The notes below the pieces were generated by a model. That model was not told where the DNA came from, made no database searches, and worked only from the letters and a program-made list of their open reading frames with translations. A stretch of DNA of 64,000 nucleotides. It comes from Hypericibacter terrae (lineage in GTDB: Bacteria; Pseudomonadota; Alphaproteobacteria; Dongiales; Dongiaceae). How positions within the stretch are numbered: the first letter of the stretch is position 1; every line of letters starts with the position of its first letter. Both the position numbers and the translations under genes were made by a program. The stretch covers positions 1,550,001 to 1,614,000 of the forward strand of contig NZ_CP042906.1 of the NCBI RefSeq assembly GCF_008728855.1. Reading direction: 5' to 3'. This document shows, one piece after another, positions 1 to 64,000 of this stretch.

Positions 1-204
1 TCCAAACGGGAACAGCTCGCCGAGTTAGGGCGGGCCGTTTCTGTATTTGGCGTTTAGCCGAGGTCTGGCGCTTCTGTGTGAGACAGTGGCTCAGCGGCGA
101 AGTCGGAGTCCGGTTGAAGGGGCACGACGGGGCAGAAATCCACAGTCCTGCCGAACGAGGCCGAGGGGCTGGCTGTGGCCATCAGCATCGTCCTGTGTGA
201 TCGC

Positions 205-876
205 TTAGTAGACGTCCCTCAATTGGACGTCTGCGCGAGTAGCAAGGTCAAACATCATGCCGAGCCGCGCGCCGGCGAAGTACATGTTTCTGAAGAAGCT
301 TTTTGCCTTTGCTGTTCGCCAGAATCCAAAACCAAACACTCCCCGAACAACAAGTTTGGTATCCCGCTCAAAATGCCACTCGAAAATACGCAGTGGTAGG
401 TCGTTAGCGTCTTTCGAATACTGCCTCATCAATTCGTTGGCGACGAGAGAAGAAGGGAACCACTCCGCTAGCAATGCCGCTACGTCTACCCTTCCAGTTT
501 CGGAACGAGTTGGAAATGTTCGAAGCAAGAAATGGCTGATGAGGCCAAGATAGAAGTGCTGTCGGATGAGTTTGTTTGACGCCGTCTGAGTGGCTCCTGG
601 AAGCATCTTCAAGGATGATGCACGCAGAAACCGACGAGGAAACGACAAAGCGGCGCCAAGGCCCGGGTGGCCCAAACGACCGCCATCCGCAGAGCCTGTG
701 ACTATGTCAAAAAAGCCCTCTAGCGGCGTATCTAGGCCTGTTAAAGCCTCCGCCGCTTGGCGTTTCAAAGTTTCATACTCATCCGAACTAAAGTAGACGC
801 CCGGGCTACTCAAAGCTGAAATCGCCTCACGAAAGAGGGTTTCTGCCTGAAGATAACTGATAGACATGTCGCCCAT
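205..876 (-). CDS. Hypothetical protein, last gene of a small accessory operon
   Basis: Unrecognised protein of about 223 residues with no signal peptide or clear membrane segment. The frame stays open upstream to 915. The ATG at 876 is preferred because it lies 4 bases after the stop of the upstream gene, with AGGTGA just ahead as a ribosome binding site. The middle is rich in hydrophobic and aromatic residues, and a basic F/G-rich stretch (GFGFWRTAKAK) lies near the C-terminus. Codon choice is much less GC-biased than in the rest of the window, which suggests horizontal acquisition. It is probably co-transcribed with the two open frames upstream. No function is proposed. Confidence 0.6.
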   Translation of the reverse strand: MGDMSISYLQAETLFREAISALSSPGVYFSSDEYETLKRQAAEALTGLDTPLEGFFDIVTGSADGGRLGHPGLGAALSFPRRFLRASSLKMLPGATQTASNKLIRQHFYLGLISHFLLRTFPTRSETGRVDVAALLAEWFPSSLVANELMRQYSKDANDLPLRIFEWHFERDTKLVVRGVFGFGFWRTAKAKSFFRNMYFAGARLGMMFDLATRADVQLRDVY

Positions 877-880
877 GTCG

Positions 881-1288
881 TCACCTAATGACACCCTTGG
901 AAAAAGAACGCACACCAGCTAGGACTCTCCTCAACCACAGTTTGCATCCGCCTTTGGTAACCTCCCACTCCCGCTTCAATAGCTTTCGGCCTCTGGTCAC
1001 TGCGTCTTGTTCAAGCGTACGCCAATGCCGTGTAAAATCCCCCGACGAGGATCTTCCACTTTCAATGGAAACGGACTCTCTCGTATCGGCGGTGCTTTGA
1101 TTTACTAATTCGGAGAGTGCAGAAAGAAATTCGTCATCTTCTTTCTTGTTTTCATTATCGAGTGGGTTAAGGCGCAGTTGAATACGGCACAAGAGCTTGC
1201 GTGCTCTATTCGATAACTCTTTTGCTTCGGAATTTAACTTAACGACCTTATCAGAGTCATCTTGCTCCGAACTATAGTTCGCGGTCAT
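881..1288 (-). CDS. Downstream half of a probably interrupted membrane-anchored protein
   Basis: Open frame of 135 residues in exactly the same frame as the 63-residue frame ending at 1298. Only the TGA (1300-1298) and three sense codons separate them. The content (a charged helix, then RIQLRLNP, then EDDEFL, then LKREWEVTK near the C-terminus) looks like the natural continuation of the upstream part. From memory, a family of roughly 200-residue bacterial proteins shows the same order from N-terminal membrane helix to LKREWEVTK. The ATG at 1288 has no convincing ribosome binding site. Either this is a nonsense-interrupted gene, or the second half is made by re-initiation or readthrough. Confidence 0.55.
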   Translation of the reverse strand: MTANYSSEQDDSDKVVKLNSEAKELSNRARKLLCRIQLRLNPLDNENKKEDDEFLSALSELVNQSTADTRESVSIESGRSSSGDFTRHWRTLEQDAVTRGRKLLKREWEVTKGGCKLWLRRVLAGVRSFSKGVIR

Positions 1289-1297
1289 GATCTGGAC

Positions 1298-1489
1298 TCA
1301 TTTATTCATCCACAAGTCCGCGGCAGCGACGTAATCAGCAATGTCATCTCGGAGCGAGTTTATCCAAGCCTGTCGAAACTCAGATATCTTGGTGCGGCGC
1401 GTCATGTAGACAGTAAAAAATGTGCCGAATAGCACGATTAGCGCTGCGATGACGTACGGACTAATTGGTGTTTCCGAGCAAGGTTGCAT
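1298..1489 (-). CDS. Upstream half of a membrane-anchored protein, ended by in-frame TGA
   Basis: Sixty-three residues. Residues about 11-30 form one membrane helix (YVIAALIVLFGTFFTVYM), followed by a positively charged TRRTK and then ISEFRQAWINSLRDDIADY. The start is well supported by a GGGGGAGG ribosome binding site directly upstream. The frame ends at TGA 1300-1298 and continues open in the same frame to 881. Full-length family members, as remembered, do not stop here, so this is probably the anchor of a broken or recoded 202-residue protein. No function is known to me. Confidence 0.55.
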   Translation of the reverse strand: MQPCSETPISPYVIAALIVLFGTFFTVYMTRRTKISEFRQAWINSLRDDIADYVAAADLWMNK

Positions 1490-1669
1490 ATCCTCCCCCG
1501 AGTTCCATCACAAGATGCACAACTAGAGAAGGCACCCCTTTTTCTTCTAAGAAGGCATAAGCAGGGCTCAGATCAAGTGCGATTCTTGATGGTTATCGCG
1601 ACGGGGTTTTTTACTGGCCGAATGAGTGGGCCTGGTTTTGTCGAGGAGCTTTATCTTCAAATGGATACG

Positions 1670-1700
1670 AAAAAGGCGGGACCCTTGAGCGGGCCCCGCC
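1670..1700 (-). terminator. Rho-independent terminator for the 49-residue gene
   Basis: On the minus strand a ten-pair GC stem (GGCGGGGCCC / GGGTCCCGCC, one G-T wobble) with a six-base loop is followed by TTTTT. It lies about 30 bases after the stop of the small gene that starts at 1879, so it closes that transcript. Confidence 0.8.
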
Positions 1701-1729
1701 TAAGTTCTGGAGGCTCTTCATTTCGCCTC

Positions 1730-1879
1730 CTACTTTTTCTTGGTGCCGCGATCTGGCGCTTGAGTGAGCACCGATCCGGCCAACGTCTTAATCTGCTTAT
1801 TGGTCACTGAACTCGGACTCTTAAGCGCCTGAGAGGCCAGCGAAGCGACCGATTTTGACGTTTTCTCGTTTTTTGCCAT
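1730..1879 (-). CDS. Conserved small basic protein (49 aa), function unknown
   Basis: The protein begins MAKNEKTSKSVASLASQALK and ends with a lysine tail (GTKKK). AAGGAGGT, a near-perfect anti-Shine-Dalgarno match, lies 5-6 bases before the ATG, and a strong terminator follows 30 bases after the TAG, so this is a complete single-gene transcription unit. From memory, small basic proteins with the KTSKSVA..AS signature occur widely in proteobacteria with no known role. The high Lys/Ser/Thr/Ala content and lack of a hydrophobic core suggest a nucleic-acid-binding or stress-related small protein, but that is inference. It is easily missed by gene callers because of its size. Confidence 0.75.
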   Translation of the reverse strand: MAKNEKTSKSVASLASQALKSPSSVTNKQIKTLAGSVLTQAPDRGTKKK

Positions 1880-2071
1880 CCTTACCACCTCCTTTCCGAT
1901 CGTCGATTAGCTAGAAAGCCACGATCTGGTCCTTTTACCCATGATCATTCTCCCCTGTTGTCGCCTACCTGGCGCGTTCATATTCCCGGATTGATACAGC
2001 TCTTTCCGTTACTCCGAGCGCTCCTGTCTGCGCTCTCGAATTGGTGGCGGCCCTGTCTTTCGTCGGGGTCG

Positions 2072-2108
2072 AAAATTCCGGGCGCGTGCCGCCGTCGCGC
2101 GCCCGGAA
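2072..2108 (-). terminator. Rho-independent terminator of nrdJ
   Basis: A perfect 11-pair stem (TTCCGGGCGCG / CGCGCCCGGAA, loop of 11) is followed on the minus strand by TTTTCG. It lies about 70 bases beyond the nrdJ stop codon. Confidence 0.85.
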
Positions 2109-2178
2109 GTTGACAGGGAGACTCAGATCAACGTCACCTCTTGGTCAGGCACGTCTTTGAGCCCTTGCCGGCGGCCGC

Positions 2179-5100
2179 TCACGAGCAGCCGCTGGTCGAT
2201 CCGCAGGTGGTGCACTTCATGCAAGTCCCGTTGCGGACCAGTGTGAAATTGCCGCATTCACCGCAGGCGTCCCCCTCATAGCCCTTGAGCTTCGCCTCGC
2301 GAATCCTCTCGAGCTTCGTATCGACGGCCTGCATGACGGCGACCCCGACGGCAACCGCTTCGGCGGTGCCATTGCCGGCGAGCCCTTCCACGGCGGCCAG
2401 GGCCGTCGTGCCATTCCCCATTTGTGCCGAGACGGAAGCATGGCCGTTACCGATGCTGGCCGTCATCACCGTGTCGTCGCCATTGACGACACGCTGGCCG
2501 CTGTTCTTGAACACGACCAGGTTGGTCGAGCGGACGAAACCGGCGCTGACCAGCCGCTTGGCTTCCATCGCGATCGCCGGCTTGGCGCTGGACGGCATGT
2601 TGCCGTCGCCCGTGCCGTTGCCCACGCTGTCAGGCAGGAGATCGGCGGGCTGCGCATGGGCGAGATCGGTGCGCCCCAGATAGGAGATGGCGAGCTCGCG
2701 GAACACGTAATCGAGGATCGATGTCGCCATCTTGATGGCATCGTTGCCCTCGACGATGCCGTTGGGCTCGAAGCGGGTGAAGGTGAAGGCCTCCACGAAC
2801 TCCTCGAGCGGCACGCCATATTGCAGGCCGATCGAGATCGCGATCGCGAAATTGTTCATCAGGCTGCGGAAGGCGGCGCCCTCCTTGTGCATGTCGATGA
2901 AGATCTCGCCGACCATCCCGTCTTCATACTCGCCGGTATGGAGATAGACCTTGTGCCCGCCGACGATGGCCTTCTGGGTGTAGGACTTGCGGCGGTTGGG
3001 CAGGCGCTTGCGCTCATGCTTGGCCACCCGCTCGACGATCCGCTCCACGATGCGCTCGGCGATGATGGGTGCCCGCTGGGCGGCCGTCTGCTCCAGCACC
3101 TCTTCCATCTCTTCTTCGTCATCGAAGATCTGCGACTGCAGCGGCTGCGACAGCTTGGAGCCGTCGCGATAGAGCGCGTTCGCCTTGATGCCGAGGCGCC
3201 AGGACAGCATGTAGGCGTCCTTGCAATCCTCGACCGTGGCGGCGTTCGGCATGTTGATGGTCTTGGAGATGGCGCCCGAGATGAAGGACTGCGCCGCCGC
3301 CATCATGGTGATGTGGCTCTCGACCGAGAGGAAGCGCTTGCCGATGCGACCGCAGGGGTTGGCGCAATCGAAGATCGGCAGATGCTCCGCCTTCAGGCGC
3401 GGCGCGCCTTCGAGCGTCATGGCGCCGCAGCAATAGGTGTTGGCCTGCTCGATCTGTTGCTTGGTGAAGCCGAGTTCCGCCAGCATGTCGAAGCCGACTT
3501 CGTTGAGCTGCTCGGTCGTGAAGCTCAGGCCCGCGACGCAGAACTCCTCGCCCAGCACCCATTTGTTGAAGGCGAAGCGGATGTCGAAGGCGGTCGCCAG
3601 CGCTGCCTCGAGCGACTGGAGCGCGCCGGCGGTGAAGCCCTTGGCCCGCAGCGCCGCATGATTGACGCCCGGCGCCTGTTCCAGCGTGCCGTGGCCGACG
3701 GCGTAGCGGATGATGTCCTCGATCTTGGCTTCGTCATAACCCAGCGCCTTGAGGGCCTGGGGCACCATCCGGTTGATGATCTTGAAATAGCCGCCGCCGG
3801 CGAGCTTCTTGAACTTCACCAACGCGAAGTCGGGCTCGATGCCGGTAGTGTCGCAATCCATCACCAGGCCGATCGTGCCGGTGGGCGCAATCACGGTCGA
3901 TTGCGCGTTGCGATAGCCATGCGCCTCGCCCAGCGTCAGCGCCAGGTCCCAGGCCTTGCGGGCATGCTCGCCCAGCGCCTTGTCGACGATGTTGGCATGG
4001 TCGAGCGGCACCGGCAGGACCGTCAGCCCCTCATAGCCCTTGGTCTCGCCATGGGCGGCGCGGCGATGATTGCGGATGACGCGCAGCATCGCCTCGCGGT
4101 TCTTGTCGTAGCCCGGGAAGGTGCCGAGCTCGCCCGCCATCTCGGCCGAGGTCGCATAGGCGACGCCGGTCATGATCGCGGTCAAGGCGCCGCAGAGCGC
4201 ACGGCCCTTGTCGCTGTCATAGGGCAGGCCCATCGCCATCAGGAGGCCGCCGATATTGGCGTAGCCCAGGCCCAGCGTGCGGAACTCGTAGGAAAGCTGG
4301 GCGATCTCGCGCGAGGGGAACTGCGCCATCAGCACCGAGATCTCGAGCGTCACCGTCCAGAGGCGGGTCGCATGCTCGTAGGCCTCGATGTCAAAGCTGC
4401 CATCCTCCTTGCGGAAGGTCATCAGGTTCAACGACGCCAGATTGCAGGCGGTGTCGTCGAGGAACATATATTCCGAGCAGGGATTGGACGCGTTGATCCG
4501 CCCGCTCTCCGGGCAGGTATGCCACTCGTTGATGGTGGTGTCGTACTGGACGCCGGGATCGGCGCTGGCCCAGGCGGCATGGGCGATCTTCTCCCACAGC
4601 TCGCGCGCCTTCATGGTCTTGGAGACCTTGCCGTCGGTGCGCCGGATCAGCTTCCAGTCGCCATCGGCCTTGACCGCCTCGACGAAGCTGTTGGTGACGC
4701 GCACCGAGTTGTTGGAATTCTGGCCGGACACGGTCAGATAGGCGTCCGAATCCCAGTCGGTGTCGTAGGTGCGGAACTCGATCGACTTGTAGCCCTGCTG
4801 GGCGAACTGGATCACGCGCTGGATGTAGTTCTCCGGCAGCATGACCTTGCGCGCGGCCTTGATCGCGGCCTTCAGCGCCTTGTTCTGCTTGGGATCGAAG
4901 CGTCCCTCGGTCTTGTCGGCGTGGCAGGCGGCGATGATCGCGTTCAGATGGGGGCCGGCGAGGCGCGAGCCCGCCACCAGGGCCGCGACCTTCTGCTCCT
5001 CGACCACCTTCCAGTCGATATATTCCTCGATGTCCGGGTGATCGAGATCGACCGTGACCATCTTGGCGGCGCGGCGCGTGGTGCCGCCCGACTTGATGGC

Positions 5101-5898
5101 GCCGGCGGCGCGGTCGCCGATCTTGAGGAAGCTCATCAGGCCCGACGACTTGCCGCCGCCCGAGAGCTTCTCGCCCGAGCCGCGCAGCATCGAAAAATTC
5201 GAGCCGGTGCCCGAGCCATATTTGAACAGGCGCGCCTCGCGCACCCACAGATCCATGATGCCGCCCTCGTTCACGAGGTCGTCGGACACCGACTGGATGA
5301 AGCAGGCATGGGGCTGGGGATGCTCATAGGCCGAGGCCGAGGCGACCAGCTTGCCGGACTGGAAGTCGACGTAGTAGTGGCCCTGCGAGGGGCCGTCGAT
5401 GCCATAGGCCCAGTGCAGGCCCGTATTGAACCATTGCGGGCTGTTGGGGGCGCCCATCTGGCGCGCCAGCATGAAGCGCATCTCGTCGTAATAGGCCTGG
5501 GCGTCCTCTTCGCCGTCGAAATAGCCGCCCTTCCAGCCCCAATAGGCCCAGGTGCCGGCCAGGCGGTCGAAGACCTGCGTGGCCGAGGTCTCGCCGACCA
5601 CGCGCTGCGCCGGCTCGAGCTCGGCGAGGGCGGATTCGTCCGGCACATGGCGCCAGAGGAAGGAGGGGACCGTGTTCTCCTCGACCGACTTCAGCCGGGC
5701 CGGAACGCCCGCCTTGCGGAAGTACTTCTGAGCCAGCACGTCGCAGGCGACCTGGGACCAGTCGGCCGGCACATCGATGTCGCGCAGCTGGAACACCAGC
5801 GAGCCATCCGGATTGCGGATCTCGCTTGTGGTCTTGCGGAACTCGATGTCGGCATAAGGAGAATCCCCGGCACGCGTGAAGCGACGGTCGATACGCAT
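2179..5898 (-). CDS. nrdJ: Adenosylcobalamin-dependent (class II) ribonucleotide reductase
   Basis: Reduces ribonucleotides to deoxyribonucleotides using an adenosylcobalamin-generated thiyl radical. The 1239 residues match the long alphaproteobacterial NrdJ type. Visible motifs are NSPQWFNTG near residue 150, [10 protein letters not shown] with the first redox cysteine near 200, GSGTGSNFS, the active-site NPCSE about 480 residues in, and [11 protein letters not shown]. The C-terminal tail has CGECG followed by CMKCTTCGS, a zinc-ribbon-like shuttle with redox cysteines. No intein is present. The gene is a single transcription unit with its own terminator and a NrdR-type box about 190 bases upstream. 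Being oxygen-independent, the enzyme may be the main dNTP source; no class I genes lie in the window. Confidence 0.97.
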
Positions 5899-6276
5899 TT
5901 AATAACCCCCATGGAGGCCGAAATTCGCAGAATCCTCTCCCCTCCTGAGCTTTCGCCCGAAAGACGCTCTGTAGGGATTTGATCCGCCGCCAGATATTGG
6001 GGCCCAACCGCACTGGCGTCCCAACATATTGATCGCGGAGTCATGAGTTTGCAACCACATTCTGTGGCCGGTTTTTCGACAAAACACTAAATGTAGTGCA
6101 TCGCAATAGGCCTAGTGGGTGCCGTATGGCGGTTTTCCGCGCCTTATGGTTAAGGAATGATGAACTCATGCTGCACTGCAGCAATGGCCATCATCGGGCA
6201 CTCCGGGTCGTGCCTCCGCGAAGCCTCGATCGTCGGCGTTGCGGACTCGACCGGGGCGCGTTTTCGCCCGTCATTT
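5899..6276. other. Intergenic region upstream of nrdJ
   Basis: This gap of 378 bases separates the nrdJ start from the 3' end of the FAD oxidoreductase gene. It holds the NrdR-type box described separately and, 30 bases from it, a 13-base palindrome CCACA-TTC-TGTGG (6055-6067). I looked for a cobalamin riboswitch B12-box here and did not see one. No convincing terminator for the oxidoreductase operon was seen. Confidence 0.5.
6084..6099. promoter_or_regulatory. Putative NrdR box
   Basis: ACACTAAATGTAGTGC has perfect CACTA/TAGTG arms and fits the known NrdR operator pattern (roughly acaCwAtATwTwGtgt). NrdR normally binds two boxes separated by whole helical turns. Candidate partners are a degenerate site at 6103-6118 (GCAATAGGCCTAGTGG) and the palindrome at 6055-6067, whose centre lies about 30 bases away. 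The location upstream of nrdJ fits repression by NrdR, the nucleotide-sensing regulator of ribonucleotide reductase genes. Confidence 0.6.
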
Positions 6277-7575
6277 TCAGTGGGCGAGCCGGTCCTTGAG
6301 GTCGAACCAGGCCATGGCGAGGGGCACGAACCAGGCCTCGCCGCGGTGGTAGAAGCGAGTCGGGAAGGGCAGGTCGTCGAAGGCCGTCGCGGCGTCGGCT
6401 GCGCCCAGGATCCGGCGGGCCAGTTTGAGGCCGAGCCAGCTCCCCATCGGGATGCCCATATAGTTATAGCCCAGCGCGTAATGCACCCGGTCCTTCCGGC
6501 CGATATGCGGCAGGACATCGAAGCTGGCGGCGCAGCGCCCGGTCCAGGCATGGCTGATCCGGGTCCCGGCCAGATCGGGAAAGAGCCGAACCAGCCGGCG
6601 GTGCAGGACCGCCGCCTTGGCCTTGAGATCGCGCGCGGGCCCGCCGGTGCGCCCGCCGAATAGCAGGCGCGAGCGGTCGGGCGAGAGCCGCAGGAAATCG
6701 ATGTTCATCCGGTAGTCCTCGACGATGCGAGGGTTGGGCAGGATCCGGGCCAGGCGCTCGGGCGCCAGCGGCTCGGTCGCAATCATGAAGCCGTGGAACG
6801 GCACCACCCGCCGCCGCAGTGCCGGGGTGAGGGCGCCGGTATAGCCGTTGGTGGCGATGACGACGTCGCGCGCCGCGATGCCGCCCCGCGTCGTCTGCAG
6901 GGTCACCTTGTCGGGCCAGAAATCGAGTGAGGTCACGACGGTCAGATCATGGATTGCGACGCCCGCCGCCCGCGCGCTCGCCAGCAAGCCCTGGTGATAG
7001 AGCGCCGGGTGGATCGCGCCGCGATCGGGCCCGTAGCTGCCACCCTGATAGAGGTCGGTGCCGAGATGGAGATGCTGGCGCGATTTCGGCACCATCTCGA
7101 ATTCCTCGCCCAGATGGCGGCGCTGGATCTCGAGCTTCCGCCCGAAGGAATCGTACTGGCGCTGCGAGAAGACCGGAATGAAGCGGCCGCAGCGCTCGAG
7201 CTGGCAGTCGATCTTCTCCTCCGCGACCACGCGATAGACCTGGTCGTAGGCGGCCCAGACCTCGCCATAGAGCGTCTTGGCCCGGTCGAGCCCGACGCTG
7301 TCGATCAGGTCGGCGAAATCGGGCACCAGCGCGCGGCCGACGAAGCCGGCATTGCGCGAGCTTGCGCCCGCCCCGGTGGCTTCGGCTTCGAGCACCACCA
7401 CATGGCGTCCGGCGCGCGCCAGATTGAGGGCGGCGGTCAGGCCGGTATAGCCCGAGCCGACGACCGCCACGTCGCATTTCACCGGCAGGGGTTTCGGGCC
7501 GGGTTGTGGCCGGGGCGCGGCCTCCCACCAATAGGGTTCGGCCTTGAAGTCGGGCGCGAAGATGTCGGGGTTCAT
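6277..7575 (-). CDS. FAD-dependent amine/amino-acid oxidoreductase (DAO family, PuuB-like)
   Basis: A 432-residue protein starting MNPDIFAPDF; the open frame runs further upstream but this ATG overlaps the acyltransferase stop as ATGA, a sign of translational coupling. A dinucleotide-binding fold with VVGSGYTGLTAA sits near residue 38, followed by the second FAD contact ASSRNAGF. The C-terminal region has GRTGGPARD and HAWTGRCAAS, typical of the glycine/D-amino-acid oxidase family and of gamma-glutamylputrescine oxidase. It probably oxidises a secondary or primary amine to an imine, releasing hydrogen peroxide and ammonia. As the last gene of the ABC importer/M20 hydrolase operon it likely acts on the imported or hydrolysed compound. 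The substrate is inferred only. Confidence 0.85.
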   Translation of the reverse strand: MNPDIFAPDFKAEPYWWEAAPRPQPGPKPLPVKCDVAVVGSGYTGLTAALNLARAGRHVVVLEAEATGAGASSRNAGFVGRALVPDFADLIDSVGLDRAKTLYGEVWAAYDQVYRVVAEEKIDCQLERCGRFIPVFSQRQYDSFGRKLEIQRRHLGEEFEMVPKSRQHLHLGTDLYQGGSYGPDRGAIHPALYHQGLLASARAAGVAIHDLTVVTSLDFWPDKVTLQTTRGGIAARDVVIATNGYTGALTPALRRRVVPFHGFMIATEPLAPERLARILPNPRIVEDYRMNIDFLRLSPDRSRLLFGGRTGGPARDLKAKAAVLHRRLVRLFPDLAGTRISHAWTGRCAASFDVLPHIGRKDRVHYALGYNYMGIPMGSWLGLKLARRILGAADAATAFDDLPFPTRFYHRGEAWFVPLAMAWFDLKDRLAH

Positions 7576-8792
7576 GCTTGGAGCACCTTGCGAAAACCCG
7601 GCAAGCGGCGCAGGCGATCGCTCAGCAGCAGCGACAGCAGCAGCGCAATGGCACCCGCCAGCAGCCATTTCACGAAGCCGGGCAGATCGAGCTCGCGCAG
7701 CCCGTACTGCAGCGCGACCAGGATTGGCAGATGGAGCAGATAGACGGCGTAATTGTTGGCGATGAGGCACTCACGCCCGCGTGGGGGGCGGGGCCGTCGT
7801 CGATCGCGCAGCGTCACGATCAGGCCCAAAGCCAGCAACCCCAGAATAAACGTTTCGCCGATGGCGTAAAGCCAGGCATGGAGCGTGGCCCCGCCGGCGA
7901 TGAAGACCGGGATGCCGGCCAGCTCGGCGATGACGACGACCAGGAAGGCAGCGACGCCGGCCGCGAGAACGGGCCTGCCCAGGCGCGAGGGCAGGGCTTC
8001 GACCCAGCCGCGGCGTGCCGCCATGGCGCCGAGCAGGAAGCAGAACGCCTCGCGCGGCATGTCGGCCAGATGTACCTGCCAGACGCCGATGATCGCCCGC
8101 CAATGATAGAGCGGGTAATGCATGCGCATCAGGAAATCGAGATGGCCGATGCCGACCACGACGATCGCGACATTGAGCAAATCGGGCAGCGGCCGCGGGC
8201 CTGACGCCGAGGGAGGTTCCGTCGTCCCCTTGCGCCGCCTCCGGCGCTGCCACAAGGCGTCTCCCGCGACATAGACGGCGCCGTAGATCAGGAGCGACTC
8301 CAGGAACCAGAGATGCCCCAGCTGGTAGTCCGGCCAGCTCGGCCCCGTCCAGCCCGCGGGATGGTGTCCGCCGATGCCGAAATAGATGCGCCAGAGATAG
8401 CTGCCGATATCGATCGGTGCGAGCCCGCGGAAATTGACGTAGTAGGCGTACATCAGGATCGGGAAGACCAGCAGCAGCCCGATCGGCAGCGGAATCCCCA
8501 GCCGGATCAGCCGTTGCTTGAGATAGAGGCGTGGGCCGTGGCGCTCGAGCGCTCCCGGCAGCAGATAGCCGGCAGCGAGGAAGAACAACCCCAGCGCCAG
8601 CGGGCGCAGGAGCGAGAAGAAGGGCTGCAGCCACTCGGCGCGGCTCGCGTCGCTCACATACCACCAATTGCCGCCGCTATAGGCGAGGCTGGCATGGAAG
8701 AAAACGATCAGCAGCCCCGCCAGTACACGCAAGTCGTCGAGCCAGCACAACCGGCCGCCGCCGACCGCGGCCGGTACCGAAGATTGCTGCAT
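7572..8792 (-). CDS. Acyltransferase family 3 integral membrane protein (OafA-like)
   Basis: About 406 residues with roughly ten membrane helices. The N-terminus has the family hallmark WLDDLRVLAGLLIVFFH, in which R and the later H are the conserved acyl-transfer residues, and GLFFLAAGYLL follows. The frame extends to 8921, but the ATG at 8792 lies 18 bases after the stop of the upstream hydrolase and places the hallmark near the N-terminus as in the family. Known members O-acylate sugars, lipids or secondary metabolites from cytoplasmic acyl donors. Its place between an amidohydrolase and an amine oxidase in one operon is odd and no partner is obvious. Confidence 0.85.
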   Translation of the reverse strand: MQQSSVPAAVGGGRLCWLDDLRVLAGLLIVFFHASLAYSGGNWWYVSDASRAEWLQPFFSLLRPLALGLFFLAAGYLLPGALERHGPRLYLKQRLIRLGIPLPIGLLLVFPILMYAYYVNFRGLAPIDIGSYLWRIYFGIGGHHPAGWTGPSWPDYQLGHLWFLESLLIYGAVYVAGDALWQRRRRRKGTTEPPSASGPRPLPDLLNVAIVVVGIGHLDFLMRMHYPLYHWRAIIGVWQVHLADMPREAFCFLLGAMAARRGWVEALPSRLGRPVLAAGVAAFLVVVIAELAGIPVFIAGGATLHAWLYAIGETFILGLLALGLIVTLRDRRRPRPPRGRECLIANNYAVYLLHLPILVALQYGLRELDLPGFVKWLLAGAIALLLSLLLSDRLRRLPGFRKVLQA

Positions 8793-8809
8793 GTCGGATG
8801 AATCCGTCT

Positions 8810-10438
8810 TCAGGCGCCCTGCGGAATCCACCATTCCTCGCCGCGCGGCGTCGACACATATTCCGGCCAGCGATAATGAATCGGTGCCGGGAAGTTGCGC
8901 GGCAGGAGAGGCGGTACCCATTGCGAGCCTCCGACCCCGCCGCCGGTGCGTTCACGGAACTCGGCCTGCGCCGCCGCGACGGATTGGGGGTCGCTCAGAA
9001 GATCCACCAGCGTCCCGCCGATCGCGCGCGCCGCGCTGAAGATGGTCGGATCGATCGTGGCGGGATAGCCGCCCATCGCGTTCCAGACCCAGTTCGGATA
9101 CTGATAGCCCGGCTTCGGCGAGGCCAGCATCGCGCGTCCCACATAGAGGCGCGAGGTCGGACAATGCCAAGTGTAATCGGTGTAATCGTCCGAGGTGTAG
9201 TTCTTCTGCCAGGGCGGCAGGATCGCGCGCATGCGGGCCTCGTCCTCCTCCGGATCGACCAGCGCCGACATGGCCGGATGCATCGGTTCGGCCATCGGCG
9301 ACAGTCCCAGATTGCGCTGGATCTCGCGGCCGAACTTCTTGGCCTCCTCGCCCCATTGCGGCGCGCCCGCCAGCATCAGGTTGGCATAGGTCAGGGTCGT
9401 GATCGCATGGTTGGGCAGGCCCGGCCGCGTCTTGGTCACCCACTCCTTGCGCACGGTGCAATGGGTGATCTGCGCCACATGATCGGCATTGTTGTCGAGG
9501 ATGGCGTAGATCCGCTCCTGCATCTCCAGTGTGGGACAGCGGCTGGCATATTGGATCTGGCTGAAGTTGGGGGCGAGATTGTCGGCGGTCGCTTGTCCCG
9601 CCGCGAGGATCGCCTCGTTGATGGTCCAGGTGCCGGTATGCGGCAGCATCGCCTCCTTGGTCATCTTGCTCGTCATGTACATGAGACAGACGGCATCGAT
9701 TGCGCCGGGGGCCCGCGCCGAGGTATGGGCCGAGGCGCCTTCGTTCAGGCCCATGCCGTTCCATTCCTCGGGATGCGGGCATTCGAAGCTGTACATCCGG
9801 CTCCAGTAGGAGCCGCAATGGGTGTTCCAGTTGACGGTGTTGGCGTGGGAGGTGGTGAAGGCGGGGTGGAAGCTCACCGCGGCGTCGAGCTGGTCGTAAT
9901 AGCCATGCGCGGCGTGCACGGGCTTCGAGCCGCAGACCTTCTCCGCGGGCTCGCCGAAGAAGACCAGCGTGCCGGCGAGATTATGCTTCTGCATGGCTGC
10001 CTTTGCGGCCAGCAGCCCGCCCAGCGCTCCGATGCCGAGTGCGGAATGCGGGTCGGTATGGCCGGCGGCATAGCGATGGACGCCGTCGCGCGGCTTCTCG
10101 TAGGGGACCGGATCCTGACTGTTGGCCGGCACCGCGTCATACTCGGCGTAGGTGGCGATCACCGGCTTGCCCTTGCCGAAGGTGGCGCGGAACGCCGTCG
10201 GCATGGTGGCGGTGCCTTCCTCGACATCGAAGCCCTGCTCGCGCAGCAGCTTCACATACCAGGCGGCGGACTTGTATTCGCGCCAGGCGGTCTCGTGGAA
10301 GTTCCAAACCTCGGTGTGGCGCTTCGAGAGCCAGCCCTCATGTGCCTTCACCCAGTCGAACGCGGTCTGCTTGGCCATGGTCATGGCCGCTGGGCTCCAG
10401 GACCGCGCTGCGGTCTGGCTCGGACGATCATCGGGCAT
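8810..10438 (-). CDS. M20 family metallo-amidohydrolase (AbgB-like)
   Basis: The 542 residues resemble subunit B of p-aminobenzoyl-glutamate hydrolase and related M20D amidohydrolases. Visible are AGHTDPHSALG, where the family usually has its first metal ligands (CGH...), FFGEPAEK in place of the usual GTPAEE with the catalytic glutamate, and late histidines. The start at 10438 has GAGGAG six bases upstream; MTMAK at 10384 is an alternative without such a site. Family members cleave N-acyl or peptide-like amide bonds of amino-acid conjugates. The gene lies directly downstream of two ABC permeases, so it likely hydrolyses the imported conjugate in the cytoplasm. No signal peptide is visible. 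Confidence 0.85.
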   Translation of the reverse strand: MPDDRPSQTAARSWSPAAMTMAKQTAFDWVKAHEGWLSKRHTEVWNFHETAWREYKSAAWYVKLLREQGFDVEEGTATMPTAFRATFGKGKPVIATYAEYDAVPANSQDPVPYEKPRDGVHRYAAGHTDPHSALGIGALGGLLAAKAAMQKHNLAGTLVFFGEPAEKVCGSKPVHAAHGYYDQLDAAVSFHPAFTTSHANTVNWNTHCGSYWSRMYSFECPHPEEWNGMGLNEGASAHTSARAPGAIDAVCLMYMTSKMTKEAMLPHTGTWTINEAILAAGQATADNLAPNFSQIQYASRCPTLEMQERIYAILDNNADHVAQITHCTVRKEWVTKTRPGLPNHAITTLTYANLMLAGAPQWGEEAKKFGREIQRNLGLSPMAEPMHPAMSALVDPEEDEARMRAILPPWQKNYTSDDYTDYTWHCPTSRLYVGRAMLASPKPGYQYPNWVWNAMGGYPATIDPTIFSAARAIGGTLVDLLSDPQSVAAAQAEFRERTGGGVGGSQWVPPLLPRNFPAPIHYRWPEYVSTPRGEEWWIPQGA

Positions 10439-10469
10439 GGTCGGTCTCCTCAGGGTCTCAGGGTCGGGT

Positions 10470-11288
10470 TCAGGCCGCGCCTTCGGCCTGGGATTGCGCC
10501 CGCAAGCGCCGGGCCCGCAGCCACATCTGCGAGCCGATGACCAGGATGGTCAGGAAGATCAGCGTCGTCGCGCAAGCGGCGATGGTCGGATCGGCCTGGT
10601 CGCGGATGCCGCTCCACATGCGCCGCGGCAAGGTAAAGATGTTGAGCTTGGAGATGAAGAGCGTCACCACGATCTCATCCCAGGACGAGATGAAGGCGAA
10701 GACGGCACCGGCCAGGACGCCGGGCGCGATGCAGGGCAGGATCACCATCCGCAAAGTCTGCCTCATGTCGGCGCCCAGATTGCGCGCGGCCTGCTCGAGC
10801 CGGAGATCGAAATTGGCGAGCGAGGTCGAGACGGTGATCACGACATAAGGCACCGCCAGCACCGCATGGGCCATGATGACGCCCGGATAGCTGTCGAGCA
10901 GCCCGAGATCGACGAAGATGCGGTAGAAGGCGAGGGCCGACACGATCGAGGGAATGATGATCGGCAGCAGCACGAACCCCCGCACCAATTCGGACCAGCG
11001 GCTGGCAATGCGCCAGAGCCCGACCGCGCAGAGCGTGCCGAGGCTGGTGGCGATCACGGTCGAGACGACGGCGATGACGAGGCTCTGCCAGATGCTTGAG
11101 GTCCAATCCGGATTCGTGAACAGGTTCTCGTAATTGCGCAGGCTCACGCCGTCTTTCGGCAACGTCAGGAATCGGTCGGGGGTCAGCGAGATCGGCGCGG
11201 AAACGAAGATCGGCACCAGCAGGAACAGCAATACGACCCAGGCGCCCGCCAGCACGATCCTGAAGCGCCAGCCATAGCCCTCGCTCAT
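10470..11288 (-). CDS. ABC importer permease, PotC-like
   Basis: A 272-residue inner-membrane permease with about six helices. The typical binding-protein-dependent permease loop lies near residue 190 (EQAARNLGADMRQTLRMVILP), which docks on the ATPase. It resembles PotC of the spermidine/putrescine family. It starts 13 bases after the stop of the other permease and shares the operon with the solute-binding protein. The importer probably takes up a polyamine-like, opine-like or guanidino compound. Confidence 0.9.
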   Translation of the reverse strand: MSEGYGWRFRIVLAGAWVVLLFLLVPIFVSAPISLTPDRFLTLPKDGVSLRNYENLFTNPDWTSSIWQSLVIAVVSTVIATSLGTLCAVGLWRIASRWSELVRGFVLLPIIIPSIVSALAFYRIFVDLGLLDSYPGVIMAHAVLAVPYVVITVSTSLANFDLRLEQAARNLGADMRQTLRMVILPCIAPGVLAGAVFAFISSWDEIVVTLFISKLNIFTLPRRMWSGIRDQADPTIAACATTLIFLTILVIGSQMWLRARRLRAQSQAEGAA

Positions 11289-11301
11289 GGCCTGGCCCCC
11301 A

Positions 11302-12189
11302 TCACTTGGCCCCGAACATGGTGCGCAGATCGACGATGCGCGACATCACGGCGAAGACCAGGAATACCAGCACCAGCAGCACCATGGCCAGCATGGAGCC
11401 GACACCCCACCGCACGGTTTGCAGGATCTGGACGCTGACATATTCGGCGATCATCAGGGTCTTGCCGCCGCCGAGGATCGAGGGCGTGACGAAGAATCCC
11501 AGCGTCAGGATGAAGACCAGGAGCCCGGCGCCGGCGATGCCGGGGAGGCTCAAGGGGAGATAAACGCGCCAGAAGGATTCGAACGGGCCGGCGCCCAGCC
11601 CGCGCGCGGCGCTGACGAGGCGCGGATCGATGCCGCGCAGGTTGGCATAGAGCGGCAGCACCGCGTAGGGGATCATGTAATGGACCATGCCGATCAGCAC
11701 ACCCAGTTCGTTGCGCACCAGATGGATCGGCTCGGAGATGACGCCCCAGTCCAGCAGCGCGCGATTGATAATGCCGTTGTCATGCAGCAGCACGACCCAG
11801 GAGAAGGCGCGCGCCAGCACCGACACCCAGAACGGCACCAGCACGAACATGAGGATCCAGATCCGGTGCCGGTCCGTCACATGCGCCATGGCGTAGGCGA
11901 TGAGATAGCCCAGCACCAGGCTGATGCCGGTGGTGATGAAGCAGATGCGGAAGGTGTTGCCGAGCATCTTGAGGATGCCGCGGTTGGTCACGAGGCGCTC
12001 ATAGTTCTGCAGCCCGACGTCGGGGTCGGAGAAGCTGATCCAGAGCACTTGGCCGATCGGGTAGAGATAGAGAACGAGCAGGAACAGCACGAGCGGCAGG
12101 ACCAGCACCCAATAGGGATTGATCCGCGAAGGTTGTTTCCCTCGCGGATCCAGTCCTTCCAGGGCGATCGTCCCTGTGCTCGAGCTCAT
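11302..12189 (-). CDS. ABC importer permease, PotB-like
   Basis: A 295-residue inner-membrane permease. A hydrophilic N-terminus (about 25 residues) is followed by six predicted helices, the first being WVLVLPLVLFLLVLYLYPIG. The coupling-loop motif SAARGLGAGPFESFWRVYLP lies near residue 190. It belongs to the PotB/HTCT family and pairs with the PotC-like permease immediately downstream. The solute-binding protein gene precedes it by 43 bases in the same direction. Confidence 0.9.
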   Translation of the reverse strand: MSSSTGTIALEGLDPRGKQPSRINPYWVLVLPLVLFLLVLYLYPIGQVLWISFSDPDVGLQNYERLVTNRGILKMLGNTFRICFITTGISLVLGYLIAYAMAHVTDRHRIWILMFVLVPFWVSVLARAFSWVVLLHDNGIINRALLDWGVISEPIHLVRNELGVLIGMVHYMIPYAVLPLYANLRGIDPRLVSAARGLGAGPFESFWRVYLPLSLPGIAGAGLLVFILTLGFFVTPSILGGGKTLMIAEYVSVQILQTVRWGVGSMLAMVLLVLVFLVFAVMSRIVDLRTMFGAK

Positions 12190-12232
12190 GCTTCCTTCGT
12201 GACCGCCGCGGCGGTCCTCGAAGATCCGGCGA

Positions 12233-13348
12233 TCAGGCCGAGATCATGTCGAGGAAGGCGTTGAGCACGTCGTCGTAATGCTTGGCGAAATACTCGGAAT
12301 CGAGCGGGATCTGCTTCTTCAGATTCTCCGCCGTGCCGGGCGTGATCGCCCTCTCGTCGGCCGACATGATGTCGTAGGTCGCCGGGTTGGCCGGGCCCTG
12401 GCCGTAACAGCGCATGACCTCGAGCTGCAGCTCCGGGGTCTGGAGGTTGGCGAGCCAGCGGTTGGCCCATTCGCGCCCCGCCGGATTGCCTTTCGGAATC
12501 ACCCAGGCGGCCGGGCAGGCGTTGCCCTGGTCGAAGGTCCAGTCGACGCGGCCCTTGGTGTCCTGCTTGATCAGCTGGCTGCGGGTCTGCCAGAGGCTGC
12601 CCATGACGACTTCGCCGTCGAGGAACATCTGCTGGCTCGACGCGCCCGAATCCCAGAACACGATATGGTCCTTGATCTTTTCGATTTTGGCCAGGCCGCG
12701 GTCGACATCGAGCGGATAGAGCTTGTCGGGGGCGACGCCGTCGGCGAGGAGTGCCGCCTCGATCGCACCGTTCATGTATTTGTACATGGTGCGCTTGCCG
12801 GGGTATTTCTCGACGTCGAAGAAATCGGCCCAGGTCGGTGCCGCCTTGCCGACCTTCTCGGTGTCCCAGGTCATGACATAGCTGTACCAGTAGCCCAGTA
12901 CGCCATAGTCATGCGTATAGGGCGCGATATAGCCGGCGCGATCGACGATCGAATAGTCGACGGCTTCGAGCTCGTTGACGCGGCCCATCCGCAGGACCGA
13001 GAAGAAGTCGGCGTCGCAGCAATCCCAGGTCACGTTCTTGGCTTCGACCATCGCCTTGATGCTGCCTTCCAGCGGCCCGGATCCGTCCACTACGACCGGC
13101 ACGCCGGTCTTCGCGGTGAAGGCCTTGCCGTAGATGTCGCCCGTGCAACGGACGGCGTCGCCGCCCCAGTTGGCATGGACGATCTGTTTGGGCTTGCCGG
13201 CGGCGAGCAGATCGCCCGACGACAAGGCCACGGCCCCGGCGCCCGCAAGCGCGCTGGCGGCAAGGAAGGTGCGGCGGCTGATCCGGCCGGCCTTCAGGTT
13301 GGCGAGCGCCACCTCGACGGAATCCTGGGCAAAACGCTGTGCAGTCAT
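12233..13348 (-). CDS. Periplasmic solute-binding protein, PotD-like, Tat-exported
   Basis: The 371-residue binding protein opens the importer operon. A twin-arginine motif (SRRTFLA) and a hydrophobic stretch (SALAGAGAVALSSG) at residues 24-45 predict Tat export. The mature part starts near KPKQIVHANWGGD, which resembles the extracellular solute-binding family 1/PotD (spermidine/putrescine) proteins. Tat export is common for binding proteins of this group. It is divergent from the triple RidA gene, with 155 bases between that would hold both promoters. The ligand cannot be read from the sequence. Confidence 0.9.
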   Translation of the reverse strand: MTAQRFAQDSVEVALANLKAGRISRRTFLAASALAGAGAVALSSGDLLAAGKPKQIVHANWGGDAVRCTGDIYGKAFTAKTGVPVVVDGSGPLEGSIKAMVEAKNVTWDCCDADFFSVLRMGRVNELEAVDYSIVDRAGYIAPYTHDYGVLGYWYSYVMTWDTEKVGKAAPTWADFFDVEKYPGKRTMYKYMNGAIEAALLADGVAPDKLYPLDVDRGLAKIEKIKDHIVFWDSGASSQQMFLDGEVVMGSLWQTRSQLIKQDTKGRVDWTFDQGNACPAAWVIPKGNPAGREWANRWLANLQTPELQLEVMRCYGQGPANPATYDIMSADERAITPGTAENLKKQIPLDSEYFAKHYDDVLNAFLDMISA

Positions 13349-13503
13349 GAGACCTCCCTAAGCATGTCGGATTATGTTTCTATGCCTCACCGAATGAGGA
13401 ATGCCGCCCGACTGCGGACTGGCTCGAATCCTATCACTCGTGAGCTCGGAACGCCAAGGGCAGCGGTCCAATTTGCCGCTCTCGACGAAAGGAATACCGG
13501 ATC

Positions 13504-14736
13504 ATGGCGCTGTCCCGTACGCATTGCTGGCCGGAAGGGCATTGGGATTGGCCGATCCATGTCTCGCACAAGCATGGCATCCGCTGCGGCGAGATGATCT
13601 TCGTGGGCGGGCAGGTCGATCTCGACAGCAGCGGCAAGGTCCAGCATGCGGGCGATCTCGCCACCCAGACCGTCACCGTCATGGCCAGCCTCGACAAGGT
13701 CCTGCGCGGTCTGGGGGCCGATCTGGGCGATCTGGTCAAGTTGATCGCGTTCTATCAGAACGACGGCAGCCGCGACGAGCAGCGATTCCTGGCCGATGTC
13801 GCACGACAATTGCCCGCCGGCGGTCCGGGGCCGGTGATCACGGCGGTGCCGCTGCCGGCCCTGGCCTATCCGGGGATGCTGGTCGAGATCGAGGCCGTGG
13901 CGATGCGGGGCGCCGACGGGCGCCGGTTGGAGCGCCAGGGCATCGCGCTGCGCGGTGCCGCCCCCTTGCCGGCGCCGCTTTCCCACGGCCTTCGTTGCGG
14001 CGAGATGATCTTCGTCGGCGGTGTCAGCGCCATCGACGAGACCGGTGCCGTGATCGCGAAGGGCGACATCGTCCGCCAGAGCCAGATCGTGATGGACCGC
14101 ATCGGCGAGGTGCTGCACGGCTTCGGCGCCGCCCATGACGATGCCGTCAAGATCAACACCTACTACGCCGGCGGGGGCCAGTTCGCCGATTGGGAAGGCG
14201 CCGCGCGCGCGCGGGCGCGCTATTTCACCGAGCCGGGGCCGGCCGCCACCGGCCTGCCGCTGCCGCGTCACGCCCTGCCGGGTCTGATGACGCGCAGCGA
14301 GATCACCGCAATGCTCGGCAGGGACGGCCGTCGCCTGCCGCGCTCCCATGTCTGGCCCGAGGGCCATTGGGACTGGCCGATCCATCTTCCCTACAAGCAT
14401 GGAATCCGCTGCGGGCCGATGATCTATCTGGGCGGTCAGGTGGCACTCACGCCCCAGGGCCAGGTGATCGAGCCGGGCGAGCTGGTGGCGCAGACCAAGA
14501 TCGCGATGGAGAATATCCGGCGCGTGCTCGCAGGGTTTGGCGCCGGGTTCGACGACGTCGTCAAGGTGACGGCCTTCTATGAAGGCGGCGCTTCGGCGGA
14601 CCAGCTGCACAAGAATCTGAGCGTGCGCTCGGCCTGCTTCACCGAGCCCGGTCCCGCCACCACGGGGATTCCGCTGCCCTTCCTCGCCTATGAGGAGATG
14701 GTGATCGAGATCGAGATCGTCGCGATGGTGGGATGA
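13504..14736 (+). CDS. Triple-domain RidA/YjgF family protein
   Basis: Three RidA-like domains lie in one 410-residue chain: about 1-138, 140-275 and 278-410. Domains 1 and 3 share a closely similar opening (WPEGHWDWPIH then KHGIRCG), so an internal duplication is evident. Each domain has the (M)IFVGG or IYLGG strand, the L..LGA/GFGA helix and the terminal EIEAVAM-type strand. RidA enzymes hydrolyse reactive enamines/imines released by PLP or amine-oxidase chemistry. The catalytic arginine of canonical RidA (in ARLPK) is replaced here: AVPLP, GLPLP and GIPLP. The protein may therefore belong to a non-canonical Rid subgroup. It lies between the importer operon and its ATPase gene, which fits detoxification of imines from the FAD oxidase. 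Confidence 0.85.
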   Translation: MALSRTHCWPEGHWDWPIHVSHKHGIRCGEMIFVGGQVDLDSSGKVQHAGDLATQTVTVMASLDKVLRGLGADLGDLVKLIAFYQNDGSRDEQRFLADVARQLPAGGPGPVITAVPLPALAYPGMLVEIEAVAMRGADGRRLERQGIALRGAAPLPAPLSHGLRCGEMIFVGGVSAIDETGAVIAKGDIVRQSQIVMDRIGEVLHGFGAAHDDAVKINTYYAGGGQFADWEGAARARARYFTEPGPAATGLPLPRHALPGLMTRSEITAMLGRDGRRLPRSHVWPEGHWDWPIHLPYKHGIRCGPMIYLGGQVALTPQGQVIEPGELVAQTKIAMENIRRVLAGFGAGFDDVVKVTAFYEGGASADQLHKNLSVRSACFTEPGPATTGIPLPFLAYEEMVIEIEIVAMVG

Positions 14737-14744
14737 AAATAATC

Positions 14745-14815
14745 CCCTCCCTCGGAACGGGGGAGGGTTAGGGAGGGGGCTGCGCGCCGTCGAATACCGA
14801 GCAGCCCCCTTCCTA
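14745..14815. repeat. GC-rich palindromic repeat, copy 1
   Basis: CCCTCCCTCGG and GGGGGAGGGTTAGGGAGGG are followed by a hairpin whose arms are AGGGAGGGGGCTGC and GCAGCCCCCTTCCT, with a 17-base loop. It follows the RidA stop within 10 bases and may aid termination, but lacks a T-run. Related sequences occur near 22.4, 43.7 and 45.9 kb. Confidence 0.7.
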
Positions 14816-14816
14816 G

Positions 14817-14992
14817 CCTTCCCCCGCGAAGCGCAGGACTGTCCGGGGAACGGACTCAAGGGATTCAAACGACTCATTTTTATTGTTCTAAGTCTCGCAC
14901 GCCCACGGATCACGTCTAATCCATATGCGCCAACACTTTGATACGATTCATGAAAACTTTCCCCGGACACTCCTGCGCGAAGCGGGGGAAGG
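14817..14992. repeat. Inverted-repeat element with 32-base arms
   Basis: The arms at 14817-14848 and 14961-14992 are near-identical in opposite orientation (CCTTCCCCCGC... and ...GCGGGGGAAGG, both carrying GTCCGGGG or its complement). They enclose about 112 bases that are clearly more AT-rich than the surroundings and have no open frame. This has the shape of a MITE or of a structured RNA with a long basal stem. It separates the RidA gene from the convergent ABC ATPase gene. Confidence 0.65.
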
Positions 14993-15009
14993 GACAGAGT
15001 GCGTCTTTA

Positions 15010-16173
15010 TCAATCGTCCGTCACCACGACGGCAGCATCGGCATCCCAGCCGAGCCAGACCTGCATCTCGTTCTTCGGCTCGAGCTTCATGCGCCAGGCG
15101 GGGCAACGCACCGCCAGCTGTCCCAGGCTCGCCGTCGCCACCGTGAAGTGGAAATCGCTGCCGAAATAGTTCCAGCTCGTGACCCGGCCCTGGGCCCGGT
15201 TGATCGCGGTCGACGGGGCGTCAGCGGCGATTGCGATCTTCTCCGGCCGCATCGCCAGCAGGACCTCGCCGCCGGCCGCCGGTATCGACGCCGCCTTCTG
15301 CCGGAAGGTCTCGCCGTTCACGGCATAGGCGAAGCCACCTTCGGCAGCCCCGCTGACCCGGCCCTTGATGAAGTTGCTTTCGCCCAGGAATCCGGCGACG
15401 AACCGCGTCGCCGGGCGTTCATAGAGGTCGGCAGGCCGGCCGATCTGCACGAACCGGCCGTCGCGCACGATGGCGATGCGGTCCGACATGGACAGCGCTT
15501 CTTCCTGATCGTGCGTCACATAGACGAAGGTGGTGCGGATGCGCTCATGGAGCTGCTTGAGCTCGATCTGGACCTCGGTGCGGAGCTTGCGGTCGAGCGC
15601 GCCCAGCGGCTCGTCGAGCAGCAGCACGTCCGGCGTGAAGACCAGCGAGCGCGCCAGCGCCACGCGCTGCTGCTGGCCGCCGGAGAGCTGGCGCGGCATC
15701 CGGTCGGCGAGGGGGGTGAGCTGCACCAGCTCCAGCGCGCGGCCGACCTCGCGCTTGATGTCCTCCGCCGGCCGGCGGCGCACCTTGAGCGGGAAGGCGA
15801 CATTGTCGAACACCGACAGATGCGGAAACAGGGCATAACCCTGGAACACCATGCCGAAATTGCGCTTTTCGGGCGGCAGATGGGTGATCGCCTTGCCGTC
15901 GAGCAGAATCTCGCCGGCCGAGGGCGTGGTGAAGCCGGCGATCATCATCAGCATCGTGGTCTTGCCCGAGCCCGAGGGCCCGAGCAGCGTCAGGAATTCG
16001 CCACGCGCGACCTCGAGGTCGACGCCGTCGACGGCGCGCACGATCCCGTAATGTTTGGAAACCCCGCGAAAGGCGAGACCGCCGGCGGCGGCCCGATGAA
16101 TCGACGTCGGATTGGTCGCAGTCGCTGTTCCCTGCACCGGCGCAGCCTTCCCCCTTGCTATCGGATCCGCCAC
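15010..16173 (-). CDS. ABC importer ATPase, PotA-like
   Basis: About 387 residues. Walker A GPSGSGKTT lies near residue 65, then the signature LSGGQQQRVALARSL, Walker B VLLLDEPLGALD and the switch histidine region VTHDQEEAL. The C-terminal TOBE-type regulatory domain includes LLAMRPEKIAI. The frame is open to an ATG at 16269, which would overlap the upstream gene. A GTG at 16173 with GAGG a few bases before it avoids that and is preferred. It is the only ATPase near the PotB/C/D-like genes and surely energises them, although RidA separates them. It is co-directional with the guanidino hydrolase gene. Confidence 0.9.
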   Translation of the reverse strand: MADPIARGKAAPVQGTATATNPTSIHRAAAGGLAFRGVSKHYGIVRAVDGVDLEVARGEFLTLLGPSGSGKTTMLMMIAGFTTPSAGEILLDGKAITHLPPEKRNFGMVFQGYALFPHLSVFDNVAFPLKVRRRPAEDIKREVGRALELVQLTPLADRMPRQLSGGQQQRVALARSLVFTPDVLLLDEPLGALDRKLRTEVQIELKQLHERIRTTFVYVTHDQEEALSMSDRIAIVRDGRFVQIGRPADLYERPATRFVAGFLGESNFIKGRVSGAAEGGFAYAVNGETFRQKAASIPAAGGEVLLAMRPEKIAIAADAPSTAINRAQGRVTSWNYFGSDFHFTVATASLGQLAVRCPAWRMKLEPKNEMQVWLGWDADAAVVVTDD

Positions 16174-16232
16174 AGCCGGGCCTCTAGCGGGCCCGTTCTC
16201 CGGCAGACCTTTCGTCCTCGGCCGGCAAGGCC

Positions 16233-17111
16233 TCAGACCGGATCGCGGCGCAGCGCCTGTGCCATGCAATGCACGCCGCCGCCGCCCATGGTGAACATGG
16301 TCATGTCCGGATCATAAACCGTAAATCCGGCGGCGCGCAGTGTCTTGTTCAGATCCTTCGACTGTGCGGTCGAAATGATCTTGTTGTCGCCTAGCGACAT
16401 CACATTGCAGCCGAGGCCCATCGTGTCGCGATAATTCACCGGGACCATCTCGATCTTTTTCGACTTCAGCCAATCGAGGACCCAGTCCTCGGTGGTGTCG
16501 GGGCAGACCGCCGCCAGCTTGGGCGCCAGCATGCAGACCATCAGGTCGATATGGACGTAATGCTCGGCGATGGGGGCGAGCTTGACCTCCCAGCCCTTCT
16601 CTTCCATCCAGCCCTTCACCTGCTGCGCCGCCGGCTCCTGGGTGCGTTCGCCGCAGAAGCCGATCAGCACGGTGTTCGGCTCGATCACGTCGAAATCGCC
16701 GCCCTCGAAGGCCGACGCCGTGATCATCTTGAAGATCGGAATGCCCTTCTTCTGGTAAAAGTTGATCACCGGGGCATATTCGCCGCGCCGCCACCACTGA
16801 TGCATCTGGGTGACGACCGCGCCGTAGGGCGTCATGAAGCTCGAATCGCGCGCATAGACCTGATAGGGCAGCGCCTCGTCGGGTTCGAGGAAATGCACCT
16901 TGGTGCCGCCTTCCTCATAGGCCTGGACCATCTCGCGATGCTGGCGCATGGCGAGCTGGCGGTCGAACTTGGCGCCGGAGCGCAAGGTCGCCTTCGAGAT
17001 CGAGCTGGTCGGCAGCCATTTGAAGTTCACCGGCTCGCAGAGCAGCACGTCGTGCAGCCGGCCATATTCCGAATTCGCACCCCAGGCCTTGCCGCCGCTT
17101 GCCGTTGTCAT
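16233..17111 (-). CDS. Guanidino-group hydrolase (DDAH/arginine deiminase superfamily)
   Basis: A 292-residue member of the amidinotransferase/dimethylarginine dimethylaminohydrolase fold. Visible are a substrate-binding ARDSSF near residue 88, FEGGDF (acidic catalytic pair) near 135, HYVHIDLMVC with the catalytic histidine, and the nucleophilic cysteine in GGGVHCMAQA near residue 282. These enzymes remove or transfer the guanidino carbon of arginine derivatives via a Cys-linked intermediate. Its neighbours, an importer ATPase downstream and a divergent LysR regulator, suggest catabolism of an imported guanidino compound. Whether it acts as deiminase, dimethylaminohydrolase or amidinotransferase cannot be decided from sequence alone. 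Confidence 0.88.
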   Translation of the reverse strand: MTTASGGKAWGANSEYGRLHDVLLCEPVNFKWLPTSSISKATLRSGAKFDRQLAMRQHREMVQAYEEGGTKVHFLEPDEALPYQVYARDSSFMTPYGAVVTQMHQWWRRGEYAPVINFYQKKGIPIFKMITASAFEGGDFDVIEPNTVLIGFCGERTQEPAAQQVKGWMEEKGWEVKLAPIAEHYVHIDLMVCMLAPKLAAVCPDTTEDWVLDWLKSKKIEMVPVNYRDTMGLGCNVMSLGDNKIISTAQSKDLNKTLRAAGFTVYDPDMTMFTMGGGGVHCMAQALRRDPV

Positions 17112-17227
17112 GGCCGTCCTCCCGCTGAATGGTCTCGTTGGCGGCGATCCTATGGCTTGAAAAACTCTCTCGCAATGGACAAAGATTGGCCCGTCTTTGT
17201 GAGAAAATATAACTAAAGCTCAAGGTC

Positions 17228-18130
17228 ATGCCACGCCGCCTCCCGCCGTTGAATCCGCTGCGCGCCTTCGAGGCCGCGGCGCGCCATGGCGGGATGACCA
17301 GGGCCGCCAGCGAACTCAACGTCACGCACGGCGCCATCAGCCATCAGGTCCGGGCGCTGGAAGAAGCGCTCAGCGTCGAGCTGTTCGAGCGCCGCGGCCG
17401 GCATCTGGCACTGACGCTGGCGGGCCAGCAGCTGCTGCCCTCGGTGCAGCAGGCGCTCGACCTCATTGCCGACGCGTCGGCGCGGTTGTCGCGGCCCGAT
17501 CTCGACGGTCGCCTCACCATCAAGCTGCCGATCGCCTTCGCCTCGAAATGGCTGCTGCCGCGGTTGGCCCGGTTCCGCGACGCCTATCCGCAGATCGAGC
17601 TGTCGCTGCTGCCGTTCCGGCCGGGGGCCCGCGAGCGCAGCGAGGAAGCCGATCTCACGATCGATTACGGGCGCGGGCCCTGGAAGCGGAAATGGACCCG
17701 GCTCATCGCCAGCATCGACCTCTTCCCGATCTGCAGCCCGCGCCTGATCAATGCCGCGGCACCCCTGCGCGACCCGGCCGATCTCGCCCAACATACGCTG
17801 ATCCATGACGATGACGGCACGGCCTGGGCCAATTGGCTCCTGGTCGGCGGTGTGGAGGGCGTCGATGCCAATTCCGGAATCCGCATGGGCACGGCCCTCT
17901 TGAGCATCGATGCGGCGGTGCAGGGGCTGGGCGTGGCGCTGGGCGACAAGGCGATCGCGACCGAGGAGCTGGCGACGGGCTTGCTGGTGCGGCCCTTCGG
18001 GCTCGGCGTGCCGGCCACCTCCTATTATTACCTGGTCTGCGATCCCGACGAGCTGCAGGTGCCGCGCGTGCGCGCCTTCATCGACTGGCTGCTGGACGAG
18101 GCGGGTCAGAGTTTCGCGCGGGCCGGCTGA
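17228..18130 (+). CDS. LysR-family transcriptional regulator (GcvA-like)
   Basis: A 300-residue regulator with an N-terminal winged helix (LNPLRAFEAAARHGGMTRAASELNVTHGA split over residues 7-38, then HQVRALEEAL) and a C-terminal effector-binding domain. The opening PPLNPLRAFEAAARH is typical of GcvA-type regulators. It is divergent from the guanidino hydrolase gene with 116 bases between, the usual arrangement for a LysR regulator controlling its neighbour. It is therefore the likely local regulator of the uptake/catabolism cluster. The 3' end is 7 bases from that of the convergent DMT transporter gene. Confidence 0.92.
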   Translation: MPRRLPPLNPLRAFEAAARHGGMTRAASELNVTHGAISHQVRALEEALSVELFERRGRHLALTLAGQQLLPSVQQALDLIADASARLSRPDLDGRLTIKLPIAFASKWLLPRLARFRDAYPQIELSLLPFRPGARERSEEADLTIDYGRGPWKRKWTRLIASIDLFPICSPRLINAAAPLRDPADLAQHTLIHDDDGTAWANWLLVGGVEGVDANSGIRMGTALLSIDAAVQGLGVALGDKAIATEELATGLLVRPFGLGVPATSYYYLVCDPDELQVPRVRAFIDWLLDEAGQSFARAG

Positions 18131-18137
18131 GGCCACG

Positions 18138-19076
18138 TCAGGCGGCGCGCCGGCGCCGGCTGCCCAGCGTGAAGGCCATCAGGGCGAGAATGGTGAGCAC
18201 CACGCCGCCATACTGGATCAGCGAGAGATGCTCGCCCAGCACCAGCACGGCGAAGGCGATCGTCACCACCGGCTCGATGTTCATCATCATCGCGACCTGC
18301 ATGCCGGTGATCCGCTGCAGCGCCAGGAACCAGAGCATATAGCCGGCGATGTAGCAGGAGATGGCGCCCGCGGCCGCCAGGCCTCCGACGGTGCTGCCGG
18401 GGAGGCCCCAGCTGCCGGTGAAGGGCCCGAGCAGGAGCACCAGGGGCAGGAGCCACAGATTGGTGAAGAAGTTCATGGTGAGCGGCGGATCTTTCGCGAT
18501 GGCGCGGCCGCCGAAGACGCTGGTCGAGGCCACCGAGAAGGCGGCGGCCAGCGCCCAGGCGATGCCGCGCCAATCCAGCGCGGCGAAGGTCGGTCCGATC
18601 GCCACCGCCAGGCCGATGAAGGCGAGAACAATGGCAACGCTCTTGCCGAGCGTCAGCCGCTCGCGGCCCGAGACGGCGCTCATCAGTCCCGCGAGAAGCG
18701 GGCTGGTATAGAGGATCAGCACGGCGAGGGAGACGGGAATGAAGGCGACCGAGCTCAGATAGCCGACCGACATGCCATAGGCCGTGACCGACAACCACAG
18801 GCTGTTGAGCAGCCCGTGACGCGATACCCGCAGCCGCTGCCGTTTTGCCAGTAGGATCCCGAGCGCCACCAGCACGAAGGCGCCGGTGCGCAGCGTGACG
18901 ATGGTCAGCGGCGTCGAGCCGCTGTCGTAGGAAATGCGCGAAAAGGGCGTGATGAAGGCGAAGGCCGCCGCACAGGCGATGATGAAGGCGAAGCCCATAC
19001 CCTCGCGGCGGTGCAGATCATGCGCGGCCTGCGCGGCCAGGCCGGCGGAGTCGGACGAGGAAGCGGGGGCGGTCAT
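18138..19076 (-). CDS. DMT-family transporter with two EamA domains
   Basis: 312 residues with about ten membrane helices in two EamA repeats. The first repeat begins GFAFIIACAAAFAFITPFSR; the second follows GPTFAALDWRGIAWALAAA. The C-terminal end of repeat 2 has NIEPVVTIAFAVLVLGE, a common EamA motif. Such proteins export amino acids, nucleotides or drugs, or import metabolites; the substrate is unknown. Methionine 27 (18998) is an alternative start close to the first helix. It is convergent with the LysR gene and may or may not belong to that cluster. Confidence 0.9.
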   Translation of the reverse strand: MTAPASSSDSAGLAAQAAHDLHRREGMGFAFIIACAAAFAFITPFSRISYDSGSTPLTIVTLRTGAFVLVALGILLAKRQRLRVSRHGLLNSLWLSVTAYGMSVGYLSSVAFIPVSLAVLILYTSPLLAGLMSAVSGRERLTLGKSVAIVLAFIGLAVAIGPTFAALDWRGIAWALAAAFSVASTSVFGGRAIAKDPPLTMNFFTNLWLLPLVLLLGPFTGSWGLPGSTVGGLAAAGAISCYIAGYMLWFLALQRITGMQVAMMMNIEPVVTIAFAVLVLGEHLSLIQYGGVVLTILALMAFTLGSRRRRAA

Positions 19077-19300
19077 GGAGGTTCCCGAGGGCAGCCGCCG
19101 GAAGCCAGGGCGACTCCGGCAAGCTATTGATCTATCGGGCCAGATTGCCGCTGTCCAGCGCCCCGACCGGCTGGACGGGCCGCCGGTCGGATGCCATAGT
19201 GGCCCCCCAAAAAGAGGGGCGTCCCAGCAGGATCGCCCCTGTTTTGGTGCCTGAGACCGATGGCCTTATCTTCCGCGCTGAAGGAGCGCCTGATCGAGCG

Positions 19301-19651
19301 ATGAGCCTGGGTACGCGTCTTTACACACTGCTCTGGGGCGTGCCGGTCGGCACCGACCGCTATGGCAATCGCTATTTCCGCGGCAAGCGACTCCTGCATA
19401 ACCGCGAACGGCGCTGGGTGCTCTATAACGGCGCGCCCGAGGCCTCCAAGGTTCCCGCCGAATGGCATGGCTGGCTGCATGGCAGCCCGGTTCCGCCGCC
19501 GACGGGCAACGAGCCGCACCGGCCCTGGCAGAAAGAGCATGAGCCGAACCTGACCGGCACGTCGCTCGCCTATCGTCCGCCGGGCCATGTGCTCGAAGGC
19601 GGTCATCGCGCGAAGGCCAGCGACGATTACGAACCGTGGGTCCCCAACTGA
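19301..19651 (+). CDS. NADH:ubiquinone oxidoreductase subunit NDUFA12
   Basis: The 116-residue homologue of the mitochondrial 17.2 kDa accessory subunit of complex I, found in alphaproteobacteria. Visible are GTDRYGNRYFRGKR, ERRWVLYNG and ASKVPAEWHGWLH, the characteristic block that contacts the peripheral arm. The open frame begins earlier (19127), but the ATG at 19301 gives the family N-terminus (LGTRLYTLLWG). It begins a plus-strand run with mlaD, a methyltransferase and DUF2155. Confidence 0.95.
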   Translation: MSLGTRLYTLLWGVPVGTDRYGNRYFRGKRLLHNRERRWVLYNGAPEASKVPAEWHGWLHGSPVPPPTGNEPHRPWQKEHEPNLTGTSLAYRPPGHVLEGGHRAKASDDYEPWVPN

Positions 19652-19724
19652 CATCGCTCTCGCGGAACAGAACACCGAATTCGGCGGGTGCGATGCCCGT
19701 CCGGACGCCGCGAAGGGGCGTGGC

Positions 19725-20207
19725 ATGAAGCGCAATGCAATCGAAACGATGATGGGTGCGGTGGTGCTGCTGGTGGCGGCGACCTTCCTCGCCTTCGCCT
19801 ATAGCAGCAGCAATGTGAGCCGCGTCGAAGGCTACGAGCTGCTGGCGCGCTTCAATCGCGTGGACGGCATCGCGCCGGGCAGCGAAGTGCGCCTGAGCGG
19901 CATCAAGGTCGGCTCGGTGCTCTCCACCCATCTGGATCCGAACACCTATCTCGCCGAGGTGCGGATGAGCATCCTCAACGACGTCAAGCTGCCGACCGAC
20001 AGCTCGGCGCGCATCCTGTCCGACGGGCTGCTGGGCAATCCCTATATGGCGCTCGAGCCGGGCGCCGACGAAAAGATGATCCCGCCGGGCGGCGAGATCC
20101 GGAAGACGCAGGACCCGCTCAATCTGGTCGACCTGATCGGACGCTTCATCTTCAGCTCGACCAATTCGGGCTCGTCGACGCCGTCGAGCTCGCAGAACCC
20201 GCAATAG
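19725..20207 (+). CDS. mlaD: Outer-membrane lipid asymmetry protein MlaD (MCE domain)
   Basis: 160 residues from the ATG at 19725, preceded by GAAGGGG. There is one N-terminal membrane anchor (TMMGAVVLLVAATFLAFAY, residues about 8-26), then a single MCE domain with VDGIAPGSEVRLSGIKVG and LLGNPYMALEPG. It is the periplasmic ring subunit of the Mla phospholipid transporter between inner and outer membranes. Other mla genes (mlaE, mlaF) are not in the window. It sits 74 bases after NDUFA12, a common alphaproteobacterial order. Confidence 0.93.
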   Translation: MKRNAIETMMGAVVLLVAATFLAFAYSSSNVSRVEGYELLARFNRVDGIAPGSEVRLSGIKVGSVLSTHLDPNTYLAEVRMSILNDVKLPTDSSARILSDGLLGNPYMALEPGADEKMIPPGGEIRKTQDPLNLVDLIGRFIFSSTNSGSSTPSSSQNPQ

Positions 20208-20218
20208 GCGCCGGTTCC

Positions 20219-20995
20219 ATGCCGGCCGACCAGGATCCGAAACCGGCGCCCTCCCAGCATTGGGATCCCGCACGCTATCAGCGCAATGCCGGCTTCGTGC
20301 CGGTGCTGGGCGCGCCCGTCCTCGACCTTCTGGCGCCGCAGCCGGGCGAACGCATCCTCGATCTGGGCTGCGGCGACGGCGTGCTGACCGAGAAGCTGGT
20401 CGCCGCCGGGGCCAGTGTCGTCGGCGTCGATGCGAGCGCGGAGCAGATCGCCGCCGCGCGCGCCCGCGGGCTCGATGCGCGCGTCATGAGCGGCGAGGCC
20501 CTGACCTTCGTGGGCGGGTTCGACGCGGTTTTCTCGAACGCGGCGCTCCATTGGATGAAGCAGGCCGATGCCGTGATCGACGGCGTCTGGCGAGCGCTCG
20601 AGCCGGGCGGACGCTTCGTCGCCGAGATGGGCGGCGGCGCCAACGTCGCGGCGATCACGGGCGCGCTGGTGGCGGCGCTCGACCGGCGCGGCCTCGACGG
20701 GGCCGGGGCGGTGCCCTGGTTCTTCCCGAGCGTCGAAGATTACCGGGCACGGCTCGAGCGGCGCGGCTTCCGGGTGAGGACTATCGGTCTCATCGAGCGG
20801 CCGACACCGTTGCCGGGCGCCATGGCGGGGTGGCTCGAGACCTTCGCCGAAAGCTTCATCCGCCGCCTGCCGGAACCGGATCGGGCCGCCTATATCGCCG
20901 AGGTCGAAACGGCCCTGGCACCGAGATTGCGGAACGCGCAGGGACAATGGCACGCCGACTATGTGCGGCTCCGGTTCGCTGCCGAAAAGCTTTGA
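20219..20995 (+). CDS. Class I SAM-dependent methyltransferase
   Basis: 258 residues. The SAM-binding loop ILDLGCGDGVLTEKL lies near residue 44, followed by VVGVDASAEQI with the acidic ribose contact and FSNAALHWM. This order resembles trans-aconitate or ubiquinone-type small-molecule methyltransferases. The C-terminal part carries a helical lid (AGWLETFAESFI). It begins 11 bases after the mlaD stop, so the genes are probably co-transcribed. The substrate is not deducible. Confidence 0.9.
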   Translation: MPADQDPKPAPSQHWDPARYQRNAGFVPVLGAPVLDLLAPQPGERILDLGCGDGVLTEKLVAAGASVVGVDASAEQIAAARARGLDARVMSGEALTFVGGFDAVFSNAALHWMKQADAVIDGVWRALEPGGRFVAEMGGGANVAAITGALVAALDRRGLDGAGAVPWFFPSVEDYRARLERRGFRVRTIGLIERPTPLPGAMAGWLETFAESFIRRLPEPDRAAYIAEVETALAPRLRNAQGQWHADYVRLRFAAEKL

Positions 20996-21093
20996 TTGAT
21001 CAATGATTAACGTCCGCAGCCAGCCCTTCTCCGGGGGCGCCGGGCTTGCTATGGTGACGCCAGACGCCCATCTAGGGTTCGGGCAAGGCACCG

Positions 21094-21339
21094 ATGAACC
21101 AACCGATCAAACGCAACCCGCAGGGACCGGCCTATCCGACCTGGCGCCAGCCGGACGGCAAGGTGGTTTCCTGCACCGAAAAGATCAAAGTGCTGAACGA
21201 GAATCTGTCCGAGATCCGCCAGCTCGCCCAGGATGCGCTCGAAGACGCGATCCTGATGGGCTGCGACGAGGAACAGGTGCGCAAGGTGCTGAACGATCTC
21301 GTCGTCTCGCTCGAAAACCCCTATCGCAAGCGCAAGTGA
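21094..21339 (+). CDS. Conserved hypothetical protein (81 aa)
   Basis: A soluble, mostly helical 81-residue protein of unknown function. It opens with a proline-rich MNQPIKRNPQGPAYPTW and continues with KIKVLNENLSEIRQLAQDALEDA. Its stop overlaps the GTG start of the DUF2155 gene by four bases (GTGA), so it is a genuine translated gene coupled to it. There are two cysteines (VSCTEK and MGCDEE). No membrane segment or export signal is present. Confidence 0.8.
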   Translation: MNQPIKRNPQGPAYPTWRQPDGKVVSCTEKIKVLNENLSEIRQLAQDALEDAILMGCDEEQVRKVLNDLVVSLENPYRKRK

Positions 21340-21779
21340 AGCCCGCCCCCCATCCTGACGCTCGCGCCGCTTCTGGCCGCGCCGTTCTCCTCCTCTCGTT
21401 CCTCGCTGCGGCGGTGCCGATGGTTGTCGGCACCGGGCAGGCGATGGCCGATCCGATGCCGGTCGCCGTCCTGCGCACGCTCGACAAGGTGACGGCGCGC
21501 GTCAACACCATCGAAGTGCCGGTAGGCAGCTCGACCGAGCTGGGCGCGCTCCAGGTGACGGTGCGCGCCTGCGACAAGCGCCCGCCCGAAGAGACGCCGG
21601 AAAGCGCCGCCTTTCTCGAGATCCAGGAAACCAAGGAAGGCGAGCCGGCGAAGACGGTGTTCTCGGGCTGGATGTTCGCCTCAAGCCCGTCGCTCTCGGC
21701 GCTCGAGCATCCGGTCTACGACATCTGGGTCGTGGACTGCGTGAAGTCCGAGACCAGCGAGTCCGGCACCACGCCGTAG
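21336..21779 (+). CDS. DUF2155 exported protein
   Basis: 147 residues when started at the GTG that overlaps the previous stop (GTGA). Residues about 14-35 form a signal peptide ([19 protein letters not shown]) with likely cleavage after AMA. The mature domain has [34 protein letters not shown] and [21 protein letters not shown], the DUF2155 pattern, including two conserved cysteines (RACDK, VDCVK). The role is unknown. The last 64 bases overlap the end of the convergent aat gene. Confidence 0.88.
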
Positions 21780-22375
21780 AAACGGGTCGGCGCCGGAATG
21801 GCGGCGGCGAGCTGGCGCTGATATTCGGCACGGCTGATCTCGATGGCGCCGAACTGCTTCAGATGCTCGGTGACGAACTGCGTGTCGAGCAGGCGATAAC
21901 CGCCGATCCGCAGGCGCAGCACCAGATGGACCAGCGCCACCTTGCTGGCATCGCGCGCGCGGCTGAACATGCTCTCGCCGAAAAAGGCGCCGCCCAGCGA
22001 GACGCCATACAGACCGCCCACCATCTTTCCGTCGTCCCAGGTTTCCACGCTGTGCGCATAGCCCAGCTCGAAGAGCTGGCGCATCAGCCGGAGGATGTCC
22101 TGGTTGATCCAGGTCTCGTTGCGCCCGGGCATGGCCTCGGCACAGGCCATCACGGTCTCGGTGAAGGCGCTGTCGCAGCGCACCTCATAGCGGTTGGAGC
22201 GGACGGTGCGGGCCAGGCGGCGGGGAATATGGAAGCGGTCGAGCGGCAGCACGCCGCGGCGCTTCGGGTCGATCCAGTGCAGCTCGGGATCTTCGCGGCC
22301 TTCCGCCATCGGGAAGACCCCGCAGGCATAGGCGCGCAGGAGCATGTCGGCAGTGATGCGTTCCCGGCCGCTCAC
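21716..22375 (-). CDS. aat: Leucyl/phenylalanyl-tRNA--protein transferase
   Basis: 219 residues. It transfers Leu or Phe from tRNA to the N-terminus of proteins with N-terminal Arg/Lys, marking them for ClpS/ClpAP degradation (N-degron pathway). Visible are [46 protein letters not shown] and [16 protein letters not shown], all diagnostic. Its 3' end overlaps the convergent DUF2155 gene by 64 bases. Confidence 0.97.
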
Positions 22376-22443
22376 TCAGGGCCTCGCTTGATGTGATCGC
22401 TTCGCTCTACTTTAAAGCTCAGAACGAGATCCCCATTACGCAC

Positions 22444-22480
22444 GCCCCCTCCCCTTGCGGGTGGGGGTAGGGGGAGGGGA
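22444..22480. repeat. GC-rich palindromic repeat, copy 2
   Basis: CCCCCTCCCC-TTGC-GGGTGGGGGTAGGGGGAGGGG, the same core as the copies near 14.8 and 45.9 kb. It lies in the 218-base gap between aat and accC, where it may act as a stem-loop 3' of the accC transcript. I see nothing else in this gap. Confidence 0.7.
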
Positions 22481-22593
22481 GGATCCGCGTGACGGTCTTT
22501 GGCATCTTGTGCCGGGCGAGCGCGAGGTGCGGGCTTGGAATTCGCGAATATCGTCGGGGCTCCGCTCAGATCGCTCATTCGCGATTCCAGGCC

Positions 22594-23937
22594 TCAATCC
22601 TTCGGCGCGACGAACTTCTCGAGCCAGCGGATGTCGTAGTCGCCATTGATGAAGTCGGTCGCCCCCACCAGCTTGCGGTGGAGGGGAATGCTGGTATCGA
22701 TGCCGCCGATCACGAACTCCTCGAGCGCCCGGCGCAGCCGCATCAGGCATTCGTTGCGGCTGGTGCCATGGACGATCAGCTTCGCGATCAGGCTGTCGTA
22801 ATATTGCGGCACGCGATAGCCGCTATAGAGGGCGGAATCCACCCGCACGCCCAGTCCGCCCGGCGCATGATAGTCGGTGACGCGGCCGGGCGACGGCGCG
22901 AAGGTGTCGGGATTCTCGGCATTGATGCGGCATTCGATGGCATGGCCGGTGAAGGTGATGTCCTCCTGCCGGAAGCTCAGCGGCGCGCCGGTCGCAACCC
23001 GGATCTGCTCGCGCACCAGATCGATGCCTGTGATCATCTCCGTGACCGGATGCTCGACCTGGAGGCGGGTGTTCATCTCGATGAAATAGAACTCGCCGTC
23101 CTGGAACAGGAACTCGATCGTGCCGGCGCTGCGATAACCCAGGCGGCGCATGGCGGAGGTCGCGATCTCGCCCACCTTCTGGCGCTGCGCGGCGTTGAGC
23201 GCGGGCGAGGGCGCTTCCTCGAGCACCTTCTGATGGCGGCGCTGCAGCGAGCAGTCGCGCTCGCCCAGATGCACGACATTGCCGTGGGCGTCGGCCAGGA
23301 TCTGGATCTCGATATGGCGCGGATGGTCGAGATATTTCTCCATATAGACCGCGTCATTGCCGAAATTGGCCTTGGCCTCGGAGCGGGCGAGGCTCAGCGC
23401 CTCGCTCATCTCGGCGCGCGAATTGGCGACCTTCATCCCCTTGCCGCCGCCGCCCGCCGCCGCCTTGACCAGGATCGGATAGCCGATGCGTTCCCCCAGA
23501 TCCATGGCGTCGGCGTCGTTGGTGACGGCGCCGTCGGAGCCCGGCACCACGGGAATGTTGAGCGAGCGGGCCGCGTCCTTGGCCGCGACCTTGTCGCCCA
23601 TCAGCCGGATATGCTCGGGCGCCGGGCCGATGAAGGTGAAGCCATGCTCCTCCACCATGCCGGCGAACTGTGCGTTCTCCGACAGGAAGCCGATGCCGGG
23701 ATGGATCGCGTCGGCGCCGGTGATGGTCGCGGCCGACAGGATCGCCGGGATGTTGAGATAGCTGAGGCGCGAGGGCGGCGGCCCGATGCAGACCGCCTCG
23801 TCGGCGAGGCGCACATGCATCGCGTCGGAATCGGCGGTCGAATGGACCGCGACCGTGCGGATGCCCATCTCGCGGCAGGCGCGATGGATGCGAAGCGCGA
23901 TCTCGCCGCGATTGGCGATCAGGACCTTTTCGAACAT
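22594..23937 (-). CDS. accC: Acetyl-CoA carboxylase biotin carboxylase subunit
   Basis: 447 residues. Carboxylates biotin on AccB using ATP and bicarbonate, the first step of fatty-acid synthesis. The N-terminus [16 protein letters not shown] is diagnostic. The glycine-rich ATP-grasp loop [11 protein letters not shown] lies near residue 160, followed by [34 protein letters not shown] and the biotin/bicarbonate region near [11 protein letters not shown]. It follows accB by 37 bases in one operon with aroQ. Confidence 0.98.
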
Positions 23938-23974
23938 GCCCGCTCCAAAACCGCTTGGCGTGCCGTCCTGTGGC

Positions 23975-24421
23975 TCAATCGATCACCATCAGCACTTCGC
24001 CATACTCGACCGGACGCCCGTCCGCGACCAGGATCTCGCGAACGGTGCCGCCGTCGGTGGCGGGAATCGGATTCATCACCTTCATGGCTTCGATGATGAG
24101 CAGGGTCTGCCCCTTGGTCACGCGGTCGCCCACCTTGACGTAAGGACTGGCGCCCGGCTCGGCCGAGAGATAGACGGTGCCGACCATGGGCGAGGTGACG
24201 GCGCCGGCGGGCGGGCCGTCCGCCGCGGTGTTCGCCGGTGCCGGCGCAGCCGGTGCGGGCGCTGCGGTCGCGGGCGCTGCTGCGGCCGCGGCCGCCAGCA
24301 TCTGCTTGTTCACGCGGATGCGCTGCGGGCCGTTCTCATACTCGATCTCGGTGAGGCCCGTCTGCTGCAGCAATTCGGCCAGCTTGCGGATCAAAGCCTC
24401 GTCGACGTCGAACTTCGCCAT
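23975..24421 (-). CDS. accB: Acetyl-CoA carboxylase biotin carboxyl carrier protein
   Basis: 148 residues from the ATG at 24421, which overlaps the aroQ stop by one base (TAATG). An N-terminal helix region is followed by an Ala/Pro-rich linker (residues about 42-66) and a biotinyl domain with [10 protein letters not shown] and the biotinylation site EAMKVMN at Lys114. Upstream in-frame sequence to 24694 is a shadow of aroQ. Confidence 0.97.
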
Positions 24422-24897
24422 TACGTCTCTTCCTGGGTCCTGAGCGTTGTGGCCATCGCGTCGAGCGCCAGCAGATAGCCTTGCGCGCCCAAGCCGCAGA
24501 TGACGCCGGTCGCGGCGAGGCTCACATAGGAATGATGCCGGAATCGCTCGCGACGGTGAATGTTGGAGAGATGGACCTCGATGATCGGCAGGTCCGTCGC
24601 CGTCAGGGCGTCGAGCAGCGCCACCGAGGTGTGGGTGTAGGCCGCCGGGTTGATGATGATCGCGGCGTGGCTGCGCCGCGCCGCCTGAATCCAATCGACC
24701 AGCTCGCCCTCATGGTTGGATTGGCGGAAATCGACCGCCAGGCCCAGCTCCTTCGCCCGCTTCTTGCAGCTCTTCTCGATGTCCGCGAGCTTCGTCCGGC
24801 CATAGATGGTCGGCTCGCGCTCACCGAGGAGGTTGAGGTTGGGCCCATTCAGGATCAGGACGGTGGGGGTTTTGGCCAAGGGGCTGGATTTCCGCAA
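24421..24897 (-). CDS. aroQ: Type II 3-dehydroquinate dehydratase
   Basis: 158 residues. Dehydrates 3-dehydroquinate to 3-dehydroshikimate in the shikimate pathway. [20 protein letters not shown] carries the catalytic tyrosine; [27 protein letters not shown] and [17 protein letters not shown] carry the active-site histidine and arginine. It is the first gene of the aroQ-accB-accC operon, translationally coupled to accB. Confidence 0.97.
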
Positions 24898-25071
24898 ATC
24901 TAACGGCTGAACGAGCCCTTATAGCATGGGACCGGAATGGCGCAACTTCGCGCCGAAAGCCGCCTTAACCCGCAGTCTTTGCTGGGCAATCAGGCTTTTT
25001 CAGGGCTGGGCGCGTCGGCGAGCCCGGACGCTCGCGAAAGCGATCCGGTCCGCCGCCCACCCCGAGTCCCC

Positions 25072-25833
25072 TCAGCCGCCCATCGACATGCCGCCATTCA
25101 CCCGGATGACCTGGCCGGTGATATAGGCGGCATCCTCTGAAGCGAGGAACGCCATGGCGGCGGCGATTTCCTCGGGCTTGCCGTAGCGGCGCATCGGCAC
25201 CAGGGTCAGCGCGGCCTCGAGCCCGGCGGCATCGATCTCGCCCAGCATCTCGGTCGCGATATAGCCGGGCGACACGGCATTCACGGTGACCCCGTGGCGC
25301 GCGACCTCGGCCGCGATCGGCCGCATCATCGCGGTGATGCCGCCCTTGGAGGCGGCGCAGACCGAGTATTTGTTGCCGCCGAAATCGGCGATCTCCGTGA
25401 TGCAGGAGCCGGTCGCGATCAGCCTGCCATGCTTGCGGTCGATCATCTGCGGCAGCACCGCGCGGGCGACGTTGAAGAAGCCATGGAGGTTGCTCTCGAT
25501 GGCACGGGTCCAGTCCTCGTCGGTGCTCTCCACGAACGGCCGGTCGATGACGATGCCGGCGTTCGAGACCAGGATGTCGACCTTGCCGAAGGCCTTGGCG
25601 GTCGCCGCCACCAGCTTCTCCGCCTCCGTGCGCTTCGAGACGTCGGCCGGCACCACGATCGCCTCGCCGCCGGCCTGCCGGATCTCGGCGGCGACCGCCT
25701 CGGCCTTGTCCACCGTCGAGACGCAGTTGACGCAGACTTTGGCGCCGTCCGCCGCGAAGCGCAGCGCGATCGCCCTGCCGATCCCGCGCGAGCTGCCGGT
25801 GACGATGGCCGAACGGCCTTCGAGCTTTCTCAT
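25072..25833 (-). CDS. Short-chain dehydrogenase/reductase with altered active site
   Basis: 253 residues from the ATG at 25833, preceded by GGAGG eight bases upstream. NAD(P) site TGSSRGIG lies near residue 10, NAG near 89, and the C-terminal IRVNGGMSMGG is typical of FabG-like SDRs. In classical SDRs the catalytic Tyr and Lys are four residues apart. Here the segment reads Tyr156-Ser-Val-Cys159-Ala-Ala-Ser-Lys163, so a cysteine stands four residues before the lysine, while Tyr156 stands at the usual 13-residue distance from Ser143. It may be an altered, inactive or diverged enzyme. It is not the housekeeping fabG on present evidence. Confidence 0.88.
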   Translation of the reverse strand: MRKLEGRSAIVTGSSRGIGRAIALRFAADGAKVCVNCVSTVDKAEAVAAEIRQAGGEAIVVPADVSKRTEAEKLVAATAKAFGKVDILVSNAGIVIDRPFVESTDEDWTRAIESNLHGFFNVARAVLPQMIDRKHGRLIATGSCITEIADFGGNKYSVCAASKGGITAMMRPIAAEVARHGVTVNAVSPGYIATEMLGEIDAAGLEAALTLVPMRRYGKPEEIAAAMAFLASEDAAYITGQVIRVNGGMSMGG

Positions 25834-25934
25834 GAAAATCCTCCCTGGCGTAATGCCGGATCGTTCCTGCCGGCTTCGCTCGCGCAGGCTAGGGGGATGA
25901 CCGGGATCATGCAACCAGGGGCAGACCTGCCGGC

Positions 25935-26687
25935 TCAGCTCGGCTGGCGGGCCTGCTGGATCAACTGCTTCATCTGGTCGATCGAGATCGCGCCGCCGAC
26001 GAAATGCGCACCGAAGAGGAATGCCGGCGTCCCGTCGATATTGAGTGCCTGCGCCAGCTCATGGACCTGCTTCAGCTGCTCCATGATGGCGGGATCCTCC
26101 ATGTCGGCCTTGAGCCGCACGACATCGAGCCCGGCCCCTTGCGCCAGCGACAGGATCGCGTCGTCGGTCAGCTCGCCCTTCTGGGCGATCAGCGCCTCAT
26201 GCATCTCGCGATATTTGCCCTGCTTCTGGGCCGCGAGCGCCGCCTTGGAGGCGACCAGCGATTCCGGCCCCAGGATCGGGAATTCCTTATAGACGATGCG
26301 CAGATCCGAATCGCTCGCCAGCAGGCTGGCGATGTCCGGTGCCACGCGCTTGCAATAGGGGCAGCGGTAGTCGAAGAACTCGACGATCGTCACGCTGGCA
26401 TTGGCCGGCCCGATGCTGGGGCTGTTCGGGTCGGCATAGATCGCGTCCTTGTTGGCCGCCACCGCCGCCATCCGGGCGCTGTCGCTGGCGTTCTGGCGCT
26501 GCTGGTCGAGGGCCTGCAGCGCGCCCACGACCAGCTGAGGTTCGTTGGTCAGGGTGTCGCGCACGATCTGGCGCAGCGCCGCCTCGTCGGGTTTCGGGGC
26601 GCCCATATGGCCAAGGCCCATCATGACGGCGAGCGCCGCGGCGGCACCGATCAGGGCGGAAACGACGGCCAATCCAATCGAACGCAT
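25935..26687 (-). CDS. Periplasmic DsbA-family thiol oxidoreductase
   Basis: 250 residues from the ATG at 26687. An N-terminal membrane anchor or signal peptide (IGLAVVSALIGAAAALAVMMG) is followed by a DsbA N-terminal helical region. A thioredoxin fold has the active site DYRCPYCKRVAP and the cis-proline segment IDGTPAFLFG. It probably introduces or shuffles disulfides in exported proteins. It lies 113 bases downstream of an M48 protease gene, a frequent pairing in alphaproteobacteria. The open frame extends upstream to 26759 but without a better start. Confidence 0.92.
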   Translation of the reverse strand: MRSIGLAVVSALIGAAAALAVMMGLGHMGAPKPDEAALRQIVRDTLTNEPQLVVGALQALDQQRQNASDSARMAAVAANKDAIYADPNSPSIGPANASVTIVEFFDYRCPYCKRVAPDIASLLASDSDLRIVYKEFPILGPESLVASKAALAAQKQGKYREMHEALIAQKGELTDDAILSLAQGAGLDVVRLKADMEDPAIMEQLKQVHELAQALNIDGTPAFLFGAHFVGGAISIDQMKQLIQQARQPS

Positions 26688-26800
26688 CGGAAACGGACTC
26701 CAATCGGGGCGGATGGGGACGGGCGGCGGATTATCGGCGGGCGGGCCTCGCCAACGCAACCCCGAAGCGCTGCCGCGGGATCACGGTCGAGAGAGCCGCA

Positions 26801-28156
26801 TCAGTCCTGATCCTGGCTCACCTGGAACAGGATGTCCTCCGCGCGGAGCGCGCCCGGCGAGCCCGGCGGCAGTCCGTCCTGGGCGCGGCGCGCATACTCC
26901 TTCGCCTTCTTGTCCTGACCCTGAAGCATGGCGATTTCGGCCTGGGCCAGCGCCACCATCGGCAGCTGGTTGTTGCGCCCATAGGCGACGGTGAGGAGCC
27001 GCCAGCCCTGGATGTTGGCGGGTTCGAGGCCGGTGGCGACCTCGAGATGCTGGATCGCTTCGCCATTGGCGGTGGCGTCGTTGGTCTCGACCAGGCTCTG
27101 GGCCAGCCCGATGCGCAGCAGCGGCGAATCCGGCGCCAGCTTGACCGCCTGTCGATAGGCCTCGACGGACTCCGCCGTATGGCCGTTCTCGAACAGCATC
27201 TGGCCCTTCAGTTCCTTCAGATACGGATTGTTGGGCTCTTCGAGGATCAGCTGGTCCACCGCCGGCGTGGCTTTGGCGAGATCCGCGGCGCGGTACCAGG
27301 CGATGGCGCGCGCATAGCGCGCGGCGAAGCTGGTGTCGTTCTCGGGATAGGCCTTCATGATATCGTCGAGCGGCTCCATGAAGGCCACGATCTTGGCGCG
27401 AATGCGCCGTTGGTCTTCCTCGAACTGGGGATTCAACGGCGCATTGGTAAAGGGCGAGGACGCCATGAACTGCTGGATGTGATCCATGCGCTGTTGCGTC
27501 ATGGGATGGGTCTGCAGGAATGGATTTTCGTTCGCGAATCCCGTGAGCACCGCGTCTTTCTGCAGGATGTCGAACATCTCATACATGCCGCGCGCCGTCT
27601 GGCCGGTGGCGTCGAGGAATCCGAGCCCGGCCGAGTCCGCGGACGCCTCCTGCGTGCGGGTGTATTTCAGCAATTGTGTCGTGGCGACGCCCGGCCCCAC
27701 CAGGACGCCGGCACCGGCAGCACCGGGCTGGCCGGAGGCGATGCCCGCGCCGATGCCGAGCACCATCGCGATGATCGATTCGATGGTGGCGGCCCGCTGG
27801 ACGTCCTTGGAGCGGACCAGGTGGCCGCCCGCGATGTGGCCGGTCTCATGCGCGATCACGCCGATCACCTGATTGGCGGTCTGCGCGCGCACCAGAAGCC
27901 CGGTATGGAGGAAGAGATTCATCCCGCCGGCGACGAACGCGTTGATGCGCGGGTCGTTCACGATATAGATATGGATCGAAGCCGGGTCCAACCCGGCCGC
28001 TACAAAGATTGGCGTGGTGTAATCGCGCAGGTAAGCTTCGATCTCGGCGTCGCGGACCAGGCTCGGGCCATCCGCGGCGACGGCGATTGACGGCGCGAAC
28101 GCAAACCAGGCTGCGACCAACGTCACCAAGGATCTCAGGAACCGCATGATGCGCAT
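26801..28156 (-). CDS. Exported M48 metalloprotease with TPR repeats (BepA-like)
   Basis: About 451 residues. A signal peptide (LVTLVAAWFAFAPSIAVAA) ends near residue 27. The zinc site HETGHIAGGHL lies near residue 102. The C-terminal half is TPR-like, with repeats such as GQMLFENGHTAESVEAYRQA. BepA/YfgC-type proteins handle misassembled outer-membrane proteins in the periplasm. The start may be the ATG at 28156 or 28147. Both lie in DNA that also encodes the start of the divergent lipoprotein gene. Confidence 0.93.
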   Translation of the reverse strand: MRIMRFLRSLVTLVAAWFAFAPSIAVAADGPSLVRDAEIEAYLRDYTTPIFVAAGLDPASIHIYIVNDPRINAFVAGGMNLFLHTGLLVRAQTANQVIGVIAHETGHIAGGHLVRSKDVQRAATIESIIAMVLGIGAGIASGQPGAAGAGVLVGPGVATTQLLKYTRTQEASADSAGLGFLDATGQTARGMYEMFDILQKDAVLTGFANENPFLQTHPMTQQRMDHIQQFMASSPFTNAPLNPQFEEDQRRIRAKIVAFMEPLDDIMKAYPENDTSFAARYARAIAWYRAADLAKATPAVDQLILEEPNNPYLKELKGQMLFENGHTAESVEAYRQAVKLAPDSPLLRIGLAQSLVETNDATANGEAIQHLEVATGLEPANIQGWRLLTVAYGRNNQLPMVALAQAEIAMLQGQDKKAKEYARRAQDGLPPGSPGALRAEDILFQVSQDQD

Positions 28157-29798
28157 GACCTTATCCGACGCACTGAGAAATGGGAACCGCCGGGGCGTGC
28201 GGCAATGGGTCCTGATTCTCGCCGGAAGCGCGCTCGTCGGCGCGGCGGCCCTGCTGCTGCTGGCCGCCTGCGAGCCCGAAAAGCCGCCCGGAATGATCGG
28301 CAGCGTCAGCGGTTTCGCCGGTGCGGCCGTGGCCGACGAGCCGCGCGCGGCGGTGGTGGCCCGGGACGTGCTTTCCGCCGGCGGCAGCGCCGCCGATGCC
28401 GCCGTCGCCCTCTATTTTGCACTGGCCGTGACCATGCCATCGACCGCCGCCCTGGGCGGGGGCGGGGTCTGTATCGTCCACGACGCCGACAAGAAGACCA
28501 CCGAGGTTCTGGATTTCCTCCCGCGCGCGGCACCCGATGGTCGCGTGGCGGTCCCGCTCGCCGTGCGCGGCATGGCGGCCCTGCAGGCGCGTTATGGAAA
28601 GCTTCGCTGGGAGCAGCTGCTGGGGCCGGCCGAGCAGATGGCGCGGCTCGGCACGCCCACCAGCCGGGCGCTGGCGCGCGAACTGGTCACCGCCGGCGCG
28701 AGACTGAGCCAGGATGACGAAATGGCGCGGATTTTCCTCCATCCCGACGGGACGCCGCTGCAGGAGGGCGAACCCTTGCGCCAGGAATTGCTGGGCGGCG
28801 TGCTGACCCAGCTGCGCATCAAGGGCGCGGGCGAGTTCTATACCGGCACGCTGGCTCATACCCTCACCGATGCCGCGCAAACGCTGGGCGCGCCCTTGAC
28901 CATCGAGGCGCTGCGCAATGCCAAGCCGGAATTCAAGCCCGCCCTCGAAGTGCCCTTCGGCAATCACACGATCTATCTGTCGCAGCCGCCGGCCGCCGGC
29001 GGTGTTGTCTTCGGACAATTGGTCGAAATGATGATCGACGTCGAGGACTTTGCCGGCGCGCCCGAAAGCGAGCGGCCGCATCTCGTGGCCGAGGCCTCGG
29101 AACGGGCCTTCGTCAACCGGACGAGCTGGATGGAGCCGGACGGCAGCAGCAAGGTCGATCCGGCGACCCTCGTCACCGAGGATTACGCCAAGATGCTGAT
29201 GAAGGGATATGACAAGGGCCATGCGACGCCAGCCAACCCCTTCGTCGCGGTCCCGGAGAATCCGTGGGCGAGCGGCTTCGTCACCGCCGATGCCGACGGC
29301 AATGCGGTCGCCTGCAACGTCACGATGAACAATCTCTTCGGGGCGGGCCGGATGGCGCCCGGGACCGGCATCCTGCTGGCGCCGGCGCCCAACGATCGCG
29401 GCGCCGGCTATCGCGCCCTGGGGCCGGTTTTGCTGGCCAACAAGTCCACGGGCGAGTTCTTCTTCGCCGGCGCGGCCTCGGGCGGAGAGACCGCGGCCAC
29501 CGCATTGGCGCAGGTGTTCGTAAGGGTGGCCGAGGCCAAGCAGTCGCTCGCCGATGCGGAGGCCGCACCCCGCTTCCATCACAACGGCTCGCCGGACCTC
29601 GTCTATACCGAGAGCATCGATCGTACGCAGAGCGAGAGCTCGCTGACCCAGCGCGGCCACCAGATCCAGCAGATCGACTCCATCGGCCGGGTCAACGCGA
29701 TCTGGTGTCCGAAGTCGCTCCAGCGGGATTCGGCCAGCTGCAGCGCCGATGCCGATCCGCGCGCGTTCGGGCTGGCCGTGGTCCAGACCGACAAGTAG
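28146..29798 (+). CDS. Gamma-glutamyltransferase-like lipoprotein lacking the catalytic Thr
   Basis: 550 residues. A signal peptide ending in the lipobox LLAAC (Cys near 42) predicts a lipoprotein. The rest is a gamma-glutamyltransferase (Ntn hydrolase) fold with DEPRAAVVARDVLSAGGSAADAAVA and MAPGTGILL. The small-subunit start that should read TTHxSVVD reads Ala375-Ser-Gly-Phe-Val-Thr-Ala-Asp, so the autoprocessing and nucleophilic threonine is missing. The usual SSMSPT substrate loop is also absent. It is probably an unprocessed pseudoenzyme, or uses Ser376 in a shifted register. AGGAA precedes the ATG at 28146. A GTG at 28197 would give a tidier signal peptide. Confidence 0.85.
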   Translation: MMRMTLSDALRNGNRRGVRQWVLILAGSALVGAAALLLLAACEPEKPPGMIGSVSGFAGAAVADEPRAAVVARDVLSAGGSAADAAVALYFALAVTMPSTAALGGGGVCIVHDADKKTTEVLDFLPRAAPDGRVAVPLAVRGMAALQARYGKLRWEQLLGPAEQMARLGTPTSRALARELVTAGARLSQDDEMARIFLHPDGTPLQEGEPLRQELLGGVLTQLRIKGAGEFYTGTLAHTLTDAAQTLGAPLTIEALRNAKPEFKPALEVPFGNHTIYLSQPPAAGGVVFGQLVEMMIDVEDFAGAPESERPHLVAEASERAFVNRTSWMEPDGSSKVDPATLVTEDYAKMLMKGYDKGHATPANPFVAVPENPWASGFVTADADGNAVACNVTMNNLFGAGRMAPGTGILLAPAPNDRGAGYRALGPVLLANKSTGEFFFAGAASGGETAATALAQVFVRVAEAKQSLADAEAAPRFHHNGSPDLVYTESIDRTQSESSLTQRGHQIQQIDSIGRVNAIWCPKSLQRDSASCSADADPRAFGLAVVQTDK

Positions 29799-29806
29799 CG
29801 GCGACG

Positions 29807-30955
29807 ATGGCACTCAAGGTCGCACGGCGCGGGAAGGTGCCGCCCTTCATTGCGATGGAGGTGCTGCGCCATGCCAACGAGCGCGCCGCGCAAGGCCATG
29901 ACGTCCTCCATCTCGAGGTCGGGCAGCCCGGAACCGGCGCGCCGCAGGCGGTGATCGAAGCCGCCCATCGCGCGCTCGACCGGGAGGCGCTGGGCTATAC
30001 CGAAGCCCTGGGGCTGCCGGTGCTGCGCCAGCGCATCGCGCGTCACTATGCCGACACCTACAAAGCCGATGTCGACTGGCGGCGCGTCGTTGTCACCACC
30101 GGCTCGTCGGGCGGGTTTCTTCTGGCCTTCCTGGCGGCCTTCGATGCCGGCGACAGGATCGCGCTGGCGAGCCCAGGCTATCCCGCCTACCGCAACATCC
30201 TGACGGCGCTCGGGATCGACCCGGTCGAGCTCGAGGTCGGGCCGGAGCATCGCTTCCAGCCGACACCGGAACTGCTGTCGCGGCTGGAGCGGCAACCCGA
30301 CGGATTGATCGTCGCGAGCCCGTCCAATCCCTGCGGCACCATGCTCGATCGCGGCCATTTCGAAGCGCTGCTCGGTTATTGCCGGGAGCGCGGCATCCGC
30401 GTGGTGTCCGACGAGATCTATCACGGCATCACCTACGGCATGGCGGCCACCTCGGCCACCGAGCTCCATGCCGAGGCCATCGTCATCAACAGCTTCTCGA
30501 AATATTACGCGATGACCGGATGGCGGCTGGGCTGGATGGTGGTGCCGGAGGATTTGCTGCGCTCGGTGGAAAGCCTCGCGCAGAATCTGTTCGTGTCGCC
30601 GCAGGCCCTGCCGCAGCATGCGGCACGCGTCGCGTTCGACGCCAAGGCCGAGCTCGACGGCAAGGTCGCGCATTACGCCGAGAACCGGGCCCTGCTGCTG
30701 CGCGAGCTGCCCAAGGCCGGCTTCGACCGGCTGGCGCCGGCCGACGGCGCCTTCTACATGTTCGCCGATGTCGGCGCGCTCACCAACGACAGCACCGCCT
30801 TCTGCCAGCAGATGCTGGAGGAGACCGGCGTCGCCGCTACGCCCGGCGTCGATTTCGATCCCGCCCGGGGCCATCGCTTCCTGCGCTTCTCCTTCGCCGG
30901 CAGTACCGCCGACATCGCCGAGGCCGCCCGCCGGCTCGTCGCCTGGCGGCGATAG
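29807..30955 (+). CDS. PLP-dependent class I/II aminotransferase
   Basis: 382 residues from the ATG at 29807, eight bases after the previous stop. Visible are SNPCGT, VSDEIYHGITYG (Asp contacting the pyridine nitrogen) and NSFSKYYAMTGWRLGW, where Lys is the Schiff-base residue. The C-terminal RFLRFSFAGS carries the substrate-carboxylate arginine. It belongs to the aspartate-aminotransferase superfamily; the amino donor and acceptor are unknown. It is probably co-transcribed with the lipoprotein gene and the two membrane-protein genes that follow. Confidence 0.92.
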   Translation: MALKVARRGKVPPFIAMEVLRHANERAAQGHDVLHLEVGQPGTGAPQAVIEAAHRALDREALGYTEALGLPVLRQRIARHYADTYKADVDWRRVVVTTGSSGGFLLAFLAAFDAGDRIALASPGYPAYRNILTALGIDPVELEVGPEHRFQPTPELLSRLERQPDGLIVASPSNPCGTMLDRGHFEALLGYCRERGIRVVSDEIYHGITYGMAATSATELHAEAIVINSFSKYYAMTGWRLGWMVVPEDLLRSVESLAQNLFVSPQALPQHAARVAFDAKAELDGKVAHYAENRALLLRELPKAGFDRLAPADGAFYMFADVGALTNDSTAFCQQMLEETGVAATPGVDFDPARGHRFLRFSFAGSTADIAEAARRLVAWRR

Positions 30956-30974
30956 TGTCGCGGGCGGCGGGCAG

Positions 30975-32267
30975 ATGCGCATCCTCGTCGTCGGCGCCTA
31001 CGGACTGATCGGAACTTACGTCTCGACGCGCCTGGTGGCCGACGGCCATGAGGTGACCGGTCTCGGCCGGCGCACGGCCGACGCGGCCCGGCGCCTGCCG
31101 GCTCTGCGCTGGATCGCCGGCGACCTGCGCGCCATGACCGGGGAGGGAAGCTGGACCGAGCCGCTCCGAGACATCGAGGCTGTCGTCAATTGTGCCGGCG
31201 TTCTCCAGGACGGTCCCAAGGACGAGGTCGCTAGCGTCCAAGCTGACGCCATGAGGGCGTTGTTCCGGGCCTGCGAGAACAGCGGCGTCCGGCGGTTGAT
31301 TCATTTCTCGGCGCCGCCTTCGGGCTCCGGGACCTTGTTCGAGACGACGAAGCAGGAGGCGGACAAGGCGTTGGCTGCATCGACGCTGGATTGGCTCATC
31401 CTGCGGCCGGCCCTGGTTCTATCGCCGCAGGCCTATGGCGGCAGCGCCCTGTTGCGCGGATTGGCGGCACTCCCCTTCTGCAGGCCTTCGATCGCCGGCG
31501 CTCGGCCGCTTCAGATCGTCAGCATCTTCGACGTCGCAGAAACCGTATCGCGGGCACTTCGGAATCCCGCCCACGCGCGCCGGATCTACGATCTCGCTCA
31601 TCCCGAGAAGATCGCGCTCGACGATCTGGTCGTCCTGCTGCGCGAGTGGCTCGGCCTGGCTCCAGTTCCCGCCCTTCGCCTGCCGGGTTGGTTCGTGGCT
31701 TGCGTGGCGGCCCTTGCCGACGGGGCGGGCCGGTTCGGGTGGCGAAGCCCCGCGCGAACGACGGCACTGCGCGAGCTGAGCCACGGCATCGACGCGCATC
31801 CAGAGGGCTGGATCGAAGACTGGGTTGCCGAGCCGGCGGCCTTGCAGGATATCCTCGCGGCCCATCCCGCGACCGTCCAGGAGCGGCGATTTGCTCTGGG
31901 ATATTTCCTCAAGCCCTTGGGACTGGTGGCGCTGGGCCTGTTCTGGATTGCCAGTGGAATCCTGGGGCTCGGCGCGGCGAGATCCGAAGCGGCTCAGGCC
32001 CTGGTTGCGGGCGGATTTTCCGCGGGCGTCGCATCGGCGGCTGTGATCGGTGGAAGCCTTGTCGATATCGCGCTCGGCGGGGCCGTGCTTTTCGCCCGCA
32101 CCGCGCGGCTGGCCCTGATCGGCATGCTGGGGGTGAGCCTGATTTATTTGATCGCTGCGACGATCCTGTTGCCCGGCCTTTGGCTCGATGCGTTCGGCGC
32201 CCTGCTCAAGGTCATCCCGGCCATGATCGCGGCCCTGGCCATGCTCGCCTTGTTGCCCGATCGATGA
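30975..32267 (+). CDS. NAD(P)-binding protein fused to a DoxX-like membrane domain
   Basis: 430 residues in two parts. Residues 1 to about 290 form an extended-SDR/NmrA-like domain with MRILVVGAYGLIGTYV and VVNCAGVLQDG. The last 130 residues contain four hydrophobic helices (PLGLVALGLFWIASGILGL, GVASAAVIGGSLVDIALGGA and others), matching the DoxX-like C-terminal family often fused to such sugar-nucleotide-epimerase-like domains. Such fusions sit at the inner membrane with the enzymatic domain in the cytoplasm. The role is unknown. The stop overlaps the next ATG (ATGA). Confidence 0.88.
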   Translation: MRILVVGAYGLIGTYVSTRLVADGHEVTGLGRRTADAARRLPALRWIAGDLRAMTGEGSWTEPLRDIEAVVNCAGVLQDGPKDEVASVQADAMRALFRACENSGVRRLIHFSAPPSGSGTLFETTKQEADKALAASTLDWLILRPALVLSPQAYGGSALLRGLAALPFCRPSIAGARPLQIVSIFDVAETVSRALRNPAHARRIYDLAHPEKIALDDLVVLLREWLGLAPVPALRLPGWFVACVAALADGAGRFGWRSPARTTALRELSHGIDAHPEGWIEDWVAEPAALQDILAAHPATVQERRFALGYFLKPLGLVALGLFWIASGILGLGAARSEAAQALVAGGFSAGVASAAVIGGSLVDIALGGAVLFARTARLALIGMLGVSLIYLIAATILLPGLWLDAFGALLKVIPAMIAALAMLALLPDR

Positions 32268-32749
32268 TCGAGCTCGCGACCGTCCTCAAGCTCCTGCATG
32301 TCCTTGGCGCCACCGTTCTGTTGGGAACCGGCGCCGGCATCGCGTTCTTCATGGTCATGGCCAACCGCACCCGCGACGCGCGGGCGATCGCCCATGTCGC
32401 GCAGACGGTGGTGATCGCCGATTTCATCTTCACGGCCTCGGCCGTCCTGCTGCAGCCCGTGACCGGCTGGCTGCTGGCGCGCACCGGCAGCTATCCGCTG
32501 ACCGAAGGCTGGATCGGGCTTTCTCTCGTGCTCTATCTGCTGGTGGGCGCCTGCTGGTTGCCGGTCGTCTGGATCCAGATCCAGATGCGCAATCTCGCGC
32601 GCGCCGCGGCCGACGACCATGCGCCGTTGCCGGATCGCTATGACCGCCTCTATCGGGTTTGGTTCTATCTCGGCTTCCCCGCCTTCGCCGGCGTCATCGC
32701 CATCATCTGGCTGATGCTGGCGAAGCCCAGCGTCGCGATTGGGTTTTGA
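32264..32749 (+). CDS. DUF2269 family integral membrane protein
   Basis: 161 residues with four membrane helices. The first helix has LKLLHVLGATVLLGTGAGIAF with the family histidine, and LLQPVTGWLLA and LYLLVGACWLPVVWIQIQM follow. Coupled to the preceding gene by ATGA. Such NAD(P)-binding/DoxX proteins and DUF2269 proteins occur as pairs, which suggests one membrane complex; the function is unknown. Confidence 0.9.
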   Translation: MIELATVLKLLHVLGATVLLGTGAGIAFFMVMANRTRDARAIAHVAQTVVIADFIFTASAVLLQPVTGWLLARTGSYPLTEGWIGLSLVLYLLVGACWLPVVWIQIQMRNLARAAADDHAPLPDRYDRLYRVWFYLGFPAFAGVIAIIWLMLAKPSVAIGF

Positions 32750-32770
32750 TCCCTCGGGGCCAACGAAGAA

Positions 32771-32800
32771 CCCCGACCCGGTCTTTCGACCGGGTCGGGG
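32771..32800. terminator. Bidirectional hairpin between DUF2269 and rne
   Basis: A perfect 13-pair stem CCCCGACCCGGTC / GACCGGGTCGGGG with loop TTTC, placed between two convergent genes. The minus-strand side is followed by TTCTTCGTT, a weak T-run. The plus side has no T-run. Confidence 0.75.
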
Positions 32801-32834
32801 CTGACGTCAAATCCGGAACGGACCTACGAGGCGC

Positions 32835-35800
32835 TTAGGAGCCGCGGCGCCACCAGCCGCGCTTGGTCGGTTGCGGCTCGCTCTTCGGCTCCGGCAGAAC
32901 GACCCGGGCCGGTTCCTCGGCGCGATGGCTGGGGGCCGGCTGTTCCTGTCTTTCGGCCGCGTGAGCAGGCTCTGCCGGCGCGACAAGGGTGGCCGCAGGC
33001 GCGGCCTCCTCATGATTGCGATGGGCATGCCCATGCGCCGGCTGGTCGTGGGGCCGATCGCGAGCGGATTCCACCGGCGTCTCGCTCTCGTCGCCGGTTT
33101 CCTCGTTCTCCAGCTCGGCGTCGTCCTCCGGCACCTCGGCTTCGACATTGCCGTCGGCGTCCTCGATCTCGTCATCCGGCTCGTTATAGGGCCAGTCGCG
33201 ATCGAAGTCGGCCGGCGTCACCAGGGGCCGCGGGCCGCGCGGCTGTTCCTGGGGCTCCCCGGGATCGTTCTCGAGACCGACCTGCGGCGCCGGGGCTTCA
33301 CCCGGCAAGCCGCCTTCCTGGCGACGGCGCGAACGCCGGCGACCGCCGCGCCGGCCACGGCGCCGACGCCGGCGTGCATCGCCTGCACCGGGCGCCTGGG
33401 CCTCGTCCTGACCTTCGCGCGGTTGCGGCGCCGTGGCATTGCCCGGGCCTTCGGCGGCCTCGGCGGGCGTCATGTCATCGGCAACGAATTCGCTGCGACG
33501 CGGTTGGTTTTCGATCGGCCGTTCGGCAGCGACCGGCACCGGGCCCTCGCGGCGCTGGCCGTCGCCATCGCGACCGCCTTCCCGGCGGTTGTCCTCGCCG
33601 TCGCGTCCGCGACCGCCCCGGCGACGCCGGCGGCGGCGGCGGCCGCCCCGCTCATTCTCGCCGCCTTGTTCGGCCCGGTCGCCGCGATCACCGCGGTCGC
33701 CCCGATCGCCGCGGTCGTTGCGCGCTTCGCGCGGCTCGGCCGGGGCGACGTCGCCGTCCTCGGGCTCGAGGCGATCTTCGATCTCGGCTTCGTCCTCGAT
33801 CTCGATCTCGTCTTCGGGCTCGTCGAGGACCGCCGGTGCCGGCAGCGAAGTCGCCGGCATGGGCAGCTCTTCGCCCGGTGCCAGCGCCCGCAGGCGCTCG
33901 ATGCGGTATTCCGGCGGGATCAGGTGATCGTCGCCGGTGAGATAGACGCGGAAGCCATGGCGGATCTCGATCTCGGCCAGGGCCCGGCGCTTCTGGTTGA
34001 GGATGAAGAGGGCGACCGCCGTCGGCACCGAGACGGTGATGCCGGGGCCGCGGCGGCGCGTGCCTTCCTCCTCGACGCCGCGCAGCACATGGAGCGCGGT
34101 CGATTCGGTCGAGCGCACGCGCCCCAGGCCGCGGCAGAGGCGACAGATCTCGGTCGAGGCCTCGACCAGGCTCGGACGCAGCCGCTGGCGCGAGAGCTCG
34201 AGCAGGCCGAACGGGCTGATGCGCCCGATCTGGATGCGCGCCCGGTCGGTGCGCATCGCCTCCTTGAGGCGACGCTCGACCTGCGCGTTGTGGCGCTGCT
34301 CTTCCATGTCGATGAAGTCGATGACGATCAGGCCGGCCAGATCGCGCAGGCGAAGCTGGCGCGCGACCTCTTCGGCAGCCTCCATATTCGTGCGCAGCGC
34401 CGTGTCTTCGATGTTGCGCTCGCGCGTGGCGCGGCCGGAATTGACGTCGATCGCCACCAGCGCTTCGGTCTGGTTGATGACGATATAGCCGCCCGACCGG
34501 AGCTGGACCGTGGGATTGTGCAGCGCGTCGAGCTGGGTCTCGACTTGATGGCGCTGGAACAGCGGCATGCTGGGGTCGCGATAATGGATCACGCGCCGCG
34601 CATGGCTCGGCGTCAGCATCTTCATGAAGGCCTTGGCGGCCTTGTAGCCCTCGTCACCCTCGACCTGAATGTCCTCGATGTCGCGCGTATAGAGATCGCG
34701 GATCGAGCGCTTGATCAGGTTGGCTTCCTCATAGATCAGCTCGGGCGCCGTCGAGCGCAGCGTCAGGTCGCGAATCTCGCCCCAGAGCCGCAGCAGATAC
34801 TCGTAGTCGCGCTTGATCTCGGTGCGGTTGCGCTCGCTGCCGGCGGTGCGCACGATCACGGCCATCCCCTTGGGGATTTCCAGATCGCCGATCACCGACT
34901 TGAGGCGCTTGCGGTCGTTGGCGCTGGTGATCTTGCGCGATACGCCGCCGCCGCGCGCGGTGTTGGGCATCAGCACGCAATAGCGGCCGGCCAGCGAAAG
35001 GTAAGTGGTGAGGGCGGCGCCCTTGTTGCCGCGCTCTTCCTTCGTCACCTGCACCAGCATGATCTGGCGGCGCTTGATGACTTCCTGGATCTTGTAGCGG
35101 CGCAGCGACCGGGGCCGGCGCGGCTGTTCCTCTTCCTCGGCCTCATCGCCACCGACGACGTCGAGCGGGGCTGCCGCCACCGGGGCCCGGTCCTCGATCC
35201 CGCCGCCGACCGGGGCCGCCGGCAGCTCGTCGGGACGCGTCTCGGCGCCGCCCGCGATCGATTCGCCGCGATCGGCGGCCATGCCTTCGACCGCATCGCG
35301 ATTGCCCATGCCCTCATTGGCGCCGTCGTCGGTCTCGTAAGACGGGCCTTCGAGGCGGTTTTCCGAATCGCCGCTCTGGCGCAGCGCCATCGCGTCGTCG
35401 CTGCGCGCCGCATCGTCGGGGTCGACGCGGTCTTCGCTCGCCGATTCCTCGGTCTCGCGGTCGAAATCCGGACCGGCACGTTCCGCGGCATCGTCGCCTT
35501 CGTCGGCGGCTTCGCCGTCGGACGAGAATTCCGGCATCGCATAGGAAGCCGGACGGTCGTATTCGGCCGGCCTGTCGTCGCCGCGATCGTAGGCTTCGCC
35601 TTCGCCGCCGTCCTCGCCTTGCGTCGAATCGATCAGATCGGCGTCGTCGGAGGCCGGTTCGGCTTCGACCCGCTCGGCGCCCTCGGTCTTGGTGTGGCTC
35701 GAATCGTCGGCGTCGTCGTCATCGTCGTCGTCCGAGCGCTCGTTGGCGGCCGCTTCGGCCTCGAGTTCGGCTTGGAGCGCCTCGCGATCGGCGATCGGGA

Positions 35801-36041
35801 TCCGGTAATAGTCGGGATGGATTTCGTTGAAGGCCAGGAAGCCGTGGCGATTGCCGCCGTAGTCGACGAAGGCGGCCTGCAGCGACGGTTCGACCCGGAC
35901 GATCTTCGCGAGATAGATGTTGCCCTTGAGGGCTTTCTTGCTGGCGATCTCGGCGTCGAATTCTTCAAGTCGTTTCCCGGAAACCACCACGACCCGTGTT
36001 TCTTCCGGGTGGGTGGCATCGATCAGCATGTGTTTGGTCAT
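32835..36041 (-). CDS. rne: Ribonuclease E/G with long acidic insertion
   Basis: 1068 residues from the ATG at 36041 (MTKHMLIDATHPEETR), the conserved alphaproteobacterial start. It is the main RNA-decay and processing endonuclease and the degradosome scaffold. The S1 domain (residues about 37-95 and 310-370) is split by about 215 acidic, low-complexity residues rich in Asp/Glu. The catalytic region has AIDVNSGRATRERNIEDTAL and VIDFIDME. The zinc link has CRLCRGLG. The C-terminal 330 residues are disordered, with Arg-rich blocks (GGRRRRRRRRGGRGRD, GRRGGRRRSRRR) for RNA and partner binding. Autoregulation through its 5' leader is known for the E. coli gene. Confidence 0.97.
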   Translation of the reverse strand: MTKHMLIDATHPEETRVVVVSGKRLEEFDAEIASKKALKGNIYLAKIVRVEPSLQAAFVDYGGNRHGFLAFNEIHPDYYRIPIADREALQAELEAEAAANERSDDDDDDDADDSSHTKTEGAERVEAEPASDDADLIDSTQGEDGGEGEAYDRGDDRPAEYDRPASYAMPEFSSDGEAADEGDDAAERAGPDFDRETEESASEDRVDPDDAARSDDAMALRQSGDSENRLEGPSYETDDGANEGMGNRDAVEGMAADRGESIAGGAETRPDELPAAPVGGGIEDRAPVAAAPLDVVGGDEAEEEEQPRRPRSLRRYKIQEVIKRRQIMLVQVTKEERGNKGAALTTYLSLAGRYCVLMPNTARGGGVSRKITSANDRKRLKSVIGDLEIPKGMAVIVRTAGSERNRTEIKRDYEYLLRLWGEIRDLTLRSTAPELIYEEANLIKRSIRDLYTRDIEDIQVEGDEGYKAAKAFMKMLTPSHARRVIHYRDPSMPLFQRHQVETQLDALHNPTVQLRSGGYIVINQTEALVAIDVNSGRATRERNIEDTALRTNMEAAEEVARQLRLRDLAGLIVIDFIDMEEQRHNAQVERRLKEAMRTDRARIQIGRISPFGLLELSRQRLRPSLVEASTEICRLCRGLGRVRSTESTALHVLRGVEEEGTRRRGPGITVSVPTAVALFILNQKRRALAEIEIRHGFRVYLTGDDHLIPPEYRIERLRALAPGEELPMPATSLPAPAVLDEPEDEIEIEDEAEIEDRLEPEDGDVAPAEPREARNDRGDRGDRGDRGDRAEQGGENERGGRRRRRRRRGGRGRDGEDNRREGGRDGDGQRREGPVPVAAERPIENQPRRSEFVADDMTPAEAAEGPGNATAPQPREGQDEAQAPGAGDARRRRRRGRRGGRRRSRRRQEGGLPGEAPAPQVGLENDPGEPQEQPRGPRPLVTPADFDRDWPYNEPDDEIEDADGNVEAEVPEDDAELENEETGDESETPVESARDRPHDQPAHGHAHRNHEEAAPAATLVAPAEPAHAAERQEQPAPSHRAEEPARVVLPEPKSEPQPTKRGWWRRGS

Positions 36042-36590
36042 CAGACATGAACTCCATGGCGCGTCCGGCACGGTCGGCGCAAAGCGCGAGCGGCGGCGCG
36101 ACGTCGAGGTGGATGGGGCAGTTGCGAGTCATGGCAACCTGTTTCTGCGAGCGCCCGCGCCTCCGATCGGGGAGACGCCAACGCGGAACCGGAACCCTTG
36201 GTGCGAACCCCCCGCCATAGGGCGGCTGCGGGTCAAGAGCGCGGAAGCGACCGTCGGATCAGCCTGATTCGCGGTTTGAAGCGCGAACCCTGTCGCCGGT
36301 AGGCGTCCGCCCGCGCGCTTGTCAGCGCGCCCGCGGTCTGCCGTACCCGGCGGCCCCGGCCTCGGCCATTACGCCGGACGCAGGAGCCTGGGGCGAACCC
36401 TGGGACCGTTTCACCATAACCAGGGGAGTGTTTTTCCACAACGAAGATTACCGGCGGGTCTAAGCAAGGCCAGGCGCCGGGCCGGGCTGGGGCAATAGCC
36501 CTATCCTGCGCTAGGCTGTTGCAGCGCGACGACTCGGGCGCGTATATGTTGTGGATAAGACCTCATATCCCTCTAGACTCTGTGTTGCCT
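36042..36590. other. Long divergent leader region of rne and amiC
   Basis: These 549 bases have no convincing gene. Most probably form a long rne 5' leader, as in E. coli where RNase E binds its own leader. I see a GC hairpin at 36313-36330 (GCGCGCT / AGCGCGC, loop TGTC) and other GC-rich inverted segments around 36340-36400. The stretch 36400-36560, less GC-rich, likely holds both promoters. No riboswitch was recognised. Confidence 0.45.
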
Positions 36591-38006
36591 ATGACGGGTC
36601 GCTGCCGCTTCGCCCTGTTTTTGATGGTCCTGGCGCTGCTGGCCGGCCTGTGCGGCCCGGCGATGGCCGCGGTCGACGTGCAGGGCATCCGGCTCGGCGT
36701 CCATCCCGACAAGACCCGGGTGGTGCTGGATCTTTCGGGCGGCGCGGCCTACCGCACCCTGTTGCTGGCGAATCCCTACCGGCTCGTCATCGATCTCGAA
36801 GGCGTGCAGTGGCAGTTGGGTCCCGAAGGCGCCCCCGCCGGGAAGGGTCTGGTTTCCGGCATGCGCTATGGCACCTATTCGGGCGGCACCCAGCGCCTGG
36901 TGCTGGATCTGGCCGGGCCGGTCACGCTCCAGCAGAGTGCCCTCATCGCCGGGTCCGGCACCGTGGCGGCCCGCCTCGTCCTCGATCTGGTGCCGGCCAG
37001 CGCCGACCAGTTCCTGGCGGGTGCCGCCGGCGGCTCCGGCCCGGCCCTGGTCTCCCTGCCGGAGGTGACGGCGGCCTCGGGCAGCGATCCTGCGGCCGGT
37101 AGCCAGTTGGCAGCGGGGACGGATTCCGCCGGCGCGCTGCCCACCCCTGACCTCAAACCGGCGTCCGCGACCTCCGATCAGGGCAGCGTTCCCCTGACCG
37201 CAGCCCCCGACCCGGTGCCCGCACCCCTCCCGGCCGTCGGGGGCAACATGAGCACCGCCTGGCTGGGATTCCCGCCGCCGCTCAAGCCTCCGCCGCCTTC
37301 GGCCGGGCCGGTGCGCCCGCTGATCATGCTCGATCCCGGTCATGGCGGGGTCGATCCGGGCACCGTCGGCGCCTCCGGCGCCTATGAAAAGAACCTGACG
37401 CTGGCCATGGCGCTCGAGATCAAGCGCCAGATCGAGGCGAGCGGACGCTTCCGGGTCCAGCTCACCCGCGACAAGGACATCTTCATTCCCTTGCGCGATC
37501 GCATTGCCATCGCCCGTGCCGCCCATGCGGACATCTTCATCTCGCTGCATGCGGATTCGCACGACAACGCCGATCATCGCGGCGCCACGGTCTATACCCT
37601 GTCGGAGAACGCGTCGGACGCCGAGGCCGAGGCGCTGGCGGCCAAGGAGAACAAGGCGGACCTGATCGCGGGCGTCGATCTCTCGAACGAGAACCAGATG
37701 GTGACCTCGATCCTGATCGACCTGGCGCAGCGCGAGACCAAGAACCAGTCGGTCCGGCTGGCGGACTATATGGTCCAGGAGCTGGCGAGCGGGACCCTGC
37801 TCAACCGCAACACCCACCGCTTCGCCGGCTTTGCCGTGCTGAAGGCGCCCGACGTGCCCTCGATCCTGCTGGAGCTGGGCTATCTCTCCAACAGCCAGGA
37901 CGAGAAGCTGCTGCAGACCAAGGCCTATCGGCGCAAGATGGCGGCGGCGATCCTCAAGGCGATCGGCGACTATTTCCAGTGGCAGCGGACCCTGACCCAG
38001 GGATGA
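36591..38006 (+). CDS. amiC: N-acetylmuramoyl-L-alanine amidase (AMIN + Amidase_3)
   Basis: 471 residues from the ATG at 36591. A signal peptide (FALFLMVLALLAGLCGPAMA) is followed by an AMIN domain (VDVQGIRLGVHPDKTRVVLD, residues about 28-140). A Ser/Ala/Pro-rich linker then leads to a zinc amidase domain: LDPGHGGVDPG (His), YEKNLTLAMA (Glu), ISLHADS (His) and LLELGYLSN (catalytic Glu). It cleaves peptide stems from peptidoglycan in the periplasm during cell separation. The penicillin-binding protein 1A gene follows in the same direction. Confidence 0.95.
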   Translation: MTGRCRFALFLMVLALLAGLCGPAMAAVDVQGIRLGVHPDKTRVVLDLSGGAAYRTLLLANPYRLVIDLEGVQWQLGPEGAPAGKGLVSGMRYGTYSGGTQRLVLDLAGPVTLQQSALIAGSGTVAARLVLDLVPASADQFLAGAAGGSGPALVSLPEVTAASGSDPAAGSQLAAGTDSAGALPTPDLKPASATSDQGSVPLTAAPDPVPAPLPAVGGNMSTAWLGFPPPLKPPPPSAGPVRPLIMLDPGHGGVDPGTVGASGAYEKNLTLAMALEIKRQIEASGRFRVQLTRDKDIFIPLRDRIAIARAAHADIFISLHADSHDNADHRGATVYTLSENASDAEAEALAAKENKADLIAGVDLSNENQMVTSILIDLAQRETKNQSVRLADYMVQELASGTLLNRNTHRFAGFAVLKAPDVPSILLELGYLSNSQDEKLLQTKAYRRKMAAAILKAIGDYFQWQRTLTQG

Positions 38007-38157
38007 CGGTCTTAACCTCTCGTCAACCATCCTGCGCCACAGATCCGCCAGGATTTGAGCGGCAAATGAAGCCTCGACCGCGGGGTACCGGCGAGGCAGA
38101 GTGGAGCGCCTCGGGCCGAGACGGACGCGGCATTTTCCAGGAACGGTTCGACAAGTC

Positions 38158-40632
38158 GTGAAGCGAGTTATCCTCGGTCTTCTGGGTTTGCTGCTGGGTT
38201 TCGGCATCGCCGGCCTGGTCGGCGCTTATGTCATCTTCCAGCATTACGCGGCGACCTTGCCAGCGGTCTCGGAACTGGCGGTCTACGATCCGCCGGTGGT
38301 CACGCGCGTCCATGCCGGCGACGGCCGTCTGCTGGCCGAGTTCGCGACCGAGAACCGGGTCTATGTCCCGATCGGCGCCATCCCGAAAGTCGTGTCGAAC
38401 GCCTTCATCTCGGCCGAGGACAAGACCTTCTACGAGCATCCCGGCATCGATCTGCCGGGCATCGTCCATGCGATGATCACCAATCTGCGGCATATGGGCT
38501 CCGACCGCCGCCCGATCGGCGCCTCGACCATCACGCAGCAGGTGGCGAAGAATTTCCTTCTCACCAACGAGGTCTCGCTCGAGCGCAAGGTCAAGGAGAT
38601 GATCCTCGCGCTCCGCATCGAGAAGGCCTACAGCAAGGACCATATCCTCGAGCTCTATCTGAACGAGATCTATCTCGGCTTCGGCTCATACGGCGTCGCG
38701 TCCGCGGCCCTCAATTATTTCGACAAGTCGCTGGACGAACTGACCATCGCCCAGGCCGCCTTCCTGGCCTCCTTGCCGAAGGCGCCCAGCAAATACAATC
38801 CCGTCACCCGCACGCAGGACGCGATCGACCGGCGCAACTGGGTCATCGGCCGCATGCTCGAAGACGGGCATATCACGGCGGCCGAGGCCGCGGCCGCCAC
38901 GGCCGAGCCCTTGAGCATCAGCCGGCGGGGCGAGGCCGAAACCGTCTCGGCCGATTACTTCGCCGAGGAGGTCCGGCGCGAGCTGATCCAGCGCTTCGGC
39001 GACAAGAGCCTCTATGAGGGCGGCTTGTCGGTGCGCACCACGCTCGACCCGCAGCTGCAGGCCTATGCCGACAAGACCTTGCGCGACGGCATGCAGCGCT
39101 TCGATCGCAAATATGGCTATCGCGGCCCGGTGAGCACGATGGAGCTGGGCGAGGACTGGGCGGCGAAGCTGGCGGCCCTGCCGGCGCCCAAGGGCCTGCG
39201 CGACTGGCAGCTCGCGGTCGTGCTCTCCGACGATGCCGAGGCTGCCAAGATCGGCTTCGGCAACGGCCAGACGGGCCAGATCCCGCTGGCCGAACTGAAA
39301 TGGGCGCGCAAGGATCTCGACGACAACCATGTCGGTCCGGCCATCGCCAAGCCCGAGGACGCGATCAAGCCGGGCGACGTGGTGATGGTCGAGCCGGTCA
39401 CGCAGGACAGGGACGGCAAGGCCTATCCCGAAGGCAGCTACGGGTTGCGGCAGATTCCCGCGATCGGGGCGGCGATGGTGGCGATGGACCCGCATACCGG
39501 CCGCGTGCTCGCCATCGTGGGCGGCTGGAGCTACGAGATCAGCGAGTTCGACCGCGCCACCCAGGCGCTGCGCCAACCCGGCTCTTCCTTCAAGCCCTTC
39601 GTCTATATGACGGCGCTCGAGAACGGCTTCACGCCCTCGACCTTGATCCTCGACGCGCCGATCGTGATCGACCAGGGGCCGGGCCTGCCGCTGTGGAAGC
39701 CGGAAAACTACGAAGACACCTTCCTCGGGCCTGCCACGATGCGCGTGGGCCTGGAAAAGTCGCGCAACCTGATGACGATCCGCCTGGCGCAGGCCGTCGG
39801 CATGGACAAGGTGAAGGCGCTGGTCGATCGCTTCGGCGTGGTCGACAACATGCAGCCGCTGCTCTCCATGTCGCTGGGTGCCGGCGAGACCACGCCGCTC
39901 AAGATGGCGACGGCCTATTCGATGATCGTCAATGGCGGCAAGCGCGTCGTGCCCCGCTTCATCGACCGGGTCCAGGACCGGACCGGCGCCACGATCTTCA
40001 ACAGCGACCCGCGGCCCTGTCCGAACTGCCAAGTCCCCTGGCAGGACGGTTTGACGCCACCGGAGATTCCCGACGAGCGCGAGCAGGTCGTCGATCCGCA
40101 GACCGCCTACCAGATGGTCCATATGATGGAAGGCGTCGTGCAGCGCGGCACAGGTTTCGTGGTCTCCGCCGTCGGCAAGCCGCTCGCCGGCAAGACCGGC
40201 ACCACCAACGAGAGCCGCGACGCCTGGTTCGTCGGCTTCTCGCCCGACCTCACGGTCGCCGTCTATTTCGGCTATGACCAGCCGCGGTCTCTGGGTGCCA
40301 GGGAGACGGGCGGCGTGGTCGCAGCGCCGGTGTTCCGCGATTTCATGATCGACGCGCTGAAGGACAAGCCTGGCACGCCGTTCCGCATTCCGCCGGGGAT
40401 CCGCCTGGTGCGTGTCGATGTGAAGACGGGCCAGCGGGCCAATTCGGGGACCCAGAAGGTGATCTACGAGGCCTTCAAACCCGGCACCGAGCCCAGCGAC
40501 ACGCCCACCAACGTGATCGAGGGCATCGGCGTCGCGGATCAGGGCGGCGGCCAGACCAGTACGCCCGGCGTGGTCGGCGTGCCGAGCTCGTCCGACAGCG
40601 GGCAATCGACCAGCCCCAGCGGGCTTTATTGA
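38158..40632 (+). CDS. mrcA: Penicillin-binding protein 1A (bifunctional)
   Basis: About 824 residues from the GTG at 38158 (VKRVILGLLGLLLG). Another GTG at 38101 is possible, but the membrane anchor should be near the N-terminus. The transglycosylase domain has EDKTFYEHPGID and GASTITQQVAKNFLL. The transpeptidase domain has the serine site RQPGSSFKPF, the SRN motif and KTGTT. It polymerises and cross-links peptidoglycan. An insert between the two domains (residues about 300-430, including VGPAIAKPEDAI) corresponds to the usual PBP1A OB-fold region. Downstream is a large inverted-repeat structure. Confidence 0.96.
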   Translation: MKRVILGLLGLLLGFGIAGLVGAYVIFQHYAATLPAVSELAVYDPPVVTRVHAGDGRLLAEFATENRVYVPIGAIPKVVSNAFISAEDKTFYEHPGIDLPGIVHAMITNLRHMGSDRRPIGASTITQQVAKNFLLTNEVSLERKVKEMILALRIEKAYSKDHILELYLNEIYLGFGSYGVASAALNYFDKSLDELTIAQAAFLASLPKAPSKYNPVTRTQDAIDRRNWVIGRMLEDGHITAAEAAAATAEPLSISRRGEAETVSADYFAEEVRRELIQRFGDKSLYEGGLSVRTTLDPQLQAYADKTLRDGMQRFDRKYGYRGPVSTMELGEDWAAKLAALPAPKGLRDWQLAVVLSDDAEAAKIGFGNGQTGQIPLAELKWARKDLDDNHVGPAIAKPEDAIKPGDVVMVEPVTQDRDGKAYPEGSYGLRQIPAIGAAMVAMDPHTGRVLAIVGGWSYEISEFDRATQALRQPGSSFKPFVYMTALENGFTPSTLILDAPIVIDQGPGLPLWKPENYEDTFLGPATMRVGLEKSRNLMTIRLAQAVGMDKVKALVDRFGVVDNMQPLLSMSLGAGETTPLKMATAYSMIVNGGKRVVPRFIDRVQDRTGATIFNSDPRPCPNCQVPWQDGLTPPEIPDEREQVVDPQTAYQMVHMMEGVVQRGTGFVVSAVGKPLAGKTGTTNESRDAWFVGFSPDLTVAVYFGYDQPRSLGARETGGVVAAPVFRDFMIDALKDKPGTPFRIPPGIRLVRVDVKTGQRANSGTQKVIYEAFKPGTEPSDTPTNVIEGIGVADQGGGQTSTPGVVGVPSSSDSGQSTSPSGLY

Positions 40633-40646
40633 ACACATCCCTCTTT

Positions 40647-40831
40647 CCTCTCCGCCCGCGTAGCGGGCGGAGAGGGTTGCGAAGGCTTAGGTGAGACCGA
40701 AGGTCGAGCCTTAGCCGGAGCTGGGAGAGGTGGGTCCTTGCTTGCCACACACCCTCTCCCAGCTCCGGCTAAGTCTCCGCTTCGCTGCGACTAAGCCTGC
40801 GCAACCCTCCCCCTCATGACTGAGGGGGAGG
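40647..40831. repeat. Large nested inverted repeat (cruciform) between mrcA and prfB
   Basis: A perfect 13-pair hairpin (40647-40675, loop GTA) and a perfect 11-pair hairpin (40806-40831, loop TGAC) flank two 60-base arms. The arms, 40671-40733 and 40750-40808, are largely complementary: the shared segments include TTAGCCGGAGCTGGGAGAGG and its complement. The first hairpin may terminate mrcA. The whole could form a long, nearly continuous RNA stem or act as a mobile palindromic repeat. Confidence 0.75.
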
Positions 40832-40923
40832 AAAGAACGCAAGAGTGTCCCGCCCTTGACGTCAGGGCCCGCCTCGGTGCAAGAGAGGCCCTTCCTTCGG
40901 ACCTTGGAGACAGGCAGAGCGAC

Positions 40924-42043
40924 ATGCGCGCTGAATTGGAAGCAGCCGTCGGGGACATTCGTTCCTCGGTGGCCCTGCTGAGGAGGCATCTTTGACTGGG
41001 ATCACGCGCTGACGAGGCTCGAGGATCTCAACGCCAAATCCGAAGATCCCAAATTCTGGAACGACTCCCAGGCCGCGCAGAAGCTCATGCGCGAGCGCAA
41101 CCATTTGCAGCAGTCGATCGAGGATTGCCGCAAGCTGGAGCGCGACCTCGACGACGCCCTCACCCTGATCGAGCTCGGCGAGACCGAGAGCGACCCCGCC
41201 AGCGTCGCCGAAGGCGAGGCGGCGTTGAAGGCGCTGCAGAAGCGCGCCCGCCAGGTCGAGCTCGAGGCGCTGCTCTCGGGCGAGGCCGACGCCAACGACT
41301 GCTACATCGAAATCAATGCCGGCGCCGGCGGCACCGAGGCCCAGGACTGGGCTTCGATGCTGACCCGCATGTATGCGCGTTGGGCCGAGCAGCATGGCTA
41401 CAAGGTCGAGTGGCTCGAAGAGAGCCCCGGCGAAGAGGCGGGCCTGAAGTCGGCGACGCTGCGCATCAAGGGCCGCAACGCCTATGGCTGGCTCAAGACC
41501 GAGAGCGGCGTGCATCGCCTGGTGCGCATCTCGCCCTATGACAGCGCGGCGCGCCGGCACACCAGCTTCGCCTCGGTCTGGGTCTATCCGGTGGTCGACG
41601 ACAACATCAATATCGAGATCAAGGATTCGGACCTGCAGGTCGACACCATGCGGTCGGGCGGCGCCGGCGGCCAGCATGTGAACAAGACCGAGAGCGCCAT
41701 CCGCATCACCCACATCCCGAGCGGCATCGTGGTGAAGTGCCAGGAGGACCGCTCCCAGCATCGCAACCGCGCCACCGCCATGGCGATGCTGAAGTCGCGT
41801 CTGTTCGAGGTGGAGCTGCAGAAGCGCGAGGCGGCCTCGGCGGTGACGGAAGCCGGCAAGTCCGACATCGGCTGGGGTCACCAGATCCGCTCCTATGTGC
41901 TGCAGCCCTATCAAATGGTGAAGGATCTGCGCACCGAGCTGCAGACCTCGGACACGCAAGGGGTGCTGGACGGCGATCTCGACGCCTTCATGGCGGCCTC
42001 GCTGGCGGCGCGCGTCGGCAGCAAACGCGCGGGCGTCAACTAA
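40924..42043 (+). CDS. prfB: Peptide chain release factor 2 (programmed +1 frameshift)
   Basis: RF2 terminates translation at UGA and UAA. The short first frame starts at ATG 40924 and runs 23 codons to ...CAT CTT TGA (stop 40993-40995). Skipping the T at 40993 continues as GAC TGG GAT in the main frame to 42043, giving about 372 residues, close to E. coli RF2. AGGAGG precedes the slippery CTT TGAC, the classic autoregulated RF2 frameshift. The main frame contains the catalytic GGQ (GAGGQHVNK) and the stop-codon recognition region [16 protein letters not shown], where SPY replaces the usual SPF. Ordinary gene callers start it at the internal ATG 41087. Confidence 0.96.
40981..40996 (+). promoter_or_regulatory. 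RF2 +1 recoding site
   Basis: AGGAGGCATCTTTGAC: an internal Shine-Dalgarno-like AGGAGG three bases before the shift codon CTT, followed by the in-frame UGA and C. It matches the E. coli prfB signal (AGGGGGTATCTTTGAC) almost base for base. Confidence 0.97.
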
Positions 42044-42155
42044 CCTTTCGGATTCGTGACCGGCGCCCCGCCGCCCTTTACGAAGGACGGCTCGCCAAGC
42101 CCGGGATTTCCTTGCGATAATCCGCCTCCACGCAGGAGGACCGGAGGCGACCGCC

Positions 42156-42806
42156 ATGAGCGAGAGGAAGCCGGTTGTTCTTTATGCTGTGGATTACAGC
42201 GTCTATGGGCGCATGGCCCAGTTGGCGCTGATCGAGAAGGGCGTCGCTCACCGCGTCGAGGTGATCGACATCTTCAAGGGCGCGCCGCCCGACTATCTGA
42301 AACTGCATCCTTTCGGCAAGATCCCGGCGCTGGTGCATGGCGACTTCAAGCTCTACGAGACCGCCGCCATCACGCGCTATATCGACGAGGCCTTTCCGGG
42401 CCCGGCGCTCCAGCCCGCGGATCCCGAGGGTCGCGCCCGGCTGGCCCAGATCGTCTGCATCGTGGATCATTACGGCTACCGGCCGCTGATCTGGGACATC
42501 ATGGTGGAGCGGCTCATGGCGCCCACCGAGGGGCGCGAACCCGACGAGGCCAAGATCGCCGCGACGATTCCGAAGGCGCAAACGGTTCTCGCCGCTTTCT
42601 CCGATCTGATGACCGGCCCCTATCTGCTGGGCGAACAGCTCACGCTGGCGGATCTGCATCTGGCCACGATCATCGCCTATTTCCGCCTGGCGCCCGAGGG
42701 GCAGCAACTCCTGGGCCAGGCGCCGAAGATCGCGCGCTGGTGGACGCTGATGGAGCCGCGCGCCAGCCTGCAGCAGACGCGTTATCCGCTGGAGAAGCGC
42801 AGCTAG
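42156..42806 (+). CDS. Glutathione S-transferase family protein
   Basis: 216 residues. The N-terminal thioredoxin-like domain has VVLYAVDYSVYGRMAQLAL, with the region that would hold the catalytic Ser/Tyr, and FGKIPALVHGDFKLYETAAI with the cis-proline and glutathione-binding motif. The C-terminal helical domain has LGEQLTLADLHLA. Possible activities are detoxification or isomerisation; the substrate is unknown. Its TAG stop directly abuts the stop of the convergent DUF455 gene. Confidence 0.93.
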   Translation: MSERKPVVLYAVDYSVYGRMAQLALIEKGVAHRVEVIDIFKGAPPDYLKLHPFGKIPALVHGDFKLYETAAITRYIDEAFPGPALQPADPEGRARLAQIVCIVDHYGYRPLIWDIMVERLMAPTEGREPDEAKIAATIPKAQTVLAAFSDLMTGPYLLGEQLTLADLHLATIIAYFRLAPEGQQLLGQAPKIARWWTLMEPRASLQQTRYPLEKRS

Positions 42807-43694
42807 CTAGGCGGGCTCCGCCAGCGCCGCATATTCCGCCGGCACCAGGCCGGCGGCGACGCGGGCTTCGTCGTTGAAGGGCGGCTTCAGGGTTCCGCGG
42901 AAATGCTTGCGCACCAACGCGCCCCAGGCTTGCGCCGGGTCGAGCGCGCGGCGCTCGCATTCGAAGAGGAACCAGCGCCGGCCGATGCCGACATGGCCGA
43001 TCTCCTCTTCATAGATCACGCCCAGCACCGCGGCGCTCTTCTCGTCGTCGGCGCGCTTCAGATCGCCGATCATCTTCGGCGTGACATCGAGCCCGCGCGC
43101 TTCCAGTACCAACGGCACGATCGCGAGCCGCGCCAGCAGGTTGCCCGCGGTTTCCTCCGCCGCCTGCCAGAGCCCGTCATGCGCGGGCAGGTCGCCATAG
43201 GCACCGCCGAGCTCGGCGAGGCGATCCGACAGCAGGCCGAAATGCTTCGCTTCCTCGTCGGCGACGGAGACCCAGTCGTCATGGAAATGCCGCGGCATGC
43301 CGGCTTGCGGAAAGCGCGCGAGGATATCGCAGGCGAGATCGATCGCGTTGAGCTCGATATGGGCCAGCGCATGGAGCAGCGCGATGCGGTTCTCGGGGTT
43401 GCCGGCGCCGCGCCGCTTGGGCATGTCGCCCGGCCGCCGCAGCTCGGGCCGCGTCGGCCGCGCGGGGCGGTCGGGCGGGGCGGCGATGCCGACCGGCAGC
43501 GCGCCGTCGCGCCAGGCGGTCGCCATGGCGCGCGCCGCGGCGGCCTTGGCGGCGGGGTCGGCGGTGGTGAGGGCGGCGACGGCGAGGGAGGCGAGGGAAG
43601 GGGTAGCAGCAAGATATGTCCCCTCCCCCCTCGAGGGGAAGGGTGAGGGAGGGGGATCGCTCGATATCGCCAGTGGTTTTGGAACAGCGGTCAT
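42807..43694 (-). CDS. DUF455 family ferritin-like protein with repeat-derived N-terminus
   Basis: 295 residues from the ATG at 43694. The DUF455 core has LHALAHIELNAIDLACDI, WVSVADEEAKHFGLL and VIYEEEIGHVGIGRRWF, with Glu/His metal ligands typical of a diiron ferritin-like bundle. Function is unknown. The family core starts near SLASLAVAALTTADP. Everything before it, including PPPSPFPSRGEG, is encoded by a copy of the GC-rich palindromic repeat (43619-43654), and no in-frame start lies between. No clear ribosome binding site precedes the ATG. The start is therefore uncertain. Confidence 0.88.
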   Translation of the reverse strand: MTAVPKPLAISSDPPPSPFPSRGEGTYLAATPSLASLAVAALTTADPAAKAAAARAMATAWRDGALPVGIAAPPDRPARPTRPELRRPGDMPKRRGAGNPENRIALLHALAHIELNAIDLACDILARFPQAGMPRHFHDDWVSVADEEAKHFGLLSDRLAELGGAYGDLPAHDGLWQAAEETAGNLLARLAIVPLVLEARGLDVTPKMIGDLKRADDEKSAAVLGVIYEEEIGHVGIGRRWFLFECERRALDPAQAWGALVRKHFRGTLKPPFNDEARVAAGLVPAEYAALAEPA

Positions 43695-43748
43695 GTTGAA
43701 TGTCGGCGCGGCCCCCTCCCTAGCCCTCCCCCTCGAGGGGGGAGGGGA
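43619..43748. repeat. Pair of palindromic repeats in inverted orientation
   Basis: Copy A (43619-43654) and copy B (43711-43748) are near-identical when one is reverse-complemented (core CCCCTCGAGGGG, GGGAGGGGG). They enclose 56 bases that include the DUF455 start codon at 43694. Copy A is translated as part of the DUF455 gene and copy B lies in the gap before bcp. Confidence 0.75.
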
Positions 43749-43775
43749 TAAGTACAAAAGAAACGCGTTCGCCCT

Positions 43776-44264
43776 CTACCCCGCCTTCAATTCCTTCAGC
43801 GCCTTCAGCACCTCTTCCGAATGGCCGGGCACCTTCACCTTGCGCCAGATGTGGCGGATCACGCCCTTGGCGTCGATCAGGAAGGTGGCGCGCTCGATGC
43901 CCATATATTTGCGGCCATACATGCTCTTCTCGACCCAGACGCCATAGGCTTCGGTGACCTCGCCGCAATTGTCGGAGCCGAGTTTGAAGTTCAAGTCGTG
44001 CTTCTTCTTGAACTTCTGATGGCTGGCGACGCTGTCGCGCGAGATGCCGATCACCTCGGCCTCGATCTTGCCGAACTTGGGGAGGTTGTCGCGGAAGGAG
44101 CAGGCCTCCGCGGTGCAGCCCGGGGTGTCGTCCTTCGGATAGAAATAGAGCACCACCGGCTTGCCCTTGAGCTTCGGCAGGGAGATTTCGCTGCCGTCGT
44201 CCGCCGGAATGGTGAAAACCGGAGCCTTGTCGCCTTCTTTGAGTTCCGCCGGCGTCTTCGCCAT
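43776..44264 (-). CDS. bcp: Thioredoxin-dependent peroxiredoxin (Bcp/PrxQ)
   Basis: 162 residues. Reduces hydrogen peroxide and organic hydroperoxides using thioredoxin. Active site TPGCTAEAC has the peroxidatic Cys50 and the resolving Cys55, as in atypical two-cysteine PrxQ enzymes. FYPKDDTPGC and the late ERATFLIDAKGVIRHIWRKV are diagnostic. It lies between two ferritin-like genes on the same strand, which suggests oxidative-stress and iron functions grouped here. Confidence 0.97.
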   Translation of the reverse strand: MAKTPAELKEGDKAPVFTIPADDGSEISLPKLKGKPVVLYFYPKDDTPGCTAEACSFRDNLPKFGKIEAEVIGISRDSVASHQKFKKKHDLNFKLGSDNCGEVTEAYGVWVEKSMYGRKYMGIERATFLIDAKGVIRHIWRKVKVPGHSEEVLKALKELKAG

Positions 44265-44439
44265 CGTCGATCCCTCCGTAGTTCCGCTTTCGAACTCTCG
44301 CCAAAACTCCGGTCATTTGTGCCGTCGAGCGGGCAAAGTCAACGGGGGCCGGCGCGCGCCTCATTTTTGGCCGCAACCGGCGGCGAGGGCGATTAACCCG
44401 GCAGGGCGCGGGGATCTGGAGGCGGGGAGGAGGCGGCGA

Positions 44440-45615
44440 TCAACGCGACGGCGGCTGGCCCGCGGGCGGTGGCGGGTTGTCCGGCAAGCTGTCGGTGCCC
44501 TGGACCGGCCCGGGAGGCCGTTTCGGGCCGGGCTTGTTCAAGGCGCCGCCCGGCTGGAACCGCAGCTGGATGAAATGGCGGCCGACATACTCGTCCTCGG
44601 CCAGCATCTTGTCGACGTCGAGGTCGGCATAGGCCAGCACGCCCATCTTATCGAAAGCCGCCTGAATCTTGGGGCCCCAGAGCCCGATATATTTGATCGT
44701 CGGCACGACGCGGCGGAACAGCACGGCGCGGAACTCGCGCATCAGCTGCGATTGCTCGGCGATCTCCATGCAGAGCTTCTTGGGCAGGCCGACCGTGTCC
44801 CAAACCGTATCGGGCGCCAGCCGCTCGCGCATCAGCCAGCAGGCATCGACCAGGAATTCCTCGCGCTCGGCGCGCTCGGCATCGGAGAGCTGCGGATAAT
44901 ACTCCTTGAGCGCCAGCCGTCCGAAGGCGACATGGCGCGCCTCGTCCTGCATCACATAGGCGTTGATGGTCGCCGCGAGCTTGTTGAACGCCTGGTTGCG
45001 GATGCGCTGGAACGCCGCCAGCGCCAGGCCTTCGATCAGTACCTGCATGCCGAGATAGGTGAAGTCCCAGCGCGGGTCGTGGAACACGTTCTCGAGCAGC
45101 GACTTCAAGGGCGCGGTGATCGGGTAGGCCATGGCGAATTTTTCGCGCAGCAACCGGCCATAGACCTCGACATGGCGCGCCTCGTCGAAGACCTGCGTCG
45201 CCGCATAGAGCTTGGCGTCGAGATAGGGAACGAGCTGAACGACCTTGGAGGCGCAGACGAGCGCTCCCTGTTCGCCATGGAGGAACTGCGAGATCTGCCA
45301 GGTCTGGAGATGCCAGCGCAGCTCGATCTTCTTCTTCTGATCGAGCTTCTCCCAGACCGGCGAGCCGAAGATCGGCACGGTGTGATCGCCGATCTGCATC
45401 GGATTGTCGGGATGCAGCTCCTGGCGCCAGTCGATGCGCTCGGACGCATTCCACTGCTGGCGCTTGCCCTTCTCATAGAGACCGAGAAGTTCGCCCCGGC
45501 CGCCGTCATAGGCCCAATCGAGCGCAGTCTCAACCTCGCCCGGGACCTTCCAGTCCAGGCTGCCGATGTCGCCCACATAGTGGAAGGGCGGCCGCTTCTC
45601 GTCGTCCTTGCTCAC
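44440..45615 (-). CDS. Ferritin-like diiron protein of unknown function
   Basis: 391 residues, no signal peptide. Two DEARH motifs (FDEARHVEVYGRLL near residue 167 and MQDEARHVAFGRLAL near 238), with preceding glutamates such as LHGEQGALV and MQVLIEGLAL, form the four-helix diiron site seen in ribonucleotide-reductase-R2-like and N-oxygenase (AurF-like) proteins. The C-terminal 40 residues are Pro-rich and disordered. It could be an oxygenase or an iron-dependent oxidase acting on lipids or amines; the substrate is unknown. Confidence 0.85.
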   Translation of the reverse strand: MSKDDEKRPPFHYVGDIGSLDWKVPGEVETALDWAYDGGRGELLGLYEKGKRQQWNASERIDWRQELHPDNPMQIGDHTVPIFGSPVWEKLDQKKKIELRWHLQTWQISQFLHGEQGALVCASKVVQLVPYLDAKLYAATQVFDEARHVEVYGRLLREKFAMAYPITAPLKSLLENVFHDPRWDFTYLGMQVLIEGLALAAFQRIRNQAFNKLAATINAYVMQDEARHVAFGRLALKEYYPQLSDAERAEREEFLVDACWLMRERLAPDTVWDTVGLPKKLCMEIAEQSQLMREFRAVLFRRVVPTIKYIGLWGPKIQAAFDKMGVLAYADLDVDKMLAEDEYVGRHFIQLRFQPGGALNKPGPKRPPGPVQGTDSLPDNPPPPAGQPPSR

Positions 45616-46074
45616 GGGCGGTGAAGCTCTCCTTGGGGTCCCGGCGGGAATACCGGGCCGGGCTGTCGGGTGCTCAGGCTAGTGCCAACGGGTTAACGTT
45701 TCACCCGCGAAGACGCCCTGTTCTCTCAACGGCTTAGGAAAAAGGTCGCCCAAACTCAGGATCGCCCGCGAGGCTCGCCCGAGGCAAGGACCGAACTGTC
45801 GCGGGCATCATCGCACAAACTTGCGATCAACCCCTCCCTCTACCCCCTCCCGCAAGGGGAGGGGGCGTGTTGATTTTCAAATTTCGCCCCCTCCCCCGAC
45901 GGCGAAGCCGTCGAGCGGGAGGGGGTAGGGGGAGGGCCTGCTTCAGGAAAGAGCAGTCAACTCGATTGTCGATCTCGGTCGAAGCTTCAATGTAGAGCGA
46001 AGCGATCATATCGAGTTAGGGGGTAGGGGGAGGGGTCGTGCACGAAAAGACGAGATGGTCGCGCAGCTCCGATC
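45616..46074. repeat. Gene-free gap with three GC-rich repeat copies
   Basis: 459 bases between the ferritin-like gene and glnE. Copies lie at 45831-45867 (CCCCTCCCTCTACCCCCTCCC-GCAA-GGGGAGGGGG), 45887-45936 (containing a nested GACGGC-GAA-GCCGTC hairpin) and 46016-46036. About 80 less GC-rich bases between copies two and three hold no visible gene. The ferritin-like gene promoter must lie near 45620-45720. Short open frames here are repeat shadows. Confidence 0.6.
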
Positions 46075-49032
46075 TCACGCGCGTCCCAGGAACCGCTCAT
46101 GGATCGCGGCGGCCGCCTCGCCGATCTCGGCCATGTAGGCCTTGAGGCTGGCGAAGTCGGAGGCTCTGCCGGCCGCGGCGATGGCGCGCTTGATGCCGTC
46201 GGGCAGCGCCGCTTCGTCGAATTCCTGGCCGATGGTGAGGCGGAGGAATCCCTGGAGCCGGCGCCAGAGGGCCAGGGCGTCGATGAGGGTCGCGGCGTCC
46301 GCGGCCGGCAGGACGCCCGCCCTCGCCAGCGCGGCCAGCGCGGCGCCGGTATTCGCATGGATCACCTCGGGATGCGCCGGCGCATGGCGAAGCTCGAGAT
46401 ACTGGGCCAGGAACTCGATATCGACGAGCCCGCCGCGGCGATATTTGATGTCCCACTCGCGGTCGGCCGGAAACTGCTGGGCGACGCGGCGGCGCATATC
46501 GGCGATGTCGGCATGCAGCTTCTGGGTGTCGCGCGGCCGCGACAGGAGTTGGCGCAGGCTGGCCTCGATCTCGGCGACGAAGCTGGGCTCGCCCAGGATC
46601 ACGCGCGCGCGCGTCAACGCCATATGTTCCCAGGTCCAGGCATCGACGCTCTGATAGCGCAGGAAGCCGTCGAGGCTGGACGCGATCGGGCCCGAATTGC
46701 CCGAGGGCCGGAGCCGCATATCGACCTCGAACAGCTTGCCCTCGGAGGTCGGGGCATTCAGGGCCGCGATATGGCGCTGCGCCAGGCGCGCATAATAGTG
46801 GATCGGCGCCAGCGGCTTCGGCCCGTTGGAATGGGGCGGGTTCGCCTCCTGATCGGCCGGCAGATCGTAGATGAAGACGAGGTCGAGGTCGGAGGTGACC
46901 GACATCTCGCGCCCGCCGAGCTTGCCCAGTGCCACGGTCGCAAGGCCGCGGCCCGGGAGCTTGCCGTGCTGATGCTCGAACTCGGCCTCGACATGGGGCG
47001 TGAGGCCTCCGATCGCGACCTCGGCGATGTCGCTCAGGGTCTCGCCGGCGGGACCGCCGTCGAGGTGATGGCGCAGCACGAGGAGGCCCGCCTGGAATTG
47101 GCGGTCCTTGGCCCAGCGCCGCGCGATGTCGAGCCGGTCCTGGAAGTCGTTGCCCTGTTCCAGCGCATGGTGGAACTCGGCGGCGAGATCGGCCTTGGGC
47201 GGCGGCGGTTTGAAGAAGTCGCGGCTCAGCACCGCGTCGAGCAGGGCGGGCCGCTGGCCCAACCGCTCGGCCAGTAGCGGCGCGCCGCCCATGATCTCGG
47301 CCATCAGCTTCAGCAGCTCCGGATTGGCATGGAGCAGCGAGAAGAGCTGCACGCCGGCCGGCAGGCCCGAGAGAAAGGTATCGAAGCGGGTGAAGGCCGC
47401 GTCGGGCTGGGGCGTGTGGGCGAGTGCCGTCAGCAGGGCCGGCATAAGCTCTGTCAGCAGCTCGCGGGCGCGCGTGCTGCGCGTGGCGCGGTAGCGGCCG
47501 GTATGCCAGGCACGGATCACGGTCGCGATCGAGGCGCCGTCGGCATAGCCCATCTCGCCCAGCGTGCCCACGGTGTCGGGATCGTTCTTGGAGCCGGTGA
47601 AGACCAGATTGCCGGGGCCCGCCAGCGACGGTGCCTCTTCGAACAGCTCGGCGTAATGGTCTTCGACCGCGCCCAGATGATGCAGGAGCCGCTCGCGGAA
47701 CGCGTCGAGCGAGGGCTCGCCGAGAAAGGCAGCGAAACCCTCGAGCTCCGGGCCCTCCGGCGGCAGGGTCTGGGTCTGGCGGTCGTCGATCATCTGCAGG
47801 CGGTGCTCGACCTCGCGCAGATAGCGATAGGCGTCGATCATCGCATCGGCGACCTCGGGCTTGACCCGGCCCGCCGCCACCAGCGCGCGAATGGTCGGAC
47901 AGGTCGCCGGCGAGCGCAGCTCGGCATCGCGACCGCCCCAGATCAGCTGCTGGGTCTGGGCGAAGAATTCGACCTCGCGGATGCCGCCGCGGCCGAGCTT
48001 GATGTTGTGGCCGCCGACCGCCATGTCGCGGAAGCCCTTGACCGCGTGGATCTGGCGCTTGATCGAGTGGATGTCCTGGATCGCGGCGAAGTCGAGATGC
48101 TTGCGCCAGATGAAGGGCCGCAGCGCCTTGAGGAAATTCTGCCCGGCCTCGATGTCGCCGGCGACCGCCCGCGCCTTGATCATGGCGGCGCGTTCCCAGT
48201 TCTGTCCCATGCCCTCGTAATAGGTCTCGGCCGCCACCACCGAGAGCGCCAGCGGCGTCGAGCCCGGATCGGGACGCAGGCGCAGATCGGTGCGGAAGAC
48301 ATAGCCGACTTCGGTGCGCTCCTGGAGCATGCGCACCAGATCGCGGGCGATCCGCACGAAGCAGTCCTGGATCGAGCGCCGGCCGCGATAATCGATGCGC
48401 TCGCGGTCGAACAGCACGATCAGGTCGATGTCGCTCGAATAATTGAGCTCGTTGGCGCCGAGCTTGCCCATGCCCAGCACCACCAGGCCCGAGCGATGCT
48501 CGGGCAGCGCGGGATCGGGCAGAATCAGATCCCCCTGCAGGGCGGCGCGGCGCAGGAGATGGCGGGCGGCCAGGTTGATCGCGGTGTCGGCGAAGCGGCT
48601 GAGCGCGGCCGTGACGGTCTCGAGCACCCAGGCGCGGGTGAGGTCCGCAACCGCGACAAGCAAAGCCACCCGGCGGCGCGCGACGCGGAGCGCGCGCATA
48701 CAACGGCTGGTGTCCTCTTCGGTTCCCGCCTCGCGCTCCAAATCCGACAGCAATCTGTCAAGAACCCGATCGGGGCCTTCCGCCAAAATGCCACGAATCA
48801 CCTGCGGCTCGGCCAGGGCCAGCTCGCTGAGGAAGGGGCTGTGCAGGAAGAGAACGCCCAACAGCCTTCGGCCGCCGGGATCCGCCGCCAGATCGACCGC
48901 AAAGGCCTTGAGCTCGGGTTCGGTCAGGCCACGCGCCATTTCCAGCCACCGCTCGACGCCCTGGTTGGCGCGGGGACTGTCATGAATGCGGGGCAAGGCC
49001 GCAGGATCGAGGGGAGGGACAGAAAGAGGCAT
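46075..49032 (-). CDS. glnE: Glutamine synthetase adenylyltransferase/deadenylase
   Basis: 985 residues from the ATG at 49032 (MPLSVPPLDP). The frame extends to 49236 but overlaps the divergent gene. Two nucleotidyltransferase domains each have the GxGKLGxxE...SDLDL pattern: GMGKLGANELNYSSDIDLIVL in the N-terminal, deadenylating half and ALGKLGGREMSVTSDLDLVF in the C-terminal, adenylylating half. It controls glutamine synthetase activity in response to PII and glutamine. It is divergent from the AsmA-like gene with 74 bases between. Confidence 0.96.
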   Translation of the reverse strand: MPLSVPPLDPAALPRIHDSPRANQGVERWLEMARGLTEPELKAFAVDLAADPGGRRLLGVLFLHSPFLSELALAEPQVIRGILAEGPDRVLDRLLSDLEREAGTEEDTSRCMRALRVARRRVALLVAVADLTRAWVLETVTAALSRFADTAINLAARHLLRRAALQGDLILPDPALPEHRSGLVVLGMGKLGANELNYSSDIDLIVLFDRERIDYRGRRSIQDCFVRIARDLVRMLQERTEVGYVFRTDLRLRPDPGSTPLALSVVAAETYYEGMGQNWERAAMIKARAVAGDIEAGQNFLKALRPFIWRKHLDFAAIQDIHSIKRQIHAVKGFRDMAVGGHNIKLGRGGIREVEFFAQTQQLIWGGRDAELRSPATCPTIRALVAAGRVKPEVADAMIDAYRYLREVEHRLQMIDDRQTQTLPPEGPELEGFAAFLGEPSLDAFRERLLHHLGAVEDHYAELFEEAPSLAGPGNLVFTGSKNDPDTVGTLGEMGYADGASIATVIRAWHTGRYRATRSTRARELLTELMPALLTALAHTPQPDAAFTRFDTFLSGLPAGVQLFSLLHANPELLKLMAEIMGGAPLLAERLGQRPALLDAVLSRDFFKPPPPKADLAAEFHHALEQGNDFQDRLDIARRWAKDRQFQAGLLVLRHHLDGGPAGETLSDIAEVAIGGLTPHVEAEFEHQHGKLPGRGLATVALGKLGGREMSVTSDLDLVFIYDLPADQEANPPHSNGPKPLAPIHYYARLAQRHIAALNAPTSEGKLFEVDMRLRPSGNSGPIASSLDGFLRYQSVDAWTWEHMALTRARVILGEPSFVAEIEASLRQLLSRPRDTQKLHADIADMRRRVAQQFPADREWDIKYRRGGLVDIEFLAQYLELRHAPAHPEVIHANTGAALAALARAGVLPAADAATLIDALALWRRLQGFLRLTIGQEFDEAALPDGIKRAIAAAGRASDFASLKAYMAEIGEAAAAIHERFLGRA

Positions 49033-49106
49033 GGCGCCAGACGGTTCTTTCCCGCAGACTGCGGGAAATCTGCCCCAGGGGTCAAGCGCACGTCGCCAAT
49101 CGCATC

Positions 49107-52100
49107 GTGGTCCGTCATTCCGCGCGAATTCTTCTGGAGATATTGGCCGCTGTGGTCGCCGGCATCGTTCTTGTCGGCGCCATCGGTGCTTGGCGCTTGT
49201 CCCAGCCCGAACCGCTGCGCCTCTCTTTCCTGACACCTTACGTCGAACAGGCGCTGACGCTGCCTGAGCGCTCGGTGAATGTTGCCATCGACGATACGCT
49301 CATCACCTGGGCCGGCTGGGGGCGGACGATCGATCTCAGGGTTCGCGGCGTTCATATCCTCAACAATCGCGGCCGAGAGCTGGCGGTCCTGCCGGAGCTC
49401 TCCCTCACCCTCAGCGTCGAAGCGCTGCTCCGCGGGATCATCGCGCCGACCTCGATCGAGGTGCTCGATGCGCAGGTCACGCTGTTGCGCGATCAGAACG
49501 GTCATTTCCGCTTCGGGCGCGTGTTCGACATGTCGTCGGACGAGACCGCAGACAGCGCGGCCGACACGACCGAGGTCCCCGCGGGCGAAACGCCGGTCAT
49601 TCCCGAGGCGCTGGCCGCGTTCATGGCGGCACCCGACTACAGCAAGCCAACCGGCTATCTGCGACGCATCAGCATCGTCGATGCGAAGATGGTGCTGGTC
49701 GACCGCCGCAGCGGCCTGGTCTGGCATGCGCCGACCGCGAGCTTCAGCTTCGAGCGCCACCCCGACGGGCTCTCCGGCCATCTGCAGTTCCAGGTCCAGG
49801 AACTCGGGCGCCCGGCCCAGTTCGAGGGCGATCTGGTCTACGATTCCGGCAATCAGTCGGTCTCGATCGATGCAAGATTCTCCGGCGTCGATGCCGCCAG
49901 CCTCGGGCTGCTGCGTCCGGAATTGATGGTGCTGCAGGGTGCCGATTTCACCCTGGACGGCCGGGTCGGCACCGAGCTCGGGCTCGACGGTCAGCTCGAG
50001 CGCATCGATTTCGATATGGGCGGCGGGCCCGGCAGCCTGACCTTGCCCGACCAGTTGCCCGATCCGTTGCCGATCCGCAAGATCGCGGTCACCGGCAAGC
50101 TCGATGCGGGGCTCGACCGGCTGGTGATCGACCAGGCCCAGCTCGACCTGGGGACGCTCTCCAAGCCCGGACCCAGCATCACGGTGAAGGGCTCGGTCTC
50201 GGGACTCACCACCTATACGGCGCCCCGGACCGGCGCGATCCATGTCGCGGCCGATCTCAAGGCCGATGGGATCGCGGTGGCCGATCTCGGCCGCTATTGG
50301 CCCCAGGACACGGCGCCCAAACCGCGCAAATGGATCTTCGCCAATATCGATACCGGCGAGGTCAGCAATGTGAGCGCGACGCTGAGGCTGCGCCTGCTGG
50401 GCGGCGACCCCGACGCGATCGCGCTGGACAAGGTCGGCGGCACGCTCGCCGGCAAGGGCCTCACCATCCATTATCTCAAGCCGATGCCGCCGATCACCGA
50501 CGCGGCCGCGACCGGCAGCTTCACCGCCAACAGCTTCACCGGGATATTCAGCGCCGGGCATGTCGGCGGGATTCAGATCGACAGCGGCCGCATCGACATC
50601 GTCGATTTCAACAAGGACGTCCAGACGATCACGGTGGACGGCAATCTGCATGCCGCCATGACCGACGCGCTGGGGCTGCTCGACCATCCGCGGCTGGGAT
50701 ACATGAAGCGCCTGGGAATCGATCCCAAGACGGCGGTGGGCCAGACCAACGCCCATCTCAAGGTGGTCTTTCCCGCCGACAAGGATCTGGTTTTCGAGCA
50801 GGTCGATCTCAGCGCCGAGGCCAACCTCGTCGGTGCCGGCATCAAGCATGTGATGTTCGGCAAGGATCTCGATGACGGCAATCTGCAGCTGAAGCTGACC
50901 CGCAAGGCCATGGAGATCGAAGGCACCGGACGTTTCGCCGGAATTCCGGCCGCCATCCTGTGGAACCAGAACTTCGTCGCGGCCGACTTCGACACCAGGA
51001 TCAGGCTGCAGGGCACGGCGCAGGAGGAGGAGCGCAAGGCGCTCGGCGCCGATCTCGGCCCCTATGTCACCGGCCCGACGGCCTTCGACGTCACCTATAC
51101 GACCTTCGACGACGATTCCGCCGAGGTGTCCGCCAAGATCGATCTGACGCCCACAACCCTGTCTTTCGAATCCCTGGCCTGGAGCAAGGCGGCCGGCACG
51201 GCGGGCCAGGCCGAAGCGCTGCTGCTTTTGCCGAAGGGCCAGCCGCCGGTGCTGAAGAATTTCTCGGTCAGCGCGCCCGATCTTGCCGCCAATGGTCATG
51301 GGAGCCTGACCGATTCCTTCGGCGTCGGTCAGATGGCGTTCGATCGCGTGTCGCTGGGCAAGACCGATTTGACCGGCGTCAAGTTCGCTTTTGTGGAGGG
51401 ACGCCCGGAGGTTTCGGTCTCCGGCGGGATCCTGGACGTCGAGCCGCTGCTGACCGGCAAGATCACGCTCAAGCCTGAAGAGGCGGCGAATACATCCATG
51501 ACGAACCCGACCCGCCCCTTCAAGATCACGGCCGACAAGCTCGATGTCGTGATGCTGGCGCCGGGGCGGCAGGTCGAGAACGTTCATGTGGTCCTCGAGC
51601 ATGAGACGGAATATTGGCGGCAGATCGAGATCGACGGCATCCTGCCGGGTGGCGCGCCGCTGACGATGACCTATCTGCCGGTCGAGGGCGGCCGGCATCA
51701 TCTCGCGATCAAGTCGAACGATGCGGGATCCGCCTTGCGCGTCCTCGATATCTTCGACGATGTGAAGGGCGGCACGCTCAATGTGTATGGCGATTCCACC
51801 GATTCCGTACCGATGCGCCCGCTCACCGGCAAGGCGGAGATCCAGGATTTCCGGTTGATCAACCAGTCGGGCCTGGTGCGGCTGTTCTCGCTCACCGGCT
51901 TCATCGACGAGATGAGCGGCGACGGATTCCAGTTCGATCGCTTCGTGGCGGATTTCACCAAGACCGAAGGCCGCGTCGACGTGCCCCTGGCGCGCGCCCA
52001 CGGACCGTCGCTCGGCATGACCGCCACCGGTTACTTCGACCAGTCCGTCGACAAGATCGATATCAAGGGAACCATCATACCGGCCTATGCGATCAACAGC

Positions 52101-52340
52101 TTCCTCAGCAACATCCCCGTGATCGGCGACCTGCTGCAGGGCGGCAAGGGCAAGGGCCTCTTCGCGGCGACCTACACCGCCACCGGCAAGCTCTCGAAAC
52201 CCGACTTCTCGATCAATCCGCTGGCGGCACTGGCGCCCGGATTCCTCCGCGGCGTCTTCGACATCTTCGACAGCAACGGCCAGCCCCCGCCGCCGGCCAG
52301 CGCCATGCCCGAGCAGCCGCTGGGCGAGCAGAACCGGTAA
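49107..52340 (+). CDS. AsmA/YhdP-like membrane-anchored giant protein
   Basis: 1077 residues from a GTG at 49107. One N-terminal membrane helix (ILLEILAAVVAGIVLVGAIGAW, about 9-30) is followed by a very long periplasmic beta-rich part. Its C-terminal DUF3971/AsmA-like region has TGFIDEMSGDGFQFDRFVADF and TGYFDQSVDKIDIKGTIIPAYA. Such proteins (YhdP, TamB, AsmA) form hydrophobic grooves that carry phospholipids from inner to outer membrane. Its 3' end is 2 bases from the tyrS stop, with no space for a terminator. Confidence 0.92.
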   Translation: MVRHSARILLEILAAVVAGIVLVGAIGAWRLSQPEPLRLSFLTPYVEQALTLPERSVNVAIDDTLITWAGWGRTIDLRVRGVHILNNRGRELAVLPELSLTLSVEALLRGIIAPTSIEVLDAQVTLLRDQNGHFRFGRVFDMSSDETADSAADTTEVPAGETPVIPEALAAFMAAPDYSKPTGYLRRISIVDAKMVLVDRRSGLVWHAPTASFSFERHPDGLSGHLQFQVQELGRPAQFEGDLVYDSGNQSVSIDARFSGVDAASLGLLRPELMVLQGADFTLDGRVGTELGLDGQLERIDFDMGGGPGSLTLPDQLPDPLPIRKIAVTGKLDAGLDRLVIDQAQLDLGTLSKPGPSITVKGSVSGLTTYTAPRTGAIHVAADLKADGIAVADLGRYWPQDTAPKPRKWIFANIDTGEVSNVSATLRLRLLGGDPDAIALDKVGGTLAGKGLTIHYLKPMPPITDAAATGSFTANSFTGIFSAGHVGGIQIDSGRIDIVDFNKDVQTITVDGNLHAAMTDALGLLDHPRLGYMKRLGIDPKTAVGQTNAHLKVVFPADKDLVFEQVDLSAEANLVGAGIKHVMFGKDLDDGNLQLKLTRKAMEIEGTGRFAGIPAAILWNQNFVAADFDTRIRLQGTAQEEERKALGADLGPYVTGPTAFDVTYTTFDDDSAEVSAKIDLTPTTLSFESLAWSKAAGTAGQAEALLLLPKGQPPVLKNFSVSAPDLAANGHGSLTDSFGVGQMAFDRVSLGKTDLTGVKFAFVEGRPEVSVSGGILDVEPLLTGKITLKPEEAANTSMTNPTRPFKITADKLDVVMLAPGRQVENVHVVLEHETEYWRQIEIDGILPGGAPLTMTYLPVEGGRHHLAIKSNDAGSALRVLDIFDDVKGGTLNVYGDSTDSVPMRPLTGKAEIQDFRLINQSGLVRLFSLTGFIDEMSGDGFQFDRFVADFTKTEGRVDVPLARAHGPSLGMTATGYFDQSVDKIDIKGTIIPAYAINSFLSNIPVIGDLLQGGKGKGLFAATYTATGKLSKPDFSINPLAALAPGFLRGVFDIFDSNGQPPPPASAMPEQPLGEQNR

Positions 52341-52342
52341 CG

Positions 52343-53596
52343 CTAGCTCGGCCGCACCAGCGCGTGGCGCTTCTTGCCGGCGGAGAGCTTGATATAGCCG
52401 TCGCCGGTCAGGTCCTTGATCGTGATGCGCTGGTTCTCGTCGGCGAGGGTGGCATCGTTGAGGCGCCCGCCGCTGCCCTTGATCAGGCGGCGCGCTTCGC
52501 CGTTCGAAGCGGCGAGGCCGGCGCGGCGGAAGAGATCGAAAGCGGCGATGCCCTGCTCGAGTTCGCCGCGCGCCACGTCGATGACCGGCAGCTCGTCGCC
52601 GATACCGCCCTGCTCGAAGGTGCGCCGCGCCGTCTCGGCCGCCGCTTCCGCGGCCGCGCGGCTGTGGGCCAGCGCCGTCGCTTCGGTCGCGAGCACGATC
52701 TTCGCCTGGTTGATCTCGGCGCCCTGGAGCGTCTCGAGCCTGGCGATCTCGGGCAAGGGCAGATCGGTGAAGAGCCTCAGGAACCGGCCGACATCGGCGT
52801 CCTCGGTGTTGCGCCAATATTGCCAATAGTCGTAGGCGGCGAGACGGTCCTCGTTGAGCCAGACGGCACCGGACGCGGTCTTGCCCATCTTGGCGCCGGA
52901 GGCGGTGGTGATCAGCGGCGTGGTGAGGCCGAACAGCTCGCGGTCGTCCGCGCGCCGGCCCAGCTCCACGCCGTTGACGATGTTGCCCCACTGATCCGAG
53001 CCGCCCATCTGCAGCCGGCAGCCATGACGGCGCGACAGCTCCAGGAAGTCATAGGCCTGGAGCACCATGTAGTTGAACTCGATGAAGGAGAGCGGCTGCT
53101 CGCGCTCGAGCCGGAGCTTCACGGAATCGAAGCTCAGCATGCGATTGACCGAGAAGTAGCGGCCATAGTCGCGCAGGAACGACATGTAGTTGAGATTGTC
53201 GAGCCAGTCGGCATTGTCGACCATGATCGCATCGGTCGCGCCCTGGCCGAAGCGCAGGAAGCTGTCGAAGCAGCGCTGGATGCTGGCCTTGTTGGCGGCG
53301 ATATCCGCCTCGCTCAGCATCGGGCGGACCTCGGTGCGGAAGGACGGATCGCCCACCTTGGTGGTGCCGCCGCCCATCAGCACGATCGGCTTGTGGCCGG
53401 TGCGCTGCATCAGCCGCAGCAGCATGATGCTGACGAGGCTGCCGACATGGAGGCTCGACGCCGTCAGGTCGAAGCCGATATAGGCGATGAGGCGGCCCTT
53501 CGACGCCAGCGCGTCCAGCGCGTCGAGATCCGTGCATTGATGCATGAATCCGCGCGCGATCGCTTCGCGTAGGAAATCGGATTTGGGCTCGGCCAT
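52343..53596 (-). CDS. tyrS: Tyrosyl-tRNA synthetase
   Basis: 417 residues from the ATG at 53596 ([11 protein letters not shown]). Class I synthetase: [15 protein letters not shown] carries the HIGH-like motif, [14 protein letters not shown] the tyrosine-specific site, and KMGKT the KMSKS-like loop. The C-terminal S4 RNA-binding domain ends in [15 protein letters not shown]. It charges tRNA-Tyr. The upstream in-frame continuation to 54856 is a shadow of anmK. Confidence 0.98.
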
Positions 53597-53752
53597 GGTC
53601 GGGTCCGTCGCAGGAGCGGGAAGTCCCGGTCCATCAAGGCGCCGGGGCTTGTCAGAGTGGGGCGCCCATGTAACACAGATTGCCCCGGACCGACAATTCC
53701 TGGCGGCCCGGCTGCGATCTCTTAACCAGGCCCCGCGTAAAGTCGTTCCCGC

Positions 53753-54853
53753 ATGTCTCCAGACCCCAGCCTTCTGGCCCTCGGCCTCATGAGCGGCACG
53801 TCCTGCGACGGCGTCGGTGTCGCGCTGATCGAGACCGACGGCCAGCGCCAGGTGCGCCCGGTGGCGGCCTTGACCCAGCCTTATCCCGACGCTTTCCGCA
53901 CGCGGCTGCGCGGCGTCCTCGGCGATCCGGCGAAGGGCCAGGCGATCGCGGCCGAGCTCACCGACCGCCATGCCGACGCGATCCGGGCGCTGCTGCGCGA
54001 GACGGGTCTTTCGCCCGACCAGGTGCGGGTCGCGGGCTTTCACGGCCAGACGATCCTTCATGCGCCGGAGCGCCGCTATACGCTGCAGGTGGGCGACGGC
54101 GCCCGGCTCGCCCGCGACAGCGGCATCGATGTGGTTTCGGATTTCCGCAGCGACGATGTCGCCGCCGGGGGCGAGGGCGCGCCCTTCGCGCCGCTGTTCC
54201 ATTGGGCGCTCGCGGCGGCCCTGCCGCGTCCCCTGGGTGTGCTCAATCTGGGCGGCGTCGGCAATGCGACCTGGATCGGCGAGGACAGGAAGGGCGAAGC
54301 CTATCTGCTGGCCTTCGACACCGGGCCCGGGAACGGACTGCTCGACGATTGGGCCTTCAAGACCACGGGCCAGCATTTTGATCGCAACGGCGCGCTGGCG
54401 CGCCAGGGCAAGGTCGATCGCGCGGTGCTGGCGACCTTGATGGCCAACCCCTATTTCGGCCGGCCGGCGCCCAAGTCGCTCGACCGCGAGCATTTCAATG
54501 CGACGGCGCGTGCGGCCCTGGCGCCGCTTTCGCCCGGCGACGGCGCCGCCACCCTGGTGGCCTTTACCGTCGAAGCAGTCGCCCGCGGCCAGGACCTGTT
54601 TCCAGCGCCCGTCCTTCGCTGGATCGTCACCGGCGGCGGCCGCCACAATCCCGTGGTGATGGAGGCGCTGCGCCGTCGCCTGGGCGTGCCCGTCGACGCG
54701 GTCGAGACGGTGGGCTGGGACGGCGATCATCTGGAGGCGCAGGCCTTCGCCTATCTCGCGGTGCGCTCGCTCAAGGGCCTGCCTTTGAGCCTGCCCTCGA
54801 CCACGGGCGTGCCGCGGCCGATGACCGGCGGCCGGCTGGACCGTCACCCCTAG
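53753..54853 (+). CDS. anmK: 1,6-anhydro-N-acetylmuramic acid kinase
   Basis: 366 residues. Opens and phosphorylates 1,6-anhydro-MurNAc in peptidoglycan recycling. Visible are [17 protein letters not shown] (phosphate loop), [23 protein letters not shown] and [13 protein letters not shown]. It is divergent from tyrS and terminates at the hairpin 54861-54888. Confidence 0.96.
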
Positions 54854-54860
54854 CAACGAA

Positions 54861-54888
54861 AAAGGGCCCGCCTGCCGGCGAGCCCTTT
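54861..54888. terminator. Bidirectional rho-independent terminator
   Basis: AAAGGGC-CC-GCC / GGC-GA-GCCCTTT with loop TGCC, flanked by A-run on the left and TTTCT on the right. It lies between the convergent anmK and alpha/beta-hydrolase genes and can serve both. Confidence 0.85.
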
Positions 54889-54915
54889 CTCAGATCGGCT
54901 GAACCGATGCTGCGC

Positions 54916-55593
54916 TCAGCGCGCGCCGGCGCGGCTCTTGGCCTTCGGCTTGGCCGTCGGGTAGAGCGCCTCGAGATAGTCGTCGACGCGATCGGCGACC
55001 TGGTCGAGATGGTCCTGGAAGAAGTGCGTGGCGCCCTTGATCAGCTTGTAGTCGATCTGGATGTCGCGCTGGTTCGAGAGCTTCTGCACCAGCTTCGCCA
55101 CGGACTCATGCGGCACCAGCTCGTCCTTGTCGCCATGGATCATGAGACCGGACGACGGGCAGGGGGCGAGGAAGCCGAAATCGTAGATGTTCGCGGGCGG
55201 GGCCACCGAGATGAAGCCGGTGATCTCCGGACGGCGCATCAGGAGCTGCATGCCGATCCAGGCGCCGAAGGAATAACCCGCGATCCAGCAGGCGCGCGCA
55301 TTCGGGTTGACCGATTGCAGCCAGTCGAGCGCCGAGGCGGCATCGCTGAGCTCGCCCTCGCCGCGGTCGAACGACCCTTGCGAGCGGCCGACGCCGCGAA
55401 AATTGAACCGCAGGACGGCGAAGCCACGCTGCGCGAACACCTGATAGAGGGTGTAGACGAGCTTGTTGTTCATCGTCCCGCCATGCTGCGGGTGGGGATG
55501 CAGCATGAGGGCGATGGGTGCATCGCTGCCTTTGCCCGGCTGATAGCGCCCCTCGAGGCGCCCCTCCGGGCCATTCATGATCACTTCAGGCAT
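54916..55593 (-). CDS. Alpha/beta hydrolase (dienelactone-hydrolase-like)
   Basis: 225 residues, cytoplasmic. Visible are [26 protein letters not shown], the nucleophile elbow [10 protein letters not shown] (Ser), the acidic residue in [11 protein letters not shown], and the histidine in [11 protein letters not shown]. The catalytic triad is therefore complete. The substrate is unknown. It is divergent from cysE and the isc operon, a common order in Rhodospirillales, but no sulfur-related role is evident. Confidence 0.92.
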
Positions 55594-55710
55594 GTCACAA
55601 CTTCCTAAGCCCGCACCGCCCTTGGCGGCACGGTTTTGAGCGATCTAAAGAAACCTATGGTTTCACTCGGCTATGCAAGGCAAGCGCTTCAGCCGGCCTA
55701 CTTTCTATAC

Positions 55711-55739
55711 TTGACCGAGCTACTTGGTCATCCTATATC
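55711..55739 (+). promoter_or_regulatory. Promoter with IscR-like operator in front of cysE-isc
   Basis: A sigma-70-like promoter TTGACC (55711-55716), 17-base spacer, TATATC (55734-55739). An imperfect palindrome TGACC-N9-GGTCA (55712-55730) overlaps the -35 box and spacer. Placement and form fit an Rrf2/IscR-type operator for feedback repression of the downstream iron-sulfur operon. This is inference from position and symmetry. Confidence 0.55.
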
Positions 55740-55838
55740 CAACAGCGCAGAATGCTGCGGCGCCGAAGGGATCTGCACCGGCTGACCGGCCGTGATCATA
55801 CCATGACGCCGCGCGCGACTTTCAAGAATAAAGGGAAT

Positions 55839-56621
55839 ATGTCGGTGTTCCAAATAGTTAAGGACGAACTCGACAGTATCATCGCGCGCGACCCGGCAGC
55901 CCGGACCCGGATCGAGGTGGCCCTGACCTATCCCGGCTTCCATGCCGTGATGTACCACAGGGTGGCCCATGCCTTGTGGATTCGCGGGTGGCGTTTCCTC
56001 GGCCGGGCCGTGTCACAAATGGGTCGTCTGTTCACCGGAATCGAGATCCATCCCGGTGCGACGGTTGGCCGCCGCCTGTTCATCGACCACGGCATGGGCA
56101 CCGTCGTGGGCGAGACCGCCGAGATCGGCGACGACGTCACCATGTATCACGGCGTGACCCTGGGCGGCGTTTCGCCCTCGGTCAATTCGGCAGCACAGGT
56201 CAACCGCAAGCGCCATCCGACGATCCGCAACGGCGCCATCATCGGCTCCGGCGCGCAGGTGCTGGGACCGATCACCGTCGGCGCGCAAGCCCGCGTCGGC
56301 GCCAACGCCGTCGTGGTCAAGGACGTCCCGCCCGGCGTCGCCGTGGTCGGCATCCCGGCCCACCCGGTGACGCGCAACGTCAGTTCCGAGTTCATGGCCT
56401 ATGGCACGCCCACCGGCGATCACCCCGATCCCGTGGCCCGGGCGGTCGAAGGCCTGATGGAACAGGTGACGGCGCTCAAGGCGCGGGTCGAAGAGTTGGA
56501 GAAGCATGAGGAGCAGCGCGATGTGATCGCTCCCATGACATTGCCCGGCATGGAACGCAGCAGTTCCGCGACCGAAGGCGGCGCCGAGGTTCAGCGGCTG
56601 CGCCGTCGCGCGGAAAGTTAG
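55839..56621 (+). CDS. cysE: Serine O-acetyltransferase
   Basis: 260 residues from the ATG at 55839 ([14 protein letters not shown]). In-frame starts at 55752 and 55803 are possible. Transfers acetyl from acetyl-CoA to serine, the first step of cysteine synthesis. The left-handed beta-helix region has [25 protein letters not shown] and RHPTI; the catalytic His/Asp pair is in IDHG and GDDV. The C-terminal tail is a coiled coil ([20 protein letters not shown]). Leading the isc operon, it probably supplies cysteine for the two desulfurases. Confidence 0.96.
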
Positions 56622-56636
56622 ATAAGGAGAGAGATC

Positions 56637-57167
56637 GTGAAGCTCAGCACAAAAGGCCGTTATGCCGTGATGGCGTTGGTCGACCTGGCAAGCCATAGCC
56701 AGGGCCGCCCCGTTGCCCTGGCCGACATCGCGGAGCGACAGGAAATTTCGCTCTCCTATCTCGAGCAGCTCTTCGCCAAGCTCCGCCGCGGCGGGCTGGT
56801 CAAGAGCGTGCGCGGACCGGGCGGCGGCTATCTCCTGGCCCGCAGCTCGGCCGAGACCCGCATCTCCGACGCGATCCTGGCGGTGGACGAGCCGATCCGG
56901 GCGACGCGCTGTACGCCGGGATCCCCGACCGGCTGTCGCACCAACAAGAGCCGCTGCCTGACCCACGACCTGTGGGAAGAGCTCGGCAATCAAATCCATC
57001 TCTATCTGAGCTCGGTGTCGCTGGAGGATGTCTGCAACCGCCGGGTCCTCGGCACCAGCCATGTGATCCAGCACGACCAGACCGGAACGCCCGCCGTCAG
57101 CAATGGCGCGTCGGAGCCGCCGGTCGGATCGGCGCCGCCAACGCCTCATCCCGCCGCGGCGCAGTAA
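56637..57167 (+). CDS. iscR: Rrf2-family Fe-S regulator IscR
   Basis: 176 residues from a GTG with AAGGAG upstream. The N-terminal winged helix begins MKLSTKGRYAVMALVDLA. Fe-S ligands are in CTPGSPTGC...RCLTH: C-x7-C-x6-C-x2-H, longer than the C-x5-C-x5-C-x2-H of E. coli IscR. It should carry a [2Fe-2S] cluster and repress the isc operon when clusters are sufficient. It starts 15 bases after the cysE stop. The C-terminal tail is disordered and Pro/Ala-rich. Confidence 0.94.
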   Translation: MKLSTKGRYAVMALVDLASHSQGRPVALADIAERQEISLSYLEQLFAKLRRGGLVKSVRGPGGGYLLARSSAETRISDAILAVDEPIRATRCTPGSPTGCRTNKSRCLTHDLWEELGNQIHLYLSSVSLEDVCNRRVLGTSHVIQHDQTGTPAVSNGASEPPVGSAPPTPHPAAAQ

Positions 57168-57218
57168 CGGCCGCGACGGCGAGGACCAAAGCCAACGTGA
57201 GCTGACCCAGGCCCATCG

Positions 57219-58346
57219 ATGACCCGCCAGATCTACATGGACTACAACGCGACCGCGCCGATGCACCCCCGGGTGATCGAGGCGGTGGCGTCGAGCCTGG
57301 GGCAGGTCGGGAATCCGTCCTCGGTCCATCGCTTCGGCCGCCTCGCGCGCCGCGCGATCGAGGCCGCGCGCGAGAACGTTGCAGGGGCCGTCGGGGCGAA
57401 GCCGGCGGAGATCCTGTTCACCAGCGGCGGCAGCGAGGCCAACAATCTGGCGCTCAAGGGCGCCGGCCGCGCCCGCATCCTGGCTTCGGCGGTCGAACAT
57501 GATTCGGTGCTGGCCGCGGCATCCGCGGTCGAGCGCATTCCGGTCGACCGCGACGGCATCGTGGATTTGACGGCGCTGGACCGGATGTTGAACACCGATC
57601 CGACACCGGCCCTGCTGTCGGTCATGCTGGCCAACAACGAGACCGGGGCGATCCAGCCGATCGCCGCGGTCGTTCGCGTGGCTCGCGCTCACGGCGGGCT
57701 GGTCCATTGCGACGCGGTGCAGGGCCTGGGCCGGATGGCGGTCGATCTCCCTGCGCTCGACGTGGACTTCGCCAGCCTCTCCGCTCACAAGCTCGGCGGT
57801 CCGATGGGCGCCGGCGCGCTTTATGTCCGCGACGGCATAGTGTTGCAGGCTCAGATTGCCGGCGGTGGTCAGGAGCGCAGCCAGCGCGCGGGCACGCCCA
57901 ATTTGCCGGGCATCGTCGGATTTGGGGTTGTGGCGCGGCAGTCGCGTGACGACTTACAAGCCATGGAACGAATTCGCGAATTGCGGGACCGGCTCGAGAC
58001 CGGACTGAAGCGGCTGCAGCCCTCGGTGCGGATCTTCGCCGAGGGCGTCGCGCGGTTGCCCAACACGAGCTGCTTCGCGGTGGCGGGCCTCGAGGCCGAG
58101 ATGCAGGTGATCGCGCTCGACCTCGCCGGCATCGCGGTCAGCGCGGGTTCGGCCTGTTCCTCCGGCCGGGTCCAGTCCTCGCATGTGCTGCGCGCCATGG
58201 GGGTCGACCCGACGCTTGCCGGCAGCGCCATCCGCGTGAGCCTGGGCTGGCAGAGCGAGGAACGCGACATCGACGAATTTCTGACGGCCTGGGGTTCGCT
58301 CCTGGTACGTCGTGCCAAGAGCCTGCAGACCGAGACCGCGGCTTGA
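57219..58346 (+). CDS. Cysteine desulfurase, first of two (NifS/IscS class)
   Basis: 375 residues. Mobilises sulfur from cysteine as a persulfide. The PLP lysine is in [10 protein letters not shown]. The persulfide loop is [21 protein letters not shown]. It is shorter than and distinct from the second desulfurase ([12 protein letters not shown]). Tandem desulfurase genes in the isc operon occur in Rhodospirillales. The division of labour, for example a specialised sulfur acceptor for this copy, is unknown. Confidence 0.95.
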
Positions 58347-58377
58347 ACCTGAACAGATCGACCGGATAGGGATTGCG

Positions 58378-59658
58378 ATGAGCCTCGAATTGAAGACCAA
58401 CATCCCGGAGAAGAACGGATCGGGCATCGCCCGCGGCAGCAATGCGCCGAAGATGCCGATCTATCTCGATTACCAGGCGACGACGCCCTGCGATCCGCGC
58501 GTGGTCGAGGCCATGCTGCCCTATTTCACCGAGAAGTTCGGCAACCCGCATTCGCGCAACCATCAATATGGCTGGGAAGCGGAAGAGGGCGTGGAGAAGG
58601 CGCGCGCGCAGGTCGCCGCGATCATCGGTGCCGACGAGCGCGAGGTGATCTTCACCTCCGGCGCCACGGAATCGAACAATCTGGCGATCAAGGGCGTGAT
58701 GCGCTTCCACAAGGACAAGCGCAACCACATGATCACCACCCTGACCGAGCATAAATGCGTGCTCGACAGCGCCCGGCATATGGAGATGGAAGGCGTCGAG
58801 GTCACCTATCTGCCGGTACAGCAGAACGGCCTGGTCGATCTCGAGAAGCTCAAGGCCGCGATCACGCCCAAGACGGCGCTGGTCTCGATCATGGCCGTCA
58901 ACAACGAGATCGGCGTGATCCAGCCGCTGGCGGAGATCGGCAAGATCTGCCGCGAGCGTGGCGTCTATTTCCACACCGATGCGGCGCAGGCCGTCGGCAA
59001 GATCCCGCTCGACGTCAATGCGATGAACATCGACCTCTTGAGCATCTCGGGCCACAAGATCTACGGGCCCAAAGGCATCGGCGCGCTCTTCGTGCGGCGC
59101 AAGCCGCGGGTCCGTCTCGAGGCCCTGATCCATGGCGGTGGCCAGGAGCGCGGCTTCCGTTCCGGCACGCTGCCGACCCCGCTCTGCGTCGGGCTGGGCG
59201 AGGCTTGCGCCATCGCGCAGCGCGAGATGGGTGCCGAAGCGGAGCGGCTGCGCTTCCTGCGCAACAGGCTCCTCGAGGGTATTACCAAGGCGCTCCCCGA
59301 GGTCTATGTGAACGGCGACCTGGAGCAGCGCATACCCGGCAACCTCAACATCTCCTTCGCCTATGTCGAGGGCGAGGGGCTGATGATGGGGATCAAGAAT
59401 CTGTCGGTCTCCTCCGGTTCCGCCTGCACCTCGGCGTCGCTCGAGCCCTCTTACGTTCTGCGCGCGCTGGGCGTGGAGGAGGAATTGGCCCATACCTCGA
59501 TCCGGTTCGGGCTGGGCCGCTTCACGACGGAGGCGGAAGTCGACTATGCCATCGAGCATGTGGTGAGCGCGGTCAAGCGCCTGCGCGAGCTGAGCCCGCT
59601 TTGGGAGATGGCGCAGGAAGGTATCGACATCAAATCGATCGAATGGAGTGGCCACTGA
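58378..59658 (+). CDS. iscS: Cysteine desulfurase IscS
   Basis: 426 residues from the ATG at 58378; a 20-residue extension precedes [17 protein letters not shown], the usual IscS N-terminus. The PLP lysine is in [10 protein letters not shown]. The sulfur-carrying loop is [21 protein letters not shown]. The C-terminus ends KSIEWSGH, typical of housekeeping IscS that docks IscU. It lies 55 bases before iscU and is the likely sulfur donor for the scaffold. Confidence 0.97.
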
Positions 59659-59713
59659 CGGGCCCGTGTCTTTCGGCACAAAACCCGGGGCTGCGAACAA
59701 GGAGTGAGTCAAG

Positions 59714-60127
59714 ATGAGCTATAGCGAAAAGCTGCTCGAGCATTACGAGAATCCGCGCAATGTCGGCGCGCTGGACAAGGCCGACCAGAATGTCGGCACC
59801 GGTCTGGTGGGCGCGCCAGCCTGCGGCGACGTCATGAAGCTGCAGATCAAGGTCGGCAAGGACGGCATCATCGAGGATGCCAAGTTCAAGACCTTCGGCT
59901 GCGGCTCGGCGATCGCCTCGTCCTCGCTCGCGACCGAATGGATCAAGGGCAAGAGCATCAACGAGGCCGAGACCATCCGGAACACCGACATCGCGCAGCA
60001 TCTGTCGCTGCCGCCGGTGAAGATCCATTGCTCGGTCCTGGCCGAGGATGCGATCAAGGCGGCGATCCGGGATTATCGCGAGAAGAACGGCGTGGCCGCG
60101 GCGCCCGAGGCGGCGAAGGCAAAATGA
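59714..60127 (+). CDS. iscU: Fe-S cluster scaffold IscU
   Basis: 137 residues. The three cluster-ligating cysteines Cys37 (PACGD, with Asp39), Cys63 (GCGSA) and Cys106 (HCSVLAEDA) are all present. LPPVK just before Cys106 is the HscA recognition site. Its stop overlaps the iscA start (ATGA). Confidence 0.98.
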   Translation: MSYSEKLLEHYENPRNVGALDKADQNVGTGLVGAPACGDVMKLQIKVGKDGIIEDAKFKTFGCGSAIASSSLATEWIKGKSINEAETIRNTDIAQHLSLPPVKIHCSVLAEDAIKAAIRDYREKNGVAAAPEAAKAK

Positions 60128-60549
60128 ACGATCAGACTCCGATCGAGCGCGCGGTGCCCGACGCGACTGTCGCGCCGGCACCGGCGCCCAAGACCGAACG
60201 GCGCGCGGCGAGGCCGCGGCCCAAGGCGCTCAGCATGACCGAGCGCGCCGCCGAACGCGTGCGCGCGCTGCTGTCGGCGCGCGGCAAGCCCTCGGCCGGA
60301 ATCCGGATCGGCATCCGCACCAAGGGCTGTTCGGGTCTCTCCTACACGCTCGAATATGCGGACGAGAAGGGTCCGCTCGATGAGGTGGTCGAGGAACATG
60401 GCGTGACGCTGTTGATCGATCCGAAGGCGACGATGTTCATCCTCGGCACCGAGATGGACTATGTCGAGGAGAAGCTGCAGTCGGGCTTCGTGTTCAAGAA
60501 CCCGAACGAAAAGGGCCGGTGCGGCTGCGGCGAATCGTTCCACGTCTGA
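60124..60549 (+). CDS. iscA: A-type Fe-S carrier IscA
   Basis: 141 residues from the ATG overlapping the iscU stop. The A-type core (LSMTERAAERVRALL, residues about 36-50) follows a 35-residue Pro/Ala-rich N-terminal extension. The three conserved cysteines are Cys69 (KGCSGLSY), Cys133 and Cys135 (RCGCGESF). It passes clusters to target proteins. Confidence 0.96.
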   Translation: MNDQTPIERAVPDATVAPAPAPKTERRAARPRPKALSMTERAAERVRALLSARGKPSAGIRIGIRTKGCSGLSYTLEYADEKGPLDEVVEEHGVTLLIDPKATMFILGTEMDYVEEKLQSGFVFKNPNEKGRCGCGESFHV

Positions 60550-60637
60550 CGGGCCGCAAAGATTCTAGAACAGGGGCGCGGGGGCCGGCGACGGTGTCCG
60601 CGCCCGTTTGACGACAGAGGATGGCGTAGAAGAGATC

Positions 60638-61291
60638 ATGGCCGAGCGGACGACAGCCCCTGAAGGCGGCGGCGCGGCAACGGGACCGTTGGCCGCCTGC
60701 TGGTCCTGCCAGGGCCCGGTGGCCGCGGCCGCCTTGTTCTGCCATGTCTGCGGCGCGGTCCAGCCGCCGCGCGAGGCCGATGCCTATACGCGCCTCGGGT
60801 TCGAGCCGCGCTTCGATATCAGCATGGGCGAGCTCGACAAGCGCTATCTGGGCTTCCAGCGCAATCTCCATCCCGACCGCTTCGCGACCAAGGGTCCGCG
60901 CGAGCGGGCCATCGCCGAGAACCAGGCGATGAGCCTCAACGAGGCCTACGAGACCTTGAAGGACGCGGTCAAGCGCGCGCAGGCCCTGCTCGCCCGCGCC
61001 GGCATCGCCTCGCCGGTCGGCGAGAGCCGCACCATCGACGATCGCGAATTGCTGATGGAGGCGATGGAGGCGCGCGAGGCCCTGGCCGAGGCCGAGGATC
61101 TCGAGGCGGTGAAGCGCCTGGCCGAGCGCGCGCAGCGCGAGGATGCCGCCTGCATCAAGTCGCTGTCGGTCGCCTTCGCCGAGCGCAACTGGGACGAAGC
61201 GATCCGCCAGACGACGCGACTCAAATATTGGCGCAAGTTCGCCGAGGAGCTGCGCGGCCGGCGCGCCGTGCTCGCGGGAGCGTCCGCGTGA
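60638..61291 (+). CDS. hscB: Co-chaperone HscB with N-terminal zinc ribbon
   Basis: 217 residues from the ATG at 60638 (a TTG at 60608 is the alternative). An N-terminal four-cysteine site Cys21-x2-Cys24-x10-Cys35-x2-Cys38 (CWSC...CHVC) is a zinc-ribbon-like extension that E. coli HscB lacks and eukaryotic HSC20/HSCB carries. The J-domain has HPD at residues 78-80. The C-terminal helical domain binds IscU. The stop overlaps the hscA start (TGATG). Confidence 0.95.
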   Translation: MAERTTAPEGGGAATGPLAACWSCQGPVAAAALFCHVCGAVQPPREADAYTRLGFEPRFDISMGELDKRYLGFQRNLHPDRFATKGPRERAIAENQAMSLNEAYETLKDAVKRAQALLARAGIASPVGESRTIDDRELLMEAMEAREALAEAEDLEAVKRLAERAQREDAACIKSLSVAFAERNWDEAIRQTTRLKYWRKFAEELRGRRAVLAGASA

Positions 61292-63198
61292 TGCTGCTGC
61301 AGATTCACGAACCCGGCCAGACGCCGGCGCCGCACGATCAGGATCGCGGTCTCGCGGTCGGCATCGATCTCGGCACCACCAATTCCGTGGTGGCCCTGGC
61401 GATCGGCGATCGGGCCGAGGTCATTCGCGACGAGAAAGGCGACGGCCTGCTGCCCTCCGTCGTGGCCTACGGTGCCGATGGCTCGGTGCTGGTCGGCGAA
61501 AAGGCGAGCGAGCAGCTGCTCGATCATCCGGAAGGCGTGGTCAGCTCGATCAAGCGGCTGATGGGTCGTTCCGCCGCCGATCTCAAGCAGCTGGGCGGCG
61601 CGCTGCCCTACGATCTCGACGAGACCACCGGCATCGGCATGGTGCGCCTCAAGATCCGCGGCCGGCGCCTGACGCCGGTCGAGATCTCGGCCGATATCCT
61701 GCGCGCGATCAAGGCGCGCGCCGAAGCGCGGCTGGGACAGGATGTCGATCGCGCGGTCGTGACCGTGCCGGCCTATTTCGACGACGCGGCGCGCAACGCC
61801 ACCAAGGATGCGGCGCGGCTGGCGGGGCTCGAGGTGCTGCGGCTCGTCAACGAGCCGACGGCGGCGGCGCTCGCCTACGGCCTCGATCACGAGGCCGAGG
61901 GCGTCTATGCCGTCTATGATCTGGGCGGCGGCACCTTCGACATCTCGCTGCTGCGGCTCGAGAAGGGCGTGTTCCAGGTTCTGGCCACGGGCGGCGACGC
62001 GGCGCTCGGCGGCGACGATTTCGACCATCTGATCGCTGAGCGTTTCCTCGCCGAGCGCAAGAAGGCCGGCATCGCCGAGGCCATCGACAGCTCCGAGGCG
62101 AAGAATCTGCTGGTGGCCGCCCGACAGGCCAAGGAGGCGCTGACCGACGCGGACCAGGGCTCCTGGGAGATTGCGATCGGCGGCAAGACCACGCGTCACG
62201 CGCTGAACCGCGCCGAGTTCGAGACGTTGATCGCGCCCCTGGTGAAGCGGACCGCCAACCTGGTACGCGGCGTGCTCGAAGATGCCGGGATCGAGGTCGC
62301 GGCCGTGAAGGGCGTCGTGCTGGTGGGCGGTTCGACGCGCGTCCCCTTGGTGCGCCATTCGGTGGCCGATCTCTTCGGCCTCGAACCCCTGGCCGATATC
62401 GATCCCGACGAGGTGGTGGCACTGGGTGCCGCCCTCCAAGCGCAGGCGCTGACGCAGGGCGGCGGCGCCCTGCTGCTCGACGTGACGCCGCTCTCGCTCG
62501 GCATCGAGACCATGGGGGGCATCGTCGAGAAGGTGATCCCGCGCAACACGCCGATTCCGGTCGGCATGGCGCAGGATTTCACCACCTATCAGGACGGCCA
62601 GACCGGCATGCTGATCCATGTGCTGCAGGGCGAGCGCGAGACAGTCGATCAATGCCGCTCGCTGGGACGCTTCGAGCTCAGGGGCATTCCGCCCATGACG
62701 GCGGGGGCGGCGCGCATCCGGGTGACCTATGCCGTCGATGCCGATGGGCTCCTGACCGTGGCGGCCGAGGAGAAGACCACCGGCGTGAAGGCGCATATCG
62801 AAGTGAAGCCCTCCTATGGCCTCAGCGAGGACGATATGGCGCGCATGCTGCGCGACAGCCTCGAGAATGCGCGCGAGGACATGGAACGCCGGCTGTTGAT
62901 CGAGGCCCGGGTCGAGGCCCAGCGCGTGCTGCTGGCGCTGGATGCGGCGCTGGCGGCCGACGGCGCCCTGGCCCGGCCCGAAGAGCGCCAGACGATGGAA
63001 AAGGCCGCCCAGCGGCTGAAGGCCGCCATCGCCGGCGAGGATCGGGATTTGATTAACGGGCTGGTCGAGGAGCTGGAAAAGGCTGGCAAACCCTTCGCCC
63101 AGCGCCGGATCGACCGGGCCATCAACAGCGCGCTGGCCGGGCACAGGCTTGACGAGATCGAGGCCGATGTGGCACCGGAGCGCGTCCCGCCGGCCTGA
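61291..63198 (+). CDS. hscA: Fe-S assembly chaperone HscA (Hsp70 class)
   Basis: 635 residues from the ATG at 61291. The ATPase domain has [27 protein letters not shown] and [12 protein letters not shown]. The substrate domain has the Hsp70 motif [17 protein letters not shown]. With HscB it releases the cluster from IscU by binding LPPVK. It starts by coupling to hscB. Confidence 0.97.
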
Positions 63199-63283
63199 GG
63201 TCGGGGCGCCTGCCGAGGCGGCCCCTGTTTGCCGGGTGCCAAAGGGCCCTGGTTTTTCGAGATTGGCGACGGAGACTGATTCA

Positions 63284-63619
63284 ATGCCCAAGATGACGTT
63301 CATCAAGCCGGATGGCGCGCGTGTGGAAGTCGATGCCCCGATCGGTCTGTCGGTCCTGGAGATCGCGCACCGCAACGATATCGACTTGGAGGGCGCCTGC
63401 GAGGGATCGCTCGCCTGTTCGACCTGCCATGTCGTGGTGGACCCGGAATGGTTCGACGTGCTGAACGAGCCCTCCGAGGACGAGGAGGACATGCTCGATC
63501 TGGCCTTCGGCCTGACCCACACCTCGCGGCTCGGCTGCCAGATCCGCATGACCGAGGAGCTCGACGGCCTGACCGTGTCGCTGCCGCAGGGCACCCGCAA
63601 CATGATGGTCGATAAGTAA
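63284..63619 (+). CDS. fdx: [2Fe-2S] ferredoxin Fdx (adrenodoxin type)
   Basis: 111 residues from the ATG at 63284. Cluster ligands Cys39, Cys45, Cys48 and Cys85 follow the C-x5-C-x2-C-x36-C spacing of isc-type ferredoxin. [14 protein letters not shown] and RLGCQIRM are diagnostic. It supplies electrons for cluster assembly on IscU. The start at 63149 in the same frame is a shadow of hscA. Confidence 0.97.
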
Positions 63620-63672
63620 GTCATTTCTTCCGCAGCATCGCTTCGCGGCATTCGGGGCCAGGAGGCCGCATC

Positions 63673-63873
63673 ATGGGACTGCGCTGGACCGACGTTCAGG
63701 AAATCGCCATCCAACTGGATGAGGCGCATCCCGACGCCGACGTGGTTAACCTGCGCTTCACCGATTTGTGGAAATGGGTACAGGAGCTCGAGGAGTTCTC
63801 GGACGATCCGAAGCGGTCGAACGAGAAGATCCTCGAGGCGATCCAGGCGGCCTGGCTCGAGGAACGCCGCTAA
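63673..63873 (+). CDS. iscX: Fe-S assembly protein IscX
   Basis: 66 residues, acidic. MGLRWTDVQEIAIQLDEAHP and VNLRFTDLWKWVQELEEF are the IscX/YfhJ pattern. It is a regulator of IscS activity and possible iron donor. It is the usual last gene of the isc operon. GGAGG lies 9 bases before the start. Confidence 0.96.
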   Translation: MGLRWTDVQEIAIQLDEAHPDADVVNLRFTDLWKWVQELEEFSDDPKRSNEKILEAIQAAWLEERR

Positions 63874-63898
63874 CCCCGGGCCCACCGGAGCAACTGAC

Positions 63899-64000
63899 AT
63901 GTCCGCCCCTGCAGCACCTGCGCCTGCGACTCCGGTCCCTCCAATTCCGAGGGGCCGCATCGATGCGCTGCTGGCTTCGCCTGCCGCCGCGTTATTGGCA
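63899..64000 (+). CDS. Start of an unidentified gene, cut by the window edge
   Basis: ATG at 63899, with CGGAG nine bases upstream, opens a frame to the last base (34 codons). It begins [17 protein letters not shown] and continues RGRIDALLASP. The Ala/Pro-rich leader is low-complexity and the rest too short to identify. It begins 25 bases after iscX and may be in the same transcript. Confidence 0.5.
   Translation, partial: MSAPAAPAPATPVPPIPRGRIDALLASPAAALLA

Follow-up and report, generated by a model that had tools for sequence, protein, structure and literature searches.

A conserved protein of three fused Rid domains in Hypericibacter terrae, with no equivalent of the catalytic Arg105 in any domain

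The stretch of Hypericibacter terrae DNA analysed here, 64,000 nucleotides in length and hereafter called the window, contains a gene for a single chain of three fused Rid domains. All three domains lack an equivalent of the catalytic arginine of RidA (Arg105), and the third carries an asparagine and an arginine that are invariant in the protein family. The reading to which we lean, in the knowledge that it may well prove wrong, is that of a single-chain pseudo-trimer in which the Asn88/Arg105 carboxylate clamp has been exchanged for another polar set, most complete on one face, and which would act on a C=N or enamine-like intermediate. The gene, here called 3x-Rid, and its domains are placed in the window as follows.

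13504..14736, + strand: 3x-Rid gene, three fused Rid domains, 410 aa, ATG start (open reading frame, Pfam and AlphaFold model)
13519..13914, + strand: Rid domain 1 (D1), residues 6-137
13936..14331, + strand: Rid domain 2 (D2), residues 145-276
14341..14733, + strand: Rid domain 3 (D3), residues 280-410

Three stretches of the reading frame match PF01042 (whole-protein E-value 1.7e-44; bit score 151.1, cut-off 27.3), which places the product in the Rid/YjgF/YER057c/UK114 superfamily and bears out the first-pass annotation of this DNA in its view of three RidA domains in one chain. Pairwise identities within the protein are 50% for D1 and D3, 45% for D2 and D3 and 37% for D1 and D2. Tandem triple Rid proteins have already been named 3x-RidA and presumed to be covalently linked trimer units (Niehaus et al. 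2015, PMC4433059); the 410-aa protein has the same tandem of three fused domains and is likened by description to these proteins, of which EF_0115 is an example, so that the architecture is not new. Niehaus et al. class the 3x-RidA proteins within the RidA subfamily, whereas the family of the window protein lacks Arg105 in every domain and has Asn371 and Arg375 invariant.

Full-length homologues of 3x-Rid were found in other genomes at 90, 67, 65, 53 and 52% identity. Matches with an E-value of 1e-25 or better occurred in 17 of the 385 genomes of the class, some of them belonging to other triple lineages. When named genomes were scanned, 127 loci were confirmed and 80 of them kept, all matching nearly the whole query; the groups named in their record titles are Alpha- and Gammaproteobacteria, Binatia and a small number of others. 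In 79 of these 80 loci the frame is open over 390-440 aa, and the remaining one (L108) contains an ambiguous base. Given the full-length homologues and the intact frames, the gene is a conserved one and not a chance reading frame: it is real, and it is a variant of an already described architecture. The family alignment used below has 80 members, namely 79 of the 80 kept loci (L108 omitted) and the window protein. Three records, NZ_CP115763, AP024662 and NZ_CP109789, had reached 85-89% query coverage in three pieces with tblastn; they were rejected as triples, being single-domain Rid genes matched three times. No match to a sigma-70 promoter or an intrinsic terminator was found within positions 13200-15100 of the window.

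An AlphaFold2 model built from 61 aligned sequences (mean pLDDT 96.5, pTM 0.94) shows a predicted trimer-type Rid fold, with linkers of nine residues leading from the last strand of one domain to the first strand of the next. Structural neighbours of the model were ranked by Foldseek and VIA-align. Regarding the top whole-chain matches, all were chorismatases (Z 28.4-28.5, 291-294 residues aligned, rmsd 2.8-3.1, identity 14-15%); with chain 5a3k_B, residues 28-408 were matched at a Z of 28.5, with 294 aligned residues, an rmsd of 3.0 and an identity of 14%. FBXO22 chains also match the whole chain (Z 14-16, 5-7% identity), cyanuric acid hydrolases (AtzD and relatives) fit it loosely (Z ~11, rmsd 5.5-5.7, identity 9-12%), and RidA monomers fit a single domain (Z ~11-12, rmsd mostly 1.7-2.6). 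The model thus has the single-chain, Rid-like fold of the chorismatases 5a3k, 5ag3 and 4bps, which we take to be FkbO/Hyg5 proteins, but at the low identity given above its sequence gives no sign of chorismatase function in the Pfam and NCBIfam scans, which listed Rid-type models only. As a model, the covalent pseudo-trimer of the Rid fold is well supported; the earlier suggestion that one polypeptide could form such a pseudo-trimer agrees with the prediction.

In TdcF of E. coli the cleft holds seven conserved residues, Tyr17, Gly31, Asn56, Asn88, Arg105, Pro114 and Glu120; a pair of hydrogen bonds from Asn88 may orient Arg105, and Glu120 reaches over the subunit interface to bond with residue 107 (PMC1884159). 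Alignments with PDB sequences place Arg105 at the R of a PARS motif, seven residues ahead of the R of ARLPK. The positions of the window protein that correspond to Arg105 and Glu120, together with two further positions of D3, are the following.

13837..13839, + strand: Ile112, Arg105 equivalent of D1, Arg in 0 of 80 members
14245..14247, + strand: Ala248, Arg105 equivalent of D2, Arg in 0 of 80 members
14659..14661, + strand: Thr386, Arg105 equivalent of D3, Thr in 57 and Ser in 23 of 80 members
13885..13887, + strand: Glu128, Glu120 equivalent of D1, kept in 79/80
14293..14295, + strand: Arg264, Glu120 position of D2, Lys or Arg in 67/80
14707..14709, + strand: Glu402, Glu120 equivalent of D3, kept in 78/80
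14614..14616, + strand: Asn371 in D3, RidA position 87, invariant (80/80)
14626..14628, + strand: Arg375 in D3, RidA position 91, candidate relocated pocket arginine, invariant (80/80)

Arg105 is absent from all 240 sites of the 80 aligned family proteins, and 3x-Rid therefore lacks the pocket arginine by which the RidA subfamily is recognised. The first-pass annotation had reported the catalytic arginine as replaced in all three domains; this stands in that an Arg105 equivalent occurs nowhere in the protein, whereas the motif it compared, ARLPK, was the wrong one and is rejected as the catalytic motif, since Arg105, with the role described for TdcF (PMC1884159), sits in PARS. The prolines of VPLP, LPLP and IPLP that were cited in that context sit a few residues beyond the Arg105-equivalent positions. 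Other pocket residues have changed as well: the Asn88 equivalents are A97, A234 and L372, and Pro114 is replaced by Ala in D1, D2 and D3. The Gly-Gln pairs of the clefts of D1 and D3 are kept in 79-80 of 80 members. Each of the three domains has a lysine (K79, K216, K354) and a threonine (T113, T249, T387) at corresponding positions; those of D1 are kept in only 46/80 and 32/80, respectively. To judge by these residues the three sites have diverged and appear non-equivalent, in line with the earlier expectation of three different active sites. The sections of Niehaus et al. (PMC4433059) considered here contain no residue analysis of 3x-RidA, and in the portions of the literature covered neither the absence of Arg105 throughout the family nor the invariant Asn and Arg of D3 nor the asymmetry of the three sites seems to have been described. 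Groups Rid4 to Rid7 also lack Arg105 and keep Glu120, and the same sections give no function for them (PMC4433059). Compared by residues alone, the window protein lacks Arg105 in all three domains and has Glu120 in D1 and D3 and a basic residue at this position in D2; unlike these groups, it carries three diverged domains in one chain.

Asn371 and Arg375 lie on the helix of D3 that matches the Asn88-bearing helix of RidA, Arg375 being one helix turn from the Asn88 position. At position 91 of D2 the window protein has Arg237, and the family has Arg in 43 and Cys in 31 of 80 members; in D1 this position is Ala or Gly in 73/80 and Arg in 6/80. The possibility that a pocket arginine is supplied from another place, which the first-pass annotation named as evidence against its own claim, may be realised by Arg375, provided that this residue is oriented towards the pocket, as we infer from the sequence.

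Rid domains outside the family were sampled from 40 genomes of the phylum, taking 90 of 123 matches (the 30 best-scoring and 60 chosen by hand). Domains were obtained from 88 of the 90 loci and 12 more were added from earlier loci, giving 100, which were cut to 98 by removing a duplicate gene (L011 = L202) and L027, probably a piece of a triple gene. (Note that this sample is non-random, contains related members and may include domains from longer proteins, which leaves the Fisher value purely descriptive.) Among the 98 domains Arg91 was found in none of the 58 with Arg105 and in 19 of the 40 without it; Arg or Lys occupied position 91 in 23 of these 40 and neither in 17. Asn88 was present in 56/58 domains with Arg105 versus 1/40 without. 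On a tree computed with these columns masked (103 sequences, still including the duplicate removed later), parsimony counted approximately seven changes in Arg105 status and approximately eight in the basic character of position 91. Because the sample is biased and related, and because 17/40 have no basic residue at position 91, the exchange of Arg105 for Arg91 is a pattern and not proof, and it does not appear to be a rule for all Arg105-less Rid proteins.

A somewhat unlikely alternative is that the protein is a non-catalytic Rid, serving as scaffold, ligand sensor or enzyme partner, in which the loss of Arg105 ended catalysis and the fusion fixed the trimer. The Arg105-less Rid proteins assayed to date in the reports considered, including Y3550, had no deaminase activity (PMC8113886; PMC7221256), and none of the three domains of the window protein retains Arg105, Asn88 or Pro114. 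However, the conservation of E128 (79/80), E402 (78/80), the Gly-Gln pairs (79-80/80) and N371 and R375 (80/80) is more than a scaffold should need, and there are catabolic enzymes among the neighbouring genes.

Under the favoured reading, that of a catalytic pseudo-trimer with an exchanged polar set, the arrangement of the three clefts can be proposed from AtRidA, in which units are joined by the contacts Lys136-Glu182, Glu182-Ser166 and those of Ser80 and Ser92 with the backbone at Ser162 and Arg165 (PMC4960622). We take these contacts to mean that a unit packs against the Arg face of an adjacent one through its N-terminal part and its C-terminal Glu face; with linkers of nine residues, the Glu face of each domain would then meet the Arg face of the preceding domain. 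The cleft between D3 and D1 (Asn371, Arg375 and Thr386-Thr387-Gly388 with His22, Gly36-Gln37 and Glu128) would be the best kept and the main active site. That between D2 and D3 (Arg237 or Cys and Thr249-Gly250 with Tyr297 and Glu402) would form a second, variable site. The cleft between D1 and D2 (Ala100 and Ile112 with Arg264) has neither Arg nor Glu at the matching places and would be dead and structural. This scheme of pairing has the appeal that the missing Arg and the missing Glu end up in one and the same cleft; both the domain-to-domain pairing and the pointing of R375 into the cleft are presumptive.

A more specific proposal, possible and more doubtful, is that Arg105-less Rid proteins rebuild the pocket through an arginine at helix position 91, and that the triple fusion keeps one full site (D3 facing D1, with Asn371, Arg375 and Glu128), weakens the second and retires the third. 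If this is true, 3x-Rid proteins are asymmetric one-site enzymes, and some of the Rid proteins that lack Arg105 and count as 'inactive' would be expected to work on other substrates; were the residue swap functional, loss of Arg105 would no longer imply loss of catalysis. The occurrence of Arg91 only without Arg105, the asymmetric trimer and the linkage to M20, DDAH-like and amidase genes suggest concrete mutants and candidate substrates.

The genes that surround 3x-Rid in the window are listed below.

8810..10438, - strand: M20-family amidohydrolase
10470..11288, - strand: PotC-like ABC permease
11302..12189, - strand: PotB-like ABC permease
12233..13348, - strand: ABC transporter solute-binding protein (SBP_bac_8), divergent from the 3x-Rid gene
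15010..16269, - strand: PotA-like ABC ATPase, N-terminal start uncertain
16233..17111, - strand: DDAH/arginine-deiminase-like amidinohydrolase with EGGD, HID and GGGGVHC motifs, below the NCBIfam equivalog cut-offs

The three motifs of the DDAH-like protein are presumably catalytic. The M20, 3x-Rid and DDAH-like genes are grouped in H. terrae and likewise in the three genomes whose 3x-Rid homologues are the closest. A DDAH-like gene lies within the analysed flanks of 6 of the 80 loci, two of which belong to these close relatives, and an arginase-family cluster near 5 of the 80. A cluster identified as amidase was found near 9/80 loci at a median gap of 83 bp. Neighbouring open reading frames were scanned at 58 non-redundant loci, which gave 48 upstream and 50 downstream frames; 40 and 42 of these were scanned, the rest being overlapping frames, and some of those scanned may not be genes. 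Amidases accounted for 6/42 downstream same-strand frames versus 1/40 upstream frames (the whole H. terrae genome of 5.9 Mb has 19 amidase matches), and FAD-dependent oxidoreductases of the DAO family for 3/40 upstream and 1/42 downstream frames. Argininosuccinate synthase, RlmN-type enzymes and other neighbours look unrelated. At most of the 80 loci none of the partner genes of the window recurs, and a fixed operon partner across the family was sought and not found; the M20, transporter and DDAH-like genes occur together only in close relatives.

In part, then, the neighbouring genes point to the breakdown of amide, guanidino and amine compounds. 3x-Rid may belong to a route by which an amide- or guanidino-type compound is taken up and degraded, together with the M20 amidohydrolase, the DDAH-like enzyme and the polyamine-type ABC importer. 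Linked hydrolases or oxidases would release a nitrogen intermediate (C=N, enamine or related), whose hydrolysis 3x-Rid would speed. As an analogue we take RutC of the Rut pathway, a 3-aminoacrylate deaminase (PMC8113886); the hydrolysis of an unstable nitrogen intermediate that we propose on this basis is the weakest step of the proposal. The task of 3x-Rid is probably related to, but different from, classical Rid chemistry and lies in nitrogen-compound breakdown.

The region between the convergent 3x-Rid and ATPase genes contains two repeats. An intergenic hairpin at 14758-14826 of the window has 29-nt arms that are 86% complementary and carries GGGAGGGTTAGGGAGGGGG; with at most one mismatch this sequence occurs 103 times in the genome, against one occurrence of a reversed control, and belongs to a REP-like repeat family. 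An inverted repeat at 14817-14850 / 14959-14992 has 34-nt arms, 88% complementary and 108 nt apart. In a close relative (L075, 67% identity) a gene for a Rieske-type ring-hydroxylating oxygenase (5997-7061) lies between the 3x-Rid and ATPase genes.

The amidase-type neighbours, together with the whole-chain fits to chorismatases (Z 28.4-28.5) and to AtzD relatives (Z ~11) and the repetition of K79/K216/K354 and T113/T249/T387 across the domains, could also be read as signs of a hydrolase of different chemistry, comparable to chorismatase or to the cyclic amide hydrolases of the Toblerone fold, a reading we consider distinctly unlikely. AtzD has indeed been proposed to consist of three YjgF-type monomers joined end to end, with a chemistry that is new (PMC3758960); it differs from the window protein, however, in having four-strand instead of six-strand units, superposes loosely and uses central Ser-Lys dyads as its active site (PMC3758960). 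Identity is low throughout (14-15% to chorismatase, 9-12% to cyclic amide hydrolases), and the recurring Lys and Thr fall at ordinary interface positions of the RidA trimer, those of Lys136 and Ser166 of AtRidA (PMC4960622), besides being kept in D1 in only 46/80 and 32/80 members. The least probable of the readings weighed here, an ordinary imine or enamine deaminase that tolerates the loss of Arg105 because its substrate has no carboxylate at that place, draws on the Glu120 equivalents of two domains and on the adjacent DAO-family oxidoreductases, which are able to make imines, but it leaves unexplained both the invariant N371 and R375 and the finding of Arg91 only where Arg105 is gone.

Domain trees were computed from 22 family members and the window protein. 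D1, D2 and D3 formed three main groups, and the domains of paralogous triples fell among D1 and D2, so that the triplication predates the spread of the family. In both domain trees D3 was nearest to D2, with a support of 0.92 that dropped to 0.47 with more sequences. D1 and D3 had been described as clear duplicates; they are the most alike pair, at 50% identity, but neither tree joins them as sisters, support being uneven for so short a domain, and the earlier wording was too strong.

Further three-domain Rid proteins, for which a search had been recommended, were found in several lineages. These other triples (L040, L042, L007 with L038, and the L025/L036 group) were placed elsewhere in the trees, several branches being weak, and their scattered placement suggests several origins for triple Rid proteins. 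Arg105 was found at none of 47 readable sites in 16 other or paralogous triple proteins. Single-domain Rid proteins encoded on Paracoccus plasmid p5 (L246) and Arthrobacter plasmid NicSoilE8-1 (L247) have Arg91, Glu120 and a WDW motif and no Arg105; they are 34-38% identical to each domain of the window protein, from which they differ in having one domain per chain and no Asn87. A single-domain Rid on a Leisingera plasmid, with Arg91 and Glu120 and without Arg105, is placed elsewhere in the tree. Apart from the Asn at position 87, which is missing from the single-domain relatives, these Arg91 proteins look like the state before fusion, as far as their residues indicate. On plasmid p5 the Rid gene overlaps an M20 metallopeptidase gene (L246, 5971-7564) beside IS66 transposase genes, and cyclase-family and cupin genes follow downstream.

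The H. terrae genome itself has 18 PF01042 matches, six of them within two triple genes; the second triple (C1:509044-510249, L022) encodes a three-domain Rid protein that is 35% identical to the window protein and also lacks Arg105. Six Rid domains in a row are encoded by adjacent, distinct triple-Rid genes at L007 (137-1381 and 1441-2697) and at L038 (1441-2682 and 2720-3994), which belong to a separate triple-Rid lineage. Two adjacent and similar triple-Rid genes (L023, 66-1286 and 1486-2706) are found on contig C8 of a relative of the same family (G002), a contig that has other Rid matches as well.
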